Both the position numbers and the translations under genes were made by a program. 62,713 bases of DNA from a virus. This document shows, in pieces, positions 1 through 62,713 of the stretch; within the stretch, counting starts at the first letter, position 1, and each line of letters starts with the position of its first letter. Where the stretch lies: IMG/VR virus record IMGVR_UViG_3300028892_001101, positions 1 to 62,713 of that record; one strand, given 5' to 3'. The notes below the pieces were generated by a model, which saw nothing but the letters and a program-made list of their open reading frames with translations, had not been told where the DNA came from and did no database searches.

Positions 1-253
1 TGTCAGCAACAGCACGCAAGCGCTGCTTCGCTGCCTTCACTACCGCCTCGTCCAGCAAAATCCAATCGTCCTTTCGGAGAGTTGCATTTGCATTCGTCAC
101 AAGTGATTGCGGTTGCCCGCCCTGGTTCACTGTGATATATGACCGTCCATCCGTTCCGACGTAGGGCCGCAACGCATGGGGGTCAAAGTTGTTGGCCATA
201 AGTGTGGAAGCAACGCCCCCGCTGGCCTGACCATTCATAATGAAATCGGACAT
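1..253 (-). CDS. Major capsid protein, N-terminal part (cut by window end)
   Basis: Start ATG at 253 follows an AGGAG Shine-Dalgarno. The 84 visible residues begin MSDFIMNGQASGG and contain 'LRPYVGTDGRSYITVN' and 'RKDDWILLDEAVVKAAKQRL', which I recognise from a phage major capsid family of HK97-like type. The frame is still open at base 1. The C-terminal part of the same type of protein lies on the minus strand at the right end (62141-62713). Joining the two ends directly gives a frame mismatch (253 = 84 codons plus one base), and family members as I remember them carry several tens of residues between these two parts, so a short stretch appears to be missing between the ends. Confidence 0.8.
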   Translation of the reverse strand, partial: MSDFIMNGQASGGVASTLMANNFDPHALRPYVGTDGRSYITVNQGGQPQSLVTNANATLRKDDWILLDEAVVKAAKQRLRAVAD

Positions 254-280
254 CGTATTTGACTCCTCTCGGGTTCAAGG

Positions 281-718
281 TTACAGCACCGCAACGGAGC
301 AAAGCCCGTTGGCGCCTGATGGGGAAACGGCTTCGAGTGCCTTGACCTGGTAAGCACCTTCTGAACCAGTGATACCTAACCACAATCCAGAACCGCCACC
401 TTCGACAACAAGCTTGTCAGCAACAGCAATCGTCTCACCATCTTTGACAAGAACCTGGAGGTGGTCGCCGGCGACCGCCTGATATGTGAAAACCACATCG
501 CCACTGGAATAAGCGGTGGTCACGATATTGCCTTGAAGCGCATCTTCGATAGCAACCATCGGAATGCCCTGCTTCAGTGCTTCTGATTGAGAAGCCTGAA
601 TTTCATCGAAGCCACCAGTGGGCGTCAACTCAACAGCCATTCCGGGGGAGACAGCAGCCTCAAGCGTCCCCTCGTCAAAATGGTTGGTGCCTTTCAGCAA
701 AATTGTTTTCCCTGCCAT
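281..718 (-). CDS. Capsid decoration/stabilisation-like protein
   Basis: The 145-residue product is encoded between the protease/scaffold gene and the capsid gene, the usual position of a head decoration (cement) protein. It begins MAGKTILLKGTNHFDEG and has many short beta-prone stretches (for example 'GDVVFTYQAVAGDHLQVLVK'), no membrane segment and no cysteine pairs. An AAGGAG-like site precedes the ATG. The assignment rests mainly on gene order and size; I do not recognise a specific named family with certainty. Confidence 0.55.
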   Translation of the reverse strand: MAGKTILLKGTNHFDEGTLEAAVSPGMAVELTPTGGFDEIQASQSEALKQGIPMVAIEDALQGNIVTTAYSSGDVVFTYQAVAGDHLQVLVKDGETIAVADKLVVEGGGSGLWLGITGSEGAYQVKALEAVSPSGANGLCSVAVL

Positions 719-761
719 TTCTTTCTCTCCTTACTTTGAGAATGTTAATTCTGGAAACAAA

Positions 762-1322
762 CTACTTGGACGAATCATCCCAGTTCATGACGGGGATCAA
801 CAGGGGTTGCTCCTCGGTAGTGTTACGAACCGGAGCAGGGGCAGCGGCGCCAGCGTACGAAGGCGAGACACTCTCATCCTTCGCTGCTAAGGCAGCAAGT
901 CCCTGCAACTCGACCATGGACTTTTCAGCCAGTGCTTGCTTTCCGAAAACATTCTTTTCGTTGGCAACAATGACTTCGATTAACTCCTGCCGATCACGTT
1001 CGTGGGCGGCAAGACCCGACGACAACATATCACGAATCTCAGGGGGAGCGTTCGCGACATACTGCTCGGCGGAAACGGGCTGCTGATTATTTTCAACATC
1101 ACCATCACACGCCACCTCGGCAGTTGCTTCACAGGTTTCCTCGTCACCTGTTTCGCACTCCGCCTTCTCTTCTTCCTCTTCGTCTTCAGGGTCATCGTTG
1201 ACGACTGGTTGCAGTTTAACCAGCGTCGATTCATCGAGACCCGCCAGACCTGTTTGATCCTCATCACCGAACGGCGTGTTCGAGTTGGCAATCAATTCCG
1301 CGACGATATCTTTCTTAGCCAT
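762..1322 (-). CDS. Nested in-frame scaffold protein (internal start)
   Basis: Inside the protease gene, in the same frame, ATG 1322 is preceded by AAGGAGAGGAAGAC, one of the strongest Shine-Dalgarno sites in the window. Starting here gives a 186-residue product, MAKKDIVAELIANSN..., that consists of exactly the acidic scaffold part. The arrangement matches lambda C/Nu3, where the scaffold is made by internal initiation within the protease gene. Translation from this site is inferred from the sequence only. Confidence 0.6.
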   Translation of the reverse strand: MAKKDIVAELIANSNTPFGDEDQTGLAGLDESTLVKLQPVVNDDPEDEEEEEKAECETGDEETCEATAEVACDGDVENNQQPVSAEQYVANAPPEIRDMLSSGLAAHERDRQELIEVIVANEKNVFGKQALAEKSMVELQGLAALAAKDESVSPSYAGAAAPAPVRNTTEEQPLLIPVMNWDDSSK

Positions 1323-2117
1323 GTCTTCCTCTCCTTGGGTTGGGGCTTCGTTAGTCGTTTCATACTGAACCTGCTGCTCAACCTGGGCAAGCGATTCCCT
1401 ATCAAACTCGAAGGCGCCATCGTTATTAATAAAATCAACACGCCACAACTGATCATCCTTTTCGTAGACCACCTGGGACGTAACAATGTCTCTCGCTACA
1501 ACTGAACCACCAAACTCGAAATGAAGTGCATCTTGCAAGGTGGTTTGCTGGGCCGAATTTAATTGGAGGAGGCCAGCACCGTCCTCAATCGAACAGGCAC
1601 CCTTCTTGTCTGGTAACAGAGCCAGATGGTCGGGTCGATAATTCCTGGCGATGGTGTCATATTGTTTTCCGTTGAACTCGCCATCGACCGATTCATTGTC
1701 CGTGAACAGGCCCGTGGACAATTCCATGAGGTCGTTGTTTTCCAATGACTTGGAAATGCGTTTGTCCACCATTTCAATTCTGTCTTTTTCCAACCACGCC
1801 TCCGCCCGGAGCTTGCCGGTTTCTTTGTCGTAGCGGGTATTCATTATGACACCAACCTTCCGGCTGGTAATTATATCAGGGTCACAAGCGGACACGCCCA
1901 TGCCATTCATCGTTGGATGGTAAACGACCACGGGCTTGTGGTTCCAAGACTCGGGGGTCTTGGACAATTCATCCTTCGGATAATACAGCCACCCGTTGCT
2001 GCCCTTGTGAACGCCCTCAGTCAACATAACCATCGGGGCGACCAAATAGTCACGCCCCTCCATGGTGTCGTGGCGCACAGCTGAACTGAAATTCACTGTG
2101 ATGTTTTGCAGGTTCAT
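762..2117 (-). CDS. Prohead protease (DUF2213-like) with C-terminal scaffold domain
   Basis: The preferred start is ATG 2117, preceded by GGGGGA; an in-frame upstream extension to 2165 lacks a ribosome site. The N-terminal half has the DUF2213-type prohead protease signature: 'WNHKPVVVYHP', 'ELSTGLFTDNESVDGEFNGK' and 'RNYRPDHLALLPDKKGACS'. The second half is acidic and coiled-coil-like (Glu/Asp run 'DDPEDEEEEEK'), as expected of a scaffold that fills the prohead and is cleaved before DNA packaging. The capsid decoration and capsid genes follow immediately. An internal start at 1322 probably yields a separate scaffold protein. Confidence 0.8.
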   Translation of the reverse strand: MNLQNITVNFSSAVRHDTMEGRDYLVAPMVMLTEGVHKGSNGWLYYPKDELSKTPESWNHKPVVVYHPTMNGMGVSACDPDIITSRKVGVIMNTRYDKETGKLRAEAWLEKDRIEMVDKRISKSLENNDLMELSTGLFTDNESVDGEFNGKQYDTIARNYRPDHLALLPDKKGACSIEDGAGLLQLNSAQQTTLQDALHFEFGGSVVARDIVTSQVVYEKDDQLWRVDFINNDGAFEFDRESLAQVEQQVQYETTNEAPTQGEEDMAKKDIVAELIANSNTPFGDEDQTGLAGLDESTLVKLQPVVNDDPEDEEEEEKAECETGDEETCEATAEVACDGDVENNQQPVSAEQYVANAPPEIRDMLSSGLAAHERDRQELIEVIVANEKNVFGKQALAEKSMVELQGLAALAAKDESVSPSYAGAAAPAPVRNTTEEQPLLIPVMNWDDSSK

Positions 2118-2167
2118 AGTTCCCCCATTCAATAAAGAATAGAGAAATGGGATTGGCGGTGTCAATC

Positions 2168-2350
2168 CTATTTCTTGCCCTCACGAGGCTTCCGCCTCCA
2201 AAATAAAACGTGCAGCCAGAACTTGACTAGGCCACAAGGACGATATCCCATATCAATCAAAATATGACTGAGGTTCAAGGTGTCTTCCGTAAACGGGCCG
2301 CGCACCATGAACCGTTCCCGCTGCTGCGGTTTGATAAAACGAATTCTCAT
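2168..2350 (-). CDS. Small basic protein of unknown function
   Basis: This gene encodes 60 residues, starting MRIRFIKPQQRERFM. Its ATG at 2350 overlaps the stop of the upstream membrane-protein gene (TAATG), a sign of translational coupling, and GGGGGTGG lies upstream. It is basic, with an aromatic stretch 'LVKFWLHVLFWRRK' that could be a short membrane-contacting helix. I recognise no family. Confidence 0.5.
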   Translation of the reverse strand: MRIRFIKPQQRERFMVRGPFTEDTLNLSHILIDMGYRPCGLVKFWLHVLFWRRKPREGKK

Positions 2351-2631
2351 TAGCCACCCCCAAATCCTTTCACAACGTCAATGATTTTGCTGAACCCACC
2401 GCCACCCATTTTGAACATCGCAAACACCACGCCGATCAATATGACGAGCCATTTCAGAAGGCTCGCGGTGGCGCTTCGCTTGGCGGCGGTAGCCAAGGCG
2501 CGATCTGTTTTTCCATCAATTTTCGCTAGCTTATATTCATACTTCCCATCCTTTTTCTCTTCCCGCCGAACCACTGTGACCGGCCCCTCGGGTTCTGGGA
2601 GGTTGTATTTTCCTCGTCGTCTACGTCCCAT
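2350..2631 (-). CDS. Small single-span membrane protein
   Basis: The 93-residue product begins MGRRRRGKYNLPEPEG and has a charged, basic N-terminal half. One strong membrane segment, 'LLKWLVILIGVVFAMFKM', near residue 65-82 is followed by a Gly-rich tail. ATG 2631 is preceded by GAGGGTGG; a TTG at 2646 is an alternative start. It overlaps the 3' end of the adjacent holin-like gene by a few bases. It could belong to a lysis cassette, but no endolysin is visible beside it, so the function stays open. Confidence 0.55.
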   Translation of the reverse strand: MGRRRRGKYNLPEPEGPVTVVRREEKKDGKYEYKLAKIDGKTDRALATAAKRSATASLLKWLVILIGVVFAMFKMGGGGFSKIIDVVKGFGGG

Positions 2632-2848
2632 TGGAACCACCCTCAACCTTCTTCGGATTTAGCGGTCGGTAGGAGTCGCCAATAATGAGGGCGATTACGA
2701 ATCCGGAAAGTCGGTAAGCTTGGTCTTCCGAAAGGTAGCCCGAGTTCGTGGCAGTGGTTACGAACACGGCGGTGACGATACCGGCAGCCAGTCGCTTGGA
2801 CGATGCCGATGCCCACCAATCCTTGACGGTGTTTTTGAGCCACTCCAT
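2621..2848 (-). CDS. Small membrane protein, holin-like
   Basis: This 75-residue product begins MEWLKNTVKDWWASASSKRL; its ATG at 2848 is preceded by AAGGAG. Two hydrophobic segments ('AAGIVTAVFVTTA' and 'LSGFVIALIIGDSY') are separated by a short polar turn, and the tail is charged. Size and topology fit a class II holin, but this is inference from shape only. It is the first gene of the minus-strand operon leaving the repeat region. The frame can be read open far upstream through the repeats, but that extension is low-complexity and has no ribosome site. Confidence 0.55.
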   Translation of the reverse strand: MEWLKNTVKDWWASASSKRLAAGIVTAVFVTTATNSGYLSEDQAYRLSGFVIALIIGDSYRPLNPKKVEGGSNGT

Positions 2849-2920
2849 TTCAATCTCCTTGGATGGTGAAACAGCTGAAACAAGTATTGTAACAGAAACC
2901 CACCTGGGAAATCCCCACAA

Positions 2921-2950
2921 ATCCGATCCGATCCGATCCGATCCGATCCG
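2921..2950. repeat. Pentamer array (ATCCG)x6
   Basis: Six perfect tandem copies of ATCCG, each containing GATC across the junctions, mark the left edge of the repeat region. The right edge (4197-4236) carries the same pentamer array in inverted orientation. Confidence 0.95.
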
Positions 2951-2960
2951 ATTTGCCCGC

Positions 2961-3620
2961 CACCTGGGAAACCCCCTGCAAACACCTGGGACACGTAGGG
3001 ACACGTAGGGACACGTAGGGAAACCCCTGCAAACACCTGGGACACGTAGGGACACGTAGGGGACACGCAGGGCAACAACTGCGAACACCTGGGAAACGCA
3101 GGGACACGCATGGACACGTAGGGGACACGCAGGGAAACACCTGGGAGGCAGCCTGGGAAACACCTGGGAAACAGCCTGGGAAACAGCCTGGGAAACGGCC
3201 TGGAGAATCACCTGGAATGTGACCTGGAGAATCACCTGGGAAACAGCCTGGAGAATCACCTGGAATGTGACCTGGAAACCCCCTATTTCATAGTGGAAAC
3301 AACCTGGAGAATCACCTGGAGAATCACCTGGAGAATCACCTGGAATGTGACCTGGAATGTGACCTGGAATGTGACCTGGAAACCCACCCCCTGGAAACTT
3401 ATTTTGAAACACCTGGGAACAGCCTGGTGCCTAGCCTGGGAACCAACCTGGGAAACCCTTGTTTTCTAGGTTGAGCGCCCTGGAACCACCACCTGGAAAC
3501 CAGCCTGGAACTGCCCCCTGGAAACCAGCCTGGAACCGCCCCCTGGAAATTGAATTGGCCTGGCCCCTGGGATTAGCCTGGGAACCAGCCTGGGAATTAA
3601 CCTGGGAAACCCCTTATTTC
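2961..3620. repeat. CCTGG-rich degenerate tandem repeats
   Basis: Short units such as CACCTGGGAAAC, AGCCTGGGAAAC, GGAGAATCACCTG and GGAATGTGACCTG follow one another with small changes. The subregion 2990-3130 adds runs of GGACACGTAGG and GGACACGCAGG. The shared core is CCTGG (CCWGG, a Dcm-type recognition sequence). The units are oriented mostly the same way. Confidence 0.9.
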
Positions 3621-3699
3621 ATAGGTGGAGATTGCCGAGAAGCCACCTGGGAATCGTGATCACGTTTACCTGGGAACCAGCCTGGGAATTAACCTGGGA

Positions 3700-3761
3700 G
3701 AGATTGTACCGATCCCCTTGTTTTATAGGACGAGATCACCGAGAGCCCACCGAGAATCTCG
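3700..3761. repeat. 62-64 bp element with complementary ends, copy 1
   Basis: Begins GAGATTGTACCGATCCCC and ends GAATCTCG, so the ends can pair (GAGATT/AATCTC). The internal block CCTTGTTTTATAGGACGAGA is shared with the four copies downstream. Confidence 0.85.
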
Positions 3762-3793
3762 CTGCTGGAAATCAACGGTGGTTTCAGGTGCAG

Positions 3794-3856
3794 CGAGATT
3801 GTACCGATCCCCTTGTTTCGTAGGACGAGATCACCGAGAGCCCACCGAGAATCTCG
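3794..3856. repeat. 62-64 bp element with complementary ends, copy 2
   Basis: CGAGATT at 3794-3800 pairs with AATCTCG at 3850-3856. The interior is nearly identical to copy 1 (GTTTCGTAGG instead of GTTTTATAGG). Confidence 0.85.
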
Positions 3857-3913
3857 GTTGGGGATTTTGACTGGAGATTTTCAGCTGGGGAAATGGGGGT
3901 GGTTTCGGGCGTT

Positions 3914-3977
3914 CGAGATTGTACCGATCCCCTTGTTTCGTAGGACGAGATCACCGAGAAGCCACCTGGAAATCTCG
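3914..3977. repeat. 62-64 bp element with complementary ends, copy 3
   Basis: CGAGATT at 3914-3920 pairs with AATCTCG at 3971-3977. The 3' half carries CACCTGG instead of CCACCGAG, so it blends into the CCTGG repeat type. Confidence 0.85.
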
Positions 3978-4027
3978 CTGGAAAACACCTGGGAAACGGC
4001 CTGGAGATTGGTGGTGTTTTACCTGGG

Positions 4028-4092
4028 CGAGATTCTAACGATTCCCCTTGTTTTGTAGGACGAGATTGACGAGAACCCACCTGGAAATCTCG
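4028..4092. repeat. 62-64 bp element with complementary ends, copy 4
   Basis: CGAGATT at 4028-4034 pairs with AATCTCG at 4086-4092. The interior reads CTAACGATTCCCCTTG rather than GTACCGATCCCCTTG. Confidence 0.85.
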
Positions 4093-4111
4093 CTGGAATG
4101 TTTTACCTGGG

Positions 4112-4176
4112 CGAGATTGTAACGATTCCCCTTGTTTCGTAGGACGAGATTGCCGAGAAGCCACCTGGAAATCTCG
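4112..4176. repeat. 62-64 bp element with complementary ends, copy 5
   Basis: CGAGATT at 4112-4118 pairs with AATCTCG at 4170-4176. Closest to copy 4. Confidence 0.85.
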
Positions 4177-4196
4177 CTGGTCAGGTTGGGGTACGA

Positions 4197-4236
4197 ATCG
4201 GATCAGATCGGATCGGATCGGATCGGATCGGATCGG
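4197..4236. repeat. Pentamer array (ATCGG)n, inverted relative to the left array
   Basis: Tandem ATCGG units with one variant (ATCAG) near the start form the right edge of the repeat region. The array is the reverse complement in type of the (ATCCG)6 array at 2921-2950. Confidence 0.9.
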
Positions 4237-4309
4237 GATGGTCAGGTTGGGCATGAGCCCGTCAGGTGGTTCAGGTGCGTCAGGTAGCGTCCTGCCCCCT
4301 AAAGGATTT

Positions 4310-4324
4310 CCTGAAAATATCAGG
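4310..4324. promoter_or_regulatory. Putative operator CCTGAAAATATCAGG
   Basis: A perfect inverted repeat, CCTGA-5-TCAGG, lies nine bases upstream of the -35 hexamer of the early promoter. The identical 15-mer occurs at 26086-26100, ten bases upstream of the third copy of the same promoter. Confidence 0.7.
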
Positions 4325-4333
4325 GAATAGGAG

Positions 4334-4362
4334 TGGACAGGGTTTTATACAGCCGATATATT
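4334..4362 (+). promoter_or_regulatory. Early promoter copy 1 (sigma70-type)
   Basis: TGGACA (4334-4339), a 17-base spacer and TATATT (4357-4362) match the sigma70 pattern with one mismatch in each hexamer. The spacer and flanks (ACAGCCG, ACATGGACAAG) are conserved in two other copies at 18132-18160 and 26111-26139. It drives the small operon starting at 4397. Confidence 0.75.
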
Positions 4363-4396
4363 ACATGGACAAGCAGTAACTCAACGGAGACCAACC

Positions 4397-4507
4397 ATGT
4401 TGACCATCACGATAACAATCGCAGCAACACTTTACTTCGGCCACAAACTGGCCGTCCGATTTGAAGCCAAAATTGGCCCAGTTTCAAAACCCTTCACCAC
4501 TCGCTAG
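4397..4507 (+). CDS. 36-residue hydrophobic peptide
   Basis: First gene after the early promoter. ATG 4397 is preceded by GGAGACCAACC; the product starts MLTITITIAATLYFGHKLAV, a hydrophobic N-terminus that could be a short membrane anchor. The next gene begins nine bases after its stop. No family recognised; it is supported by the ribosome site and operon position. Confidence 0.5.
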   Translation: MLTITITIAATLYFGHKLAVRFEAKIGPVSKPFTTR

Positions 4508-4516
4508 GAGACCAAC

Positions 4517-4906
4517 ATGACACTCAAATTCAAACCACAAGAAATCGACTTCTTCCGCAAGGCAGAATCAAACCGACTGGCCCCTGAAAATTTCACCGTC
4601 ACTTGTGGAACCAAGGTGCTGGACACCGAGACCACCATCGACGAGCTAATCAGCGCCGTCGGTTACGGTGGTTCCCACCGCTCGGGAGTGTTTGAAATTC
4701 AAACCGCCGAGGGAATTATCAAGCACATCAATGGCAAGAAAATTGATAACCGAACCCACCGCAAGCGCACCAACATCCTGTTCAAAACTTGGGATGCAAT
4801 GGAAAAGGAAGAGGCGCTGGACGGCGACGTGACTTGGACAAAGGCGGACAGCATCGTTGCCCAAGTCGCTGCCCAAGCAACCATCGACAGTTTCTTCAGT
4901 CTGTAA
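4517..4906 (+). CDS. Unknown early protein, 129 residues
   Basis: Starts MTLKFKPQEIDFFRKAESNR after a GGAGACCAAC ribosome site. It has mixed alpha/beta character, a basic patch 'NRTHRKRTN' near residue 80 and an alanine-rich C-terminal helix. No cysteines or membrane segments suggest a role. It lies in the promoter-1 operon. Confidence 0.6.
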   Translation: MTLKFKPQEIDFFRKAESNRLAPENFTVTCGTKVLDTETTIDELISAVGYGGSHRSGVFEIQTAEGIIKHINGKKIDNRTHRKRTNILFKTWDAMEKEEALDGDVTWTKADSIVAQVAAQATIDSFFSL

Positions 4907-4933
4907 ACACCACCACCAACCAAGGAGACCACC

Positions 4934-5350
4934 ATGACCGTCAAATTCAACTTCAATTCGAAAGACCTCGGAACACTGAAGGCAGCTGCCCGCTACATGA
5001 AACTGGAATGGCGAACCCTCGCGGCCCGCCCTGTTGTGGCCAACCACCTCCTCGAGCTGGTCAAGGAACTTGGCCTCGAGGCAGGCTGTGAAGAATCTGC
5101 CAACCCGTGGCGTGTAATACTCACCACCGTGACCGAAATCCTGGACGAGGTTGAAAAGCAGACCGGCGAACCGTGTCCTGATAATTGGGAAGCGGAAGGC
5201 GTTGTCATCCGGAAATGGGTGGCTGACAATGATGCCCACTTTCACAGTTGGCATGGCGAGTCGTATCGTTGCATGGCCGAAACAAATGAAGCGATTCGTG
5301 AAGCGAAGCGTTTGGGAAAAGTAATCGTCGTCATGGAATACCTTTCGTAA
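4934..5350 (+). CDS. Unknown early protein, 138 residues
   Basis: Starts MTVKFNFNSKDLGTLKAAAR behind the leader CACCAACCAAGGAGACCACC that recurs before many early genes of this phage. It is mostly helical, with 'WRVILTTVTEILDEVEKQTG' in the middle. No known motif was recognised. Confidence 0.6.
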   Translation: MTVKFNFNSKDLGTLKAAARYMKLEWRTLAARPVVANHLLELVKELGLEAGCEESANPWRVILTTVTEILDEVEKQTGEPCPDNWEAEGVVIRKWVADNDAHFHSWHGESYRCMAETNEAIREAKRLGKVIVVMEYLS

Positions 5351-5372
5351 CACCACCAACCAAGGAGACCAA

Positions 5373-5750
5373 ATGTTCAAGCTCGCAACCCACAACGGAA
5401 CCATCACCCTTCGGAACCCTACCACGGGAGGCCACCGAACCTTCCAAGTCCGGACGCAACACGAGGAGTCAAACTTCGCGCCCGGGCAGCGGGTGGTTTC
5501 GTTGCTGTGCGACGGGGAGGATTATCGGGGCTTCGGATTTGTGACCGACGACGGGTCGATCAATGTCTGGCGGAAGAAGGCAACGCCCTTGTTCGCCAAG
5601 TATGCCGACATGCTGATTCGGACTGACCATTACGCCGACCAGCATGGGGTCGACTATATGTTCGAGGGCAGGTGCCGCGTCTGTAACCGGCCGCTCACAA
5701 ACCCTCTGAGCATCGAGACCGGCATCGGCCCGGTCTGCGCCGGTCGATAG
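5373..5750 (+). CDS. DUF6011-like zinc-finger protein
   Basis: The 125-residue product is beta-rich at the N-terminus ('GFGFVTDDGSINVWRK') and ends with a compact Cys module, 'CRVCNRPLTNPLSIETGIGP', followed by VCAGR. This is typical of DUF6011 zinc ribbons, in which three or four cysteines bind one zinc. The ribosome leader is CACCAACCAAGGAGACCAA. It is the last gene of the promoter-1 operon; a strong stem-loop follows. Confidence 0.7.
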   Translation: MFKLATHNGTITLRNPTTGGHRTFQVRTQHEESNFAPGQRVVSLLCDGEDYRGFGFVTDDGSINVWRKKATPLFAKYADMLIRTDHYADQHGVDYMFEGRCRVCNRPLTNPLSIETGIGPVCAGR

Positions 5751-5798
5751 CAGGTCGGCGCCCACCCCAGCCACCATTGCCGACCCGCGGACGCGTCA

Positions 5799-5859
5799 CC
5801 TTCCTTGAGAGTTCGACTGGTGAAAGCTAACCAGCGAACGGGAGTTCACCCAAGGAAGG
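5799..5859. terminator. Nested stem-loop between convergent genes
   Basis: CCTTCCTTG (5799-5807) pairs with CAAGGAAGG (5851-5859). Inside, GTTCGACTGGT pairs with ACCAGCGAAC with one bulge. It lies between the ends of convergent genes (5750 plus, 5873 minus), so a bidirectional transcription stop is likely, although there is no long U run on either side. Confidence 0.5.
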
Positions 5860-5872
5860 GAGCGCCCCTTGG

Positions 5873-6106
5873 TCACGAACCTACGCCTGACGGCGAGGTA
5901 GGCGACCCCTCTGTTTTCTTTTTCTTCGCAGCAGGTTTCTTCTTCCTTTCTGCTGCCTCCACCTCGCGCCAGTCGGAGCAATCACATTGCCAACAAATGC
6001 GCAGGACATTCACTGCCGTGCCAACCATCCCTGCGGACTTGCCGCCCGCCTCTAGCTTGCCCTCCTCCACCTTCAGCTCCTCGTACATCTTTTTGAAATC
6101 AACCAT
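5873..6106 (-). CDS. Small protein with CWQCDC motif and Lys-rich tail
   Basis: Encodes 77 residues from ATG 6106, preceded by AAGGAGAAACGGCT; a longer TTG start at 6157 has no ribosome site. It has a helical N-terminus (VDFKKMYEELKVEEGKLEAG), a 'CWQCDC' cluster near residue 38 and a tail of lysine and alanine (KKKPAAKKKK). It is the last gene of the minus-strand block that includes portal and minor head genes. The function is unknown; a nucleic-acid-contacting tail is possible. Confidence 0.5.
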   Translation of the reverse strand: MVDFKKMYEELKVEEGKLEAGGKSAGMVGTAVNVLRICWQCDCSDWREVEAAERKKKPAAKKKKTEGSPTSPSGVGS

Positions 6107-6122
6107 AGCCGTTTCTCCTTGA

Positions 6123-6437
6123 TTATGGAATTGCCCACTCAGGCAACTCCGGCCCAAAATCGGGAACTTCTCCCTCTATGAATTTCACATTGCCAACTCC
6201 GAACGCCACCTTCATGAATGAGAAAATGGCGGCACCCGTGTCCAGGATTTCCTTCCCTGGCACAAACATATCATTCCGAAAATAGAACAGCCCCTCCCTG
6301 TCTTCCCCTGTCCGGAGTTCAACCATCCATCCCAAGTGATCGAGGATTGTAGGGAACGCCTGAAGGCGTGGAGTGCTGTCCTCGTCCCAGCGGACATCCC
6401 ACTCCTCCCCACGGTAAATCACTTTCCATTTCATCAT
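6123..6437 (-). CDS. Unknown protein, 104 residues
   Basis: Starts MMKWKVIYRGEEWDVRWDED with GGAGG eight bases upstream, overlapping the end of the minor head gene. The product is beta-rich and Trp-rich with no cysteines or membrane segments. Tight linkage to the minor head protein suggests a virion or assembly role, but this is only positional. Confidence 0.5.
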   Translation of the reverse strand: MMKWKVIYRGEEWDVRWDEDSTPRLQAFPTILDHLGWMVELRTGEDREGLFYFRNDMFVPGKEILDTGAAIFSFMKVAFGVGNVKFIEGEVPDFGPELPEWAIP

Positions 6438-6438
6438 A

Positions 6439-9400
6439 TCAAAAGCCTCCAAACAACCCAAGGATGAACTCTCGATAATCGTCGTCGTCCATCAACCGAG
6501 CACCTGACGGGCCACCGTGCAAAATATCCTCCACCCCCATTGTCGCCACTTCCGCAGACGCGCTTTCCGAGGCCTCAAACATCGCCAGCAGTTCGTCCCC
6601 AGTTGTTGCCTCCTCCACTGCAATCCAACCATCGGCCGAATTGCTTGACCTCAAATATATTTTCCCGGAATAGTCTTGGTGAAATTTGTCTTCCAACACA
6701 ATCCGCCTCACACCCGCGTCTTCGAATACAACAGGGAGTTCACCAACACCATATCTCGACGACAGGAATTCATATTCAAGCTGCGTCAATTTGTTTCCCG
6801 CGCTGTATTCCAATCCATGAATTGTTTCGTGAGTTGCTACTCTGTGGTTGTAAACTTTTCCCTTGTAATCATATTTCCCGTTATTCTTCTTCACCACGGA
6901 ATCGCGAACCTTCACACCTGGGCGGTCGCTAAGTTTCAAATGACAACCTGTTTTCCTCATGGATTCGGCATCGCTGACGCTGGGGTGCCACTTTTCCCCA
7001 CGCTCAGCAAGGTTCGATCGCTTATTGTGCCTGCCCGTAACACCCGGACGCCGAGTGCCGCCAGATGGTTCAACAGAACTTCGAATGTTCGACCGCGGGC
7101 CGAAGTAACCCCGATCAACAACCGACACGTTCATCGTGCAATTTTCATTTATGAGATCAACCCAATCAGTCGGGAAGGCCTCGCATGCCCCATTCACAAC
7201 CTGCTTCATTTCCGGTGTGGTGCCAGAAGAATAATTCAATTTGCCACCCACTGACCGGACACGACCAGTCGTTTCAATAAGTGCTTCCGCATAGGCGTCG
7301 GAGTAGTTACCTATCAATCCGAAACGGCCCTGCTCATTAGCATAGGCTGTCCCATTCATTTTCTGGGTAAGTTCCTTAAACTCCTCCCTCAACTCGTTGA
7401 ACTTGGGGTGGCCATAAGAGAGGCCATCCATTTCCTTTTCGATTGCGACGAGGCGTTTGTTTGCCTTGTCGATTTCCTTCTGCAACTTCTTGACCTTGGG
7501 ATGACTTTTAATTTCCTTGTCCATTAACTTGCCAACCTTCTTCGCATGTGCCGCCGAAGTAATTCCCTCGTCCCCAACCGCCGCCCATATTTCCTGAACG
7601 AACGGGTCGCTTGCATCCACCCCAGCCACATCCATTCCCGTCGGCCCAGCGTCAGCCTTCGCCTTCGTGGGTGCCTTCGTGGGCGTTGTTGTCGGTGCGC
7701 CGGCAGGGGTTGGTTGCGCCGGAACGCCAGCACCTGGCTTACTGACCTGCCCTGGCTTGGCACGTTTGGACAGCACCCACTTCTGTTGAGTTTGCGTAAG
7801 TTCGGCAGGCGCCCCACGGGTTCCAATTTTCCCAGCACGAAGCTGCGCCCGGATGGTCGAATCCGCCATCTCTATTCCCGCATCGCCCAGCACAGCCTTC
7901 GCCTCAGCGAAGGTCAAATCTTGTGTCCCCATCCACCTCACGATTCCGGTTTTCGCTTGGGTGAACTCTGGGACAGCACCTGACCGCAAGAACTTCAACG
8001 CCGCCCCCTGTTCCTCGGTCAATGCGGCAATCGCTCCCCGTGTCCCTTTGATCCCTGCGTTGAGTTGGGTTTTGATTGTGGCCTTGGCGACGTTGGTTCC
8101 TGTTGCCTCCATCACTGCTGCCGCTTCTTCAACCGTGAACCCCTCTGTCCCCATCCAACGAAGGACAGCCGTGGGATTGTGCTCCCATAATCCAGCCGCC
8201 GGTGCGAAGGCAATGTCAGCAGCCGCCGCCTCACCAGCCGTACCAGCAAGAGCCCGTTGCGCTACTTGTTTTCCAAGTATGCTCTTGGCGTCAAAACCTG
8301 GTGTCTTGGTTCTGGACTTGGCGATTGTCTTGTCTGCCCCTGCCCACCCCTTCTGCCCCTTGGCCGATTTGTTGATGGAGGATTTGATCTGGGTTTGCGT
8401 GGTCTTCCTGCCGGCAGCTTTCTCACCCACCATCGCCGGCAACCAAGCACAACGGCAGTTCGGATGACGTGGCAGCAACCCTCGGGCCTCCTTCACCGTC
8501 AGCACCACGCCCAGCAAATCATTGCACAAGTCGCAGACCCGATCGTCGCCGGCAGTCGACCATTCGGCCATGACCCCAACTTCTTCCACGTTCAACATAT
8601 CGAATGAATCAAGTTGGCCCTCGGCATACGAGTTAATGATTTCAGTCCGCGCTATCACAAGCGACCGCTTGGCGCCCAACTCTGTCACCGTGTTGTTGAG
8701 GTTCCTAGCAATTTCCCGCGGCCCCAATCCATGCGCTAATCCGTCTGCCAGCGTCCGGCTCATCTGTTGTTCCATCGCAGCCGACACGCCCTTCAGTTGT
8801 TGGAACGCCCGTGTCCCAAGCAGCTGAAGTTGACGGGTTCCTATCGGCCCACTAAAAGCGGACTCGAGGAACTGGGACTGGGCGCCCTGTCCAAACGGCC
8901 CAGCCTGGCCGGCAAGTCCTTTCGTATCGTTGTAGCCACGCACCACGCCCTTCTTGTAAGCACTCTCAACATAAGGGGAAGTCCACGGCGCATCCTCGAA
9001 ACCTGGTGCCACTTGCAGCAGCCCCGCGTCCACCTGTTCCTTGAACCATATCTGATATGCGGTTAATTGTCTGGACGGTGACGCCGCAGTGAAAATGGCA
9101 CTCGGGTCGGCCAGGAAATCAGCGGGAGGAATGGCAAGGGTTGCATCAAGTCCGGTGTCTGGTAGCCCGTAAGAACTGAACCGGAAGGGGGCGTTGGCGG
9201 TAAACGGATTGCCGCCCGTGTTGCCCTTGAGTTGGAAGACATCCAATTCAATCACGATGTAAGTGATGGCGCGGCGAAGTGCGAGCAACCTTCTCTTCAT
9301 ATCCGCCATGAACTTCTTGCGCAACATGGTGGTGCGCGTGGGATCACGTTGAAGTGGATTGCCCCTCGCCGTTGCTGGGTACTCTCGTGGCGCCCGAGCG

Positions 9401-9447
9401 AACTCGCGGTTATGCGTGAGGCCTGGTTTAAGATATGTCGTCGTCAT
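6439..9447 (-). CDS. Large minor head protein: Mu F-like domain, RWMG modules and C-terminal HExxH domain
   Basis: At 1002 residues this is far longer than the usual Mu F/SPP1 gp7 minor head protein. Residues about 200-335 carry the family core: 'RTEIINSYAEGQLDSF', then 'DDRVCDLCNDL' and 'HPNCRCAWLP'. Two copies of an unnamed module follow, with RWMG at residues 430-433 and 504-507, each running into 'TIxxQLxAG...GTRG...LT'. After a Pro/Thr linker and a coiled coil comes a C-terminal domain with 'VATHETIHGLEYS' (HETIH at 873-877), the pattern of a zinc metallopeptidase. ATG 9447 follows AAGGATT. The C-terminal enzyme could be injected with DNA or act during assembly; this is inference. Confidence 0.8.
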   Translation of the reverse strand: MTTTYLKPGLTHNREFARAPREYPATARGNPLQRDPTRTTMLRKKFMADMKRRLLALRRAITYIVIELDVFQLKGNTGGNPFTANAPFRFSSYGLPDTGLDATLAIPPADFLADPSAIFTAASPSRQLTAYQIWFKEQVDAGLLQVAPGFEDAPWTSPYVESAYKKGVVRGYNDTKGLAGQAGPFGQGAQSQFLESAFSGPIGTRQLQLLGTRAFQQLKGVSAAMEQQMSRTLADGLAHGLGPREIARNLNNTVTELGAKRSLVIARTEIINSYAEGQLDSFDMLNVEEVGVMAEWSTAGDDRVCDLCNDLLGVVLTVKEARGLLPRHPNCRCAWLPAMVGEKAAGRKTTQTQIKSSINKSAKGQKGWAGADKTIAKSRTKTPGFDAKSILGKQVAQRALAGTAGEAAAADIAFAPAAGLWEHNPTAVLRWMGTEGFTVEEAAAVMEATGTNVAKATIKTQLNAGIKGTRGAIAALTEEQGAALKFLRSGAVPEFTQAKTGIVRWMGTQDLTFAEAKAVLGDAGIEMADSTIRAQLRAGKIGTRGAPAELTQTQQKWVLSKRAKPGQVSKPGAGVPAQPTPAGAPTTTPTKAPTKAKADAGPTGMDVAGVDASDPFVQEIWAAVGDEGITSAAHAKKVGKLMDKEIKSHPKVKKLQKEIDKANKRLVAIEKEMDGLSYGHPKFNELREEFKELTQKMNGTAYANEQGRFGLIGNYSDAYAEALIETTGRVRSVGGKLNYSSGTTPEMKQVVNGACEAFPTDWVDLINENCTMNVSVVDRGYFGPRSNIRSSVEPSGGTRRPGVTGRHNKRSNLAERGEKWHPSVSDAESMRKTGCHLKLSDRPGVKVRDSVVKKNNGKYDYKGKVYNHRVATHETIHGLEYSAGNKLTQLEYEFLSSRYGVGELPVVFEDAGVRRIVLEDKFHQDYSGKIYLRSSNSADGWIAVEEATTGDELLAMFEASESASAEVATMGVEDILHGGPSGARLMDDDDYREFILGLFGGF

Positions 9448-9766
9448 AATCCTTCAACACGTTCAACGCTACCTGTTTAAGTTCCCTGATCAATTGTGAC
9501 GCCCGAAAGTCGTAGGCAATAAGGGGGTCGGGTTCATGTTTAGCAATCAAGGATAATGCCGACAGAAGGTTGTTGCGTTCCCTGCTCAGTTTCAATATCT
9601 CCGCTGTGAGAACACCATTATCTTGACACCCGTAGAATGGGCGGGACTCGTCATGGCCAACCGCGGTGCAACCAATCAGGTTCCCACATTCCACGCACAT
9701 CCCCCTTTGAGTTTCCTGGTGAGTTAAACAAACGGGACAAGCAAATCTTGTCCGATGAATGCCCAT
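9428..9766 (-). CDS. Zinc-ribbon-like protein, 112 residues
   Basis: Starts MGIHRTRFACPVCLTHQETQ after AGGAACCAGC. The CPVC...CVEC pairs in the first 30 residues form a four-Cys zinc ribbon; the rest is helical. The 3' end overlaps the start of the minor head gene by 20 bases. Function unknown; probably assembly-related by position. Confidence 0.5.
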   Translation of the reverse strand: MGIHRTRFACPVCLTHQETQRGMCVECGNLIGCTAVGHDESRPFYGCQDNGVLTAEILKLSRERNNLLSALSLIAKHEPDPLIAYDFRASQLIRELKQVALNVLKDYDDDIS

Positions 9767-9774
9767 GCTGGTTC

Positions 9775-10083
9775 CTATGCGAAAAGGCCCGTGGTGCGTG
9801 TGACCCAGCCATCAATGGCAGTGGAACCGCCGGCAGAGGCAATCGTTAAACGAACTTCACAACTGCGCAAGTCAAAATTGACCACGCCCGCCTCTGTTAC
9901 GGATGCGTCCCCACCAACGTCAATCCAAGTGACCGCGCCGTCGGGGCTCATCTGAAGTTTCACCGTGCAATCATCGAACGTCCCAGCGACCGCCATCTGG
10001 CCAACCCCACCTGGCCAATCCAAGGTCGAGGAGGAACCACTCGCAGCTGCTGTTAGGACTTTGACTAAACTCTTGTCTGCCAT
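9775..10083 (-). CDS. Small virion-associated beta protein
   Basis: 102 residues from an AAAGGAGAGAGAA ribosome site. The pattern 'LQMSPDGAVTWIDVGGDASV' with alternating hydrophobic residues resembles small beta-sandwich proteins found near phage head genes. It lies between a DNRLRE-like protein and a zinc-ribbon protein. A structural role is inferred from position and fold type only. Confidence 0.45.
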   Translation of the reverse strand: MADKSLVKVLTAAASGSSSTLDWPGGVGQMAVAGTFDDCTVKLQMSPDGAVTWIDVGGDASVTEAGVVNFDLRSCEVRLTIASAGGSTAIDGWVTRTTGLFA

Positions 10084-10094
10084 TTCTCTCTCCT

Positions 10095-10715
10095 TTAGTA
10101 TTGGATGGTCAGCAAGGCAGACACGCCCGCCGAATCATCAAAAGTTTTGAACTCGTAATCTTCCTCGGTGGCGATATCCTCGTAATGCAGCCGCAACGTC
10201 AAGTCATTGCCCGAAGCCCAACCACCCCGATTCACAATTTCCTGAATCACCGTTTTAATATCTGGGCTGACCTCCACGTCGGAAGTTGCCCAAGACGCTG
10301 CACCTCGCCACACCACGCTCGCCCCGGTATTTGCTGCGTCATTCGCCGCCGTCAAATTGGCATAGGCAACTGAGTCGTCTACGTCCTCCCCCTTCATTCT
10401 CATGTTGAATGCAGTGGAGGCAGCAGCGCCAACCACCAGCGTCAACGTCGCCGTTGAAATTGTGGTGGCGTTTGGAACCGTAACATTCTGGAAGCGGAAG
10501 AACGAATGGATGGGCGTGAACATCATGAATTCATATCCGACCCGAGCGGTGGTGGCACTGTTGTGGAAGCTCTGTCCAACAACCCAATAGCCATCATCCG
10601 CACTGGCCACAATCCGGGATGACCACGTCGTGATGCCGCCCCCTCCTGGGCCTGTGATAACGGAGGCAGGTGACTTGCCTGCTGCACTGGCTGGGCTGCT
10701 TGTGACTTTATTCAT
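10095..10715 (-). CDS. DNRLRE-like structural protein
   Basis: 206 residues from ATG 10715 (MNKVTSSPASAAGKSPASV), overlapping the end of the portal gene. The body has the layout of a DNRLRE beta-sandwich: 'ATTISTATLTLVVGAA', then 'WATSDVEVSPDIKTVIQEIV' and 'NDLTLRLHYEDI'. Such domains occur in extracellular and phage surface proteins, so this may be a head fibre or decoration attached near the portal. An in-frame upstream extension overlaps the portal repeats and is not credible. Confidence 0.6.
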   Translation of the reverse strand: MNKVTSSPASAAGKSPASVITGPGGGGITTWSSRIVASADDGYWVVGQSFHNSATTARVGYEFMMFTPIHSFFRFQNVTVPNATTISTATLTLVVGAAASTAFNMRMKGEDVDDSVAYANLTAANDAANTGASVVWRGAASWATSDVEVSPDIKTVIQEIVNRGGWASGNDLTLRLHYEDIATEEDYEFKTFDDSAGVSALLTIQY

Positions 10716-12249
10716 CGTCCTCCTCCTCCTCGTCTTCGTCCTCGTCCTCCTCATCCTCTGGGAGTGGGATGGGTGGTGGAACGGGTTCGCCTGGTAATGG
10801 TTCACCTGGTAATGGTTCACCTGGGAGTGGTGGCACAGGCATTTCCACATCCTCCTCCTCAAGTTCCAACTCGTCCGCCTGTTCGTCCGCTGCCTCAATA
10901 ATGGCCTCCGCCTGTTCGGCCGGCATGCCCATTATGATCGTGAAGAATTCCATCGGTGGAACAAGCGTATCCACGCCAGCCTGAACATACTTGGCAATCG
11001 CCTCAACCACCTTGGCCGCGACAATGGCCTTGTCCTCGTCTGACGGGGAGGCAAGGTCTTCCCACTCCACGAAGTATTCTTCGACCTCGGGTAGAATGCC
11101 GAACGTGATGAGCCTGTCTATGAACGGGCGAACCACCAACGGCCCGACATACTTGTGCTGGCGGTGGGCCAGCCTTGTGTTCCAAGTATGTTTGTCCTGG
11201 GAACTGGCGAGCTGTGCCTGCTCACTACCAACAAAGATTCGCCAAGGAATGGACAGCGTGATTGCTATCGCTTTGATCTGGCTGTTGATGTGAGCCTCGG
11301 GATTTGCGACTTGAGGGGCAAGGGACTTAGCTGACACTCCGGCGAGGGCGAGGTAGCGTTGAAGCCCGTTCGAGTATGCATCGAACTCTGTACGCAGCGC
11401 AGCTGCGTCCAATTCCACGTCCCCCAAGTCCGGGTTCACCTCGAAGGCAATCCCTGGGAACGCCCCCTTCCAAAACATCTCAGCCGAGCCACCCAACAAC
11501 TTCCGCAGGTCGTAGAGGCGATTGTAAACTGGGCGCATTCTGGGGACACCGAATATCTCACTCGACTTGCGGTTGTCCGCTAGGTGGAGGCACCGTGTCC
11601 AGTGAACCGTCTTTTGTGTTCCCGTGGGGGAGGTGAGGCCGACGGTGTCCTCGTTGCGAGGGTCGGCGAAGGTGACGTTGTAGGTTAAGGGCTGGCCGAA
11701 CCTGGGATTGCCCTCGTCCGTTTCGAACGTGGCAACCTCGACCAACGACTCATCAAATACGCGGCAGTAAAGCAGCTCGTGTTGGGCGTTGCCCACCTTC
11801 TCCCCTGTCTCGCTAATGCCCTCAACGGGTTGCCCCATGTCCTGCCCATCGCCTATGCCAAGCAACAGAATTCCGAAGGCACCAATGCCCGACATCTCAT
11901 CGGCCCTGGCTAGGAAGTGGAAGAGGTTCATTTCCTTTTGAAGCAGTTCCCATGTCTCCTCGAACTCGGTTAAATCCGCATCTTCGTTTTCGCGGACATG
12001 GGGGTCAGACGCCCAGCACTCGGTCGGCATCATGGCCACCACCCGCTGGGCGATACCCTCACGGTCGTAGAGGTAGCGATATTGCTGGGCGCTTATTTCC
12101 TTTGGATAACCGCACTCGTCGTCTATGTCCCGGCGTGGGTCGAGTAGCTTGGTCAGGAACTGCGACCGCATCAACGAGTCGGTAGCGTTCATCACACCAC
12201 GGACGTTGAGCGTTGGTTTCCCATTCCCCTTCGATGTATCTGTTGGCAT
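10708..12249 (-). CDS. Portal protein (DUF1073 type)
   Basis: 513 residues. Features of the DUF1073/anti-CBASS-like portal family include 'QYRYLYDREGIAQRVVAMMP', 'MSGIGAFGILLLGIGDG', 'FGVPRMRPVYNRLYDLRKLL' and 'IPWRIFVGSEQAQLASSQDK'. The portal forms the dodecameric DNA channel at one capsid vertex and the docking site for terminase. The C-terminus is unusual: tandem PLPGEP units followed by a long Glu/Asp tail. GGGGATGTAACC precedes the ATG. Order terminase-portal-minor head is canonical. Confidence 0.85.
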   Translation of the reverse strand: MPTDTSKGNGKPTLNVRGVMNATDSLMRSQFLTKLLDPRRDIDDECGYPKEISAQQYRYLYDREGIAQRVVAMMPTECWASDPHVRENEDADLTEFEETWELLQKEMNLFHFLARADEMSGIGAFGILLLGIGDGQDMGQPVEGISETGEKVGNAQHELLYCRVFDESLVEVATFETDEGNPRFGQPLTYNVTFADPRNEDTVGLTSPTGTQKTVHWTRCLHLADNRKSSEIFGVPRMRPVYNRLYDLRKLLGGSAEMFWKGAFPGIAFEVNPDLGDVELDAAALRTEFDAYSNGLQRYLALAGVSAKSLAPQVANPEAHINSQIKAIAITLSIPWRIFVGSEQAQLASSQDKHTWNTRLAHRQHKYVGPLVVRPFIDRLITFGILPEVEEYFVEWEDLASPSDEDKAIVAAKVVEAIAKYVQAGVDTLVPPMEFFTIIMGMPAEQAEAIIEAADEQADELELEEEDVEMPVPPLPGEPLPGEPLPGEPVPPPIPLPEDEEDEDEDEEEEDDE

Positions 12250-12251
12250 GG

Positions 12252-12383
12252 TTACATCCCCTTCTTCTTGCTGGCCCTGGACTTCGGCATAACAACTCGT
12301 TGCCCTGTCTTCTTGGCATGGGCTCGTGCTGCCCGCTCCCCCTTGGCAGTATAGGGGAAGTGCTTGTTTCCAACCTTCGGCAT
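12252..12383 (-). CDS. 43-residue basic protein upstream of portal
   Basis: ATG 12383 follows GGGAGGGCCGTAAC. The product, beginning MPKVGNKHFPYTAKGERAAR, is very basic and ends in a Lys cluster. Short proteins of the 'MPKVGxxxFPYTxKG' type are common next to portal and terminase genes of many phages; their role is not known. Its stop overlaps the portal start region. Confidence 0.65.
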   Translation of the reverse strand: MPKVGNKHFPYTAKGERAARAHAKKTGQRVVMPKSRASKKKGM

Positions 12384-12464
12384 GTTACGGCCCTCCCATT
12401 AGATGGATAGACTTGAATGGTAACATCTCCGCCTCAAAATAACCATCTCCTCCTGCCTCCCTGG

Positions 12465-13367
12465 TTATGTCCTGATAATGTCGAACGCCAACCCCCTTCC
12501 AATGGCGTCGTGGCTGCCCCGAAAATACAACCGCATCCACGCAGCCCCTTGTGGCTTCGGTGGCCTTCCACTCTCAACATGCCACCCCTCGAAACCTGTT
12601 CCCATCTCCTCCTTGTAAGTGGGTAGGCAGACGTGCAGTTGCCGGTCGTGATATATCTCGCGACGCCCCACTCGCATCCGCATCAGCTCGACTTGCCAGT
12701 GCTCGTGAACGTGTCCCGAAACAACGAGGTCGGCATCGGGCAGATAAACGGCCCTTCGGTTGGTCTGGATAACACCGCGAGTCACAGGCCCACCGCCGCC
12801 GTATCCATGGCTGTAATGGCAGGTCAGTATCCGCCCTGGAGTGCGCCCGTCCTGGCGAACCCGGATGCGAAAGAAGCCCGAATAACCACCGTTGAAAATG
12901 GTGTGACCTGTCTTGTATTTCATGGTCGAACAGAACCGCTCGATCAGGCATGTCTCGTGGTGCTTCAGAATTGCGGCCTCGTGGTTGCCCCTTGCGACAA
13001 TGGGCATGATGCTGGCATACGGTTCGAAGAACTCGGCCGCTGTCCCCACCAACGCATCCAAGTAATCAGGCACCTGGTGCTCTGGGCGCAGGTCTGCCTT
13101 GCTACTTCTTTTGTCCCACTTCCCCTGCATGGCGCAGAAGAAATCGCCGCAGTCGATTACGGCCGCACCACGCCTAAGTGCTTCGTCCATGTGCTCCTTC
13201 TGGAGTTCCCAGTTGGAGTGCGGGTTGTCCCAATGGCGGTCACTGGTCAGCAGTATCCACTCCTCCCACTTGGACAGCTTGCCTGTGATGTCGTATGTGA
13301 TATCGAACAGGTTCTTCCCTGTCCGTTTAATGTTGAACCGTGGTTCCCGTTGCTTGGTACCTGGCAT
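12465..13367 (-). CDS. Calcineurin-like metallophosphoesterase
   Basis: 300 residues. Metal-binding motifs appear in order: 'LLTSDRHWDNP' (Asp/His, about residue 41), 'IDCGDFF' (about 72), 'VARGNHE' (about 124), 'CHYSHGYG' and 'VVSGHVHEHWQ' (about 217-225). These are the five blocks of the calcineurin-like fold, which hydrolyses phosphodiesters or phosphomonoesters with two metals. It lies between terminase and portal, where phages often carry such enzymes; the substrate is unknown. Confidence 0.85.
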   Translation of the reverse strand: MPGTKQREPRFNIKRTGKNLFDITYDITGKLSKWEEWILLTSDRHWDNPHSNWELQKEHMDEALRRGAAVIDCGDFFCAMQGKWDKRSSKADLRPEHQVPDYLDALVGTAAEFFEPYASIMPIVARGNHEAAILKHHETCLIERFCSTMKYKTGHTIFNGGYSGFFRIRVRQDGRTPGRILTCHYSHGYGGGGPVTRGVIQTNRRAVYLPDADLVVSGHVHEHWQVELMRMRVGRREIYHDRQLHVCLPTYKEEMGTGFEGWHVESGRPPKPQGAAWMRLYFRGSHDAIGRGLAFDIIRT

Positions 13368-13378
13368 GCGTGTTCACC

Positions 13379-13705
13379 TTATATGCTCTCGTCGCCATCC
13401 CATGTTTCTTCGTCATCCATCTGAAGTTCCATGATTTCGAATCGCTTGTGTTCCACCATCCAGCAGAACCAAGAAACACCATCGACCGACGAGATCAGAA
13501 CAACGTGCAATGGCTCACGTGTTTCAGAGTTAATACATCGCATAGCAACCGGATAGTCCGGGTCACTAAAGAATGGGTCTTCGTAAACGTAGGCGGGGAA
13601 GTCGGTGTCCATGTCCACGTTGTCCACCACCCTCGCGAGCTGTTCGTAATGGTCGGGAATGTCACCTATGGGCTGCTGGTGATGTGGCCCTGTTTCGTAT
13701 CTCAT
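13379..13705 (-). CDS. Unknown acidic protein, 108 residues
   Basis: Starts MRYETGPHHQQPIGDIPDHY; the ATG overlaps the terminase stop (ATGA). The C-terminal tail is acidic (MDDEETWDGDE). No motif recognised. Coupled translation with terminase suggests a packaging-time role, which is not shown. Confidence 0.5.
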   Translation of the reverse strand: MRYETGPHHQQPIGDIPDHYEQLARVVDNVDMDTDFPAYVYEDPFFSDPDYPVAMRCINSETREPLHVVLISSVDGVSWFCWMVEHKRFEIMELQMDDEETWDGDESI

Positions 13706-15177
13706 AGGGCGCCCACCTTCTTCCGTATAGTGGCGATCATGTTGAACGCCCCACTGGCCGCGTCCACTTGATCCTTGTAAGTCGAGGCAGGGAAGAAGCG
13801 AAGTTCCTCAAGGAAGGGGGCATTCCAATCAGCCTTCTTCACTGATACATTGTGTCCGTTTACCTGGCTGCTAAAGGGGTCAGCTCGCCATTCCTTGGCT
13901 CCAGTGGGACGGTCTATTCGTAGGCGGTAGCCAGCCAGCCGGCGGACTGTTGACTCGGCCGATTCCTTGCCACCACTCCCTGGTTCCTGCTCCAGTCCAA
14001 TGAGCACCTTCTTACCATCCATTTCCGCTGTCTGTTCTATCACCCTTTCACGCTCGCTGCTGTCCCACTGGCCTCGCACAATATCGAGCACCCAATAACG
14101 GTCAGCAATGTCCACCCCCAACAACGCCCCCACCGTATAAGCACCACCCCCTGCTGTCCCTGCCTTGTCCCAATACCGTATCCGCTTGCGCAGTCGTGAA
14201 GTGTCTGGTGCTTCGTCTATGTCTATCCGCTCGGTCTTAAACATGGCCCCTCCAAGGGGGACAGGGTGTTGACCATACTGGCCTGAATAACCGAACTCCC
14301 CGAGCTGGGCGCGGGCCTCGGTTAAGACTTCCCTGGGCATGCGTGTCGCATCCATCAGGCCATCCTGGTATCGGCGGCGGAGGAACCTTGGCTTCACCTC
14401 GTATCCCTCGTGCATATCTGCCGGCAGGCAGACGTGCTTTATCTTGCCCCCTGCCACCCCCTTGGACATACGGTTCCCCGTGGGGTCGTTCTGGTGGAGG
14501 CGCTGCATGATCAGGATCATGGGGGTAATGTCTTTCTGGACTTTACGGCTGGGCAGGGTTTCGTTCATCCATTCGTTGGCGTTCTTGATCTCGGCATCGG
14601 ACAGTACCTTCTGCGGATCAATGGGGTCGTCGATAATTAGGAAGTGGCCATGAAACCCGACTGGTGACTTGCCCCCCACCGTTACACTCTTGCGCATCCC
14701 GCCGAGCGTATTGGCGAAGTAGCCTTTCGTGTTCTGGTCTTCCCTGAGCTGGATGTGGGGCCAGCAGTCGCGGTAGGACGGTTTCCCATCGTGGCGGGAT
14801 GTCTCTTGCAGTATGTCTCGGCACCTACGGGACAAGTCCATCCCAAGGTCGAAGGCATGGCTGCCACAGATGTGGCGGGCGGTGGGCATACGTGTCCACG
14901 TCCAAGCAGGGAAGGCAACCGAGGCAATGGTGCTCTTCGTACTCCCTGGTGAAATGTTTACGATCAGGTCGTAGCGTTTGGGCTGGTTATCGAACACCCG
15001 TTCCGCCATGGATTGGAGTTGGTTGCACATATATTCGATGTGCCAATTCCAGACAGGGGTTTCAGGGATTATCACATCCCAGAATTCCTTGAGGAACTCG
15101 TAAAACGACTCCTCACAAATACTGCGAACCAAATCTACCTCACGAAATCCTGGCTCGTTCCCCGACTGTCTGTTCAA
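13702..15177 (-). CDS. terL: Terminase large subunit
   Basis: 491 residues. The ATPase domain has Walker A 'NISPGSTKST' (about residue 95), Walker B 'FLIIDDPID' (about 180) and the coupling motif 'IMQRLHQND'. The RNase H-like nuclease has 'RYWDKAGT' (about 330), 'LIGLEQEPGSGGK' (about 388) and 'KDQVDAASGAFN' near the end. It packages DNA through the portal and cuts the concatemer. The start is TTG at 15177 with GGGAG upstream, overlapping the small-terminase gene by 38 bases. Confidence 0.93.
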   Translation of the reverse strand: MNRQSGNEPGFREVDLVRSICEESFYEFLKEFWDVIIPETPVWNWHIEYMCNQLQSMAERVFDNQPKRYDLIVNISPGSTKSTIASVAFPAWTWTRMPTARHICGSHAFDLGMDLSRRCRDILQETSRHDGKPSYRDCWPHIQLREDQNTKGYFANTLGGMRKSVTVGGKSPVGFHGHFLIIDDPIDPQKVLSDAEIKNANEWMNETLPSRKVQKDITPMILIMQRLHQNDPTGNRMSKGVAGGKIKHVCLPADMHEGYEVKPRFLRRRYQDGLMDATRMPREVLTEARAQLGEFGYSGQYGQHPVPLGGAMFKTERIDIDEAPDTSRLRKRIRYWDKAGTAGGGAYTVGALLGVDIADRYWVLDIVRGQWDSSERERVIEQTAEMDGKKVLIGLEQEPGSGGKESAESTVRRLAGYRLRIDRPTGAKEWRADPFSSQVNGHNVSVKKADWNAPFLEELRFFPASTYKDQVDAASGAFNMIATIRKKVGAL

Positions 15178-15928
15178 GGTCTTTTCTCCCGTTGTTATTT
15201 TCCAACGCTAACTTCCTTGTCCTCATAGCCTGGAGGATTGCCGTTCGTGTTTCTAAGGGCAGCTCTAGGTCACTGATTGGGATCAAGGCATGGGCATGGT
15301 TGTGCTCGATGTGACCTTGGATATTCACGTCAAGCTTATCGTTGTATCCACGATCACGGTTCACCGTCTTATTCACGAAAATTGTTGCGCTGCTATCTCC
15401 CCTTGCTACCAACCCAACCAAGGCTGACTCGAAATAGTTCTTTTTGTGGTAATCCATTTCGTCCATTAACTCCTGAAAGTCAGGTTCGGACGTAACCCAA
15501 CTCTCAAACGTCTTGCGGGAAATGTTTACCATGGAACAGGCACGGCTGACGTTGAAATTGGATGTGACCAAGGCATGAAGGAACAGATGTTGCCTGGCCC
15601 GCTTACCTTGTTTGACTAGCATAGCCTCGATGCGGGCAATCCCGTTTTCCTCTGCCTCCACCGCCTCGATTTCTTTGTACAACTGGGCAAGGTTTGGCGG
15701 CAGCTTCTGGAAAATGTATTCATGGAACGTGGCTGTGGCGCTCGCTCCACCACCGACTGCCCGACCTCTTGCGATAGCATCACGCAATGCGGGTTTGTTG
15801 GTCTTCCATTTCCTTAGAGTAGCAGAGCTCACCCCCAGCGAGGTAGCAATTTTCTGCTCGGACATTCCCCCTCGTGCCAACTCGTAGGAGGTGACGTAGA
15901 ACTCATCTTTCCAGACACTCTTGGGCAT
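15140..15928 (-). CDS. Terminase small subunit-like DNA-binding protein
   Basis: 262 residues from ATG 15928 (MPKSVWKDEFYVTSYELARG), with GGGAGG upstream. Two helix-turn-helix segments are visible: 'MSEQKIATSLGVSSATLRKW' near residue 20 and 'NVSRACSMVNISRKTFESWV' near residue 130. The gene directly precedes and overlaps terL, the position of the packaging-site recognition subunit. The two-HTH layout is longer than many small terminases. Confidence 0.75.
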   Translation of the reverse strand: MPKSVWKDEFYVTSYELARGGMSEQKIATSLGVSSATLRKWKTNKPALRDAIARGRAVGGGASATATFHEYIFQKLPPNLAQLYKEIEAVEAEENGIARIEAMLVKQGKRARQHLFLHALVTSNFNVSRACSMVNISRKTFESWVTSEPDFQELMDEMDYHKKNYFESALVGLVARGDSSATIFVNKTVNRDRGYNDKLDVNIQGHIEHNHAHALIPISDLELPLETRTAILQAMRTRKLALENNNGRKDLEQTVGERARIS

Positions 15929-16008
15929 GGTTTGCTCCCTCCCGCTATTGCGTACATGAAACAAATATAACACAGCGAGCGCTTTCACTCCACGTTGGAT
16001 GGACCTGG

Positions 16009-16446
16009 CTATGGGATGGGGGAAAGGATTGGCGTTCGTTGGTTGACCGGCAACCTTTTCCGTGCCTCCACTTCGCAGTCGAAATTGGCCTTGGTGAAAC
16101 GGTAGGAAGTTGCCCTCACCGTTCGAAACACGTCGTCCGCGTCATCATAGAAAATCAATATCCACTCCCGTTTCACATGGGAGAACCGGACGTTCCCCAT
16201 TTCCAGCATGCGCCAGTTTCCAATGAAATGATCCCACTCACGTTCCCCGCTTACCTGGTCAAACTTGTTCCGGTAGTCATACAGAATCACTTGCGTGAAA
16301 CGGCGGACAGTCCAAGTCGGATCAAATACCTGGTTGACTTCAATTACGTCACACCTGTCTTCGATTACCGGCTGGAGCGTATCCACATCAACAAACACCG
16401 AAAGGACAAGACCAAGCAGCTTCCCACCCACCCATTTCATGTCCAC
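16009..16446 (-). CDS. Unknown protein, 145 residues
   Basis: Begins at GTG 16446 or ATG 16440 directly after the stop of the matrixin gene. The N-terminus is hydrophobic ('GGKLLGLVLSVFVDV') and could be a signal or anchor; the rest is a mixed domain rich in Trp and Arg. No motif recognised. Close coupling to the exported matrixin suggests a shared envelope role, as inference. Confidence 0.5.
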   Translation of the reverse strand: MDMKWVGGKLLGLVLSVFVDVDTLQPVIEDRCDVIEVNQVFDPTWTVRRFTQVILYDYRNKFDQVSGEREWDHFIGNWRMLEMGNVRFSHVKREWILIFYDDADDVFRTVRATSYRFTKANFDCEVEARKRLPVNQRTPILSPIP

Positions 16447-17088
16447 CTATATCGGCCCCCCATAAAGTTGCTGAATCCTCTGGATGTCGTCTGCCCTGGG
16501 CGCCAGTGCGTTGTTGATATACGGAAACATCAACGCCTCTGGGTCGCGTGAATGGTTCAACCCCAGCAAGTGGCCAATCTCGTGACACGCCACCGACCGA
16601 AGGACAACACCAAACTCATCCGTCCCTGGGAGTATCCAATTTTCTGCCAAATCAAATTTCGTTAGCAGCACCCCATCATAATTCTTGGATGGGGGTAACT
16701 GCGCCCAAGCCAGTGTCCTACCAACCCGACCGAACCCTTGCCGGCGGTTGTTGCCCACGGCAATGATGATATCAAATTCACCAGTCACACCCACTTGCTC
16801 AAACGTCAGTGGTGTTACCTCCGACCAAGCGTCAAATGCCAATCGAAATTCCTTGTCCCAGACCTCCCGGGTCATGTCGTACAAATCCCGCCCAGCCATG
16901 TGATACCTCAAATGCCGCCGAGCCCAATACGCCCGCTGCCGAGCAGCCAAAGCAGGAACAGTTTCGACATCACAATATGGACACGGGCGCCACTTGAACA
17001 GGCCACCATCGACATCACTCGCCGGCACCAACCCCATCCCCACCAGAGCAGCCGCACTCAAGTTGATGAATGTTCTTCTTGTTACCAT
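16447..17088 (-). CDS. Exported matrixin-type zinc metalloprotease
   Basis: 213 residues. The catalytic motif 'ACHEIGHLLGLNHSRDPEAL' fits HExxHxxGxxH of matrixins (M10) and is followed by 'MFP', a Met-turn. The N-terminus 'MVTRRTFINLSAAALVGMGL' has a twin-arginine motif and a hydrophobic core, so it looks like a Tat signal; a second candidate feature is 'CPYC' near residue 36. Start ATG follows GGAGGAGAGAA. A protease made with late genes and exported folded could help degrade a protein-rich envelope at lysis or release, or coat the virion; this is inference. Confidence 0.82.
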   Translation of the reverse strand: MVTRRTFINLSAAALVGMGLVPASDVDGGLFKWRPCPYCDVETVPALAARQRAYWARRHLRYHMAGRDLYDMTREVWDKEFRLAFDAWSEVTPLTFEQVGVTGEFDIIIAVGNNRRQGFGRVGRTLAWAQLPPSKNYDGVLLTKFDLAENWILPGTDEFGVVLRSVACHEIGHLLGLNHSRDPEALMFPYINNALAPRADDIQRIQQLYGGPI

Positions 17089-17151
17089 TTCTCTCCTCCT
17101 TCCATTTGTGATTCGATATCTCTATCACAAATTGGGAACCTGGCTTAGAGC

Positions 17152-17421
17152 TTAATCACTGAGCGTGATGTTGTGGTCGTCCGGTTCCGACGGGCGCCCA
17201 AGCTCCTCACGAATCACCTGCCGAGAAATACGTTCCATCTCGGCTGGAGCCATATCGAAAAACATCTGCATCATCATTTGCGTCTCAGACGACTGCTGAT
17301 AGCTATGAAGCAGACCGCGCTTGTACTTGTCCAGTTCCTTCATTATCCGGAACTGGCTAACACCCAGCACGACCACCGCCGCGACGAGGAGCGCCACCGA
17401 AAGCATCTTGAGAATTTTCAT
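17152..17421 (-). CDS. Small membrane-anchored protein
   Basis: 89 residues, MKILKMLSVALLVAAVVVLG..., with GGAAGGAACAACA before the ATG. One N-terminal membrane helix is followed by a charged, helical periplasmic-type region with a run of methionines. The layout resembles an inner-membrane spanin or an anchored late protein, but no partner is identified. Confidence 0.55.
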   Translation of the reverse strand: MKILKMLSVALLVAAVVVLGVSQFRIMKELDKYKRGLLHSYQQSSETQMMMQMFFDMAPAEMERISRQVIREELGRPSEPDDHNITLSD

Positions 17422-17451
17422 TGTTGTTCCTTCCCTGGTTCCCGTATCCCT

Positions 17452-18000
17452 TTAATCTCCAATGATGGTAATTTGATATTCTAGGGTGTCGTCGCCGCCG
17501 GTGTTGACGACTTTCAATTTGTCGCCTGTTGAGTTAGTAACCACAAACCCAGCCGCCGACGGGTTCCACATCGTGACAGCCCCACCTGGGCCGATTTTGA
17601 TTGTGTCCGATGAATGCCCGGCCCACGTTGCCCATGCGTTCGTGGCCCCACCGATTTCCAAGATGTTGTTCACCTTCGATGATTCATTGCGGTTAATAAT
17701 GCAGAACGACCGAACGGTGGTGAAGTTAATCGTCGCGCCGAACACGTCCACCAGCCCGCCATATAAATCAAATTCCTCAGTAGCACTTGCTGGCAACCTT
17801 CGGATATCGTGGTAGGACAACCGGCAGGTATCCTCGTTCTCCGCCGGCGCGTCCGTCCCGTCCTCCAACGTACTCCGCAGGCTAGCTTTATTTGAATCAA
17901 TAATCTTGGGGGCGCTGACTGGATCAATGGCGCTGTCTGGCTGGTCAGTGTGCGTCCACTTTACATCCAAGATCAATTCGGCCTTCAACTCTTTGGCCAT
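17452..18000 (-). CDS. Virion structural protein of unknown role
   Basis: 182 residues from ATG 18000, preceded by AAGGAGCCACCCA. The segment 'EEFDLYGGLVDVFGATINF' and the ending 'VVNTGGDDTLEYQITIIGD' are features I associate with a small beta-sandwich family common in siphovirus structural gene blocks. It is the first gene of the minus-strand late operon. The exact position in the virion is not known. Confidence 0.6.
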   Translation of the reverse strand: MAKELKAELILDVKWTHTDQPDSAIDPVSAPKIIDSNKASLRSTLEDGTDAPAENEDTCRLSYHDIRRLPASATEEFDLYGGLVDVFGATINFTTVRSFCIINRNESSKVNNILEIGGATNAWATWAGHSSDTIKIGPGGAVTMWNPSAAGFVVTNSTGDKLKVVNTGGDDTLEYQITIIGD

Positions 18001-18039
18001 TGGGTGGCTCCTTGTGTTGGGGGAATGGTTTGTCCTCCC

Positions 18040-18068
18040 ATTATAACACCACCCCACTTCCCAACCAA
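18040..18068 (-). promoter_or_regulatory. Late promoter candidate (minus strand)
   Basis: On the minus strand TTGGTT (18068-18063), a 17-base spacer and a perfect TATAAT (18045-18040) lie about 40 bases upstream of the first late gene. The -35 matches in three of six positions. It faces away from early promoter copy 2. Confidence 0.5.
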
Positions 18069-18131
18069 TTTCAATTCGGATACGAAAATAAGGGGGCAAA
18101 CGAAAACCCAAGAAAATCAAGGGAAAAGGGA

Positions 18132-18160
18132 TAGACGTGGTTTTAGACAGCCGATATATT
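18132..18160 (+). promoter_or_regulatory. Early promoter copy 2 (sigma70-type)
   Basis: TAGACG, a 17-base spacer and TATATT, with the same flanks (TTTTAGACAGCCGA, ACATGGACAAGG) as copies 1 and 3. The palindromic operator is degraded here (CCAAGAAAATCAAGG), so this copy may be regulated differently. Confidence 0.7.
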
Positions 18161-18202
18161 ACATGGACAAGGACACCAACTTCAACCAAGGAAACCAAGA
18201 CG

Positions 18203-18514
18203 ATGACCACAACCAAACATGATGAGATTTTCCGCCCTTTCAAATTCAACATCCTAAATCACCTGGTTAACTTCAATGCTTTCAGGGCAACTGTAATCCG
18301 CAACGCTGACGGGCCGTGGGATGGCCTCGGCGTGTTCGACAGCGAGGCAGTGGCCGTGCTTGTCTACGGTGAGGGCTGGACGATCGAGGAAAACGTGGAC
18401 AGCTATTACCTCGTCCTGCACTCCGAGGATTACCTTGCCGACAAGACCATCGAAGGGCTGGCAAGACTTGAAGCAATCCTCTACGAGTTCATGCTGCTGG
18501 AAACCGAGGAGTAG
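18203..18514 (+). CDS. Unknown early protein, 103 residues
   Basis: Starts MTTTKHDEIFRPFKFNILNH after CAACCAAGGAAACCAAGACG. Mixed alpha/beta with an acidic C-terminal helix. No motif recognised. It is the first gene of the promoter-2 operon, and a hammerhead ribozyme begins at the last base of its stop codon. Confidence 0.6.
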   Translation: MTTTKHDEIFRPFKFNILNHLVNFNAFRATVIRNADGPWDGLGVFDSEAVAVLVYGEGWTIEENVDSYYLVLHSEDYLADKTIEGLARLEAILYEFMLLETEE

Positions 18515-18563
18515 GTCGAAACCCCTTCGGGGGTCGTCCGGTTGTTCCGGGCCTGATGAGACC
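18514..18563 (+). ncRNA. Type II hammerhead ribozyme 1
   Basis: All conserved parts are present in type II order. Stem II GGTC (18514-18517) pairs with GACC (18560-18563). GAAA is at 18518-18521. Stem III is ACCCC/GGGGT with a TTCG loop. The cleavage triplet GTC ends at 18535. Stem I is GTCCGG (18536-18541)/CCGGGC (18547-18552), and the core CTGATGA is at 18553-18559. Predicted self-cleavage is 3' of base 18535, in the mRNA between two early genes. The first base of stem II is the last base of the upstream stop codon. Confidence 0.88.
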
Positions 18564-18595
18564 ATCAGCACTTAACCACTTTTCGGGAGACCACA

Positions 18596-18991
18596 ATGAT
18601 CGACAGAGTTTACATCACGAGCGTCAAGTTGCGAATTGAAGCGGCCCTGCGAACCATCGAAGAGGCCACTGGAATGAAGTTTGAAATGGGGAGTGTCAGT
18701 TACACGGACAACACCGCCACCTTCAAAGTCGTGGGTAGCGAAGTGTCCGAGGACGGGGAAGTCTTTTCCCAAGAGGCCGAGGACTTCAAGCGGCATGCAG
18801 CCAGCTACGGACTGCAGCCGTCAGACCTTGGCAAGGAGTTCAACAGCCGTGGGAACCTGTTCGTCATCACGGGACTGAAGTCGCGTCGACGCAAGTACCC
18901 CATCTCTGCCACGGAAGTCCGCTCCGGCAAGGCTTTCAAGTTCGGTGCCGATTCGATTGCTGCCAAGCTGGCACTGATCAACGGCGCATAG
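18596..18991 (+). CDS. Conserved phage protein of unknown function
   Basis: 131 residues starting MIDRVYITSVKLRIEAALRT, with CGGGAGACCACA before the ATG. The C-terminal pattern 'SRGNLFVITGLKSRRRKYPI' plus a final helix is one I associate with hypothetical proteins found in many phages. No catalytic motif. It sits between ribozyme 1 and the second RNA element. Confidence 0.6.
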   Translation: MIDRVYITSVKLRIEAALRTIEEATGMKFEMGSVSYTDNTATFKVVGSEVSEDGEVFSQEAEDFKRHAASYGLQPSDLGKEFNSRGNLFVITGLKSRRRKYPISATEVRSGKAFKFGADSIAAKLALINGA

Positions 18992-19046
18992 GTGTTCGCC
19001 ACCACCCCCTCGCCCACAAGCGGGCGAGGGGAGATTGATGCACACC
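18991..19046 (+). ncRNA. Putative structured RNA element B, copy 1
   Basis: An outer stem GGTGT (18991-18995)/ACACC (19042-19046) encloses a perfect 10-bp hairpin CCCCTCGCCC (19006-19015)/GGGCGAGGGG (19022-19031). Unpaired stretches TCGCCACCA and AGATTGATG are nearly identical in a second copy at 27857-27911, while stem bases covary. It begins at the last base of a stop codon. No U run follows, so it is not a standard terminator. Confidence 0.65.
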
Positions 19047-19076
19047 AACACCAACCTCAACCAAGGAGACCAGACC

Positions 19077-19631
19077 ATGAAAGCGAACCCAGAATTTTCC
19101 AAGGAATCAAACGAGTTGGCAATCCTGGCCGACCAAGAATGCGTCACAATTGAGTCGGTAGCCGAGCGAATGAACCTGAGCGAGAAACACGTCCACGATG
19201 CCCAGCGCATCTGGAAGCAGTGGCGTGCCGACCTGACGGTCGCCATGGCCAAGCGTGGGGTTCACCTAGTTGATGGAAATCAACTTTCGTACGATGTGGA
19301 GACCCTGTCCCTGCCGGCAGACATCGTTGCCCGAATGGGCAAGAAGAAGGGCAGCGGAACCAAACCTGTCCGAGCCAAGGCGTTCGGATATAGTGTCTGC
19401 GCCGTCCTTCGTTGGATGGGAGCAAACGGGTGGGCCGACCGAGTTGAAGACGCCACCATTGCCATCTGTACCGTTTCCGAAAATTACAAAATCAGTGACG
19501 TCACAATCAAGCTTCAGCTCAAGGCTGGGGCGCGCATGGTAAGCGACCACGATTGGGACACGATGAAGATGGGCAAGGTCGCGCCCCTGACCGAGGCAGA
19601 GGGGAGGGCATTGGAACGGGCCTCCGAATAA
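19077..19631 (+). CDS. Early protein with HTH-like region and RWMG module
   Basis: 184 residues from ATG 19077, after CAACCAAGGAGACCAGACC. Residues about 20-50 ('VTIESVAERMNLSEKHVHDA') look like a helix-turn-helix. RWMG begins at residue 112 and is followed by 'TIKLQLKAGARMV' and 'PLTEAEGRAL', the same module as in the minor head protein and the 29525 gene. The first eight codons and leader are nearly identical to those of the 28667 gene. A DNA-binding or regulatory role is possible. Confidence 0.6.
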   Translation: MKANPEFSKESNELAILADQECVTIESVAERMNLSEKHVHDAQRIWKQWRADLTVAMAKRGVHLVDGNQLSYDVETLSLPADIVARMGKKKGSGTKPVRAKAFGYSVCAVLRWMGANGWADRVEDATIAICTVSENYKISDVTIKLQLKAGARMVSDHDWDTMKMGKVAPLTEAEGRALERASE

Positions 19632-19646
19632 TTTCAAATCTTTGTT

Positions 19647-19657
19647 CCGAGTATATT
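19647..19657 (+). promoter_or_regulatory. Candidate promoter of a second class (CCGAGTATA)
   Basis: TTCCGAGTATATT lies 44 bases upstream of the next gene start. The core CCGAGTATA also occurs upstream of genes at 27963 and 43322. No convincing -35 hexamer is visible, so an activator or alternative sigma factor may be used. Confidence 0.35.
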
Positions 19658-19700
19658 GTAGACCAACAAACTTTGACCATTTCACTTCAAGGAGAATCTG

Positions 19701-20435
19701 ATGATTACTGTTTACGGAGCCAACACGTCCCTCGCCGACCTGAACCGCATCCCCCTGCAGCGCCCAGCCAAGGCCGGCGCGTACTGGCAAGGGATACCGC
19801 ATGGTGCATTAGCATCGGCACTGGTTGATGAAATCGGAACCCGTGGTTGGGTTATCAAGGGCCAGCGCTTTGCTGTGTCCAAGGACAAGGCAGACCTCGC
19901 CGGGGCGTTCACTTTGGACATCAAGGGACTGGACGCGCCGGAGGGGCAGGAGTTGTCCCTTGGGTTCCTCACCTCCAACATGATGCGGCGCTCGTTGCTG
20001 CTGGTTGTGGGAACCAACGTCGTCGTCTGTAACAACGGGATGGCAACAGGCGAGATCGTCATGCAGCGGAAGCATACTCATGGCTTTCAGCTGTTCGGGG
20101 AAATTGAAGCAGCCCTTGACCAGTATGTCGCCAAGGCACGCGGCATCAACGAGGTGGTGGAAGACCTCCGCAACAACAAACTTCGTCCAGCTCAGGCTGA
20201 CGAGATTTTGATGGAAGCGGGCCGAAACCGACTCATGCCTTGGTCGCGAATTGGTGCTGTGGACAAAGAGTACCGCAACCCCACCTTCGCCGAGCACGGA
20301 CGTGACACAAGTTGGGCGCTGCTCAATGCGTTCACGCACACCGTGAAGCGCAACCCGCCCATCGAGCAGATGAACCAGATGAATCGGTTCAGGGCATTGC
20401 TCCCAAACGCGAGGGACTGTTTCTCCGCTAACTAA
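19701..20435 (+). CDS. DUF932 protein
   Basis: 244 residues, MITVYGANTSLADLNRIPLQ..., with AAGGAGAATCTG before the ATG. The block 'LVVGTNVVVCNNGMATGEIV' and the layout 'HGALASALVDEIGTRGWVIK' are typical of DUF932, a family of phage and plasmid proteins of unknown biochemical role found with replication genes. A terminator follows. Confidence 0.8.
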   Translation: MITVYGANTSLADLNRIPLQRPAKAGAYWQGIPHGALASALVDEIGTRGWVIKGQRFAVSKDKADLAGAFTLDIKGLDAPEGQELSLGFLTSNMMRRSLLLVVGTNVVVCNNGMATGEIVMQRKHTHGFQLFGEIEAALDQYVAKARGINEVVEDLRNNKLRPAQADEILMEAGRNRLMPWSRIGAVDKEYRNPTFAEHGRDTSWALLNAFTHTVKRNPPIEQMNQMNRFRALLPNARDCFSAN

Positions 20436-20448
20436 AACCTGGCCGGCG

Positions 20449-20484
20449 CCCTCCCGGGGACATCCCTCGGGAGGGTTCCTTTTT
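20449..20484 (+). terminator. Intrinsic terminator after the DUF932 gene
   Basis: CCCTCCCG (20449-20456) pairs with CGGGAGGG (20468-20475), followed by TTCCTTTTT. Confidence 0.85.
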
Positions 20485-20492
20485 ATACTGCT

Positions 20493-20510
20493 GTCCAACA
20501 TTTGTTGGAC
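20493..20510. promoter_or_regulatory. Palindrome upstream of the sigma-like gene
   Basis: GTCCAACA-TT-TGTTGGAC is a perfect 8-bp inverted repeat directly after the terminator and 50 bases upstream of the sigma-like gene. Likely an operator for a dimeric regulator. Confidence 0.5.
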
Positions 20511-20560
20511 GTGGTAAAATACCAATTCACGAAGCGCCACTTCAAATGGAGACCAAAGCC

Positions 20561-21094
20561 ATGAAGGCAAAGACCATGCGCCGCGATGCACTTGCGGAAA
20601 CATACGCTGACGTGCAACTGCTCATTCACAAAACCTGCCACGACTTTCAGAAACAGTATGGCGGGGACTACCAGGATTTGTTCTCTTACGCCCAAGAAAT
20701 CTTCATCGCCGCTTACGATCGATACACCGAAGGCAAGGGCATGAAGTTCACCACTTGGGTGAGGCAACTTATCTGGTGGAAGCTGAAGGATGAAGTGCGC
20801 GTGCGACAGCAGCACCTCGTCCTGCTACCACGGGAGGACGTGGGTGTCTTGGAGGCGGCAACCGCCCCCATCCAAGTTGAGTTCGACCTCGAGGACTTCT
20901 GCGCTGTTCGGGAACTAAGTAAAGGCGCCCGGCTGATCGTCAAGCTCGTCGCCACCCGGAGAGATGTTCCGGACAGTTGCCGTGATGGGAAAGCAGCCCT
21001 GAAGGAAATCCTGGCGACCGAGTATAAGTGGACACCGGAAGAAACCAAGGCGTGTTTCGCCGAAATAATTACCATCCTGAAGGAGGTGGCATGA
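20561..21094 (+). CDS. Sigma70-like factor (region 2)
   Basis: 177 residues from ATG 20561 (GGAGACCAAAGCC upstream). The segment 'DYQDLFSYAQEIFIAAYDRY' followed by 'FTTWVRQLIWWKLKDEVR' fits sigma70 region 2.1-2.4, which binds core polymerase and the -10 element. A C-terminal helical part could be a diverged region 4. The phage may use it to redirect host polymerase, for example to promoters with a GAGTATA core. The stop overlaps the SNF2 start (ATGA). Confidence 0.65.
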   Translation: MKAKTMRRDALAETYADVQLLIHKTCHDFQKQYGGDYQDLFSYAQEIFIAAYDRYTEGKGMKFTTWVRQLIWWKLKDEVRVRQQHLVLLPREDVGVLEAATAPIQVEFDLEDFCAVRELSKGARLIVKLVATRRDVPDSCRDGKAALKEILATEYKWTPEETKACFAEIITILKEVA

Positions 21095-22443
21095 CCAAAC
21101 TTTATCGCTACCAGAAGAGAGGCGTGCTACAACTGGAGAAGCTCGGTGGCCGTGTCCTGCTGGCAGATGAAATGGGACTGGGCAAGACCATCCAAGCCCT
21201 CTACTATTTCAAACGCAATAAGATGTCGCCCGTTGTGGTCATCTGCCCTGCCTCGCTCAAGTACAACTGGGCAAGGGAAGCGGCAGTCCACATCAAGGAG
21301 CGAGCCGAAATCCTGGAGGGAACCAAGCCGCCGAAGAAAAAGGTCTTCAAGCAAAACCCCTTCGTGATTATCAATTACGAAATCCTCGGCCCTTGGTTGG
21401 AATACCTGGTGGACTTGGAACCCAAGTTGGTAATCTTGGACGAGTGCCAGTACATCAAAAACAGGCAGGCCAAGCGGACACGCTACGTGAAGCAACTGTG
21501 CAAGTCAGTGCCTCACGTGTTGGCGTTGTCTGGGACACCTCTTACCAACCGCCCCGCCGAGTTATGGACAACTCTAAACATCATCCGCCCGGACTTGTTC
21601 AAGTCGTTCATGAGTTACGCCCTTGAGTATTGTGCCGCCCAGCGGAAACCGTGGGGCTGGGAATACAAGGGCGCTCGGAACCTACCCGAACTCCATGAAA
21701 TCCTCATCACGAATTGTATGGTGCGCCGGCGGAAGGTGGACGTGTTGAAAGACCTGCCGGCGAAGGCAAGGCACGCGGTTCCTGTCCCCTTGGAAAACCG
21801 AAAGGAATACGACGAGGCCGAGGAGGACTTGATCTTGTGGCTGTCCAAGTATTCCAAACAGAAGGCGACCTCTGCTGCCCGCGCCCAGCGGCTAGTCAAA
21901 ATGGGATACTTGAAACGCCTCGCGGCCGAACTAAAACTCAAAGCGGTGATGGATTGGATAGACACGTTTCTGGAAGAAACAGATGACAAGCTTGTGGTGT
22001 TCGCCATCCACAAAAACATCATTCAGCAACTGAAGGAACGCTATCCGGGTTGCGTGACTGTGACTGGGCAGGTGACGGGGAAAAAGCGGCAACGCTCCGT
22101 CGACAAATTCCAACGCCACAAGGGAACACGCCTGTTCATTGGGAACCTCCAAGCGGCAGGCATAGGACTGACCCTCACCGCTGCCTCCACCGTCCTGTTC
22201 GCGGAACTTGGGTGGACACCCGGAGAGCATATTCAGGGCGAAGACCGCATCCACCGGATTGGGCAGCAGTACAAGTCGACGTGCTATTACTTGATCGGCG
22301 TGAACACCATTGAGGAAAGGTTGTCCCGAATCATCCAAGAGAAACAGGCCGTTCTATCCGCAACCCTAGATGGAGGCACCATTGATGAGCAGCTCAATAT
22401 CTTCGATCAACTTCAGGAGGAACTTACACGTGAAACCAGTTAA
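21091..22443 (+). CDS. SNF2-family DNA helicase/translocase
   Basis: 450 residues from ATG 21091, with GGAGGTGGC upstream. Motif I is 'LADEMGLGKT' (about residue 26-35), motif II 'LDECQYIKN' (DEAH-box variant DECQ, about 118), motif III 'LSGTPLTNRP', and motifs V-VI 'GIGLTLTAASTVLFAELGW' with 'GEDRIHRIGQ'. These define a compact SNF2-like ATPase of the type many phages carry among replication genes, where it may remove proteins or remodel forks. Confidence 0.88.
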   Translation: MTKLYRYQKRGVLQLEKLGGRVLLADEMGLGKTIQALYYFKRNKMSPVVVICPASLKYNWAREAAVHIKERAEILEGTKPPKKKVFKQNPFVIINYEILGPWLEYLVDLEPKLVILDECQYIKNRQAKRTRYVKQLCKSVPHVLALSGTPLTNRPAELWTTLNIIRPDLFKSFMSYALEYCAAQRKPWGWEYKGARNLPELHEILITNCMVRRRKVDVLKDLPAKARHAVPVPLENRKEYDEAEEDLILWLSKYSKQKATSAARAQRLVKMGYLKRLAAELKLKAVMDWIDTFLEETDDKLVVFAIHKNIIQQLKERYPGCVTVTGQVTGKKRQRSVDKFQRHKGTRLFIGNLQAAGIGLTLTAASTVLFAELGWTPGEHIQGEDRIHRIGQQYKSTCYYLIGVNTIEERLSRIIQEKQAVLSATLDGGTIDEQLNIFDQLQEELTRETS

Positions 22444-22597
22444 GCCACCCGCCACCGTATTCCTACGGAACATCCCAAGGGGAGTGAAAGACCAGTTCAA
22501 AGCCTACTGCGCCAGACGTGGTATCACCATGACGGACAAGGTTGTGGAACTGATGCGGGAAGCCATCAAAAAGGACAACCAACTTGAATCTAGATAA
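22430..22597 (+). CDS. Ribbon-helix-helix DNA-binding protein
   Basis: 55 residues from GTG 22430, with AGGAGGAAC upstream, overlapping the SNF2 gene by 14 bases. 'ATVFLRNIPRGVKDQFKAYC' followed by 'ITMTDKVVELMREAIKK' is the strand-helix-helix pattern of Arc/CopG regulators. Likely a dimeric repressor of an early promoter; its operator could be one of the palindromes in the window. Confidence 0.65.
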   Translation: MKPVKPPATVFLRNIPRGVKDQFKAYCARRGITMTDKVVELMREAIKKDNQLESR

Positions 22598-23450
22598 CTT
22601 GCTCCTGTCCCTGGGAGTTAAGTTCTTAAAAGAGGGACACCACCACTGCCGCCCGGGCTGGCTCCAAACTGATTGTCCGTTCTGTGGGCGGGACACGAAC
22701 CGCTTCCATCTTGGGTGGAACCTGAACCTTCACTATGTCAACTGCTGGCAATGTGGTTCCCACCGCGTCGTGGACACGTTGGTTGAAATGACCGGCAAGA
22801 CCCACGCCGCCATCCGTGAGCTAACACAAGGGCTCAACAGCACCACCATCCAAACCACCATCGAGAGACGTGGTTCCCTAGTGTTACCGACGGGAGTCGG
22901 CAAGTTGCTGCCAGCGCACATCAACTACTTGAAATGGCGTGGTCTGGATTTCAAATCCCTGTCACGATTATGGGGTGTCCGGGGAATCGGATTACATGCA
23001 CGCCTCCCGTGGAGGTTGTTCATTCCAATTCATTACCGTGGGCGAGTTGTTTCGTGGACAACCCGTTCCATTTCGGACAGGGGCGTTCGGTACTTATCAG
23101 CGCCAGCAGACCACGAGGAAATCAATCACAAGAAATTACTTTATGGAGAAGACTTCTGCCGGCATGCGGTGATCGTACACGAGGGGCCGTTCGATACTTG
23201 GCGGACTGGCCCGGGAGCGGTGGCAACATGCGGGACAGGGTTCTCCAAGGCTCAAGTCTTAAAGATTAGCAAGTACCCTGTGCGAGTGATATGTTTTGAC
23301 AACGAAACCCAAGCCCAGAAAAGAGCAGAGCAACTCTGTGATCTAATAGAACCGTTCCCGGGTGAAACCTACAACGTGACACTCGTGGCGAAGGACGCGG
23401 CCGAGGCCAGTGAAATGGAAATCCAAGAGCTGAGGAGGTTCCTGGAATGA
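22584..23450 (+). CDS. DnaG-like primase (zinc finger plus TOPRIM)
   Basis: 288 residues from TTG 22584, overlapping the RHH gene. The zinc-binding part 'CPFCGRDTNRFHLGWNLNLH' with 'CWQCG' (residues about 30-60) is a CHC2-type finger; 'AVIVHEGPFDTW' and 'VICFDNETQAQ' are the Glu and Asp motifs of a TOPRIM domain. Makes RNA primers for phage replication. It is smaller than cellular DnaG and lacks a visible helicase-binding domain. Followed in overlap by the initiator-like and helicase genes. Confidence 0.82.
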   Translation: MNLDNLLLSLGVKFLKEGHHHCRPGWLQTDCPFCGRDTNRFHLGWNLNLHYVNCWQCGSHRVVDTLVEMTGKTHAAIRELTQGLNSTTIQTTIERRGSLVLPTGVGKLLPAHINYLKWRGLDFKSLSRLWGVRGIGLHARLPWRLFIPIHYRGRVVSWTTRSISDRGVRYLSAPADHEEINHKKLLYGEDFCRHAVIVHEGPFDTWRTGPGAVATCGTGFSKAQVLKISKYPVRVICFDNETQAQKRAEQLCDLIEPFPGETYNVTLVAKDAAEASEMEIQELRRFLE

Positions 23451-24595
23451 ACCCGAAATTCAGAGGGATTTGGATACCAGCGACAGTCTGGTTCATGTTC
23501 CTGAACAAGGAAATTGGAGCCACGGAACTTCACTTGCTGGCGACGATCGATTCCCTGGTCACACCAGAAAAGGGCTGCTATGCGTCCAACAAATACCTCG
23601 GAGAAATCCTTGGGGTTCGACCGGATTACATCGCCCGATTGATCAGTAAACTGAAACACAAAGACCTCATCAAACAAGTCAAGTTCGACGGGCGCCGGCG
23701 GTACTTGGAAACCGTCTGGAGTCGGGTAGAGTTGGACAGGTTGTCCTCGGCTGAGTTGGAGGACAATCCACCTCCCCCTTCCCCCTTGGGGAAGGTTAAG
23801 AACAAAGCACATCCCGCTGGCGGGTTTGGATTTGAGCCAGAGGAAGAAGAAACAACTCACCATGCACCATTCGACAAAGCGGCAGCGCTTCAACTTCAAA
23901 CAACCTTGCCACCCAACAAACAGAAACAACGTCTGCCCAAAACCTGGCCCAATCACTTCCGACTATTACGAACGGCAGACAACATCCCCAAGGAAATGAT
24001 TGAAGCTGCCTTGGATTGGTACTGCGAAAACTACCGTGACCAATGGACACCGAAATGCTACACGGCCAAAATCTTCCGTGACAAGTTTGACAGGGTGGTT
24101 GCGGCAATGAAACGTGGGCAACGGGACAACCCCCAGATCACCGTCACCCCTGAAGCAGAAAAGGTTGTGGAGAGGTTGTTGATGGCGCATTGGCCGAAGG
24201 GGGCAGGGCAACAACTGCCAGCGTTTGTCCAAGTCTCATTGGATGGATACGGGTGGTTCCGTGATCAAGTTATACAGCAGGCAGAACTGATCGATCCCAA
24301 CACGGCCAGCGAACCACAAGAAAGGATGCGGCTGACACGGCATCGGAACCTGCTGCGGCACCTGGTGGACGTGTTGCCGGCGCCCAGCCACTTCGTAGAG
24401 ACGTGGTTCAGCAACATCTGGAAGCGGGTGAACAACTGGGAAGCGTGGAGTGGCAACTTGGCGCCGTTGAGCTTCGATGTTGATTCTTCAGAATTTGAAA
24501 AGTACATCGCGGGCCTGATCGTTAATTATGGGCAGGATGCAATGGAAGCAAATAAACTCCTGACAGGGATGGACTATGAAGGTAGCAAAGCGTGA
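23447..24595 (+). CDS. Replication initiator/helicase-loader-like HTH protein
   Basis: 382 residues, start ATG overlapping the primase stop (ATGA). The N-terminal winged-helix, 'ELHLLATIDSLVTPEKGCYA' followed by 'SNKYLGEILGVRPDYIARLI', is like phage replisome organisers. The middle is a Pro/Glu-rich linker and the C-terminal half is helical. Position between primase and DnaB-like helicase supports origin binding or helicase loading. Confidence 0.6.
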   Translation: MNPKFRGIWIPATVWFMFLNKEIGATELHLLATIDSLVTPEKGCYASNKYLGEILGVRPDYIARLISKLKHKDLIKQVKFDGRRRYLETVWSRVELDRLSSAELEDNPPPPSPLGKVKNKAHPAGGFGFEPEEEETTHHAPFDKAAALQLQTTLPPNKQKQRLPKTWPNHFRLLRTADNIPKEMIEAALDWYCENYRDQWTPKCYTAKIFRDKFDRVVAAMKRGQRDNPQITVTPEAEKVVERLLMAHWPKGAGQQLPAFVQVSLDGYGWFRDQVIQQAELIDPNTASEPQERMRLTRHRNLLRHLVDVLPAPSHFVETWFSNIWKRVNNWEAWSGNLAPLSFDVDSSEFEKYIAGLIVNYGQDAMEANKLLTGMDYEGSKA

Positions 24596-25970
24596 CGGGT
24601 CAAACGAACGCCGAATCCTCACCGGCATGATTGTGGACAAGCAGGTTCTCGCCCGCATAGCAACCAAGTGGGAAGGCGACTTGTTCCGTTCCCAATGGGG
24701 CAACCTCATTGGCGGGTGGTGCGTTGACTTCTTCAACGAGTACGAGGACGCCCCCGGGAAAGAAATCGAAGGGCTGTTTGAGGCATGGGCCAGCACCAAC
24801 CGCGACGAAGACACCGTCAAGATTGTGGAGCGGTTCCTAGGTGGCCTGTCCGAGGAACATGAACACCTCAGCAAAGAATCGAATAGCAACTACGTGATTG
24901 ATTTAGCGTCCAAGTATTTCAACCAAGTAAAACTCAAACGCCTTGCCGACTCGATCAGCGGGGACGTTACTGCCGGCAACTTGGACAGCGCCCTGAAGCG
25001 GGTCAGTACCTATGGTCAAGTTGAGATGGGAGTGGGCGCGGGGATTGATCCCCTGTCCGACGAGGGGGCCATCCGTGAGGCGTTCGAGGAACAACTGGAA
25101 CCCCTTATCAAATATCCTGGTGCCTTGGGAAGGTTCTTTGGCGCCGCCTTACAACGTGACGCATTCATCTCATTCATGGGGGCAGAAAAACGAGGCAAGA
25201 CGTGGTGGCTGTTGGACGTGGCTTGGAGGGCAATGACCCAGCGCAGGAAAGTTGCCTTCTTTGAAGTGGGGGACATGAGCCAGAACCAAATCATGCGGCG
25301 CCTGATGGTGCGCGCTGCCCGCCGTCCGTTGAAACCGTCGGAGTACAAATACCCAACAAAGATTGAACGCGAATCTGGTGCGCCAATGGCAGCGCTGGTG
25401 GTGGAGGACAGGAAGGAGGCGACCGAGATGGGATGGCAGACCGCTTACAAGGCCTGCCAGCGAATCATCAAAACCAAAATCAAATCCAAGGAGGCGATGC
25501 TTCGCCTCAGCTGCCACCCGAACTCGACGCTGACGGTCAGCGGCATTCGTGCCATCCTCCAGAACTGGGAACGTGGTGGTTGGATACCTGACGTGATCGT
25601 AATTGACTACGCGGATATCCTGGCTCCACCTCATGGGATTGCGGACACCCGTGATCAAATCAACACCACTTGGAAACAACTTCGGGCGCTGTCCCAGTCT
25701 ACTCATTCCCTGGTCGTGACCGCCACCCAAGCCGACGCCGCCTCGTACAATGCCAACACCATTGGGCGGTCAAACTTCAGCGAGGACAAACGCAAGTTCG
25801 CCCACGTCACCGGCATGGTTGGGCTGAACGCCAACTCGGACGAAAAGGAATGCGGGCTCATGCGGTTGAATTGGATTGTGTTACGGGAATCGCCTTTCAG
25901 CGAAACCCAATGCGTCCACGTCGCGGGCTGTTTAGAGGTGGGGAACCCAGCCATTCGGTCTACGTTCTAG
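24576..25970 (+). CDS. DnaB-like replicative helicase
   Basis: 464 residues. RecA-type ATPase core: Walker A 'FMGAEKRGKTWW' (about residue 200), 'AFFEVGDMSQNQIMRRL' after it, Walker B 'VIVIDYADIL' (about 345), and 'VVTATQADAAS' as motif 3. The N-terminal 150 residues are helical, like the DnaB N-domain. Start ATG overlaps the initiator-like gene by 20 bases. Unwinds the fork as a hexamer. Confidence 0.85.
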   Translation: MKVAKRDGSNERRILTGMIVDKQVLARIATKWEGDLFRSQWGNLIGGWCVDFFNEYEDAPGKEIEGLFEAWASTNRDEDTVKIVERFLGGLSEEHEHLSKESNSNYVIDLASKYFNQVKLKRLADSISGDVTAGNLDSALKRVSTYGQVEMGVGAGIDPLSDEGAIREAFEEQLEPLIKYPGALGRFFGAALQRDAFISFMGAEKRGKTWWLLDVAWRAMTQRRKVAFFEVGDMSQNQIMRRLMVRAARRPLKPSEYKYPTKIERESGAPMAALVVEDRKEATEMGWQTAYKACQRIIKTKIKSKEAMLRLSCHPNSTLTVSGIRAILQNWERGGWIPDVIVIDYADILAPPHGIADTRDQINTTWKQLRALSQSTHSLVVTATQADAASYNANTIGRSNFSEDKRKFAHVTGMVGLNANSDEKECGLMRLNWIVLRESPFSETQCVHVAGCLEVGNPAIRSTF

Positions 25971-26085
25971 GTTGCTCACGGTGGCCCCTGCTGCCCATCT
26001 AAGGGACTTCCATGCCCTGGCCCCTAGATTATGCGGGGAACCCGGAAACCCCCTTAGATCACCGTTAAATTGCCCGGGCAGAAAT

Positions 26086-26100
26086 CCTGAAAATATCAGG
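26086..26100. promoter_or_regulatory. Putative operator CCTGAAAATATCAGG, copy 2
   Basis: Identical to the 15-mer at 4310-4324 and in the same position relative to the promoter. The region 25971-26085 before it holds no gene I can support. Confidence 0.7.
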
Positions 26101-26110
26101 GAAATAGGAG

Positions 26111-26139
26111 TGGACAGGGTCTTAGACAGCCGTTATATT
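26111..26139 (+). promoter_or_regulatory. Early promoter copy 3 (sigma70-type)
   Basis: TGGACA, 17-base spacer, TATATT, with flanks AGACAGCCG and ACATAGACAAG shared with copies 1 and 2. Confidence 0.75.
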
Positions 26140-26172
26140 ACATAGACAAGAAACAAAACAGGAGACAAAACA

Positions 26173-26379
26173 ATGACCAAGCAAAACGAAATCAAAACTG
26201 AAATCATCGAAACCCTGCTGGAAAACATTTGTGGCCAAGACGACCAGACCACAATGATTGAAACCGTCGAGGAATACTTCAACGAGTCAGACACCGAAGA
26301 CCTCCAAGACTTTGATACGACACTTGAAGACTTTCGCCTTTATGTTGAACTCGCCTACGGCGAAGTCAATTGGATGTAA
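26173..26379 (+). CDS. Small acidic early protein, 68 residues
   Basis: MTKQNEIKTEIIETLLENIC..., with AGGAGACAAAACA before the ATG. Very acidic and helical, with many Glu/Asp, which is typical of DNA-mimic or inhibitor proteins delivered early; no specific match. First gene of the promoter-3 operon. Confidence 0.55.
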   Translation: MTKQNEIKTEIIETLLENICGQDDQTTMIETVEEYFNESDTEDLQDFDTTLEDFRLYVELAYGEVNWM

Positions 26380-26404
26380 CCCACCAACCAAGGAGACCAA
26401 GACC

Positions 26405-26950
26405 ATGACCATGACCAAAAACAACGAACTTAACAACTTCAAAATTGACCTGTGCGACTGGCTGATCGGTATCAACTGCAGCGAAGCCGCGTGTCACCAT
26501 ATTCACCAGCAGGTCGATCAGTATTTTGCTGAACTCTATGACCACAACAAGGCAGCCGGCCTCGTCACTTATCTGGAAGCGCAGGAAGGCACCGGCGCGA
26601 TTGATTACCTCATCGAGGACTTCGGGATGTGGGTGAACGATACCAAAGTCCAACCCGCCCCCAAGAAAAAGGTCATCGAGGACGACACCCTGAACGCAGC
26701 AGTGGGTGACTTGGACAATGATGACTTCAACGCCCTGCGGGATAGTTATTACAAAGCTAGCGACGGGATGCTTGCCCTCATGGATGCGATGGACACCGCC
26801 GCCAAGGCAACCAGCCTTGCCGCCGCCGGCGCAAACAACTTCAACTGCGGCCGGGCCATTGGGCTGATGGTTGCAATGAATGCACAGTATGCGATCGTCA
26901 AAGCTGCCGTCGAAAAGTTTGACGAGTGTGACTTCGGCCGGGTTCTGTAG
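26405..26950 (+). CDS. Unknown early protein, 181 residues
   Basis: From ATG 26405 behind CACCAACCAAGGAGACCAAGACC; starts MTMTKNNELNNFKIDLCDWL. Helical, with an Ala-rich C-terminal half ('DTAAKATSLAAAGANNF'). No motif recognised. Ribozyme 2 begins three bases after its stop. Confidence 0.6.
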   Translation: MTMTKNNELNNFKIDLCDWLIGINCSEAACHHIHQQVDQYFAELYDHNKAAGLVTYLEAQEGTGAIDYLIEDFGMWVNDTKVQPAPKKKVIEDDTLNAAVGDLDNDDFNALRDSYYKASDGMLALMDAMDTAAKATSLAAAGANNFNCGRAIGLMVAMNAQYAIVKAAVEKFDECDFGRVL

Positions 26951-26952
26951 AA

Positions 26953-27003
26953 GGTCGAAACCCCCTCGGGGGTCTGCCGCTTATGGCGCGCACTGATGAG
27001 ACC
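26953..27003 (+). ncRNA. Type II hammerhead ribozyme 2
   Basis: Stem II GGTC (26953-26956) pairs with GACC (27000-27003). GAAA is at 26957-26960. Stem III is ACCCC/GGGGT with loop CTCG, and the cleavage triplet GTC ends at 26974. Stem I is TGCCGC (26975-26980) paired with GCG-C-GCA (26986-26992) around one bulged C. The core CTGATGA is at 26993-26999. Stem I differs completely in sequence from ribozyme 1 but keeps pairing. Predicted cleavage is 3' of 26974. Confidence 0.87.
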
Positions 27004-27034
27004 AACACCAACCCCAACCAAGGAGACCAAGACC

Positions 27035-27856
27035 ATGACCATGACCGTCAAAAACATCATCAACCAAGTTTCAACCGCACTGGTCGAGTACAGCAAAGTC
27101 GACCTCAAGCACGCCCTCTTCGCCGCGATGGAGAATTGGGAATACGGTGGCGTCATCCATTCCGCGGACGAGGACGCAGGCAAATGCTTCCTGACCAAGT
27201 CCGCAGTCCACAAGCTCAACAAGGATGGGCTCATGGACGCGCTGTTGCCTTACATCCGCCACGAGGAGGATGTACAGGCGAGGCAGGAACTCTCCGATAC
27301 CAAATACCGGCAGGGTATCCTGAAGCGTGACTGGGATTACTCGCGGGACGACCGCATGCCCCTGCCCCACGCCTTGCTCGCACTTGAGCGTGGCCTTGCC
27401 ACCATCATTCGTTCCTCCGAAATTGAGTGCGACAAAATCGGCAAGCTGATTGCTGCCTCGTCGGCTATCCACATGGGCGAGGAAATTCGTCGGCATGGTT
27501 CGGAAGTGTTCTACCACGGCGCACTCGCGTCCTACGGACACCAACTGCGCAGTCGGATCAAAACCTGGCTGGAGGCAAAGGGAGATGACCGCATGACCAA
27601 GGACGAGGTGCTCGGTTATTTCATCGATGTTCGGAACGATGCCATTGCCCACGTCACCTCCGACATCAACTTCGGCAGCAGCGACGCCATGTCTCGGGTG
27701 AGGTTGATGGAGGAATTTCGTGCCTCCCAGAAGTGGTCGCGGATTGCCTCGCAGGTTTGCAAGGCATTCGAAAAGGATATGGAACGAGACCCGACGGATC
27801 ATAACCTGTCCGGCGAAAAGTTGGACACTTGGCACAGCAGCGTTAACTTGAGTTAA
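27035..27856 (+). CDS. Unknown early protein with HEPN-like RxxxxxH motif
   Basis: 273 residues from ATG 27035 (leader CCAACCAAGGAGACCAAGACC). Mostly helical. Near residue 200, 'YFIDVRNDAIAHVTSD' contains R-N-x5-H type spacing as in HEPN domains, whose members include RNases of toxin and defence systems. The overall match is only to this motif. If real, it might cleave host RNA early in infection. Confidence 0.5.
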   Translation: MTMTVKNIINQVSTALVEYSKVDLKHALFAAMENWEYGGVIHSADEDAGKCFLTKSAVHKLNKDGLMDALLPYIRHEEDVQARQELSDTKYRQGILKRDWDYSRDDRMPLPHALLALERGLATIIRSSEIECDKIGKLIAASSAIHMGEEIRRHGSEVFYHGALASYGHQLRSRIKTWLEAKGDDRMTKDEVLGYFIDVRNDAIAHVTSDINFGSSDAMSRVRLMEEFRASQKWSRIASQVCKAFEKDMERDPTDHNLSGEKLDTWHSSVNLS

Positions 27857-27911
27857 GTGTTCGCCATCACCCCCTCGTCCGGTTGTCGGACGAGGGGAGA
27901 ATGCTGCACAC
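27857..27911 (+). ncRNA. Putative structured RNA element B, copy 2
   Basis: Outer stem GTGT (27857-27860)/ACAC (27908-27911); inner 11-bp hairpin CCCCTCGTCCG (27871-27881)/CGGACGAGGGG (27887-27897). TCGCCATCA and AGAATGCTG correspond to the unpaired parts of copy 1, and the C-G to U-A change in the inner stem keeps pairing. It starts right after a stop codon. Confidence 0.65.
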
Positions 27912-27916
27912 GAGTT

Positions 27917-27927
27917 CCGAGTATAAA
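27917..27927 (+). promoter_or_regulatory. Candidate second-class promoter (CCGAGTATAAA)
   Basis: TTCCGAGTATAAAG lies 36 bases before the next gene start, the same core as at 19647 and 43118. No clear -35. Confidence 0.35.
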
Positions 27928-27962
27928 GTAACCAACACCACTATCACGAGGAGACCAAGACC

Positions 27963-28637
27963 ATGACCGCGACAACAACAAAACGATTCGACAATAACCT
28001 CGCTTCACCCCACTTTGGACTGCGCCTGACCGACTGCTGTGGCGCCCACTCCACCTTCCACATGGAAGGGCCAGACGCCGAAGGCTATACCCTCTGCTGT
28101 AAATCTTGTTTTCATGAAGTGGAGACAGGGGAAGGCGACGGGTCGGAACATTTCAAGGTCGAACTCAAGGCCGTGAAGTACCACGCCGACATGAGTGAGG
28201 AAACCGACTGCTTCAGTGCCAACCTTTATCTGAATGGCAAGAAGGTTTGTGAAGTCCGAAATCAAGGCCAAGGTGGCCCCAACTTCTATGACTGGTCGTT
28301 CAAGGGCAAGGATGGCAAATGGCGCCGCAATCGTCAGATCGAACAGACCCTTGAGGACTGGGCCGACGGCCAGGATTTGACGTACGAACTGGATGACGTA
28401 ATCTACGACGTGGAGTCGGAGAAACTGGATTGGATTGTGGGCCAGATGTTTACCAACTGGCTTGAGCTTCGTGACCTGAAGCGCTGGTGCAAGACCATGA
28501 CCGTGTTCCAGCTTGAAGGCGACTTCGGTGCGTGGCACCAGATCAAAATGCCCTTCGACCAAGAGATGAAGAATTACTTGAAAAAGGAATACCCCACGCT
28601 CGCCCGCATTGGCAACGAGATGATCGTTGGCAAGTAA
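27963..28637 (+). CDS. Unknown early protein with Cys-rich N-terminus
   Basis: 224 residues, MTATTTKRFDNNLASPHFGL..., leader AGGAGACCAAGACC. 'DCCGAHSTF' and 'LCCKSCFHEV' in the first 60 residues form a likely zinc site. The middle is beta-rich ('SANLYLNGKKVCEVRNQGQG') and the end helical. No family recognised. Confidence 0.6.
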   Translation: MTATTTKRFDNNLASPHFGLRLTDCCGAHSTFHMEGPDAEGYTLCCKSCFHEVETGEGDGSEHFKVELKAVKYHADMSEETDCFSANLYLNGKKVCEVRNQGQGGPNFYDWSFKGKDGKWRRNRQIEQTLEDWADGQDLTYELDDVIYDVESEKLDWIVGQMFTNWLELRDLKRWCKTMTVFQLEGDFGAWHQIKMPFDQEMKNYLKKEYPTLARIGNEMIVGK

Positions 28638-28666
28638 CACCACCACCAACCAAGGAGACCAAGACC

Positions 28667-28963
28667 ATGAAAGCGAACCCAGAATTCTGCGCCATCAAAA
28701 TCACTTTCCCTAGTGGGGAAACAGGAAAAGGAGTAGTCCGTGCCGAGGATGGGAAAGTGCTGGTCGAGGCGCCCTTCGTACCATCCCTGGTCGAGCAGGA
28801 GATGAACGAGGATTGGTGGGAACAACTCGAACGGTGCTGCCATGTTTTCGTGAACGGCGAACTGGCCCATGCTGTCACCAGCATTGATCTGGTGAATGGG
28901 ATTCATATTGAACGAGTTGTTCTCAGTTATGGTTTGGATCAGTTCGTAGAAAAAGTGAAATAG
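28667..28963 (+). CDS. Unknown early protein, 98 residues
   Basis: From ATG 28667 with leader CCAACCAAGGAGACCAAGACC. The first seven residues (MKANPEF) and their codons are the same as in the 19077 gene, while the rest is unrelated. Beta-rich N-half and helical C-half; no motif recognised. Confidence 0.55.
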   Translation: MKANPEFCAIKITFPSGETGKGVVRAEDGKVLVEAPFVPSLVEQEMNEDWWEQLERCCHVFVNGELAHAVTSIDLVNGIHIERVVLSYGLDQFVEKVK

Positions 28964-28973
28964 GGAGACCGCG

Positions 28974-29177
28974 ATGCTGGTGCTGACAAGAAGGCTGCGT
29001 GAAGAAATTCACCTGATATTAAATGGGGAGGTGCTGGCCCGAATTGTGCTGGTGAGTACCCACTCCGACGGCAAGGCCCGAATTGGAATTGACGCACCAC
29101 CCGACGTGAAGATCATCAGAAAAGAAATAAAGGACAAGCCACCGAAAAGTCAAAATCAAGTTCCGATAATAAGGTAA
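28974..29177 (+). CDS. csrA: CsrA-family translational regulator
   Basis: 67 residues. 'MLVLTRRLREEIHL', then 'ARIVLVSTHSDGKARIGIDA' and 'PPDVKIIRKEI' follow the CsrA pattern (MLVLTRK...VRIGIxAPxxVxVxRxEI). CsrA dimers bind GGA motifs in RNA, often over ribosome sites. The phage's own leaders (AACCAAGGAGACC) contain such a motif. ATG follows GGGAGACCGCG. The C-terminal tail is Lys/Pro-rich. Confidence 0.85.
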   Translation: MLVLTRRLREEIHLILNGEVLARIVLVSTHSDGKARIGIDAPPDVKIIRKEIKDKPPKSQNQVPIIR

Positions 29178-29210
29178 GCAACCGAAACTTCTAATCACAA
29201 GGAGACACCA

Positions 29211-29528
29211 ATGCCAATGACGGCGCAAACGATGTGGGACAACATGACTCCCGAGGAAAAGAAACGCCGAACGGATGCGATGGCTGCTGGCAGGCGCAAG
29301 GCGTCACGCCGGCGGAAGGGCGGCAAGGGTCGGATCAGTAAGACCCGCTCCATCGCCATGCAGAAATCCTGGAAGCGGCGAAAGGACGAAGCCGTCAACG
29401 GGCAATCCATTTCCATTGGAAACGTCATCACTGCGCTCAAGCTGGCGCAGCAACTTGTCGAAACCTGTGACGGAAACCTGCAGGTCGCGTTGGCCCTGGT
29501 AACTCAAGCAGGCGGAAAGGGAGAATGA
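29211..29528 (+). CDS. Small basic protein, 105 residues
   Basis: MPMTAQTMWDNMTPEEKKRR..., ribosome site AAGGAGACACCA. A basic stretch ('RRKASRRRKGGKGR') in the first half is followed by a hydrophobic helix ('ITALKLAQQLVETC'). DNA or RNA binding is plausible. The stop overlaps the next start (ATGA). Confidence 0.5.
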   Translation: MPMTAQTMWDNMTPEEKKRRTDAMAAGRRKASRRRKGGKGRISKTRSIAMQKSWKRRKDEAVNGQSISIGNVITALKLAQQLVETCDGNLQVALALVTQAGGKGE

Positions 29529-30034
29529 CATACCCTTGGGAGGAGGACACGTTGCCGGCCAGCCTTTGCCGGTTGGCAAGCAAGAATGGGATGTGGGAAA
29601 AAGACGTTGCCCGTTTCCCAGACATACTGGAAACCGCGAACCTAAAACAGGAGGACATGACAGACGAGATTGTGGAGGAGGCAGCCACCTTGGGACGTTT
29701 CTGGTCGAGGCACCTTCACCGTCTGGTTGCCGAGTTTAACGAAAAAGAGAAACTCAAGCTGCCGGCGGTAGACGTACAACCACCAGAAACCCAAGGAGGC
29801 AATCCAAGGCCGTTTGGATTTTCATCAACGGCAATTCTCAGATGGATGGGGGAAGAACGATTAAGTGAATGGGATGCACTCCGGTTCTTTAAGTTCCTGA
29901 ATATCAAACTTGCCGACCGCACCATCAAGGCGCAACTGAGGGCGGGCAGAAATATGACGGGAGGGGAACCGGCCAAATTGACGAAACGACAGTCTGAAGA
30001 AGTTTACTCGATTTTGAAGGAGACGTTGAAGTGA
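29525..30034 (+). CDS. Early protein with RWMG module
   Basis: 169 residues. RWMG begins at residue 106 within 'FSSTAILRWMGEERLSEWDA', then 'LADRTIKAQLRAGRNMTGGE' and 'PAKLTKRQ' follow, the same order as in the minor head protein and the 19077 gene. The N-terminal 90 residues are helical and charged. Overlaps genes on both sides (ATGA, TGA/GTG). Confidence 0.6.
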   Translation: MTYPWEEDTLPASLCRLASKNGMWEKDVARFPDILETANLKQEDMTDEIVEEAATLGRFWSRHLHRLVAEFNEKEKLKLPAVDVQPPETQGGNPRPFGFSSTAILRWMGEERLSEWDALRFFKFLNIKLADRTIKAQLRAGRNMTGGEPAKLTKRQSEEVYSILKETLK

Positions 30035-30576
30035 AAGTTTCTATGAAAGCTGCTGTGAAGTTGTTTGTTGACTTGGGATTTCCCACTGCCAAGAAGTGGA
30101 GTTCCAGCCGGCTGCAAAAGAAGGTCGAAGGCCTGCCCGACATCGTGGACGAAGACACCGATGCCGGCGACAGCCAACCCCTTCTGGAGCAGATTCTGAC
30201 TGCGCTGGACGATGGGGATGGCGTGGACTTGGTTGCCCATGAGGACAGCGTGGACGTGGCTGACGTCCCCGACAAGAAGGCAACCAAGAAGGCACCGAAG
30301 TCCGCTGCCAAGGCACCCGCCAAGGCACCCGCCGAGGACAACGGCAAGGCACCGAAGAAGGTTGGCGTCATTGCCACCATCATCGAATGCCTCAATGGTG
30401 CCACGGAGAAGAAGCCCGTGGACAAGCCGACCATCCTCGAGGGATTGGTTAAGCGATTCCCGGACAGGAAAGCGGAGGGGATGATGTCGACCATTAACAT
30501 CCAAGTCCCCAGCCGCCTGAAGACCGACAAGCAAATCGTCGTGTCGAAGGGGGAGGGTGGATACTGGATTGAGTAA
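30031..30576 (+). CDS. Two-domain protein with Ala/Lys/Pro linker
   Basis: 181 residues from GTG 30031 (AAGGAGACGTTGAA upstream). The N-terminal part (KLFVDLGFPTAKKWSSSRLQ) is a small helical domain; a linker of KAPAKAPAE type follows; the C-terminal 75 residues ('PTILEGLVKRFPDRKAEGMM') resemble a winged helix. This architecture occurs in other phage genomes, where its role is unknown; DNA binding is likely. Confidence 0.55.
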   Translation: MKVSMKAAVKLFVDLGFPTAKKWSSSRLQKKVEGLPDIVDEDTDAGDSQPLLEQILTALDDGDGVDLVAHEDSVDVADVPDKKATKKAPKSAAKAPAKAPAEDNGKAPKKVGVIATIIECLNGATEKKPVDKPTILEGLVKRFPDRKAEGMMSTINIQVPSRLKTDKQIVVSKGEGGYWIE

Positions 30577-30595
30577 GGCGAAGTGAAGTGGTGTT

Positions 30596-30645
30596 GCCCC
30601 CAAGGTGTGGAGAGTTTTCATTCCCTCTCCTGCCTTGGGGGCTTT
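30596..30645 (+). terminator. Long stem-loop terminator
   Basis: GCCCCCAAGG (30596-30605) pairs with CCTTGGGGGC (30633-30642); an inner GGAGAG/CTCTCC helix extends it. A short TTT follows. Confidence 0.65.
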
Positions 30646-30665
30646 CCCTGGTGAAAGGATTCAAA

Positions 30666-31187
30666 ATGACAAACTGCACAGCATGCAAAGGCGACTTCGA
30701 TCTGGAAACAGAAGGAGGCGTCGCCGGCAACTTCGGCATTCTGCCAATGGCCTTCTGCCCCACTTGCTATACTGGCATGGTGGACATGGTTCACCAACTC
30801 TATATCTGCCCCCACTGTGACAAATTCTATGATGAAGAATCGGAAGAGGATGGGGGCTGGTCGTACAGCTACAAAGTAACGCCGGTGCGGGTTGTGGATG
30901 GGGACACCGTGGACGTGTTGGTGGACTATGGGTTCAACCTGCAACAACTACAACGCATCCGCCTGCTGGGCGTGGACACGCCCGAACGTGGGGAGCCAGA
31001 TTTCGCCGTGGCGACCAAGCGCCTTCAGCATTTATTGGACAAGGCAGCTGACGCAGAAGGGCAGGTGAAATTGGTTAGCCACAAGGCAGGGAAGTATGGA
31101 CGATGGCTGGGGTGGTTCACCTCCCTGGTGGAAGGCAATGAAACAAATGTCAACGAAACCCTCGCGGAGAAATGGCCGAGTGAATGA
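30666..31187 (+). CDS. Zinc-ribbon plus SNase-like nuclease
   Basis: 173 residues from ATG 30666. The N-terminal 60 residues hold CxxC pairs ('CTACKGDF', 'CPTCYTG', 'CPHCDKF'). The C-terminal 110 match the staphylococcal-nuclease fold: 'VVDGDTVDVLVDYGF', 'RIRLLGVDTPERGE' and 'AGKYGRWLG'. The Arg/Asp/Glu residues of the catalytic site (R in IRLLG, D and E in DTPE) are present. May degrade host DNA or process nucleic acid for reuse. Confidence 0.75.
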   Translation: MTNCTACKGDFDLETEGGVAGNFGILPMAFCPTCYTGMVDMVHQLYICPHCDKFYDEESEEDGGWSYSYKVTPVRVVDGDTVDVLVDYGFNLQQLQRIRLLGVDTPERGEPDFAVATKRLQHLLDKAADAEGQVKLVSHKAGKYGRWLGWFTSLVEGNETNVNETLAEKWPSE

Positions 31188-31893
31188 TTTTACCGTGGGC
31201 AGTTTGTTTGCTGGAGTGGGCGGGCTGGACTTGGGTCTTCAACGCGCTGGGTTTCAAATCAAATGGCAAGTAGAACTGGACGACTTCTGCCGCCGAGTGT
31301 TGGAGAAGCATTGGCCAGACGTGAGGAGGTGGGACGACGTGACCACCTTCCCGCCGGCAAGCTGGGCAGAGGAGCACCTGGCTGTGGATTTAATTTGTGC
31401 GGGTTTCCCGTGTCAAGATATTTCAATCGCAGGAAATAAAGAAGGGCTCAAGGGGGAAAGGAGCGCGCTGTTCTATGAAGTCATTCGCTTGGTTGGACAC
31501 CTCCGACCCCGAATCTGTTTGTTGGAAAACGTATCGGCGTTACTTGGTCGGGGGTTGGGAATCGTACTCTCGGAACTGGCCGCGCTCGGGTTTGATGCGG
31601 AGTGGCATTGCATACCAGCGTCGGCCCTTGGTGCGCCTCATGAGAGGGACAGAATTTTCGTCATTGCTACCAACACCGACGGTGCAGGACTCGGCCAACA
31701 ACGCCGGCCCAAGTCAATATGCAAGAAACTCGCTTCCACTGAACGCAGTGGCTGGTGGGCCACTGAATCCGAATTGGATAGAGTATCTGATGGGTTTCCC
31801 GGACGGGTGGACAGACTTAAAGCGCTAGGCAACTCAGTCGTTCCGCAGGTGGCGGAGTACCTGGGCAATCAAATTATGAGGAGGATGACATGA
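31180..31893 (+). CDS. DNA C5-cytosine methyltransferase
   Basis: 237 residues from GTG 31180. Motif I 'VGSLFAGVGGLDLGLQRAG' binds S-adenosylmethionine; motif IV 'CAGFPCQDISIAG' has the catalytic Cys; motif VI 'LLENVSALL'; motif VIII 'HERDRIFVIA'; motif X 'LKALGNSVVPQVAEYL'. The target-recognition region is very short, so the enzyme is minimal. It may protect phage DNA from restriction; the CCTGG-rich region at 3 kb makes CCWGG a target worth testing. A second plausible coding frame overlaps it. Confidence 0.88.
   Translation: MNDFTVGSLFAGVGGLDLGLQRAGFQIKWQVELDDFCRRVLEKHWPDVRRWDDVTTFPPASWAEEHLAVDLICAGFPCQDISIAGNKEGLKGERSALFYEVIRLVGHLRPRICLLENVSALLGRGLGIVLSELAALGFDAEWHCIPASALGAPHERDRIFVIATNTDGAGLGQQRRPKSICKKLASTERSGWWATESELDRVSDGFPGRVDRLKALGNSVVPQVAEYLGNQIMRRMT
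31475..31828 (+). CDS. Overlapping second-frame ORF resembling a methyltransferase C-terminal segment
   Basis: In the +1 frame within the C5 methyltransferase gene, ATG 31475 (AAGGAG 11 bases upstream) opens 117 residues. The sequence includes 'WPRSGLMRSGIAYQRRPLV', 'SLLPTPTVQDSANNAG' and 'GPLNPNWIEYLMGFPDGWTD', patterns I recall from annotated phage DNA-methylase proteins. The two frames may both be translated, or one may be a by-product of codon use in the other. Evidence for expression is lacking. Confidence 0.35.
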   Translation: MKSFAWLDTSDPESVCWKTYRRYLVGGWESYSRNWPRSGLMRSGIAYQRRPLVRLMRGTEFSSLLPTPTVQDSANNAGPSQYARNSLPLNAVAGGPLNPNWIEYLMGFPDGWTDLKR

Positions 31894-32342
31894 GCGATTT
31901 CATGTGGCAGAGCAATAAACGATTTGCGGGCTTCAGCACTTGTTTCCGACAGTGGCGAGCGGATATGTCCCACTGCCGGTTCTTACATGGTTACGCCCTG
32001 GCCTTCGATGTTACATTTGAGGGGAGGCTGGATTACAAGAATTGGGTGATGGATTTCGGAGGGGCAGGCGAACTGAAAAAGCAGCTCGCGGACTTCTTTG
32101 ATCATACGACAATAGTGGCAGAGGACGACCCAGCACTGAACGCCTTTATGAAGTTGGACAAGGAAGGGATTATCCAACTGCGAACCATGCCGCATGTCGG
32201 CTGCGAAATGTTTGCCAGACACGTTTTGAAAATGGTGAACAACTTTGTCGCTGCCGAAACGAAGGGGCGTGTTTACGTCACACGGGTGACGTGCATTGAA
32301 ACTGAAAACAACTCGGCTACTTATCGCCGAAGGACAGAATGA
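31890..32342 (+). CDS. queD: QueD-like 6-carboxytetrahydropterin synthase
   Basis: 150 residues. 'CFRQWRADMSHCRFLHGYAL', then 'MDFGGAGELKKQLADFFDHT' and 'PHVGCEMFARHVL' follow the QueD/PTPS layout (zinc ligands, then catalytic triad Cys/Asp/His). The usual HGH is HGY here, as in the phage subgroup. Converts dihydroneopterin triphosphate to CPH4, step two of preQ0 synthesis. Overlaps queE by four bases. Confidence 0.85.
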   Translation: MSDFMWQSNKRFAGFSTCFRQWRADMSHCRFLHGYALAFDVTFEGRLDYKNWVMDFGGAGELKKQLADFFDHTTIVAEDDPALNAFMKLDKEGIIQLRTMPHVGCEMFARHVLKMVNNFVAAETKGRVYVTRVTCIETENNSATYRRRTE

Positions 32343-33037
32343 TGGAAGTGAACAGCCAACCAACCGAAGGATATGCGCCCCCGAACGATGGGCATGTCGA
32401 CATCGTGAAAGTCTGGTTGACCATCCAAGGCGAGGGGCCACAAATTGGGTCGCCCTCTGTTTTCATTCGCCTGGCTGGTTGCAACCTTCAATGCCCGTTC
32501 TGTGATACGGATTACACGAGTTCCCGTACAATGTATTCACCGAGTGAAGTGGTTGAGTTGGTGCGGGCGACCCGTCGGTCAGGATTGGTCGTCTTGACCG
32601 GCGGCGAGCCCATCCGCCAAAACATCGGCCCGATGATTGTGGCGCTACTGGCCGCTGACTACCGAGTCCAAATCGAAACGAATGGGGTGTTGTACCGCGA
32701 CAACATTCCATGGGAAAAGGTGGTTGTTGTTTGCTCCCCCAAGACCCCCAAGATTCACCCCGAGTTGCTGCCTCACATCAATGCGTTGAAGTATGTTCTG
32801 GCTGCTGGCTTCGTGGACGAGGAGGACGGGTTGCCGACCGTAACTCTTGGAGGCATGCCCCCAGCGCGGCCGCCAGACCTCCATCTTGCCAAATCGCTGT
32901 CCACCATCTACATCCAGCCAATGGATGAACAAGACCCAGAGCTGAACCAGAAACACGTTGAAGCTGCCTTGGAATCATGCTATCGATTTGATTATTTGCT
33001 GTGCCTTCAAACGCACAAGTTTATTGGACTGGAATAA
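32339..33037 (+). CDS. queE: QueE, 7-carboxy-7-deazaguanine synthase
   Basis: 232 residues. Radical SAM cluster motif 'GCNLQCPFCDTDY' (CxxxCxxC) near residue 45, 'QGEGPQIGSPSVFIRLAG' before it, 'VVLTGGEP' and 'VQIETNG' after it. Converts CPH4 to CDG. AAGGACAGA precedes the ATG. Confidence 0.88.
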   Translation: MMEVNSQPTEGYAPPNDGHVDIVKVWLTIQGEGPQIGSPSVFIRLAGCNLQCPFCDTDYTSSRTMYSPSEVVELVRATRRSGLVVLTGGEPIRQNIGPMIVALLAADYRVQIETNGVLYRDNIPWEKVVVVCSPKTPKIHPELLPHINALKYVLAAGFVDEEDGLPTVTLGGMPPARPPDLHLAKSLSTIYIQPMDEQDPELNQKHVEAALESCYRFDYLLCLQTHKFIGLE

Positions 33038-33047
33038 GGAGAGGGCA

Positions 33048-33752
33048 ATGGCACGAGTTGACACGGGAATCGTTTCCTTGAGTGGGGGCATGGACTCGAC
33101 CACGGTACTTGCCTCCGCGCTGGCGGCAGGGATGGAGGTGGAGTGCATTGGGTTCTGTTACGGGTCAAAGCACAACCCCTATGAGAACGCCGCTGCCGAA
33201 AAGATTGCCCAGCATTACAACGTCCCCTTCACCCTAATGTCCCTGAACGAATTGATGGCGAACTTCAATTCCAATTTAATGAGTTCGGGAGGGGATATTC
33301 CGGAAGGTCATTACGAGCAGGCAAACATGACGCAAACCGTCATCCCTGGGAGGAACATAATTTTCTCTGCCGTGTTGGCTGGGGTGGCTTGGAACCTTGG
33401 GGCGAATGAAGTCTGGTTGGGGATACATTCTGGCGACCATCAAATCTATCCGGACTGCCGGCCAGAGTTCTTCCAAGCCATGCAATCTGCCATCCACCAC
33501 GGGACAGACGGGAACGTCCGGCTCATGGCCCCCTTCCTGCAAGGCGACAAGACCTCAATCATTGCGTGGGGATACCAACATGACGTTCCCTACAACTTGA
33601 CCCGGACGTGTTACAAAGACCAAGAGGTGGCATGCGGGAAATGTGGCGCCTGCCAAGAACGCCTGGAAGCATTCCACAACAACGAAATCGATGACCCGAT
33701 TGAATATGAATCCCGAGTTATACTACCGAAGGAAGAATGGAGCACCCAATGA
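33048..33752 (+). CDS. queC: QueC, 7-cyano-7-deazaguanine synthase
   Basis: 234 residues from ATG 33048 (AAGGAGAGGGCA). PP-loop 'SLSGGMDSTTVLASAL' near the N-terminus; 'VIPGRNIIFSAVLAGVAW'; C-terminal zinc site 'ACGKCGACQERLEAF'. Converts CDG to preQ0 with ATP and ammonia. Overlaps the next gene (ATGA). Confidence 0.9.
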   Translation: MARVDTGIVSLSGGMDSTTVLASALAAGMEVECIGFCYGSKHNPYENAAAEKIAQHYNVPFTLMSLNELMANFNSNLMSSGGDIPEGHYEQANMTQTVIPGRNIIFSAVLAGVAWNLGANEVWLGIHSGDHQIYPDCRPEFFQAMQSAIHHGTDGNVRLMAPFLQGDKTSIIAWGYQHDVPYNLTRTCYKDQEVACGKCGACQERLEAFHNNEIDDPIEYESRVILPKEEWSTQ

Positions 33753-34711
33753 TTGAACTGTCATGGACGGACATACAACAGAAGGCGAAACGCCTTGTCA
33801 ACACAATGTGCCTCGAGGCACCTGGTCGGGTCGCCACCGCCGCGGAGGGGCAGACCTCGTTCCTGCGCGCCTACCCAATTCCGAGAGGTGGTATCCCTGC
33901 CGCGCTGGCCGTTCAATCAGAAATGTACGGTGAGCACCCGCATCTCTTAACAGATGGGACGTTCACGGGTGGTGGCATGGAACTGGTGGAGTCGCCAGAG
34001 GAGGCGCAATTGTTCATCGACGACATCATTGACTCGGGTGCCACCCGCAAAAAGTTCCGGGAATTGTATCCGGAGAAACCCTTCTATGCCCTGGTGGACA
34101 AAACCCACTTGGACAGCAACCTCGGGCAGGAGTGGGTTCAGTTTCCTTGGGAAAGGATGTCGGGTGAAACCGGCCCAGAGGAAAACATTGTCCGCGTCCT
34201 TGAATACTTGGGTGAAGACCCACGACGGGAAGGGTTGTTGGAAACACCGGCAAGGGTGGTGAAGTCTTATGGGGAGTTGTTTGCCGGTTACAACCAAGAC
34301 CCCCAGAGCGTATTCAAAACATTCGAAAACGACTCGAGTGATGAGATGGTGGTGTTGCGTGGGATTGAATTTCAATCTACCTGTGAACACCACATGATCC
34401 CGTTCTTTGGGACGGCGCACATTGCTTACATCCCCAACGGGCGGATCATTGGGATTAGCAAGTTGGCCCGCTTGTTAGAAATCTATGCTCGGCGATTACA
34501 AATTCAGGAACGCATCTGCCAGCAAATCACAGACGCACTTGACCTGCATCTCAAATGCCTGGGCAGCGCTTGCGTGTTGGAGGCACAGCACTTGTGCATG
34601 GTGGCACGGGGGGTTAAGAAACAGAACGCGACCATGCTGACGTCCTCCTTGTCGGGGGTGTTTCGCAAACCGGAAGTGCGTGCCGAGTTTATGGCGCTGA
34701 TTCGAAAGTAA
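33749..34711 (+). CDS. folE: Phosphoribosyltransferase-like domain fused to GTP cyclohydrolase I
   Basis: 320 residues from ATG 33749. Residues about 1-135 form a PRTase-like fold: 'AYPIPRGGIPAALAV' and the PRPP motif 'LFIDDIIDSGATRKKF'. Residues about 150-320 are GTP cyclohydrolase I: 'LGEDPRREGLLETPARVVKS', 'FQSTCEHHMIPFFGTAHIAY', 'GISKLARLLEIYARRLQIQE' and 'CLGSACVLEAQHLCMVARG'. FolE makes the first precursor of 7-deazaguanines. The PRTase fusion is unusual; it may act on a base intermediate. Confidence 0.87.
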   Translation: MIELSWTDIQQKAKRLVNTMCLEAPGRVATAAEGQTSFLRAYPIPRGGIPAALAVQSEMYGEHPHLLTDGTFTGGGMELVESPEEAQLFIDDIIDSGATRKKFRELYPEKPFYALVDKTHLDSNLGQEWVQFPWERMSGETGPEENIVRVLEYLGEDPRREGLLETPARVVKSYGELFAGYNQDPQSVFKTFENDSSDEMVVLRGIEFQSTCEHHMIPFFGTAHIAYIPNGRIIGISKLARLLEIYARRLQIQERICQQITDALDLHLKCLGSACVLEAQHLCMVARGVKKQNATMLTSSLSGVFRKPEVRAEFMALIRK

Positions 34712-34715
34712 CCTC

Positions 34716-35864
34716 ATGATCATTTTCTATTCCGGGGAGGGCAGCAGGAGCAATCCCGAAATCACACTCGCCGACGACGCAACTCTCATGCTGACCTTCC
34801 ATGACATGGTAGGCAGCGGGCGCCCCACCAAACGGTTCCAAGCAATCCTGGATGAGATTAGCCGCCGCAATTCGCCACCGTGGCAACCTCGGGAGGGGGT
34901 TCGGCCGGAGGACATCGCCCACCTAGAGACAAGGGACATCCCAGTGGGCGTTCCATCCTGCCATTTCTTTGATTCCGGGTCGTTCACCTTGTGGACACGG
35001 GCTGAGGAGTTCGCAAGGGAAAACCGTTGCGGGGAATGGGAGTTCTACGACACGGATGAATTCTGGTCGTACGTTGATTCGTACGTCGAATTCATTAACA
35101 AGTACCAGCAGGGGATTGACCACTATGCCAACATCGACGTGCTTCCCTTCCGAGGCCAACTCAAGGCGCCCAAGGACAAAACATCCCACAAGCTTACCTG
35201 GCGCAACCAAGTAGAACTGGAGAAGCGTGGCCTCACGCCTGTTCCCGTTGTTCATTACAAGGCGCCAATGAGTGTCTTGGAACGCTACTTGAAAAAGGGA
35301 TACGAATACATCGGACTCGGTGGCCTTGTGGGCAGTGTAATGCAAGACTCTTGCCAAGGTTGGGTCGACCGCTGCTTCAATATCATTTGTGATACAAAGG
35401 ACAGACTGCCGGCGGTGGACGTGCATGGGTTCGGTGTCACAGGATTTAATATGATGACATCGTATCCCTGGCACTCCGTTGATTCGACCAGTTGGACGAA
35501 GATGGGCGCCTATGGCAACCTCCTTGTCCCGCACAAGCGTGGGGGCCAGTTTGTATTCGACCGGCAACCGTATCTCATCTCGGTGTCGTTCGAGTCCCCC
35601 AAAATCAAAACGCCATACCACCTCCTCAACTTAACTAAAGGCGACCGGCAAATCGTAGAGGAGTGGTTGGAGTTCCTCGACATACCCTTGGGCGAATGGC
35701 ATTACGATGAGGAGGGGAAACCCGTAGAGGAAACGAAGGGCATTGTGACCCACCATACTCACCGCCGTGTTGCCAACCTGCTGTTCTTTGAGGAATCACG
35801 AAAACAAATTGAACTCAAACCATTCCAAAGCACCCGCCCCAAGGGGTTCGGGTTCTTGCAATAA
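34716..35864 (+). CDS. dpdA: DpdA-like DNA 7-deazaguanine transglycosylase
   Basis: 382 residues. TGT-like barrel signatures: 'CHFFDSGSFTLW', 'DHYANIDVLPF', 'GYEYIGLGGLVGS', 'VDVHGFGVTGFNMM' and 'WHSVDSTSW'. In phages DpdA exchanges guanine in DNA for a 7-deazaguanine base. With queD, queE, queC and folE upstream and no queF seen, the expected base is preQ0, although further tailoring is possible. Shine-Dalgarno weak; four bases after folE. Confidence 0.87.
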   Translation: MIIFYSGEGSRSNPEITLADDATLMLTFHDMVGSGRPTKRFQAILDEISRRNSPPWQPREGVRPEDIAHLETRDIPVGVPSCHFFDSGSFTLWTRAEEFARENRCGEWEFYDTDEFWSYVDSYVEFINKYQQGIDHYANIDVLPFRGQLKAPKDKTSHKLTWRNQVELEKRGLTPVPVVHYKAPMSVLERYLKKGYEYIGLGGLVGSVMQDSCQGWVDRCFNIICDTKDRLPAVDVHGFGVTGFNMMTSYPWHSVDSTSWTKMGAYGNLLVPHKRGGQFVFDRQPYLISVSFESPKIKTPYHLLNLTKGDRQIVEEWLEFLDIPLGEWHYDEEGKPVEETKGIVTHHTHRRVANLLFFEESRKQIELKPFQSTRPKGFGFLQ

Positions 35865-35876
35865 GGAGAAGCACAA

Positions 35877-36911
35877 ATGGGAACAACCCAGCAAGTCAAC
35901 CGTGAGAAACTTCTACAACAACTCGAGTCCGTGCAAGCGGGGCTGTCCTCCCGGGAGGTCATGGAACAGTCCTCTTGCTTCGTCTTTCAGAACGGGACTG
36001 TCCAAACTTACAACGACGAAATAGCGTGCAAGCAGGATTGCGTTTTGACAATGAGCGGCGCAGTGCAAGCGGAACCGTTGCTTGGTATCCTTCGGAAGTT
36101 GCCCGAGGACATGGTGGGCGTAACTGGCACCGAGGAGGAGTTCATAATTGAAGGCAAGAGACGAAAAGCTGGCATCCGAATGGAGCAGGAAATCCTCCTA
36201 CCCATTGAACGCATTGAACAGCCAGACGAATGGAAAGACCTGCCAGAAGAATTCAATGACGCTGTTCAAATTGTTATCCAATGCGCCGGCGACGACGAGT
36301 CCCAATTCCGCCTGACGTGCCTCCACCTTACTCCACACCACATCGAAGCGAGCGACAACTTCCAAGTCTCCCGCTACACGTTGGAGACAACCATAAAAGA
36401 ATCAACCCTGGTGAGGCGGGACAGCATTAAACATATCGTCGAACTCGGCATGACCCAATTCTGTGAAACGGAAACCTGGATTCATTTCCGCAACCCAACT
36501 GGCCTCACGTTGTCCTGCCGGCGCTACGTCGACGAGGCAAGCGACTTCCCAGACCTAACTCCCATCATTAACTTCAAGGGGGAACCCACCACCTTGCCAA
36601 CTGGCCTGGTGGAAGCGGTGGAAAAGGCAGAGGTTTTCTCTTCGGAAAACACCGACGACAACCAAGTGACAATCCAGTTGAAGTCCGGCAAACTCCGCAT
36701 CCGTGGGGAGGGGAACTTCGGGTGGTTCACAGAGGTTAAGAATTTGAAGTACAAGGGGAGCAGCCTAAGCTTCCGCATCTCACCGAAGCTGCTGGCCGAC
36801 CTTGTGTCCCGTCACAACGAGTGTGAAATCACATCCGATAGACTGAAGGTGGATGGTGGGAACTTTGTCTACGTCACCAGCCTAAGCATTCACGAAACGG
36901 ACAACGCATGA
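35877..36911 (+). CDS. Sliding clamp (DnaN-like)
   Basis: 344 residues, AAGGAGAAGCACAA before the ATG. Three repeated clamp-like domains of about 110 residues with alternating strands; recognisable parts are 'RLTCLHLTPHHIEASDNFQV' and 'GLVEAVEKAEVFSSENTDDN'. It is diverged from cellular DnaN but lies beside polymerase and clamp-loader genes. Tethers the polymerase to DNA. Confidence 0.72.
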   Translation: MGTTQQVNREKLLQQLESVQAGLSSREVMEQSSCFVFQNGTVQTYNDEIACKQDCVLTMSGAVQAEPLLGILRKLPEDMVGVTGTEEEFIIEGKRRKAGIRMEQEILLPIERIEQPDEWKDLPEEFNDAVQIVIQCAGDDESQFRLTCLHLTPHHIEASDNFQVSRYTLETTIKESTLVRRDSIKHIVELGMTQFCETETWIHFRNPTGLTLSCRRYVDEASDFPDLTPIINFKGEPTTLPTGLVEAVEKAEVFSSENTDDNQVTIQLKSGKLRIRGEGNFGWFTEVKNLKYKGSSLSFRISPKLLADLVSRHNECEITSDRLKVDGGNFVYVTSLSIHETDNA

Positions 36912-38125
36912 GCGGGTTCTTTTCAAGTTCCGTTCTTGATTCAAAACCACCCACAAGCCTCATTCCTAAATGCGGGGCATGTGGTCTGTATAAGAAATGC
37001 CAGTCCCCCAAACTTGAACCCGTGGGGCAAGGCAAGCGGAAGGTTTTGATTGTATACGAGGCGCCTTGTGATAACGACGACACCGCTGGGCGGTTGTTGT
37101 CCCGACCGAATAGTTCCCTGCCACTGGAAACAGCCATTCGGAAATGCTCGGGAGATATCTTACGGGACTGCTGGGTGACAACCGCATTGATCTGCCATAC
37201 CGGAGGCAAGCCGCCCACCCCCGATCAGATAGACTACTGCCGACCCAACCTTATCAAGACAATCAACACGCTCCAACCCAATGTGATCATCCCCTTGGGA
37301 ACCGCTGGCGTGGGGTCGCTACTTCCTTATATCTGGAAGGGGAGCATTGGCGTTTCAAATCGGTGGTTCGGTTTGCAAATCCCCTGCCAGGAATTAAATG
37401 CGTGGGTCTGCCCTTCGTACTCGCCCGCCTATGTGAACCACGCCATCAACAGCAACCACATGAAAGCGCCAGTCCTCCGAATCCATTTCAACAAACATAT
37501 TGCCAACGCATTAAAACACGATGGCAAACCGTGGGACACGGTTCCGGATTACCGCAAGGAAATAACCATTGTCCAAGAACCAAGAAAAGCTGCTGCCCAA
37601 ATTCGCAAGATGATTAAACGGGGAGGGGCGGTGGCCTTTGATTACGAAACAGACCGCATCAAACCAGACAACAAAGAATCCCGCATTGTGTCCGCTAGTG
37701 TCTGTTGGAGGGGCAAACATACCATCGCCTTCCCTTGGCATGGGGACGCCGTCACAGCGGTGGGTGAACTGCTGCGTTCCCCACTTCCCAAGATTGGCTG
37801 CAACTTGAAATTCGAAGACCGTTGGACACGGCGACACCTCGGCCATCGAGTTCGGAATTGGTACTGGGACACCATGCTCGCAGCCCATGTGATCGACAAC
37901 CAACCGGGAATCACGAGTATAAAGTTCCAAGCCTTCGCCTTGCTGGGCGCACCAAGTTACGACGGTCACATCAAAAAGTTCTTGCAGGGGATAAGGGGGC
38001 AGGAGAGCAACCAGATTGATCTAATCGAAACGAAAGACCTGCTGCTTTACAACGGACTCGATTCCCTGTTGCAGTACAAGGTCGCCATCAAACAAATGGA
38101 AATCCTGGAACACCCGCTGCCATGA
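36908..38125 (+). CDS. Uracil-DNA glycosylase-like domain fused to 3'-5' exonuclease
   Basis: 405 residues. N-terminal 200: 'KCGACGLYKKCQSPKL' (Fe-S type cysteines), 'VLIVYEAPCDNDD', 'CWVTTALICHTGGK' and 'VIIPLGTAGV', as in family 4/5-like UDG. C-terminal 180: proofreading exonuclease with 'AFDYETDRI' (Exo I), 'GCNLKFEDRW' (Exo II) and 'YNGLDSLLQYKV' (Exo III). The polymerase domain is in the next gene, overlapping by four bases. Odd: the exonuclease is joined to a glycosylase and separate from the polymerase. Confidence 0.8.
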   Translation: MSGFFSSSVLDSKPPTSLIPKCGACGLYKKCQSPKLEPVGQGKRKVLIVYEAPCDNDDTAGRLLSRPNSSLPLETAIRKCSGDILRDCWVTTALICHTGGKPPTPDQIDYCRPNLIKTINTLQPNVIIPLGTAGVGSLLPYIWKGSIGVSNRWFGLQIPCQELNAWVCPSYSPAYVNHAINSNHMKAPVLRIHFNKHIANALKHDGKPWDTVPDYRKEITIVQEPRKAAAQIRKMIKRGGAVAFDYETDRIKPDNKESRIVSASVCWRGKHTIAFPWHGDAVTAVGELLRSPLPKIGCNLKFEDRWTRRHLGHRVRNWYWDTMLAAHVIDNQPGITSIKFQAFALLGAPSYDGHIKKFLQGIRGQESNQIDLIETKDLLLYNGLDSLLQYKVAIKQMEILEHPLP

Positions 38126-39501
38126 AACCAACCACCGCTGACGCCTACCGATTGCTTCACGATGGCTGCATTGCGCTGGCCAACGTCGAGGCCAATGGAA
38201 TGCGGGTTGATGTGGAGTATCTAAACACCACGTCCGAAGAGATAGGCCAGCAGATCGCAGCAGGGGAGGCCGAATTAAGAGGGATGGAGGTCTACCGTGT
38301 CTGGCGGCGGGAATACGGCGCCCGGGCAAACCTGGGAAGCCGGGAGCAGCTTGGGAACATCCTATTCAACATCATGGGGCATAAGTGTTCCTCCTTCACA
38401 AAGACCGGCAGGCCCAAGACAGACGGTTCCTCGTTTGAAAACATTGATGAGCCGTTTGTTGTCCGCTACTTGGAATTGGAAAAGATAAAGAAGGTTCGGA
38501 ACACCTTCTTGGCGGGCATTAAACGGGAGGTCTGTGATGGTTACTTGCATCCCGTGTTCAACTTGCACACCGTGCAAACCTACCGCAGCAGTTCGGACAG
38601 CCCCAACTTCCAGAACTTCCCTATTCGCGACCCAAGGATGGGCGAGGTGATTCGTCGTTGCTTCATACCACGTGAAGGCCACCACATTGTCGAAATTGAT
38701 TACAGCGGCATCGAGGTTCGGGTTGCTGCCTGCTACCACAAAGACCCGTCAATGGTTTCCTATATTGAAGACCCTTCCAAGGATATGCATCGGGACATGG
38801 CGGCGGAGTGTTACAAGTGCCACCCCACTCAAGTCTCTAAGTGGATGCGGTATTGCGGAAAGAATATGTTCGTCTTCCCACAATTCTATGGCGACTATTA
38901 CATCAACAACGCCCGGGCGTTGTGGGAGGCCATCGGTAAGATGAACCACCGTATCGAGGACACCCCACTCAAAGACCACCTGCGTGAAAACGGGATCAGT
39001 TCCCTGGGCGCCTGCAATCCAAAACAACCCCCTCGTCGTGGGACGTTTGAACACCACATCAAATCCGTGGAGAAGAATTTCTGGGGAGAGCGGTTCCAAG
39101 TTTATGATGCATGGAAGAAAAAGTGGTGGGAGAAATACTTGCGACAAGGTGGGTTCACAACCCTGACAGGGTTTCGCATCGATGGCGTTTATGGGCGGAA
39201 CGACGTTATCAATTATCCGGTTCAAGGGTCAGCGTTTCACTGCCTGCTGTGGTCGCTTATCCGCCTCAACAAATGGCTTGGCAAAAACAGGATGCGTTCT
39301 AAAATCGTTGGGCAGATTCACGATAGTATTGTGGGGGATGTCCATGAGGATGAGTTGGGTGCCTACCTCACCACCGCAAAACAAATAATGACGGAAGACT
39401 TGCGGGCAGCGTGGCCGTGGATAATCACTCCGCTGGAAGTGGAGGCAGAAGTCACACCCGTGAATGGGACGTGGCATGAGAAAAAGGAAATGGAAATTTA
39501 G
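38122..39501 (+). CDS. polA: DNA polymerase I-type polymerase domain
   Basis: 459 residues with no exonuclease domain. Motif A 'IVEIDYSGIEVRVAA' (about residue 190), a motif-B-like helix 'WMRYCGKNMFVFPQFYG' (about 243) and motif C 'VGQIHDSIVGDV' (about 400). Motif C reads HDS rather than HDE, a variant known in phage family A enzymes. 'TYRSSSDSPNFQNFP' before motif A is typical. Replicates the phage genome with the exonuclease supplied by the upstream protein. Confidence 0.9.
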   Translation: MKPTTADAYRLLHDGCIALANVEANGMRVDVEYLNTTSEEIGQQIAAGEAELRGMEVYRVWRREYGARANLGSREQLGNILFNIMGHKCSSFTKTGRPKTDGSSFENIDEPFVVRYLELEKIKKVRNTFLAGIKREVCDGYLHPVFNLHTVQTYRSSSDSPNFQNFPIRDPRMGEVIRRCFIPREGHHIVEIDYSGIEVRVAACYHKDPSMVSYIEDPSKDMHRDMAAECYKCHPTQVSKWMRYCGKNMFVFPQFYGDYYINNARALWEAIGKMNHRIEDTPLKDHLRENGISSLGACNPKQPPRRGTFEHHIKSVEKNFWGERFQVYDAWKKKWWEKYLRQGGFTTLTGFRIDGVYGRNDVINYPVQGSAFHCLLWSLIRLNKWLGKNRMRSKIVGQIHDSIVGDVHEDELGAYLTTAKQIMTEDLRAAWPWIITPLEVEAEVTPVNGTWHEKKEMEI

Positions 39502-40416
39502 ATGGAACTATACAAGAAACACCGACCCATGACTTTCAAGCGAATTGTGGGCAACACGACAGTGACCGAACAACTGGTATCCATGACTCGCCAATCCCAG
39601 TTCCCCCATGCCAGTCTGTTCAGCGGCCCAAGTGGATGCGGCAAGACCACCCTCGCACGCATCATGCGAAACAAGTTGGATTGCGGCGACCCGGATTTCG
39701 CAGAAGTGAACTGCGCGGACTTTCGTGGGATCGATATGGTGAGGGACATCCGTTCCCGAATGAACCTGGCGCCCATGAGCGGGGAGTGTCGTGTCTGGTT
39801 GATTGACGAGGCGCACCAACTCTCCACCCAAGCACAGAACGCCTTCCTGAAAATCCTGGAGGACACGCCTCGGCATGTTTACTTCATGCTGGCAACCACC
39901 GACCCGCAGAAACTGTTGCCCACCATCCGGACGCGATGCACCGAGTTCAAGGTGAGGCCGCTGGGTGTTTTAGAGGCCACGGATTTGCTGCGATTAATTT
40001 GTGAGAGGGAAGAAATAAACATCACCGACGACGTGATGGATTGCTTAATGAAACACGGGGAAGGTTCCCCGCGCCGGCTGCTGGTTTTACTGGATGGAGT
40101 TCGTCACCTGGGCAACGAGGAAGACCAACTCCAATCCATCGCAAATAGCGATGCCAAGCGGGAGGCCATTGAATTAGCGAGGTTGCTCATTCGGCCGAAC
40201 ACCGTTTGGAAGGAGGTGGCGGCTATCCTGGGCAAGGTAACAGAAGACCCCGAGTCCTTGCGCTGGATGGTTCTTGGTTACGCGAATTCTGTTTTGTTGA
40301 AAGGGGGGCAACAGGCTGGCCGTGCCTATCTAATCATTGAGGCATTTCGGGAGAATTTCTACGACACGAAAAAGACAGGACTGACCGCCGCGTGCTGGGA
40401 AGTTATTAACACCTAA
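39502..40416 (+). CDS. Clamp loader AAA+ ATPase
   Basis: 304 residues. Walker A 'SGPSGCGKTTLARI', Walker B 'VWLIDEAHQLS', sensor 1 'LATTDPQKLLPTIRTRC' with an SRC-like arginine finger, sensor 2 'GSPRRLL'. DnaX/RFC-small-subunit type. A zinc module normally found in DnaX is absent. Follows the polymerase by zero bases. Confidence 0.87.
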   Translation: MELYKKHRPMTFKRIVGNTTVTEQLVSMTRQSQFPHASLFSGPSGCGKTTLARIMRNKLDCGDPDFAEVNCADFRGIDMVRDIRSRMNLAPMSGECRVWLIDEAHQLSTQAQNAFLKILEDTPRHVYFMLATTDPQKLLPTIRTRCTEFKVRPLGVLEATDLLRLICEREEINITDDVMDCLMKHGEGSPRRLLVLLDGVRHLGNEEDQLQSIANSDAKREAIELARLLIRPNTVWKEVAAILGKVTEDPESLRWMVLGYANSVLLKGGQQAGRAYLIIEAFRENFYDTKKTGLTAACWEVINT

Positions 40417-40429
40417 CAAGGAGACACAA

Positions 40430-40891
40430 ATGGACGACGACTTGTTGAACATGGACGAACATAACTTGGATGAAATGTGGTTGAACCAACCACGCCTCTA
40501 TCACAAGTATGCGAAGAAGCTGGCGAACGCCAAGCAACACCTCGAGGAGGAAAAAGCAGAGTTGGAACTGTGCAAGGCAGAATTGGACAGAGATATTCGT
40601 AGCGAACCTGGGCAATTTAATTTAGAGAAAATCACCGAAAACGTGGTTTCGTCTACGATTATAATTCAGGACAAATACCAGCAGCGCCAAGCGGAGGTGA
40701 TCGACCTGAAACATCAAGTCGATATCCTGCAAGCTGCCGTCACAACATTGGATCACAGGAAACGCGCCTTGGAAAATCTTGTTAGCTTGCATGGGCAGGA
40801 TTACTTCTCCTCCCCGCGGGCCAAAGACCCAACCTCCAAGGAAGCAATAACTGAACTCGAGAAGCAGTCTGTACGTCGGAAACGGTCTTAA
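40430..40891 (+). CDS. Coiled-coil protein, 153 residues
   Basis: MDDDLLNMDEHNLDEMWLNQ..., with AACAAGGAGACACAA upstream. Two long heptad stretches (about residues 25-60 and 75-115) predict a coiled coil. Its position between clamp loader and ssDNA-binding protein suggests a replisome or recombination accessory. No family recognised. Confidence 0.55.
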   Translation: MDDDLLNMDEHNLDEMWLNQPRLYHKYAKKLANAKQHLEEEKAELELCKAELDRDIRSEPGQFNLEKITENVVSSTIIIQDKYQQRQAEVIDLKHQVDILQAAVTTLDHRKRALENLVSLHGQDYFSSPRAKDPTSKEAITELEKQSVRRKRS

Positions 40892-40907
40892 CACTAGGAG
40901 AGTCAAA

Positions 40908-41801
40908 ATGGCAAAGACAAAGAAGAAAAAGAAACGAAAGTTGGCGTCGGCCAAACGACGGGCTGAGGCCCACTCGCAAGGGTACGAACGAACGACAACA
41001 ACAACGCCCGAAGGGATGGGATACTTTGCCCTCAAAGCATCTGGCATCAAGAGGATTGATATCCTGCCCTATACGGTGAAGGTGTCCAGTCGTTTTGCGG
41101 ACGCTGGTGAGTTGCACTATGAAAGGACATTCTGGGTTCACCGGATTGGGCCGAATGGGGACGCCTATGTTTGCAGGGAAAAGACAACGAACGAAAAGTG
41201 TCCCATCTGCGAACACCTGGCCAAGCTGCGACGCGACCCGGAGGCAGACGAGGAACTTATCAAAAGCCTCCGACCGAAGGAACGACAACTGTTTTACGTG
41301 ATAGACCACGACGAACCCGAGAAGGGTGTTCAGCTGTGGGATATTAGTTGGTATCTATTCGGCAAACAACTGGACGCAAGAATTAAGAACTCAGATGAGG
41401 ATGATGGGTTTGAAATGTTCTTTGATCCAGATGAGGGTTTGACTTTGAGATTGGGAATCGCAGAACGGTCGTTTGGCGGGAGGGCGTTTTATGAAGTTGA
41501 AACGGTTGACTTCAAACCACGCAAGAACCCGATCGACCCCGAGTTGTTTGAAGACCTCCCCTCACTGGACGACTTGATCAAGGTCGAGGCGTACAGCAAG
41601 CTGAAGGCCATTTTCCTTCAAACCAACGACGACGAGGACGAGGACGAAGAGGTGTTGGAGGAAGAAGCCGAGGAGGAGGTGGCTGATGAACCAGCCAACG
41701 ACAAACCGGCGAAGGCGAAGGCTGGCAAAGCCGTGGACGAGGACGTGGACGACGACGAGGACGAGGACGAAGATTGGGACGATGAAGAATGGGACGACTG
41801 A
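40908..41801 (+). CDS. Single-stranded DNA-binding protein with acidic tail
   Basis: 297 residues. Lys-rich N-terminus (AKTKKKKKRKLASAKRR), OB-like core with 'CREKTTNEKCPICEHLAKLR' (zinc-type cysteines, as in gp32-like proteins), and a C-terminal tail dominated by Asp/Glu that ends DWDDEEWDD. The acidic tail is the usual protein-interaction tip of phage SSBs. A terminator follows. Confidence 0.8.
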   Translation: MAKTKKKKKRKLASAKRRAEAHSQGYERTTTTTPEGMGYFALKASGIKRIDILPYTVKVSSRFADAGELHYERTFWVHRIGPNGDAYVCREKTTNEKCPICEHLAKLRRDPEADEELIKSLRPKERQLFYVIDHDEPEKGVQLWDISWYLFGKQLDARIKNSDEDDGFEMFFDPDEGLTLRLGIAERSFGGRAFYEVETVDFKPRKNPIDPELFEDLPSLDDLIKVEAYSKLKAIFLQTNDDEDEDEEVLEEEAEEEVADEPANDKPAKAKAGKAVDEDVDDDEDEDEDWDDEEWDD

Positions 41802-41828
41802 GCTAAACAGTCCACCATTTTGAGTCCC

Positions 41829-41874
41829 ACCCACCTCGGCCGTTGTTCAATCCCAGCGGTCGAGGTGGGTTTTC
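41829..41874 (+). terminator. Intrinsic terminator
   Basis: ACCCACCTCG (41829-41838) pairs with CGAGGTGGGT (41861-41870), then TTTTCG. Follows the SSB gene. Confidence 0.8.
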
Positions 41875-41883
41875 GATTATGCC

Positions 41884-43002
41884 ATGAATGAAACAGAAGA
41901 CATCAAAAAGGCATTGCGAATGAAATCAGAAAACGATCCGCCTGTCTTGCCAACCGACCTGCTGTCCACGGGCTCCACCTTGTTGAACCTAGCGTGCAGC
42001 GGTGACTACCGTGGTGGATTTGCCAAGGGCAAATATCACTTCCTCGTGGGGGACAGCGCCTCGGGCAAAACCTGGCTATCTCTTACTTGCCTTGCCGAGG
42101 CAAGTATCAATCCCGAATTCAAGGACTACCGTTTCATCTACGACAACGCCGAGGACGGTGCGCTGATGGACATCCAACGGTTCTTCGGCAAGGGGGTGGC
42201 GGAACGCATGGAACCACCCGACTCAATGGACATTGGCGCCAAGGGTTCTGGGGCAGGGATAGTTCCCATCCACAGCGAAACGATTGAGGATTTCTATTAC
42301 CACTTGGACGATGCGGTGGGGCGGGACGAACCGTTTATCTATATCCTGGATTCAATGGATTCGCTAAGTAGCGCCTCCGAACAAGACAAATTCAAGGAAG
42401 AGAAAACCGCCTCCCGGGCAGGCAAGGTAACGACCGGCAGTTATGGGGATGGCAAGGCAAAGAAAAACTCCTCCAACCTCCGCAAACTTATGCCGGCCCT
42501 TCGTAAGTCGAAGTCCATCCTGATCATCATAAACCAGACACGGGACAACCTGGGATTCGGTTTTGAAAAGAAAAGCAGAAGCGGCGGACACGCCCTTCGG
42601 TTTTACGCAACCTTGGAAATCTGGTCGTCCATCAAAAGCAAAATGAAGCGGACGGTGCGTGGCAAGGAACGGGAGATTGGGATTGTCTGTAAAGTCCAAG
42701 TGAAAAAGAACCGCTTCACTGGGCGCCTCCGAACGGTCGAGCTGCCGCTTTACCATTCATTCGGAATCGACGAGGTGGGCAGTTGCATTGATTACCTGGT
42801 TGCGGAAAAACATTGGCCCAAAAAGAAAAACATAATTGAAGCCCATGACTTTGACGAGGAACTGGGACGCGAGAAACTGATTCAGTTCATCCAAGATAAC
42901 CACCTGGGCGGGGACTTGGCGGAGGTGGTGGCCGAGGTCTGGGACAGCATCGAAAAAGAGTGTTCGGTGGAACGGGTTTCGCCATACCATCAAAACCCAT
43001 AA
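41884..43002 (+). CDS. RecA-like recombinase
   Basis: 372 residues. Walker A 'FLVGDSASGKTWLSLT' (about residue 60), 'FIYDNAEDGALMDIQRFF' after it, Walker B 'FIYILDSMDSLSS' (about 155), L2-type 'ILIIINQTRDNLGF' (about 215). UvsX/RecA-type phage strand-exchange ATPase. 'GFGFEKKSRSGGHALRFYA' is the DNA-binding loop region. Weak ribosome site. Confidence 0.78.
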   Translation: MNETEDIKKALRMKSENDPPVLPTDLLSTGSTLLNLACSGDYRGGFAKGKYHFLVGDSASGKTWLSLTCLAEASINPEFKDYRFIYDNAEDGALMDIQRFFGKGVAERMEPPDSMDIGAKGSGAGIVPIHSETIEDFYYHLDDAVGRDEPFIYILDSMDSLSSASEQDKFKEEKTASRAGKVTTGSYGDGKAKKNSSNLRKLMPALRKSKSILIIINQTRDNLGFGFEKKSRSGGHALRFYATLEIWSSIKSKMKRTVRGKEREIGIVCKVQVKKNRFTGRLRTVELPLYHSFGIDEVGSCIDYLVAEKHWPKKKNIIEAHDFDEELGREKLIQFIQDNHLGGDLAEVVAEVWDSIEKECSVERVSPYHQNP

Positions 43003-43117
43003 TTCGCGATCTGGGGGGTTTTCCCAGTTTCCCGCATGACCAAGGGTTTAAGGGTCGAAAGTGCCTTAGACGGGCAACTAGGGGGCTTGTCGAACATTGT
43101 GGAAACACGTTTATCTC

Positions 43118-43128
43118 CCGAGTATAAG
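43118..43128 (+). promoter_or_regulatory. Candidate second-class promoter (CCGAGTATAAG)
   Basis: CTCCCGAGTATAAGG, the third occurrence of the CCGAGTATA core, just upstream of the iteron cluster. Confidence 0.35.
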
Positions 43129-43139
43129 GTGATATCTTG

Positions 43140-43300
43140 CATGAGTCAGTCATGACAGATGTCATGACAGATGTCATGAGTTTAGTCATGACAAACAACC
43201 TGAGACCCGCATGCCAGATGTCATGACATTTTGCATGAGACCCGCATGCCAGATGTCATGACATTTTGCATGAGTTCAGTCATGACATCTGGCATGCAAA
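43140..43300. repeat. Iteron/operator cluster with TGTCATGACA palindromes
   Basis: At least seven TCATGAC-type sites lie within 160 bases. A 35-bp unit starting GAGACCCGCATGCCAGATG is repeated in tandem (43202-43236, 43237-43271), and its core GCATGCCAGATGTCATGA recurs inverted at 43280-43297. No gene lies in 43003-43321; this cluster and a CCGAGTATA box are the only signals seen. Dense direct plus inverted repeats fit an origin or a repressor array. Confidence 0.85.
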
Positions 43301-43321
43301 ACAACCACAAGGAGGTGGAAA

Positions 43322-43441
43322 ATGACTTACGAACAACACGAAAAGGAACGGCAGGGGGCGTTGAGGTGGTGGGGAATGTTGATTACTCTGACCGCTGGTT
43401 GTGGGGCGCTGGCTTGGGTGGTTGCCGAACTTAGCAAGTAG
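43322..43441 (+). CDS. 39-residue membrane peptide
   Basis: ATG 43322 is preceded by AAGGAGGTGGAAA. Product MTYEQHEKERQGALRWWGML has a charged N-terminus and then one membrane helix ('LITLTAGCGALAWVVAEL'). Too short for homology; supported by the perfect ribosome site and close spacing to the nuclease gene. Confidence 0.5.
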   Translation: MTYEQHEKERQGALRWWGMLITLTAGCGALAWVVAELSK

Positions 43442-43454
43442 GAAGGGGCAAGGC

Positions 43455-44051
43455 ATGGCGAAGGGTTCTTCATTTGAACGGGAGTTCTGTAAAGACCTGT
43501 CACGGTGGTGGGACTGTGATCGGGATGGCCGTGACGATATCTTCTGGCGTTCCAGTAACTCTGGAGGCAGGGCAACCGTTCGAGCTGCCCTGGGCAAAAC
43601 CACGGCCGGTCAGTATGGTGACGTGGCAGCCACTTGCCCAAGTGGTGTCCCCCTGATGGACTTTGTCACCATCGAACTGAAACGTGGTTACAGCAAATTC
43701 ACCATCCAAGACCCCTTCGATGTGAAGACAGCCGGAGCACAACAGCAATGGACAAAGTGGTACGAACAAGCAGTGCGCAGTCACTTAGACGCTGGGTCGT
43801 GTGGCTGGTTGTTGGTTCACCAACGAGACCGGCGTGACCCCTTGGTCTACATGCCAGAACTGCTCTATGCCAAGATGGTGAAGTCCCTCAGTTTCCAAAC
43901 CGAACCCGCCCCCATTATGCGGTTCACCTTCTGCGACCGTTACTTCCTCGGGCAAGAACCGTGCTGCGTGATGATGCGGTGGGAGGATTGGAAAACAGGA
44001 ACATCACAATTGAAAATCCGAAGCACCTTAACAGATTGGGAAGGACGATGA
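43455..44051 (+). CDS. PD-(D/E)XK-type nuclease, Holliday-resolvase-like
   Basis: 198 residues from ATG 43455. 'GSSFEREFCKDLSRWW' (Glu of motif I), 'QYGDVAATCP' (Asp) and 'FVTIELKRGYS' (E-x-K) give the nuclease triad order. Position next to the recombinase and Mre11/Rad50 genes supports a role in recombination intermediates. Overlaps the next gene (ATGA). Confidence 0.65.
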   Translation: MAKGSSFEREFCKDLSRWWDCDRDGRDDIFWRSSNSGGRATVRAALGKTTAGQYGDVAATCPSGVPLMDFVTIELKRGYSKFTIQDPFDVKTAGAQQQWTKWYEQAVRSHLDAGSCGWLLVHQRDRRDPLVYMPELLYAKMVKSLSFQTEPAPIMRFTFCDRYFLGQEPCCVMMRWEDWKTGTSQLKIRSTLTDWEGR

Positions 44052-44398
44052 AGGAACCAACCAAACCGAAAACCCGGCTGCTGGACGCAATAATCATCAC
44101 CACGGTTTCCTCCATCATTGCGACGGTGGTTGCCGGTCTTGCCCTGTTGCTATTCCAGCAGGTTAATCACGCCCAAACTTCTATCAGTATCCACTCGCTG
44201 GAAATTCGAAACCTCCGCAAGGATTTAACCAAGACACAGCAACTCCTGGCGGAGGAACTAGCGCCCATCAAAGCCCACCTCCACCAACTAGATTCAGACC
44301 CCTTATTGCTAGAAGAAATTCTGAGGTTAAGAGAAGAGATTGAAAGCAAATTTGAAAAAGACGCGCACCATCAAATTCAACAACGCCCTTTGGAGTAA
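44048..44398 (+). CDS. Membrane-anchored coiled-coil protein
   Basis: 116 residues: a short basic N-tail, one membrane helix ('IIATVVAGLALLLFQQV') near residue 25-45, then a long charged coiled coil. Its topology resembles an i-spanin or an anchored recombination accessory. It sits between nuclease and Rad50 genes, so the lysis reading is uncertain. Confidence 0.5.
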   Translation: MKEPTKPKTRLLDAIIITTVSSIIATVVAGLALLLFQQVNHAQTSISIHSLEIRNLRKDLTKTQQLLAEELAPIKAHLHQLDSDPLLLEEILRLREEIESKFEKDAHHQIQQRPLE

Positions 44399-44401
44399 CG
44401 C

Positions 44402-45283
44402 ATGCTGACTCGCTTACGAATTAAGAATTTCCAAAACCACAAAAAGATAGACATCGAATTTGATAAGGGCGTGACCACCATCATCGGCCCCAGCGATGCC
44501 GGCAAGTCCGCCCTCCTTCGGGCGTTGTCTTGGGTGGTGTTCAACCGACCAGTCGGCACCGAGTTTATCCGCGAGGGTCAAAAAGGTTGCACCGTTCGTA
44601 TTGAAACCAGCAGCCACAAAATCACTCGCACACGAGGCAAGGAAAACACCTATCACCTAGACGGGAAAGAATACCGCGCATTCGGAAACGACGTTCCTGA
44701 ATCAATTCAAAACGTGTTGCAGTTGGGGGAAATCAATTTCCAGTCCCAACACGACGCCCCCTTCTGGTTAAGCGAATCCGCTGCCCAAGTTTCACGCAAC
44801 TTAAATCAAATCGTTGACCTGGGAATTATCGATGCTGCCCTGGCACAAACTTCCAAAACGATGCGCAAGGCAAAATGGGAAGCTGAGTCGACCAAGGAAC
44901 GGTTCCTTCATTACCGGAAACAGAAAGAGGACTTGGCGTGGGTGGTCGAAGCGAACGGCGAGTTGGTAGACCTAGAGGCAGGCGCAGCTGCGTTAGAGGC
45001 CAGCACAGAGAGCCAGATTCGCTTGGAAGCCTTGACTCATGACGCGAGCCGTTACTCCAAGGAGGTTGAACAAGACCGGAAGTTGGTTGCCGATATTACG
45101 GCCCTTCAGAAATCCGTCGAAACAATAATTGATCACGATTATTATGTGAGGCGGTTACGGTCTTATACCGATGACCTAATAAGCGAAACCGAAGTCCTGG
45201 CGAAACGAAAAGAAAGAGCAAACGAAATTCAACAAGAACTTGAAACCTACGAGGTCTGCCCAACATGCCAGCGTCCGATGTGA
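44402..45283 (+). CDS. Rad50/SbcC N-terminal half
   Basis: 293 residues. 'LRIKNFQNHKKIDIEFDKG' and Walker A 'IGPSDAGKSALLRALSW' start a Rad50 ATPase head; 'INFQSQHDAPFWLSESAAQV' is the Q-loop region. A coiled coil then leads to 'CPTCQRPM' at the very C-terminus, the zinc-hook CxxC. The returning coiled coil and signature/Walker B are not here but in the gene at 46417. The gene overlaps the Mre11 gene by 19 bases. Confidence 0.85.
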   Translation: MLTRLRIKNFQNHKKIDIEFDKGVTTIIGPSDAGKSALLRALSWVVFNRPVGTEFIREGQKGCTVRIETSSHKITRTRGKENTYHLDGKEYRAFGNDVPESIQNVLQLGEINFQSQHDAPFWLSESAAQVSRNLNQIVDLGIIDAALAQTSKTMRKAKWEAESTKERFLHYRKQKEDLAWVVEANGELVDLEAGAAALEASTESQIRLEALTHDASRYSKEVEQDRKLVADITALQKSVETIIDHDYYVRRLRSYTDDLISETEVLAKRKERANEIQQELETYEVCPTCQRPM

Positions 45284-46188
45284 GATTAATCCTGTGCAGC
45301 GATATCCACTTGAGTGACCATGCGCCTATCTTCCGCAGTACCGAACCGGATTGGTTCGAGGCGATGGCCCGCCCACTTCGCGAACTGGGCGACGCTGCTG
45401 ATCATTATGGTGTCCCGATTGTTATTGCCGGCGACGTGTTTCACAAATGGAACAGCTCGCCGGCCCTCATTAACTTTGCGCTGGATGAACTGCCGAACGC
45501 CTATGCCATCCCTGGGCAACACGACTTGCCGCACCACCGCTACGAGGACATTGAGCAGTCCGCATATTGGACACTCGTGAAGGCAGGGAAACTCATTAAC
45601 TTGGAACCCGACAAGCCCATTGAAGTGAACGGGATTGTCCTCCACGGGTTCCCTTGGAATGCCCAACTGAAACCATGTGAGGAAGGCGACCTCTGCCTCC
45701 ACCTGGCAGTGGTTCACAAGTACATCTGGAGCGACCCCTCGGACAGTTATCCTGGAGCAAATTCTGCCGACCACATCGCTGGATGGATTATCCGTCAGCT
45801 GACCGGATTCGATGCAATGGTGTTCGGGGATAACCACAAGGGGTTCCTCATCAATAAAACAGAGGCGCAACCACCCATCTTAAACAGTGGCGGGTTCATG
45901 AAAAGAAGTAAAGACGACGCCGACCGTGTCCCGTCGTTTGGGCTGCTGCATGGGGATGGCACCATTGAACGGTGGGCAGTGAACTGCAAGCAAGACAAGT
46001 GCTTGGAACAGGAGGAGCACGGCCTGACGGCCGAACCCGTGGACGCGGATTTGCTTGAGTTCATTTCCCAGTTGCAACAACTGGGCGACGACTCGCTTGA
46101 TTTCGAAGCTGCCGTCCGACGGTACTGCCGCGACAACGATGTAGACGAAGAAACCACCGCCATCGTCATGGAGATATTTCCACAATGA
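45265..46188 (+). CDS. Mre11/SbcD-like nuclease
   Basis: 307 residues. 'LILCSDIHLSD' (Asp-x-His), 'IVIAGDVFHKWNSS' (Gly-Asp), 'IPGQHDLPHH' (in place of GNHD), 'LAVVHKYIW' and 'MVFGDNHKGF' (GDxH) form the metal site of the calcineurin-like Mre11 fold. Works with the two Rad50 halves on DNA ends. The middle motif Gln-His-Asp is as in phage and T4-gp47-like members. A GTG at 45280 is an alternative start. Confidence 0.87.
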   Translation: MPASDVRLILCSDIHLSDHAPIFRSTEPDWFEAMARPLRELGDAADHYGVPIVIAGDVFHKWNSSPALINFALDELPNAYAIPGQHDLPHHRYEDIEQSAYWTLVKAGKLINLEPDKPIEVNGIVLHGFPWNAQLKPCEEGDLCLHLAVVHKYIWSDPSDSYPGANSADHIAGWIIRQLTGFDAMVFGDNHKGFLINKTEAQPPILNSGGFMKRSKDDADRVPSFGLLHGDGTIERWAVNCKQDKCLEQEEHGLTAEPVDADLLEFISQLQQLGDDSLDFEAAVRRYCRDNDVDEETTAIVMEIFPQ

Positions 46189-46448
46189 CCAACGCCACAG
46201 AATACGAACGCCTCAAAAAGAAACTGGAAAACCTCACCAGCGAAATTGACCAACGGGAGGGCGCCTTACAACACGTCCGTGCTGAACTCGAAAAAGAGTT
46301 CGGGGCAAAGTCGTTGAAGTCCGGCCTGGCCCTACTCAAACGGATGGAAACCAAACACGCGAAACAGCAAGACAAGCACGATCAGCTTGTTACAACATTC
46401 AACGAGAGGTGGGCAGATGTTATCAGTGAACCGGATACAGATGAATGA
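46185..46448 (+). CDS. Small coiled-coil protein, 87 residues
   Basis: MTNATEYERLKKKLENLTSE..., overlapping both neighbours. Almost entirely heptad repeats. It sits exactly where the second coiled-coil arm of Rad50 would start, so it may be the third piece of the split Rad50 rather than an independent protein. No CxxC is present. Confidence 0.6.
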   Translation: MTNATEYERLKKKLENLTSEIDQREGALQHVRAELEKEFGAKSLKSGLALLKRMETKHAKQQDKHDQLVTTFNERWADVISEPDTDE

Positions 46449-46983
46449 GTTGCTGGTTGCCCAGCGGGCAGCGAAGGGGTCACTCGATTCTGCTAGGCAA
46501 GAAATGATTGCCGCAGAAGAATTTGAGTTTCGAGCCGGCGAGGCACAAACCATTGTCCAAACCATTGCCGCCGAGGTTCAGGAACAGGCCCACTCCAAGA
46601 TCGCGGCGGTGGTTTCCAAGTGTCTCGAATCCATTTTCGAGCAGCCGTATGAGTTCCGAATTACATTCGAACGCAAGCGGGGAAAAACAGACGCCCGCCT
46701 GTCTTTCGTTAGAAACAACCTGGAGGTCGACCCCCTTAGCGCCTCGGGTGGTGGTGTTGTGGATGTTGCCGCCTTCGCCCTTCGGCTGGCCTGCCTAGTG
46801 TTGTCCCTTCCAAAGAAACGGCGGACACTTATCTTGGATGAACCGTTCAAATTCTTGTCCAAGAATTATAGAAACAACACAAAGAGAATGCTGAAAACCC
46901 TGTCCGAGGAAATGGGCGTTCAGTTTATTATGGTGACGCACATCCCAGAACTGGAATGTGGCAAGTTGGTGGAAATTAACTAG
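46417..46983 (+). CDS. Rad50/SbcC C-terminal half
   Basis: 188 residues from ATG 46417 (GAGAGGTGGGCAG upstream). A short coiled coil, then the ABC signature 'SASGGGVVDVAAFALRLA', Walker B 'RTLILDEPFKFLS' and H-loop 'FIMVTHIPEL'. These complete the ATPase whose Walker A is in the 44402 gene. Confidence 0.87.
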   Translation: MLSVNRIQMNELLVAQRAAKGSLDSARQEMIAAEEFEFRAGEAQTIVQTIAAEVQEQAHSKIAAVVSKCLESIFEQPYEFRITFERKRGKTDARLSFVRNNLEVDPLSASGGGVVDVAAFALRLACLVLSLPKKRRTLILDEPFKFLSKNYRNNTKRMLKTLSEEMGVQFIMVTHIPELECGKLVEIN

Positions 46984-46992
46984 GAGAACGAA

Positions 46993-47226
46993 ATGGGAAT
47001 GCATGGGCCAGAATTCTTTGAAACCGGCAGGGGGCGCACCTTCCTTGATGGAACCATGCCCAAGCTCATCCGGGTGCTTGAACGTATTGCCGATCACTTG
47101 GACTTGCACCAAGCCGAAATTGACCAACGGGAGGAAGCGATCGAGGCAGGCGCGGCAGCGATCGAGGCAGCGGAATTGGCAGCGGCAAACAGGCAGGCAT
47201 GGACAAATAAAAAGGAGCAATCATGA
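46993..47226 (+). CDS. Unknown protein, 77 residues
   Basis: MGMHGPEFFETGRGRTFLDG..., AGGAGAACGAA upstream. The C-terminal half is an Ala/Glu-rich helix (EAIEAGAAAIEAAELAAANR). Overlaps the next gene (ATGA). No family recognised. Confidence 0.55.
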   Translation: MGMHGPEFFETGRGRTFLDGTMPKLIRVLERIADHLDLHQAEIDQREEAIEAGAAAIEAAELAAANRQAWTNKKEQS

Positions 47227-47522
47227 AAGATTGGGGAGATGGGAGTTCACCAATTCGTCCGCATAATCCTGTCACGGCGCCTAAGCATTACACGTCAGGC
47301 CGCATTGAGTTTACGGATGCGGTGGAACGTCTTGGCTTGGGGTTTGCGCAGGGCAACGTGGTGAAGTATGTTGTTCGCTTTCCCCAGAAGGGCGGCATCG
47401 AAGACCTGAAGAAAGCGCAACACTATTTGCAAATGATGATCGACAATTATGCTGCTTGGTATGGTGACAGTAAAACAGGCGGGCCGCAAACCGAAGGCGA
47501 CCAGTTGGAGACCAAGCCCTGA
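47223..47522 (+). CDS. DUF3310 protein
   Basis: 99 residues. 'KHYTSGRIEFTDAVERLGLG', then 'GNVVKYVVRFPQKGGIEDLK' and 'KAQHYLQMMID' are diagnostic of DUF3310 phage proteins, sometimes labelled nucleotide kinase-like without firm evidence. AAAAGGAGCAATC precedes the ATG. Last plus-strand gene before the convergent junction. Confidence 0.82.
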   Translation: MKDWGDGSSPIRPHNPVTAPKHYTSGRIEFTDAVERLGLGFAQGNVVKYVVRFPQKGGIEDLKKAQHYLQMMIDNYAAWYGDSKTGGPQTEGDQLETKP

Positions 47523-47543
47523 TCACCTCGGCTGCGGCCCGCC
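47478..47543. terminator. Convergent terminator stem
   Basis: GGCGGGCCGCA (47478-47488) pairs with TGCGGCCCGCC (47533-47543). On the minus strand the stem is followed by TGTTTTAC, so it can stop transcripts of the late operon. Its plus-strand arm lies inside the DUF3310 gene. Confidence 0.55.
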
Positions 47544-47545
47544 CT

Positions 47546-48340
47546 TCATGACGCTACCTGACCGTCAGTTTCCATGCGGTGACGTATCAGACCCTCTCGC
47601 CCTCTGCCAATATAATCCTGCTGCCAGTGAGGGTCGAGGTTGAATAAATCCTTATCAATTTCCTGGATGCCGATATGATCATAATGCCGTTGCATCCCCT
47701 CCGGTGTCCCACCGCCCTTCCCCGATAGGTGTCGGTCACTCACACCCCAGCGGTACAGATAGAAAATGTCTTCTGCCGGAATTATCTCGCCCAGCCATTC
47801 GGAAACACCTGCTCGGTGAAGGGCTTTATTGAATGCCTGGTCTTCCCAGCCGCTGGCCTTCGGTGGGTAGCCACCAATCTCATTCAAAACCTCCCGCCGC
47901 CAGACAGCCATGCAGTGCGTATTCCCTGGATGTTCAACGTAGATGGTTTCCGCGAATGGGCAATAATAGTAATTCCCTGGGCGCCATTCCAAATCGTCGC
48001 CAAGCTTATCCATGGAATATGATAGGCGGTGGGGCAGGCAGATATCGTCGTCGTCCCATCGACACAAAACCTCGCCCCTTGCCCGTTCAATCATCCACAT
48101 CAACTTGTCCGACAAAGTGGGGAACCGTGTTTCCAAATTGAACACCCGAACCCCCTGCTGCAAGAACTCGATTCCCTTCTCCACCTCAGCGAAATTTAAC
48201 TGCTGCCCGGGAGTGTCATTACAAATGATCAACTCCTTGTCCGGGTAGTCTTGGAGGAGAAAAGAATGCAGCGCCTCGTCCACCAGATGCTGCCGGTCTG
48301 GGCAGCGGTTGTAGGTTGGCATCAAGCAGGATACTTTCAT
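47546..48340 (-). CDS. Family 2-type glycosyltransferase
   Basis: 264 residues. 'MKVSCLMPTYNRC' and 'VDEALHSFLLQDYPDKELII' give the GT-A nucleotide-binding part, and 'CRWDDDDICLPHRL' the DxD metal site. It likely transfers a sugar to a virion glycan, modified base or host surface. The start overlaps the methyltransferase stop (ATGA). Confidence 0.82.
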   Translation of the reverse strand: MKVSCLMPTYNRCPDRQHLVDEALHSFLLQDYPDKELIICNDTPGQQLNFAEVEKGIEFLQQGVRVFNLETRFPTLSDKLMWMIERARGEVLCRWDDDDICLPHRLSYSMDKLGDDLEWRPGNYYYCPFAETIYVEHPGNTHCMAVWRREVLNEIGGYPPKASGWEDQAFNKALHRAGVSEWLGEIIPAEDIFYLYRWGVSDRHLSGKGGGTPEGMQRHYDHIGIQEIDKDLFNLDPHWQQDYIGRGREGLIRHRMETDGQVAS

Positions 48341-48936
48341 TGAACCATCTCCCCGAACGAATCGATTCGCAGAGGTTTCGTTGAGAAGGTAATCAAGGAA
48401 CCGACCAGCTTCGCGAGGCGCTTGCTCTTCGTATGCCAGCCATCCATGACATCACATCCATCCTGCCATTGCTCACCTTGCCCTGGTTTGTAATCGTGCA
48501 AGACAATGACCGTGTCGTCCGGCAGGGTGTGCGAGTCCAACCAAGCAAAGAAGAACCCAACCGCCTCCGCCGTGTGATCAGCGTCGTAGAAAATCAATTG
48601 GAAGTCCAGCGGTTTCAGAAGGGGGAGGATGTTGTACATGTCCCCCATCAACAGAGAGCATTTCTTTTCAAATGGCTCTGTATTTTCAACCCATGCCTGC
48701 ATGACCTTCTTCCGGACTTCAGGTGAATCAATATGCCCAACCGAGGCGGTATAATCGTCCCCGTGAAAATAGTCCACGGACGTGACGTGCCTCGCTGTCT
48801 GTGCAAGGGCCACCGTGGAGCGGCCTTGGAAACACCCAACCTCCAAAACATCTTTCCCCTTCGCGAGTTCGCTCAACATGAGAAACTCATTATCAAATAA
48901 CCAGCCGGCAACGTGAGGGTATAGTTCAGTCATCAT
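48337..48936 (-). CDS. Class I SAM methyltransferase
   Basis: 199 residues from ATG 48936 (AAGGAGACCA). 'KGKDVLEVGCFQGRSTVALA' is motif I for SAM binding; 'VTSVDYFHGDD' motif II; 'QLIFYDADHTAEAV' motif IV. CmcI/FkbM-like layout typical of small-molecule or sugar methyltransferases. A longer frame to 49131 overlaps the upstream gene without a ribosome site. Confidence 0.75.
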   Translation of the reverse strand: MMTELYPHVAGWLFDNEFLMLSELAKGKDVLEVGCFQGRSTVALAQTARHVTSVDYFHGDDYTASVGHIDSPEVRKKVMQAWVENTEPFEKKCSLLMGDMYNILPLLKPLDFQLIFYDADHTAEAVGFFFAWLDSHTLPDDTVIVLHDYKPGQGEQWQDGCDVMDGWHTKSKRLAKLVGSLITFSTKPLRIDSFGEMVQ

Positions 48937-50857
48937 TGGTCTCCTTTTCTTCATCGGTCTCCGGTTCCCACAATCCAATCGGGCAACCTTGCTCCTTCCA
49001 AGATGCTTTCTTGGAAATAAAACATCCACAAACTGTGCAACGGGTGTCGACCCGTTGTGGGCATGTTGAACAAACCAACAGCCGTTTCTCGAAAGTTTCG
49101 TCCGACACTTTGCGACCACCGTCCGCAACATGGTCGGCCACCGCCTTCACTAGGTTCTTCGCCATCTCAATCGTGGTGGGGAGTTTGGGCTTGTCCGCCT
49201 TCTGGCACCCCATCACGGTCAACCCGTATTGATCCGCAGTGTGATGTACCACCGACCATTCGGGGTTCTCTTTCATGAACTCACGCATGGCGGGCAGCTT
49301 CCCTGGCCCCGCGTCTTCCCCGCGTTCCCCATAGAGCAGCGTATCGTGAATCACAATGTACCGCTTCACCTGTTTGGCGAACTTCTCAAACTCGGTTTTC
49401 AGATAGGCGTAGGTGTGCGTCGAGTCGATGAACAGCATGTCCGTCTCTTCTATTTCATCAACAAAGTGCGAACGGAAAACGGTGTGAATGTATTCCGTTT
49501 CGCCCACGCACAACCTCGCCGCATGTTCCTGAACGTGATCCCATTCAGTATTGTAGGACACCAACTTCGTCGGCCTGGCGGCAAGGAAGGCAATCGTCGA
49601 TTCCCGCCGCTGGGAGAACTCTGTGACGTGGTCGCATTGTTCCGCAAGTTCCTTTAGTTTCGGGAGGTGTTGATCCAAATCCCTGGGAATACTTTTCAGT
49701 GCGTCATATATTTCGTCCACGTTCCTGAAGTTCTTCAGGTTCTTCAAATCAATCCCGCCAACCTTCTTGCCGCAACCATCGCAGCCCTCATCCTTCACAG
49801 GGTCTTTCCTAGTGTTCACAGGGTCTGCCACCAACTCATCCCAACCATCTTGCGTCATCAAACCAGACTTCACGAAGTGCTCGTGGATGGGGTCGAGGTC
49901 GCGGCCCAACTCGTTGAACTCCAGAATATAGTTGCGCACCTTGTTGAAGCGGGTCAGCGGGAACTTGACCCCACCTGGGCGGGCGAACCTGTGCATCCAA
50001 CGCATGAAAGGAAGGCAGATAGACTTGGCGCCTTCCTGCCGAAACTTTTCATGGATATAAAGTTCCTCGCCACCGAAACCGATTGCATCCTTGTTGAACC
50101 CCAACCACGCATCCCGCCGGCAGGAAAACAACCCCAACCCGTGGCCTGGTGTTTCCCAAGGTTCCTCATCATCACTTTCCCCAGCGTACTCATATCCCAA
50201 CTTGAACAACTCCAAAGCATGACCAGCGAATAGCATGTCTGGGAAAGGTTCGCACTGACCGCACTGGCTGATTTCAATCGGCCCCATGTCCATTGAAACA
50301 AACTTCGCTCGGGAAGGATTTTCCGGGGATGGGATACCCTCCTCGATAACAGAAAAGAGACACTCCTGCCCCTTGCAGTTCCCTCTGAAAGTGGAACCCC
50401 ACGTCCCCCACATCTCGCCCCGCCACTGATCATTGAAGTGGGTGGTATAAGATTGGAAGTTATCATAACACAGCGGGCCGGAATAGATGTCCCGAGTGTC
50501 CGGGTGGTCGTCGTACCACTTCACCAGTCTTGCGATAGACCCAACGGGCAACAGAACATGGCAATCAACAACAAGAACAGCGTCACCAGTTGCCACGGAG
50601 AAAATTGCGTCACGAGCAACTGAAGTCCCATAGACATCGGGCAGCGGGTGATAGATGGCCCCTGCCGTTCCGACTTTAACGAACCCCTCAAACATGTGCT
50701 TGATCTGCTGACCCGCCCTGGTGTTGGGCGAGTTGTCCACAACGACAAACTCCACATCCTGCATCACTTCAGGGTGATACATTCGCATCGCTTGAATCGT
50801 AAAGTAGACCCCATCGTAATCATCAAAATGGGCCATTCCAATCGTAAGTTTCGGCAT
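48926..50857 (-). CDS. Glycosyltransferase-methyltransferase fusion with zinc-ribbon tail
   Basis: 643 residues. Residues about 1-300 form a GT2-like domain ('LTIGMAHFDDYDGVYFTIQA', 'FVVVDNSPNT', 'VLVVDCHVLL' as DxD-like, 'GFGGEELYIHEKF' as the acceptor loop). Residues about 390-560 are a SAM-methyltransferase/CmcI-like domain ('MLFIDSTHTYAYLKTEFEKF', 'RYIVIHDTLLYG'). Residues about 600-630 carry a zinc ribbon ('CSTCPQRVDTRCTVCGCF' and a fourth Cys). AAGGAGACCAAGCG precedes the ATG. Confidence 0.75.
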   Translation of the reverse strand: MPKLTIGMAHFDDYDGVYFTIQAMRMYHPEVMQDVEFVVVDNSPNTRAGQQIKHMFEGFVKVGTAGAIYHPLPDVYGTSVARDAIFSVATGDAVLVVDCHVLLPVGSIARLVKWYDDHPDTRDIYSGPLCYDNFQSYTTHFNDQWRGEMWGTWGSTFRGNCKGQECLFSVIEEGIPSPENPSRAKFVSMDMGPIEISQCGQCEPFPDMLFAGHALELFKLGYEYAGESDDEEPWETPGHGLGLFSCRRDAWLGFNKDAIGFGGEELYIHEKFRQEGAKSICLPFMRWMHRFARPGGVKFPLTRFNKVRNYILEFNELGRDLDPIHEHFVKSGLMTQDGWDELVADPVNTRKDPVKDEGCDGCGKKVGGIDLKNLKNFRNVDEIYDALKSIPRDLDQHLPKLKELAEQCDHVTEFSQRRESTIAFLAARPTKLVSYNTEWDHVQEHAARLCVGETEYIHTVFRSHFVDEIEETDMLFIDSTHTYAYLKTEFEKFAKQVKRYIVIHDTLLYGERGEDAGPGKLPAMREFMKENPEWSVVHHTADQYGLTVMGCQKADKPKLPTTIEMAKNLVKAVADHVADGGRKVSDETFEKRLLVCSTCPQRVDTRCTVCGCFISKKASWKEQGCPIGLWEPETDEEKETNDD

Positions 50858-50881
50858 CGCTTGGTCTCCTTTGTTTCCTTG

Positions 50882-53800
50882 TTAAGGACTGATGTTTATA
50901 CAAGTTCCGCTTCCCTGCTCCATGGGTGAACTTCCGGGTGAGGACGGCGGAGTACATTCGCAAGTCTCATTGCATCCTGGCGGGTCGGTGCAACTGTTGT
51001 CGCCGGGGGCGTATATTGACCAGCTCCCAGTCCCCGCGCAATCAAACGGGTCGCATGTCCAAATATAAGTGCAGGCCTCTTCGGAGCAATCACAAGGTGG
51101 GCAAGTCACCGCACCACAACCGACGCCATCGTGCCATTCATCGAAGCCCGGACGTGTTTGGCAGTTTACTTGTGTCTCGACGTTACAAGAACCGTTGTCG
51201 TAACAACAGGCACCATCCCCGGGCGCGATGGTTGTTGGGCAATCCACCTGGTCGCATCGCTTGTCCTCATACCATAATTCACCTGCCCCTTGGCAATTCA
51301 CTTGTTCGCGTGGAGTGCAACTCCCGTAATTGTAACAGCAAGCACCCTCGTCTGGTTGCAGGGTGGTCGGACAAGTAAACGAGGCGCAGAAGGTGTCCTG
51401 CCGCCATTCAATGGAATCGTCCTTGATCGAACAGGCACCATAAGTCAAACCATCTGTACATTCCTCACCATGATCCCAACAGCACGCGCCCGTCTCGGGG
51501 GATGGAGTGGTGGTGGTGGACGTAATCCCTGTCCAACCCTCTGGGCAATCTTCGCAAGTGTAACCCTCCCCCAAGAAATAGACATCACATTCCTCCGCCC
51601 CATCCGGGTCACAACACGCTCCGCCTTCCGCATTACAATGCCAGACGGTGGAGTTGTTGGTGCAATTCATGAACGCGCCTTCGCCAACGAAGCAGACCGG
51701 ATCAGGGTTCTTCGCATAGACGCAGCATGGCCCGTGGCAGCAACAGGTGCTCCAAAACGCGGGATCGAAGGGCGGGTTCCCGCATGGGTAATTTGGATCA
51801 ACTGGTTCCGAACAACCGGGAGCAGGATTGCAAGAAGTTGAAGTTGTGGATGTGGCCGTGGTGGTGGTGGATGTGGGGCATTCAGTGGTGGTGGGGGCTG
51901 GCGTTACCGGAGGTGCAGTGGTGGTTGGGTCGCAAGTTGTGATCGTGGTGTCCGTGGTGGTTGGTTCTGCGGTGGTGGTGGTGGTTGGCGCGAGGGTGGT
52001 GGACGTATTCTGCGAGAGGCAGAAATTGGAATACACCTGGTTGCATACTGGTGCCTCTGTTGTTTCGATTGTCATCGACGGGTCACTTCCGCACCGCTCC
52101 CATTCTGTATAGGAACGATTGCATTCATAATCCGGATAAGAGCATGGGCAATTCCCTTCACAAGGCATTTGAATTTCCACCCACGCCGGCGGGTCACAAT
52201 CGCAACTCCATTTCCACTTGCATCTTGCGCAATCAGTTCCCGTGTCACACTTGGCGCCTTCCTCCTCACATGGGTCTGGAGGTGGCTCGGGGGCCACGCC
52301 GCTACATGGGATGCATTTCGTAAATCCTGATCCACTGGTAAAGGGTGGGGCGTCGTCGAGGGAGGTCTTGCAATCAACACAGCCTTCAGGTTCGCACAGG
52401 TCAAGTACCAAAACCCACTGCTCACATTCCGTGGAATAGTTGTAGCAGCATTTCTCATCTGGATAAGTACAAGCAGAACAAGGGTTGCAGGATGTGGTTG
52501 TCGATGAAGTGGTTGGGCCTGGTGTGGTGGTACTTGAATAGCATGGGGCGCATGGGTCTTGCGTTGTTGAGTTTGCCGGCGGCATTACGCAGCCAGTGCT
52601 GGCCTGCTCGCAATCCTGGCCGGTGTAAGAAGGATACACGCAGGTGCAGCAGTCACCTTGATTCGACGCCCATACCCCGTGACACCAAGCCAACTGGGAA
52701 CAGTCGTGGTCAATCAGAATCCAGTTGCCGCCCACGGCAGTGTAAATGAAGTGGCAGCCGCCTTGGCATGGTGGCGCGGGACCTGGAGGTCCTGGCGGTG
52801 GAAGCGGGACGCAATTGGTATGGTCTGTATTGCAATCGGGGATTTTATCCGGGTAGGGGCAAGGGCAATGTGGAGCGCAATCGTTAGATGTATTGGCCCA
52901 AGCCCACCCGCCACCACCCATCCACACCGGAACCGCTTTCCAATCACATCCGTTCCCGCACTGCCCGAGAGTGGTTGACGTATCGCAATTACAATCCGGC
53001 GTGGTGGTGGTGTCCGGGTCGCCCGTGGTGAGGGTGGTGGTGCAATCCAAGTCCGGCGTATTTTCTCCGACCGAACAACTTGTTTCGGTAATTTCCTGAT
53101 CAGTAATTCCGCAGTGCAATGGATACTGGCACACGCAAACAAATTCATCTGGATCAAGGGTGGTGGTGGTGGGCGCGGCCGTGGTGCTTGTGTTCGTGTA
53201 CGGGTCAATGCCCGGACAACAAGAGCAATCCCCTGACGAGGCCATCGCCGCACATGGGTCTTCTGTTGTTTGGGTTGTCCCTGGTGGATTGCTACAAGCG
53301 TTGGCGTTTTCTTGATCGGGAACCCACTCAAAAGCCAGCTCATCCCAGACCCAAACGCAAATTCCGGTGCAGGCATTTTCAATTGGATTGATACTATCAT
53401 TGGTCACAGCAGGAGGAGGCGCTGAATCTTGCGGCCGTTCGTTTAACCATCGACCATATTTATCCCGCTGCAGTCGAATGTAATGTTCTCCGTCCGTAAC
53501 TGGCTCATCATAAATGTTATAGACATCGACTCGGATTTGAACTGGTGGGTCTTGTAAATCAACAACAGGTTCCAACTTGTACGTCTGCCCCGGCGAGTCG
53601 TCAGGGGGAGTTTCCGGCTCCTCTTCGGGAACACCGCCCGGGCCGATGATGGGTTGGCCGGCAGCAGTTCCGACCATCTTATAAAGACAAACCTTGGCCA
53701 CTCCTGGAGTGTCACCTTCCCGCTTGGGGATTTCTTCACCACAAGGCAGAATGCCGACATAAACTTCGGGCGCCCGTGGGTCACCTGGTGGGACGTAGGG

Positions 53801-53899
53801 CGTAATCCCATCCTGCCGCGTATTGTCTAAACGGGTGAGGGCGGCAAGGATGCGTTCCTTGTCTTTTTCGTTCAGAAAGTATTGGTTGCCGCCTGCCAT
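50882..53899 (-). CDS. Giant Cys/Thr-rich virion or adhesin protein
   Basis: 1005 residues. The first 190 are ordinary; the rest is dominated by cysteines and by runs of threonine (TTTT) separated by short Cys modules. At the C-terminus four modules of about 45 residues start with GACC (for example 'EGACCYNYGSCTPREQVNCQ' and 'DGACCYDNGSCNVETQVNCQ'). Similar GACC modules occur in extracellular planctomycete proteins as I remember them. Lies between tail proteins and glycosyltransferases, so it may be a glycosylated tail fibre or adhesin. Confidence 0.6.
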   Translation of the reverse strand: MAGGNQYFLNEKDKERILAALTRLDNTRQDGITPYVPPGDPRAPEVYVGILPCGEEIPKREGDTPGVAKVCLYKMVGTAAGQPIIGPGGVPEEEPETPPDDSPGQTYKLEPVVDLQDPPVQIRVDVYNIYDEPVTDGEHYIRLQRDKYGRWLNERPQDSAPPPAVTNDSINPIENACTGICVWVWDELAFEWVPDQENANACSNPPGTTQTTEDPCAAMASSGDCSCCPGIDPYTNTSTTAAPTTTTLDPDEFVCVCQYPLHCGITDQEITETSCSVGENTPDLDCTTTLTTGDPDTTTTPDCNCDTSTTLGQCGNGCDWKAVPVWMGGGGWAWANTSNDCAPHCPCPYPDKIPDCNTDHTNCVPLPPPGPPGPAPPCQGGCHFIYTAVGGNWILIDHDCSQLAWCHGVWASNQGDCCTCVYPSYTGQDCEQASTGCVMPPANSTTQDPCAPCYSSTTTPGPTTSSTTTSCNPCSACTYPDEKCCYNYSTECEQWVLVLDLCEPEGCVDCKTSLDDAPPFTSGSGFTKCIPCSGVAPEPPPDPCEEEGAKCDTGTDCARCKWKWSCDCDPPAWVEIQMPCEGNCPCSYPDYECNRSYTEWERCGSDPSMTIETTEAPVCNQVYSNFCLSQNTSTTLAPTTTTTAEPTTTDTTITTCDPTTTAPPVTPAPTTTECPTSTTTTATSTTSTSCNPAPGCSEPVDPNYPCGNPPFDPAFWSTCCCHGPCCVYAKNPDPVCFVGEGAFMNCTNNSTVWHCNAEGGACCDPDGAEECDVYFLGEGYTCEDCPEGWTGITSTTTTPSPETGACCWDHGEECTDGLTYGACSIKDDSIEWRQDTFCASFTCPTTLQPDEGACCYNYGSCTPREQVNCQGAGELWYEDKRCDQVDCPTTIAPGDGACCYDNGSCNVETQVNCQTRPGFDEWHDGVGCGAVTCPPCDCSEEACTYIWTCDPFDCAGTGSWSIYAPGDNSCTDPPGCNETCECTPPSSPGSSPMEQGSGTCINISP

Positions 53900-53900
53900 T

Positions 53901-54383
53901 TTAACCTGGGAAGATATTCACAACGGCCTGGGTCTCACCGGACAGACAACGAATCTGCACGGTGCTAATATCTTGGGGCTTGCCGAAGAAGAATGCTCCG
54001 GAAGCAATCGGCCATTCACTGGCCTCACTGTTTCGAATACTCAACACCTTTTTCTCTACCTCCGCCTGTTCCTCTTCGGTTGGCATTGCTTGGAATCGTT
54101 TCGGTCTGTTTTCCACAAGGATGAAACCAACCTCCTTCACCCACCCTATGTCCAACGCCTGCCATTCTGGCCCCACTAAAATTCGGCGGACGTAGATTTG
54201 ATCTTGGGACTGGGGAAGCAACTGAACAAAGCTGCACGACACCTGGGCAGGGTCAAATTCAGACTGCTCATAATAGACCTCCAACTTAACTGTCAAACGA
54301 TCGTGGTCATTGGTTGCCCCTTGCCTCATTTCCTCGATGGGAATCATTTTATCTATAGCAGCTTGAATCTGTTTGTCTTCCAT
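53901..54383 (-). CDS. Tail-region protein, 160 residues
   Basis: MEDKQIQAAIDKMIPIEEMR..., beta-rich with a charged N-terminal helix. Located between the giant Cys-rich protein and a distal-tail candidate. No motif recognised; a tail-tip role is inferred from gene order. Confidence 0.5.
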   Translation of the reverse strand: MEDKQIQAAIDKMIPIEEMRQGATNDHDRLTVKLEVYYEQSEFDPAQVSCSFVQLLPQSQDQIYVRRILVGPEWQALDIGWVKEVGFILVENRPKRFQAMPTEEEQAEVEKKVLSIRNSEASEWPIASGAFFFGKPQDISTVQIRCLSGETQAVVNIFPG

Positions 54384-54396
54384 CTTAGTCCCCTAA

Positions 54397-55284
54397 TCAT
54401 AATGAGGTGGGAATGCCCAACTGCAGGAAATTCGCTTCCTCATAATACTTGATTTCGATTTCAATAGGGTCTTCACCATCCCCCAACTTCTCACCTTCCC
54501 CGTTCAGGAAAACCCTCGTGTTCTCCCCGTTCACGTCTTTGTAAAGTTCGAAATCATTCTTGTTGTCCTTGTCGCCGCCCTTGGTGAGCACTCTGGTTCC
54601 CTCGTCCAAGGTTGTGCGGTCAAAAGTTTCGAAGTCGATATCGAATTCATAGGTGACAGTGTAATAGAAGAAACAAGTCCCATAGAGCACCCGCGCCCAG
54701 CTCACATTGGACAACTTCACTTTCCTTTTCGCCAGTCCCCACAAGGTCGCGTCATTCACCTTGTCGATCATGTCCGTAAACATTTCCAGCGGGAGGGTAA
54801 GAATGTTTCCTTTGATGGAAACGGTGGCGCGGTTTTGATCGAACTCCACCACTGGCCCACGAATGATTTCATGGCTGCTTGTTTCGATTGGGTTGTCGTC
54901 CTTGTCCTTGTCGACCTCTTTAGAATACTTCACGAAGCTGCCACTGATTTCAGCAGGTTCCTGCAGGGGGTTTTCAATCGAGGCATTCTGGCATCTGTTC
55001 TGTGGCTTGGTGGTGAAGGTGTTTTCGACCACCCAATAATATCCTCTTTCCTTACTTTGAAGAGGGGAGGCGGAAGTTTCCGGCGTACAGAACGCCCAAA
55101 CATCATAATCATTTCCCGCTTGCCACGTTGAACCCACCTGCGGCAAACCGGAAGCGGTAATGGCGTGGGCAGGGCCATCGTATACATCATTCGATCTAAC
55201 CAGCCACGACACTCTGTAAGTCCGGTCGCCTTTCGTATCACGACTGCATGACCATTTCAACGCTCCTTGAACAGACATTCCCAT
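54397..55284 (-). CDS. Tail protein downstream of tape measure
   Basis: 295 residues; the start overlaps the tape-measure stop (TAATG), GGAG upstream. Beta-rich throughout ('DRTYRVSWLVRSNDVYDGPA', 'VVEFDQNRATVSIKGNILTL'). The gene after tape measure usually encodes a distal tail or tip protein; this fits, but no family was recognised. Confidence 0.55.
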   Translation of the reverse strand: MGMSVQGALKWSCSRDTKGDRTYRVSWLVRSNDVYDGPAHAITASGLPQVGSTWQAGNDYDVWAFCTPETSASPLQSKERGYYWVVENTFTTKPQNRCQNASIENPLQEPAEISGSFVKYSKEVDKDKDDNPIETSSHEIIRGPVVEFDQNRATVSIKGNILTLPLEMFTDMIDKVNDATLWGLAKRKVKLSNVSWARVLYGTCFFYYTVTYEFDIDFETFDRTTLDEGTRVLTKGGDKDNKNDFELYKDVNGENTRVFLNGEGEKLGDGEDPIEIEIKYYEEANFLQLGIPTSL

Positions 55285-58200
55285 TATGAAATCTCCGCTG
55301 GGGAAATAACCACAAGCTGCTGCCCCTGCATGCCGGCGGTGTTCTCGTTGATCTGTTGCAACGCCTCGTCCATCGAGGTCAATTCTTCAGCCTCCGGGAG
55401 ACCGCCTGGTGTCTTTTTAAGATTGGGGTCGCCTGGCCTGTCCCTGAGCTGAAGTATGCCTGCCTGCTTATCGGTCATCATCGACGTCATTGGCTTGGCC
55501 ACCACGTCGTATTGTTTCTGCATCTCGTCCATGGCATCGCGGCCGGGGGTCGCAGAAGGTGTCCCCGCCTTTGCCGCCTGGGCCTGATCGAATTGTTTCT
55601 GCATCTCGGTCGTGTCCTGCCCCGTATAATTCATCCGGTTGATGTCCGCCTGCGTCACTGCCCCGCCTTGGAACATGCCCATCTCAGGATCACCTGGGCG
55701 GGATTCGAAGACTTCGTTTTGCTCGCCGGTTATTAGATTGGTGGTGGCGGTGCCTTGCTCCTCCGCTTCCTTGTTACGCTGCACCACTTCATCCAAAACA
55801 CCTGGTTCCATTCCACCCGTCAGCAGCTCTGCTGGAATGGGCATGGCCCTGGCCTTCAAGTCCGCAATCTGCTCGCCCACTTCCCTGCCATAGACCTGGA
55901 AAAGCTGGGCATGGGTCATTTTGGAAACGGCTTTTCGTTCATTGACTTGCCGTACTATTTCGTCCTCAGCCGCTTTCCTCTCCGCCTCCCGCGCATCCGC
56001 AAGTTCCTTGGCCTTCGCTGCTTCCTCTTCCTGCCGTTTCTTTTCGTTCGCTTGCGCCGTAGCCAGTGCTTTGTCGGCCTCGGTGCCTGTCACAGCTTCC
56101 CCGAACCTCTTCGCCAAGCCAGAGGATTGGATGTCTTGCCCTTGACCGCGGAAATCAATGGGCGGGTCTTCTTTTTGCTTCTTCGCGAGTGTCCTAAACT
56201 CCTCCAACCTGGCTGCTGCGTCGGCTGTTCCGGCAATCACACCCTCCACGCCGGACACCTTGAACTTCACCTTGAAATCTTTCTTCGTTTCTTCATGGAG
56301 TTTCACCATCCCTCGCTCATAGGTGTCCAAGTCGATGGCCCCAGCCGCCAGCATGTCCGACAATTCTTTCTCACTGTCTGCCAGCTTCTGTTCTTCGGTG
56401 CGAAGTTTCTTGGTAATGGCCTCGCCCTGTTTCATCAACTTCTTGTTCTTTTCCAATTCAGTCAATTTCATATCCAAGGCACGCGCCTGTTCCAAGTCAG
56501 CCTCAGTCGCACCAGCCACCTCTAACTTATAAATCGCCGCCTCCCTGGAATTCATGCCAAAGATGGCAACCTGCTCACTATACTTTTCCGTCAAACCTGC
56601 CGCCGCCTCACCTGCCTTCTCCGCCTTCTCTTCCAATTCCTTTGCCGCGGCGGCTGCCTTTTCTTTTGCCTTAATACTTTCCCGCATTGCCGTATTCTCA
56701 TCTGCGATGGCTTGAAGGGTTGCCATTGTTTGTTCGTTGGCGCCTGCCTGGGCGGCTTTATACAATTCAATCTCGTCCTTGGTCATGCCGACCGTCTGTT
56801 CCTGGAGTGCGAGTGAATCGTTCATTTCGTTTAGGGCTGCTATCTGATCTGACACCAGCAACATTTCTTGTTGCGTAGTAATTCCCGTCGAGACTTGGAG
56901 GGCATTGAGTTCGGCCTGTTCCTCCTTGGCGGCTTCAAGTTGCTCTTTCAATTCCTTCTGCCGTTCAACCTGGTTCTCGAGGCGTTCCTCCGATTCTGCC
57001 AACGTAACAAGTGACGCCTCATGAAGTTTCTTGCCTGCCTGCCAACCCGACTTCCAAGTGGGCGCAAGTTTCGCCGCTTCATTTGTTGAATTCTTAACTT
57101 GGAACTGATAGCCTTTCATGTTCTTGGTTGACCGTTCCAATTCCGCGTTCAGGGCTTCTATCTTTTTCTTTGGGTCTTTTATTTCCGAAATCTCTTTGTC
57201 GACCTTTTTCTCATCCCCCTCCCGCATTTCCTTGAGCTGGTCGTTTAACTTCTTCCCGCGTTCCATTTCCTTATTGAAATCCTGCATGGCCTTATTGGAT
57301 TTGTAAATCCAAACCGACAAAGCTATGACGGCTGCTGCCGCCATCAAGAAAATAGCAAATGGCATCGCGGCCATTGCCGCATTCAACGCCCACTGGACGG
57401 CGGTGAGAATAACACCCGTGACGGACGTGGCGCCCATTGCTGCCGTCATTGCACCCCATGCTGCCACCGTCCCCCCGATCATAACGATCAACGTCCCAAC
57501 TATCATAAGCAGCGGCCCCAATGCCGCCGCCAAAACACCTACCCAGAACATGGTGGTCTTCACCCACTCCGATTGCTTCTTGTACCACTCAATGGCGCCT
57601 TGGATTTTCTTGGCAACCCAAGTTATTGCCGGCGCAAGTTTCTTCCCAAGTTCCATGGCAAGGTTACGAATTTGATTCCAAAGGATTTTCATCTGGGCGG
57701 AAAAAGACTTCATCTGATCGTTAGCAACATCCTCCGTCATGCCACCTGCGCTACGAAGTGCCTCCTCATATTCTGCGATAGTTGCGGACGTTCCCAGCAA
57801 GGGCATGATCACCGCTTGGGTTTCCGCCTGGAACCCGAGCATGGCCAACGTCGCCGTCAGTTGCTCGTCGGTCATATCTGTCGTGATCTGTTCAAGCTGC
57901 CCGATAATTTGCCCAAGGTTGTTCATCTTCCCTGCTGCATCGAACACCTCAAATCCCAGTCGCTTGTGATCGGCGGCATTTCGCTGGGCAGCTTGGCCCA
58001 GCAACGTGATCATGCGATTCAGGTTATTGCCCGCCAACTGCGCCTTCACTCCCTGGTCGGCCATTGCCGCGAGCACAGCAACACCTTCCTCTACATCCTT
58101 ATTGAAAGACTTCAACGCCGCACCAGCCTTGGACGTGAGGGAGGTGCTGAACTGGGCAACCGTGGCATTCGCCATCGTGTTCGCTTTGACAAGTACATCG

Positions 58201-58766
58201 GAAACCCGAATCATGTTTTCCATCTTCTGGGCAGTTGAACCAGTCATCAAACCAAGCGCGGACTGCGCGTCCGTTAGAAGGTCGGTTGCTGTTGCCAGAT
58301 CGAAGGCGCCGGCGATTGCCAAGTTGTTCACGATGGGGAGGGCTTCGATTGCTTGTGCCGCACTCAAACCAGCAGAGGCGAGGAAGAAATACGCCTCGGC
58401 CGCATCCACGGAAGACGTAACGGTGGTTTCACCGATGAGTATTGCCGCCTCCTCCATCTTGCCGATTACTTCTTTGGAAAGGGTGTTCCCAAATTCATCC
58501 CGCATGATGGCCGTGGACTTGGTCATGTTGTCATTGAACTTGGCGAAGGCATGAATCCCAATGCCGGCGAAGGCCAACAGGGGGGCGGTGATGTACTTGG
58601 TCATCGCCCCGCCAACATTCTGCATTCCCTTGCCGACCTTCTTCAACGAAGCGCCGGTCTTCTGGGCAAAGTTCTTAACCGCTTTCTCGGACTGCTTGAG
58701 CGCCTTTTCTAGCGCCTTGGCGTCGCCGGCTATCTTCACAACCAGTTCTTCAATTTCGCTTGCCAT
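55284..58766 (-). CDS. Tape measure protein
   Basis: 1160 residues. N-terminal 'ASEIEELVVKIAGDAKALEK' and 'GMQNVGGAMTKYITAPLLAF' are typical of PhageMin_Tail tape measures; 'AAEAYFFLASAGLSAAQAIE' belongs to the conserved core. A membrane-type hydrophobic stretch lies near residues 390-490, followed by long coiled coils with Lys/Glu/Ala. Sets tail length and is ejected with DNA. The ATG overlaps the chaperone stop (TAATG). Confidence 0.92.
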   Translation of the reverse strand: MASEIEELVVKIAGDAKALEKALKQSEKAVKNFAQKTGASLKKVGKGMQNVGGAMTKYITAPLLAFAGIGIHAFAKFNDNMTKSTAIMRDEFGNTLSKEVIGKMEEAAILIGETTVTSSVDAAEAYFFLASAGLSAAQAIEALPIVNNLAIAGAFDLATATDLLTDAQSALGLMTGSTAQKMENMIRVSDVLVKANTMANATVAQFSTSLTSKAGAALKSFNKDVEEGVAVLAAMADQGVKAQLAGNNLNRMITLLGQAAQRNAADHKRLGFEVFDAAGKMNNLGQIIGQLEQITTDMTDEQLTATLAMLGFQAETQAVIMPLLGTSATIAEYEEALRSAGGMTEDVANDQMKSFSAQMKILWNQIRNLAMELGKKLAPAITWVAKKIQGAIEWYKKQSEWVKTTMFWVGVLAAALGPLLMIVGTLIVMIGGTVAAWGAMTAAMGATSVTGVILTAVQWALNAAMAAMPFAIFLMAAAAVIALSVWIYKSNKAMQDFNKEMERGKKLNDQLKEMREGDEKKVDKEISEIKDPKKKIEALNAELERSTKNMKGYQFQVKNSTNEAAKLAPTWKSGWQAGKKLHEASLVTLAESEERLENQVERQKELKEQLEAAKEEQAELNALQVSTGITTQQEMLLVSDQIAALNEMNDSLALQEQTVGMTKDEIELYKAAQAGANEQTMATLQAIADENTAMRESIKAKEKAAAAAKELEEKAEKAGEAAAGLTEKYSEQVAIFGMNSREAAIYKLEVAGATEADLEQARALDMKLTELEKNKKLMKQGEAITKKLRTEEQKLADSEKELSDMLAAGAIDLDTYERGMVKLHEETKKDFKVKFKVSGVEGVIAGTADAAARLEEFRTLAKKQKEDPPIDFRGQGQDIQSSGLAKRFGEAVTGTEADKALATAQANEKKRQEEEAAKAKELADAREAERKAAEDEIVRQVNERKAVSKMTHAQLFQVYGREVGEQIADLKARAMPIPAELLTGGMEPGVLDEVVQRNKEAEEQGTATTNLITGEQNEVFESRPGDPEMGMFQGGAVTQADINRMNYTGQDTTEMQKQFDQAQAAKAGTPSATPGRDAMDEMQKQYDVVAKPMTSMMTDKQAGILQLRDRPGDPNLKKTPGGLPEAEELTSMDEALQQINENTAGMQGQQLVVISPAEIS

Positions 58767-59161
58767 TATTCGTCACCACCTCGAAGGAGGCCATCTGGGT
58801 TTGTATTTTCCTCGTCGTCGTCGTCCTTATCCTCTTCCAATGCTGGGGGTTTTATTCCAAGCGCCAACGCCCACATCGCCTTCTGATGCTGGAGTTCTTG
58901 GCGTTGCTTCTTTTTCTTTCGCTGTTCCCTGGGAGTGGTAAATTGCAAAAGGAAATCGTCGTGCTTCACGCGGTTGGGTTTCTTGGATAACACCCTCCGA
59001 ATTTCCGCCGCAATCATCGCGAAGTTATGATCGTCGCGATGGAAGCGGGCAGCTTCCTCACTGATGTAAACTTTCCAGAGGGTGAACTCACTACTGGAAA
59101 TCCTTCGCTGTGCTTCTTGGAGGGTCATCCCAAGTCGCTCACAAAGATTTAACCATAGCAA
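58766..59161 (-). CDS. Tail assembly chaperone, T-like part
   Basis: 131 residues as an independent reading from TTG 59161 (GGGGGAG upstream), but more likely made as the C-terminal extension of the upstream chaperone by -1 frameshifting. 'LCERLGMTLQEAQRRISSSE' with 'FTLWKVYISEEAARF' is the lambda T-type pattern. The C-terminus is basic, then acidic. Directly upstream of tape measure, as expected. Confidence 0.75.
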   Translation of the reverse strand: MLWLNLCERLGMTLQEAQRRISSSEFTLWKVYISEEAARFHRDDHNFAMIAAEIRRVLSKKPNRVKHDDFLLQFTTPREQRKKKKQRQELQHQKAMWALALGIKPPALEEDKDDDDEENTNPDGLLRGGDE

Positions 59162-59175
59162 GGTCTCCCCCTGGT

Positions 59176-59574
59176 CTAATCGTTTCCCGCTGTATCCTCA
59201 GCTTCGTCGTCCATGCCGGACATCTGTTTGGCCTTGTTGAACAACGCAGTTTGAACACGGGCGGGGAACCCTTGGATGGTGTCGAACTCAACACAAGTCC
59301 GCTCCCCATCACTTGCCAACTTGAACAAGCAACGGGCCAGCAGGTTTGCTTGGAGGCCATCGAAGTCCTTCAGGGTCGAATCCCCGTCCCCGGATATATT
59401 CATCTTGGCTCCAATGAAACCAAGATATTTATCCCTGGCTGACCCGTCCATCTCTCGCAAGATATATTTGTCAACCGCCTTCGAGGTTGGGTCTTCCAAC
59501 TCCACTTCAATTTCAGCCAGCTCCAAACTGAACCGCATCACACCATCGTCTTGAACGTCTTTATCATCTGCCAT
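59176..59574 (-). CDS. Tail assembly chaperone, G-like part
   Basis: 132 residues, TAGGAGATCAAG before the ATG. Acidic, helical and positioned between tail tube and tape measure like lambda G. A slippery heptamer at its 3' end lets a share of ribosomes enter the T-like frame. Confidence 0.75.
   Translation of the reverse strand: MADDKDVQDDGVMRFSLELAEIEVELEDPTSKAVDKYILREMDGSARDKYLGFIGAKMNISGDGDSTLKDFDGLQANLLARCLFKLASDGERTCVEFDTIQGFPARVQTALFNKAKQMSGMDDEAEDTAGND
59182..59188 (-). promoter_or_regulatory. -1 ribosomal frameshift site GGGAAAC
   Basis: On the minus strand the zero frame reads GCG GGA AAC GAT TAG, so G-GGA-AAC fits X-XXY-YYZ and lies just before the G-like stop. The -1 frame is open from 59197 through the stop and into the T-like gene. 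Lambda uses GGGAAAG at the same place. Confidence 0.85.
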
Positions 59575-59609
59575 CTTGATCTCCTAAAATAAAACACAAA
59601 CAGGAAAAT

Positions 59610-59636
59610 CCTCTGAGGGTAAAACACCCCCAGAGG
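59610..59636 (-). terminator. Intrinsic terminator after the tail tube gene
   Basis: On the minus strand CCTCTGGGGG pairs with CCCTCAGAGG around TGTTTTA, then ATTTTCC follows. It would lower tail chaperone and tape-measure mRNA relative to the abundant tail tube. Confidence 0.75.
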
Positions 59637-59648
59637 AAATTCATGAAC

Positions 59649-60068
59649 CTAGCCAAACACTGGCACCTTCTCAACTGCTGGGTCGCTGTTGTCGGCATTT
59701 GTGCAAATGACGGTGACGTCAACAGTCGGCTGCTCGCCTTCCGAAACTTCACCGACCGAAACCGAATCAATGAACCCCCAGAAAAGAATGGAGGCGCCGT
59801 CCGGGAACGAGATCGATATCGCTGCGTTCGTATTGACCTGGCCGTAAAGGGTGGTCAGATGGGAAGTGTCGTAAGCCGCCGAGAACGAACACTCGCCAAG
59901 TTCTTTCAAGACCTTGGGTTGCTTGGTTCTCATTGTCGTGTTGCGAAGGGTTGTGGTATCAATTTCCCCGCCACCTTCAAAGGAGGGTGGGGTGATACTT
60001 ACTTCCCAGAGGGTCGTCCCATTTGCGAGTGTAATAGTTGTTCCAGTGCCATCTTCAAATCGTGCCAT
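59649..60068 (-). CDS. Major tail tube protein
   Basis: 139 residues, TAGGAGAAAACTC upstream. Beta-rich: 'WEVSITPPSFEGGGEIDTTT', 'CSFSAAYDTSHLTTLYGQVN' and 'SISFPDGASILFWGFIDSVS'. The core matches the TP901-1/lambda V type of tail tube protein. Order head-tail joining, tube, chaperones, tape measure supports it. Confidence 0.8.
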   Translation of the reverse strand: MARFEDGTGTTITLANGTTLWEVSITPPSFEGGGEIDTTTLRNTTMRTKQPKVLKELGECSFSAAYDTSHLTTLYGQVNTNAAISISFPDGASILFWGFIDSVSVGEVSEGEQPTVDVTVICTNADNSDPAVEKVPVFG

Positions 60069-60084
60069 GAGTTTTCTCCTATGG

Positions 60085-60534
60085 TTAAGTTTCGGCGATG
60101 GCCACTAGGCTGTTCACCGAAAAGGTTTCACGTCGTCGTTTATCCGGTTCCGTTCCTAACACGAAAAACGAAGTCCGGGTGGAGTTCCAAAAGGTGTACG
60201 TTGTTGAATTATACGTCACGCTCGTCAGTTTCACTACGTCAAGTTTATCCATGACCAATTTCATCTGCGTCCAGCCGTTGGGATAGGTGTCGGCTCGAAT
60301 CACAACCTGGACACCGAAGTGATAAAACACCTCCCCATCCCGTGACGCCCTACCATTCTTCACGCCGGCAGTGTCGTACACGGCCAGCGCCTTATCCTTG
60401 ACCGAATCATCATCCGGCATTGTGCCGATAAAGATTGGCCAATCATCGTTCGGTGAGGCCACTGGATCAACGCCAACCGACTCGTCGATCAGATATTGCT
60501 TCACAATTCCTGCTGGTGAATCTGTTAGGTTCAT
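60085..60534 (-). CDS. Tail terminator-like protein
   Basis: 149 residues, GAGGAACGC before the ATG. Contains 'HFGVQVVIRADTYPNGWTQM' and 'NSTRTSFFVLGTEPDKRRRE', the alpha/beta layout of tail terminator proteins (gpU-like), which cap the tail tube. Gene order is as expected; sequence support is moderate. Confidence 0.6.
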   Translation of the reverse strand: MNLTDSPAGIVKQYLIDESVGVDPVASPNDDWPIFIGTMPDDDSVKDKALAVYDTAGVKNGRASRDGEVFYHFGVQVVIRADTYPNGWTQMKLVMDKLDVVKLTSVTYNSTTYTFWNSTRTSFFVLGTEPDKRRRETFSVNSLVAIAET

Positions 60535-60881
60535 GCGTTCCTCATTGCCTTTACCAATTCCTCTGTAATCTTCGGCAGGAGGCGGCGGTAGGTCTTCTCT
60601 AGGAACTTTGATTTGCTAGGGTGAAGTTCGTGGACGTAAATGGCATAAGCCTGTCTGTATCCAACCGTCACCACCGTGTCCGTTCCCTTGCCTTCGCTCA
60701 TCGTAAATGCGCTAAGCTTCAAGGCACCCGTGTCGACGGGAGTCACTTTCATACTCTCCCGCTGCACCAGCAGCCCAGCCCGTTTCAACGCCTTGCCAAA
60801 TGCCCTTTCCATATCCTCCGTCGCGCCTTCAAGGTCTTTCATAACCTGTTTTGCGTTCAGAACTTTTGCGGACATTCTCAT
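60531..60881 (-). CDS. HK97 gp10-like tail completion protein
   Basis: 116 residues. 'AGLLVQRESMKVTPVDTGAL' and 'VTVGYRQAYAIYVHELHPSK' are typical of the HK97 gp10 family of head-tail joining proteins. Overlaps both neighbours by four bases. Confidence 0.82.
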   Translation of the reverse strand: MRMSAKVLNAKQVMKDLEGATEDMERAFGKALKRAGLLVQRESMKVTPVDTGALKLSAFTMSEGKGTDTVVTVGYRQAYAIYVHELHPSKSKFLEKTYRRLLPKITEELVKAMRNA

Positions 60882-61216
60882 AGCAGCGCACTCTTGAGAA
60901 ATTCAGTTGCCTTGAAATTGGGGATGCTTTCGTACTTCCTGATTTCCCATGCGTCGTTGTCCGCCCTGGGATTGGCAGGGGCTGAACCAATCACCCCCAG
61001 CCACAACATACCGCCCAGCTCTACCGTCTGACTCACGTAGACCCGGGCGTTGCTTACTTGCACCTGATTTTCCGAGTCCAAGAATTGCTCAGCTATTTCT
61101 TCCCACCGACACGTGATAGCGGTCGCACTTCCCATCGTGGGCTGGCCATAGGCGTCATAAGCACCTGGCGCCCAGTAGACCGCATCCTGTTTCCGCATCT
61201 TTGTGATTACGCTCAT
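60878..61216 (-). CDS. Head closure (stopper)-like protein
   Basis: 112 residues. 'KQDAVYWAPGAYDAYGQPTM' followed by 'CRWEEIAEQFLDSENQVQVS' is a common pattern of head-tail stopper proteins. Lies between the adaptor and gp10-like genes. Confidence 0.65.
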   Translation of the reverse strand: MSVITKMRKQDAVYWAPGAYDAYGQPTMGSATAITCRWEEIAEQFLDSENQVQVSNARVYVSQTVELGGMLWLGVIGSAPANPRADNDAWEIRKYESIPNFKATEFLKSALL

Positions 61217-61225
61217 GACTGCCTT

Positions 61226-61639
61226 TTAACTTGGCGCCGAGGTTGTTGTTGATCCCAGCCACAAGACTTGAACCTGGTATGGCTTGCCCTTGTCGAGAGA
61301 ACGCAGACCGCCGTTCGTGTCCAGCATCATTGCCTGCTGCCCGTAAGTAGTAACAGACAAATTCAGGTCGACTTTTTCTTGGTAATTAACACCCACTGAC
61401 CCAGCCTTTTCAGACTTCACCCGTGGGTCGCGAATGGCATAGAAGTGGGCAGCAAGCCACCGCTCGATCAGTTCCAAGCGTGAGGCGCTGTAAGCGGTGG
61501 CCGGCCCATTGGTCACGCACATTTCAGTGACCAATTCATTGGACGTGTTGATGAACGAATCCATGTCCGCATCAACAGCAATGATTGAGGTGTCCACCTC
61601 AATGATTTTCTTCACATCCGCGATGGTTGTTCTGGCCAT
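61226..61639 (-). CDS. Head-tail adaptor-like protein
   Basis: 137 residues, GGAGGAGACA before the ATG. Helical: 'SFINTSNELVTEMCVTNGPA' and 'ELIERWLAAHFYAIRDPRVK' are the core of the gp6/gp15-type adaptor that binds below the portal. Gene order supports this. Confidence 0.7.
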   Translation of the reverse strand: MARTTIADVKKIIEVDTSIIAVDADMDSFINTSNELVTEMCVTNGPATAYSASRLELIERWLAAHFYAIRDPRVKSEKAGSVGVNYQEKVDLNLSVTTYGQQAMMLDTNGGLRSLDKGKPYQVQVLWLGSTTTSAPS

Positions 61640-61655
61640 TGTCTCCTCCTGTTAA

Positions 61656-62066
61656 TCAGCCAAAATAATCCTCCACGAACGGCTGAACCTTATCTTCCTC
61701 GAGAGGGCTTTCATTGACTGGGACACCATCGTCAAACACCCAAAAGCCGTCCGCCTTTTTCTCCACCGATAATCCATCAGGGACAAAACCGGCAACACCA
61801 AAGGCGACGGCTAGGTTGTCTGACTCCTCATCTTCCTCTTCGCCCTCCTCATCTTCCTCTACCTCCACCTCCACCTCGACCTCGACCTCGACTGGTTCGG
61901 CCTCGGCCTCGACTGGTTCGGCAGGGATAAAGTCACCGCCAACCAGCTCGAATTTCTCGCTACCGAAAACAGCGAGCAAGTTCAGCTCGGATTCAATTAC
62001 ATCACCTGGGCGAAAGATTTCTCTTCCCTCAGCATGGGTTCCAGCCTTCAGTTTGAATTGTGCCAT
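61656..62066 (-). CDS. Capsid-proximal protein with (VE)n tract
   Basis: 136 residues from ATG 62066 (GGAGACAGATC); an upstream extension to 62093 has no ribosome site. The N-terminus 'MAQFKLKAGTHAEGREIFRP' resembles small head proteins encoded after the capsid gene. A tract of alternating Val-Glu followed by Glu/Asp links it to a short C-terminal domain ('EKKADGFWVFDDGVPVNESP'). Confidence 0.55.
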   Translation of the reverse strand: MAQFKLKAGTHAEGREIFRPGDVIESELNLLAVFGSEKFELVGGDFIPAEPVEAEAEPVEVEVEVEVEVEEDEEGEEEDEESDNLAVAFGVAGFVPDGLSVEKKADGFWVFDDGVPVNESPLEEDKVQPFVEDYFG

Positions 62067-62095
62067 GATCTGTCTCCACGAAACGCCGAACACCT

Positions 62096-62122
62096 GGGAG
62101 GCAGGGAGTTCCCCTGCCTCCC
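62096..62122 (-). terminator. Strong stem-loop after the capsid gene
   Basis: GGGAGGCAGGG (62096-62106) pairs with CCCTGCCTCCC (62112-62122), an 11-bp stem with a five-base loop. No U run follows on the minus strand, so it may protect the capsid mRNA 3' end or act as a partial terminator. Confidence 0.6.
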
Positions 62123-62140
62123 AAGTTGATCAGCTAGTTG

Positions 62141-62713
62141 TTAAGCATGCGTCCCATGGACGATGCCGGTATTGCTGTTGAAGTCAGCGCGCAACTGCGG
62201 AACCAAGATGGCCATCACCTTGAAGTTCAGCTGCATGCCGCCCATCGTTTCCCATTGGACAGTCGTTACGTCCATGCCGACCACCATGCGAGCCACGTCC
62301 GCTGTCTTTTGGACAAGCAGAAGGGTCTTCGTTGGCAGGAAGTCAAGCGTCTGAGGACGGTCGATTCCTTCAATGGCACCAATCCGATCGCGGAGGGTGT
62401 TGTCCCCCTTCGCTGCCAGATAATCCTCGTCCATGAACTCGTCCCAAGAAGTCGAGCAATAACAGAACCAAGGGCCATAATGTTTGGCGTCTTGGGACTG
62501 CGTCTTCATTTGAAGAATTTCCGCAATCGTAACTGCGTGATTCGTCGTTGAAGGAATTGTCATCGACTTGGTGAGTCGACTTGGGAAGTTGGTATAACCG
62601 TAAATCGTGCCGCCACCGTAGGCGTACGAACTGGAAACACCAAGCAACAGGTTTTCAGCTTCCTCGGCTACCTTACGACCGGCGAGTTCCGCCATCGTGG
62701 TGTCCAAGGGACT
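62141..62713 (-). CDS. Major capsid protein, C-terminal part (cut by window end)
   Basis: The frame enters at 62713 as SPLDTTMAELAGRKVAEEAE and runs 190 residues to a TAA. 'GGTIYGYTNFPSRLTKSMTI', 'QSQDAKHYGPWFCYCSTSWD' and 'MVVGMDVTTVQWETMGGMQL' match, from memory, the C-terminal half of the same capsid family as the left-end fragment. The ending 'VPQLRADFNSNTGIVHGTHA' is the usual C-terminus. It forms the icosahedral shell. Confidence 0.85.
   Translation of the reverse strand, partial: SPLDTTMAELAGRKVAEEAENLLLGVSSSYAYGGGTIYGYTNFPSRLTKSMTIPSTTNHAVTIAEILQMKTQSQDAKHYGPWFCYCSTSWDEFMDEDYLAAKGDNTLRDRIGAIEGIDRPQTLDFLPTKTLLLVQKTADVARMVVGMDVTTVQWETMGGMQLNFKVMAILVPQLRADFNSNTGIVHGTHA

Follow-up and report, generated by a model that had tools for sequence, protein, structure and literature searches.

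The window analyzed here is a viral DNA stretch of 62,713 nucleotides (IMG/VR virus record IMGVR_UViG_3300028892_001101, positions 1 to 62,713). Direct reading of the sequence revealed a complete type II hammerhead ribozyme (copy 1), defined to the base at positions 18514 to 18563 of the plus strand, between two short genes that lie behind a promoter-like site. The genes and the parts of the ribozyme are the following:

18132-18160, plus strand: sigma-70-like promoter TAGACG-17-TATATT, a consensus match within a 51-nt repeat at 18121-18171
18203-18514, plus strand: upstream gene of copy 1, 103 aa, no family match
18514-18517, plus strand: stem II 5' strand GGUC, which shares its first base with the stop codon (direct reading)
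18518-18520, plus strand: GAA, 3' of the stem II 5' strand (direct reading)
18521-18534, plus strand: stem III hairpin ACCCC-UUCG-GGGGU, 5 bp (direct reading and fold)
18535, plus strand: C17, the cleavage-site nucleotide, with a break predicted at 18535/18536 from hammerhead chemistry
18536-18552, plus strand: stem I hairpin GUCCGG-UUGUU-CCGGGC, 6 bp (direct reading and fold)
18553-18559, plus strand: catalytic core CUGAUGA (direct reading and covariance model)
18560-18563, plus strand: stem II 3' strand GACC, 4 bp (direct reading and covariance model)
18585-18592, plus strand: ribosome-binding site GGGAGACC of the downstream gene (direct reading)
18596-18991, plus strand: downstream gene of copy 1, 131 aa, no family match
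20448-20476, plus strand: intrinsic-terminator-like hairpin closing the copy 1 gene group

Joined in order, the RNA of copy 1 is GGUC GAA ACCCC UUCG GGGGU C / GUCCGG UUGUU CCGGGC CUGAUGA GACC, with the slash at the predicted break. The original prediction had described all invariant hammerhead elements in type II order and stem lengths of 4, 5, and 6 pairs; direct reading bore out both statements, and the covariance model presented below agreed on the first (67.2 bits). The motif starts, as had also been noticed, on the last base of a stop codon (G18514, in the TAG at 18512-18514), and the next ATG, at 18596, is 32 nt past its end. Three helices surround the core: stems I and III are capped by loops, and stem II is open-ended. 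The cleavage triplet is GUC, and the stem I loop (UUGUU) differs from the usual UNANG. The assignment of copy 1 as a type II hammerhead between two cistrons is strongly supported. Judging from the chemistry of the hammerhead family, the RNA would break after base 18535 and part the two cistrons.

A second type II hammerhead (copy 2) lies on the same strand within another gene group, which includes the following features:

26111-26139, plus strand: sigma-70-like promoter TGGACA-17-TATATT, upstream of the copy 2 gene group
26405-26950, plus strand: gene preceding copy 2, no family match
26953-27003, plus strand: second type II hammerhead, GGUC..GACC (pattern, stem-checking finder, and covariance model)
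27035-27856, plus strand: gene following copy 2, no family match

Copy 2 is placed between a stop codon (26948-26950) and the ribosome site and start codon (27035) of the next gene. Its stem I has one bulged C and a UUAUG loop, and its break is predicted after C26974. Both copies contain the CUGANGA core, the GAA(A) segment, and an NUH triplet. Each comes after the first or second gene behind a repeated promoter-like element. This 51-nt element occurs in three copies (4323-4373, 18121-18171, and 26100-26150, with the third promoter-like element at 4334) that precede three gene groups, two of which contain the hammerheads. Our promoter calls are consensus matches, and such sites were no more frequent overall than in shuffled sequences; the call at 18132 is supported by its repetition before the three gene groups. 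Given the promoter-like sites and the neighboring replication genes, it is plausible that the genes flanking the hammerheads are early genes.

Several other features of the window were recorded. An intergenic, iteron-like array at 43130-43300 combines the palindrome TCATGACA with 35-bp repeats containing GCATGC/TGCATGAG; it could represent an origin or an operator. About 1.3 kb (2921-4236) is occupied by mini-satellite-like tandem repeats of 12 nt (CCTGGGAAACAG type), 52, 84, and 104 nt, which end in the 5-nt runs ATCCG or ATCGG and are unusual for a phage. The minus strand encodes a matrixin-type (Peptidase_M10) zinc metallopeptidase with an HEIGHLLGLNH motif (16447-17088; Pfam E = 2.4e-32). 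A plus-strand gene for a 6-pyruvoyl tetrahydropterin synthase family protein (31890-32342; Pfam E = 4.9e-18) adjoins a DNA methyltransferase gene (31135-31893). Members of the 6-pyruvoyl tetrahydropterin synthase family often belong to 7-deazaguanine DNA modification.

We compared the two hammerheads with chance expectation and with covariance models. The core pattern matched twice in the window, while 0.00 matches were expected from 100 shuffles, and a stem-checking finder returned the same two sites only (0.07 hits per Markov-shuffled window). The Rfam Hammerhead_II model, RF02276, which the original prediction had proposed as a check, scored copy 1 at 24.1 bits (E = 0.013 in a 500-base scan) and copy 2 at 23.9 bits. 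Both values are beneath its gathering score of 37 bits, which is a detection cut-off and not a biochemical feature. The other hits from the Rfam scan of the window (tsr1, mir-H20, and sn3060) scored far beneath their own cut-offs. The check that failed with Rfam succeeded with a model of our own, which was trained on 44 compact phage members with the window excluded; in these relatives, which were selected for pairing, 12 of the 15 pairs vary on both sides. This model scored copy 1 at 67.2 bits (E = 1.4e-18) and copy 2 at 60.0 bits (E = 2.5e-16). It also recognized 23 compact members in 18 other viral contigs, part of which belonged to its training set, and none of the 23 reached the Rfam cut-off. 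The low Rfam score is therefore a fault of the Rfam model, which is blind to the compact subclass, rather than the sign of a poor ribozyme. It could be argued from that score that the sequence resembles a hammerhead by chance or is a dead remnant of one. However, two intact copies with E values of 1e-18 and 2e-16 by an independent model, together with the equal failure of Rfam on all 23 subclass members in the 18 other contigs, leave this explanation with a negligible probability.

To place the window copies among their relatives, we searched viral contigs with type II hammerhead patterns and then checked the stems of the matches in Python. The 358 distinct type II hammerheads among the matches listed took two forms, with few intermediates. 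The first has a stem I element of 21 to 24 nt and a stem II of 2 to 3 bp, which fits the pseudoknotted form described previously (PMC3088659). The second, compact form includes both window copies and has a stem I element of 17 to 18 nt (6 bp with a loop of 5 to 6 nt and no adjacent pseudoknot) and a stem II of 4 bp. We define the compact subclass by a 17- to 18-nt stem I element, a 4-bp stem II, and an A flanking stem II on both sides, and the window hammerhead has all three. Its 4-bp stem II sets it apart from the pseudoknotted type, the majority form in PMC3088659, which we define by a stem II of 2 to 3 bp and at least four pairs between loop I and the bases immediately after stem II. When a pseudoknot between loop I and the 3' tail was sought in both copies, neither UUGUU nor UUAUG had a 4-base partner beside stem II.

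The placement of copy 1 between two cistrons is typical of the subclass. In most of the 377 compact members listed, the upstream reading frame stops a median of 0.5 to 2 nt before stem II, and the start codon follows 23 to 28 nt (median) past the motif. Among the matches listed, 342 downstream proteins fell into 292 clusters, so the compact ribozyme is tied to no particular gene. Contigs with multiple copies are common, and the copies lay on a single strand in 55 of 56 of them (among the matches listed). Contigs L518, L513, and L079 contain phage gene blocks in which 7 to 9 compact hammerheads separate successive small genes. In the relative L544, the gene that follows copy 1 is retained (47% identity), but neither the hammerhead nor the gene ahead of it is present; a hairpin and then a T run precede the retained gene in the hammerhead's stead. 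In another (L450, 3474-3533), a 60-nt hammerhead stretch is 90% identical to copy 1 within a contig otherwise unrelated by DNA, possibly reflecting horizontal spread of the ribozyme itself. The ribozyme elements thus appear and disappear without regard to the genes that follow them. Among 29 relatives of the window phage identified by their helicase, there was no real hammerhead save in the near-identical L543 (and, for copy 1, L572), and site-by-site conservation is thus unusable as evidence. DNA comparison with named phage isolates yielded no useful relatives for the window, L513, or L180, and short, weak matches only for L518.

In its minimum-energy fold, copy 1 does not form the hammerhead. 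Instead, CUGAUG of the catalytic core is paired with the CAUCAG that follows it, which adds two features to the locus:

18564-18568, plus strand: anti-core AUCAG, forming CAUCAG with C18563 (fold and covariation in relatives)
18553-18568, plus strand: alternative hairpin CUGAUG-AGAC-CAUCAG (fold and covariation in relatives)

We define an anti-core hammerhead by the presence of NUCAG abutting stem II, where N is complementary to core position 7. Copy 1 has this element, with a U-A pair, whereas copy 2 has the tail AACACC instead. Only position 7 of the core varies, which makes it the one place where covariation of the alternative helix can show. We aligned copy 1 with 19 relatives, but the rows were chosen for pairing, and only an independent table counts as a test. 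For that table, we scanned with any base allowed at core position 7 and at N of NUCAG, and stem checks left 131 distinct members (listed). Position 7 and N formed C-G in 58 of them and U-A in 66. The remainder were U-G (3), U-C (1), U-U (2), and G-G (1), and C-A did not occur. In the table of C or U by G or A for these 131 listed members, association was strong (Fisher's exact test, P = 5e-33, kinship ignored). Scans that were blind to the tail gave the same picture among the matches listed: C7 was accompanied by CGUCAG in 13 of 13 cases and U7 by CAUCAG in 18 of 19, the remaining one being a U-G pair. The covariation of position 7 with N shows that a second helix, mutually exclusive with the hammerhead, has been selected.

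The two states are widely distributed. Among the matches listed, the anti-core spans 94 downstream-protein clusters (54 with U only, 37 with C only, and 3 with both), and five contigs have both U and C among their own copies. In one of these, L518, all seven copies carry the anti-core and alternate between U-A and C-G. The 3' base that pairs with position 7 also closes stem II in this contig, and the 5' base of stem II tracks position 7 (UGAC with U7 and CGAC with C7), so that a single base preserves its complementarity in both exclusive folds, with a different partner in each. A complete scan for a purine at position 7 together with NUCAG gave only five contigs. The rare A-U state occurs in two copies in L574; L573 (A-C) and L530 (G-G) were mismatched, and two further contigs were stemless. 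In bacterial genomes, the anti-core pattern matched 12 contigs, of which 4 (5 motifs) read as real hammerheads; the other 8 (Pantoea/Erwinia) were conserved but stemless and were rejected as hammerheads.

This covariation bears on two simpler explanations. Copy 1 could be an ordinary type II hammerhead like those reported by Perreault and colleagues, with an inconsequential anti-core. Published type II hammerheads are often clustered in prophages (PMC3088659), and copy 2 lacks the element. Yet the 131 listed members show that the anti-core is maintained, and copy 1 fits their pattern exactly, which makes this reading very unlikely. Alternatively, the inverted repeat could have been selected as a protein- or RNase-binding hairpin or as a DNA operator, its overlap with the core being incidental. 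Any requirement for a hairpin or palindrome would yield the same covariation, and the majority of members manage without the repeat: in the tail-blind sample, the anti-core was present in 31 of 211 compact members listed (15%), with no mismatches. On the other hand, the repeat has exactly the length of CUGANG of the core, it directly abuts stem II in 105 of the 131 listed members, and by inspection no extension past the core was seen. It also goes with the subclass that has a 4-bp stem II and is nearly absent beyond it (2 of 145 among the matches listed). We therefore regard selection for a binding site or operator as unlikely.

The original prediction had proposed a switch, in which the GGUC strand of stem II would pair with the ribosome site GGAGACC. 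That proposal found no support, and as a general feature it was rejected on comparison with relatives: the stem II 4-mer recurred downstream in 24 of the 377 listed, against 29.7 expected by chance. GGAGACC is the ordinary leader of the window phage (repeat family D5), and the pairing appeared in one fold and was almost gone when six more upstream bases were included. There is good evidence for a switch of another kind, the pairing of AUCAG with the catalytic core; this anti-core at 18564-18568 had been overlooked, as had copy 2.

We used a fold model, whose energies omit tertiary contacts, to follow the competition between the two structures. For copy 1, the hammerhead accounted for 85 to 95% of the ensemble at 3' ends from 18563 to 18566 (95% at 18564 and 18565), and the anti-core hairpin accounted for 99% from 3' end 18568 onward. 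The 3' product of copy 1, taken slightly longer than in the survey of members that follows, had an energy of -17.8 kcal/mol with the anti-core versus -9.7 kcal/mol without it, a gain of 8.1. Across the 137 members listed, the hairpin gain in the 3' product had a median of -6.2 kcal/mol. In uncut RNA of the same members, the two states were close to balance, the anti-core state being lower by a median of 1.7 kcal/mol (quartiles, -2.0 to -1.1), tertiary contacts not being counted. In uncut RNA of the window, the model also paired the last bases of the upstream gene (18503-18516) with leader bases 18575-18587; this long helix would occupy the 5' strand of stem II.

On balance, we favor the view that copy 1 is an intercistronic cutter of the compact subclass that cuts cotranscriptionally, after which the anti-core masks the core and traps the 3' product. 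Once the 3' strand of stem II has been transcribed, the ribozyme would fold and, as expected from its family, cut after C18535. The stem III hairpin would become the 3' end of the upstream mRNA, and the downstream mRNA would begin with a 5'-hydroxyl within stem I, whose hairpin would form its 5' terminus. The anti-core AUCAG would appear five bases later and pair with the catalytic CUGAUG; covariation demonstrates this pairing, and its timing is inferred. The anti-core would displace stem II; no other helix connects the two products, which would therefore separate, and re-ligation would be blocked. The downstream mRNA would then retain two abutting hairpins at its 5' end. The anti-core is dispensable for basic function, as copy 2 and about 85% of compact members lack it.

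The same element could instead serve as a brake or switch before cleavage: the uncut ribozyme would have a short time in which to cut before becoming inactive, leaving a fraction of transcripts joined. A terminating ribosome upstream or some other factor could then set the ratio of joined to cut transcripts. The fold model favors the anti-core hairpin in uncut copy 1 once 18568 has been transcribed, the median difference of 1.7 kcal/mol in the 137 listed members points the same way, and ribosomes would cover the ribozyme because the stop codon abuts it. However, the uncounted tertiary contacts would favor the hammerhead, the anti-core is transcribed after the ribozyme and cannot block its first fold, and no ligand or factor is evident. 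We consider a brake possible but rather improbable, and we prefer a trap, since only after the cut do the two states differ widely in energy.

Competing folds are a feature of other self-cleaving RNAs. Viroid or delta-type ribozymes are held inactive by alternative folds that involve distant complementary segments of the genome. There, as here, a competing pairing masks the ribozyme, but in the window the competing strand is a 5-nt element directly next to stem II, and it is the core itself with which this element covaries. Type II hammerheads in phages have already been published (PMC3088659), and phage hammerheads are also described in PMC6155905 and PMC7761336. The RF02276 type (Perreault et al. 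2011, PMC3088659) resembles the window hammerheads in its permutation, core, GUC triplet, and clustered copies between phage genes. It differs in having a stem II of 2 to 3 bp rather than 4 bp, whereas the window hammerheads have a stem I of constant length (6 bp) closed by a 5- to 6-nt loop, no pseudoknot between loop I and the 3' tail beside stem II, a score below the cut-off, and, in copy 1, the anti-core. The sets in A. tumefaciens, A. caulinodans, and C. scindens (PMC3088659) likewise share one orientation and flank single genes or short blocks. Such multiple-hammerhead sets cleave in vitro, and the A. tumefaciens set also does so in E. coli (PMC3088659). In contrast to these bacterial and prophage sets, the contigs studied here are viral, and the anti-core is not described for those sets (PMC3088659). 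Some compact members may already be within Dataset S1 of Perreault et al. With that dataset and subscription papers aside, the covarying anti-core was absent from the open literature on hammerheads that we searched, and on sequence evidence it appears to be a feature not previously described for this kind of ribozyme.

Since the Rfam cut-off misses the compact subclass (0 of 23), phage genomes probably hold many more self-cleaving RNAs than are annotated. We think it probable that a widespread class of phage hammerheads consists of one-shot, self-masking ribozymes, in which an exclusive hairpin timed by transcription uses the catalytic core as one of its strands. If so, these would be natural ribozymes that cleave themselves and carry a built-in off-state, acting in cis and proven by covariation. 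Self-masking would make cleavage irreversible and leave the new mRNA capped by hairpins, or else it would provide a choice of which transcripts stay uncut. The role of hammerheads in phages has been asked about since 2011, and a covarying off-state that reuses the core would give a direct handle on it, because, as a feature under selection, it lends itself to mutation and rescue one base at a time.
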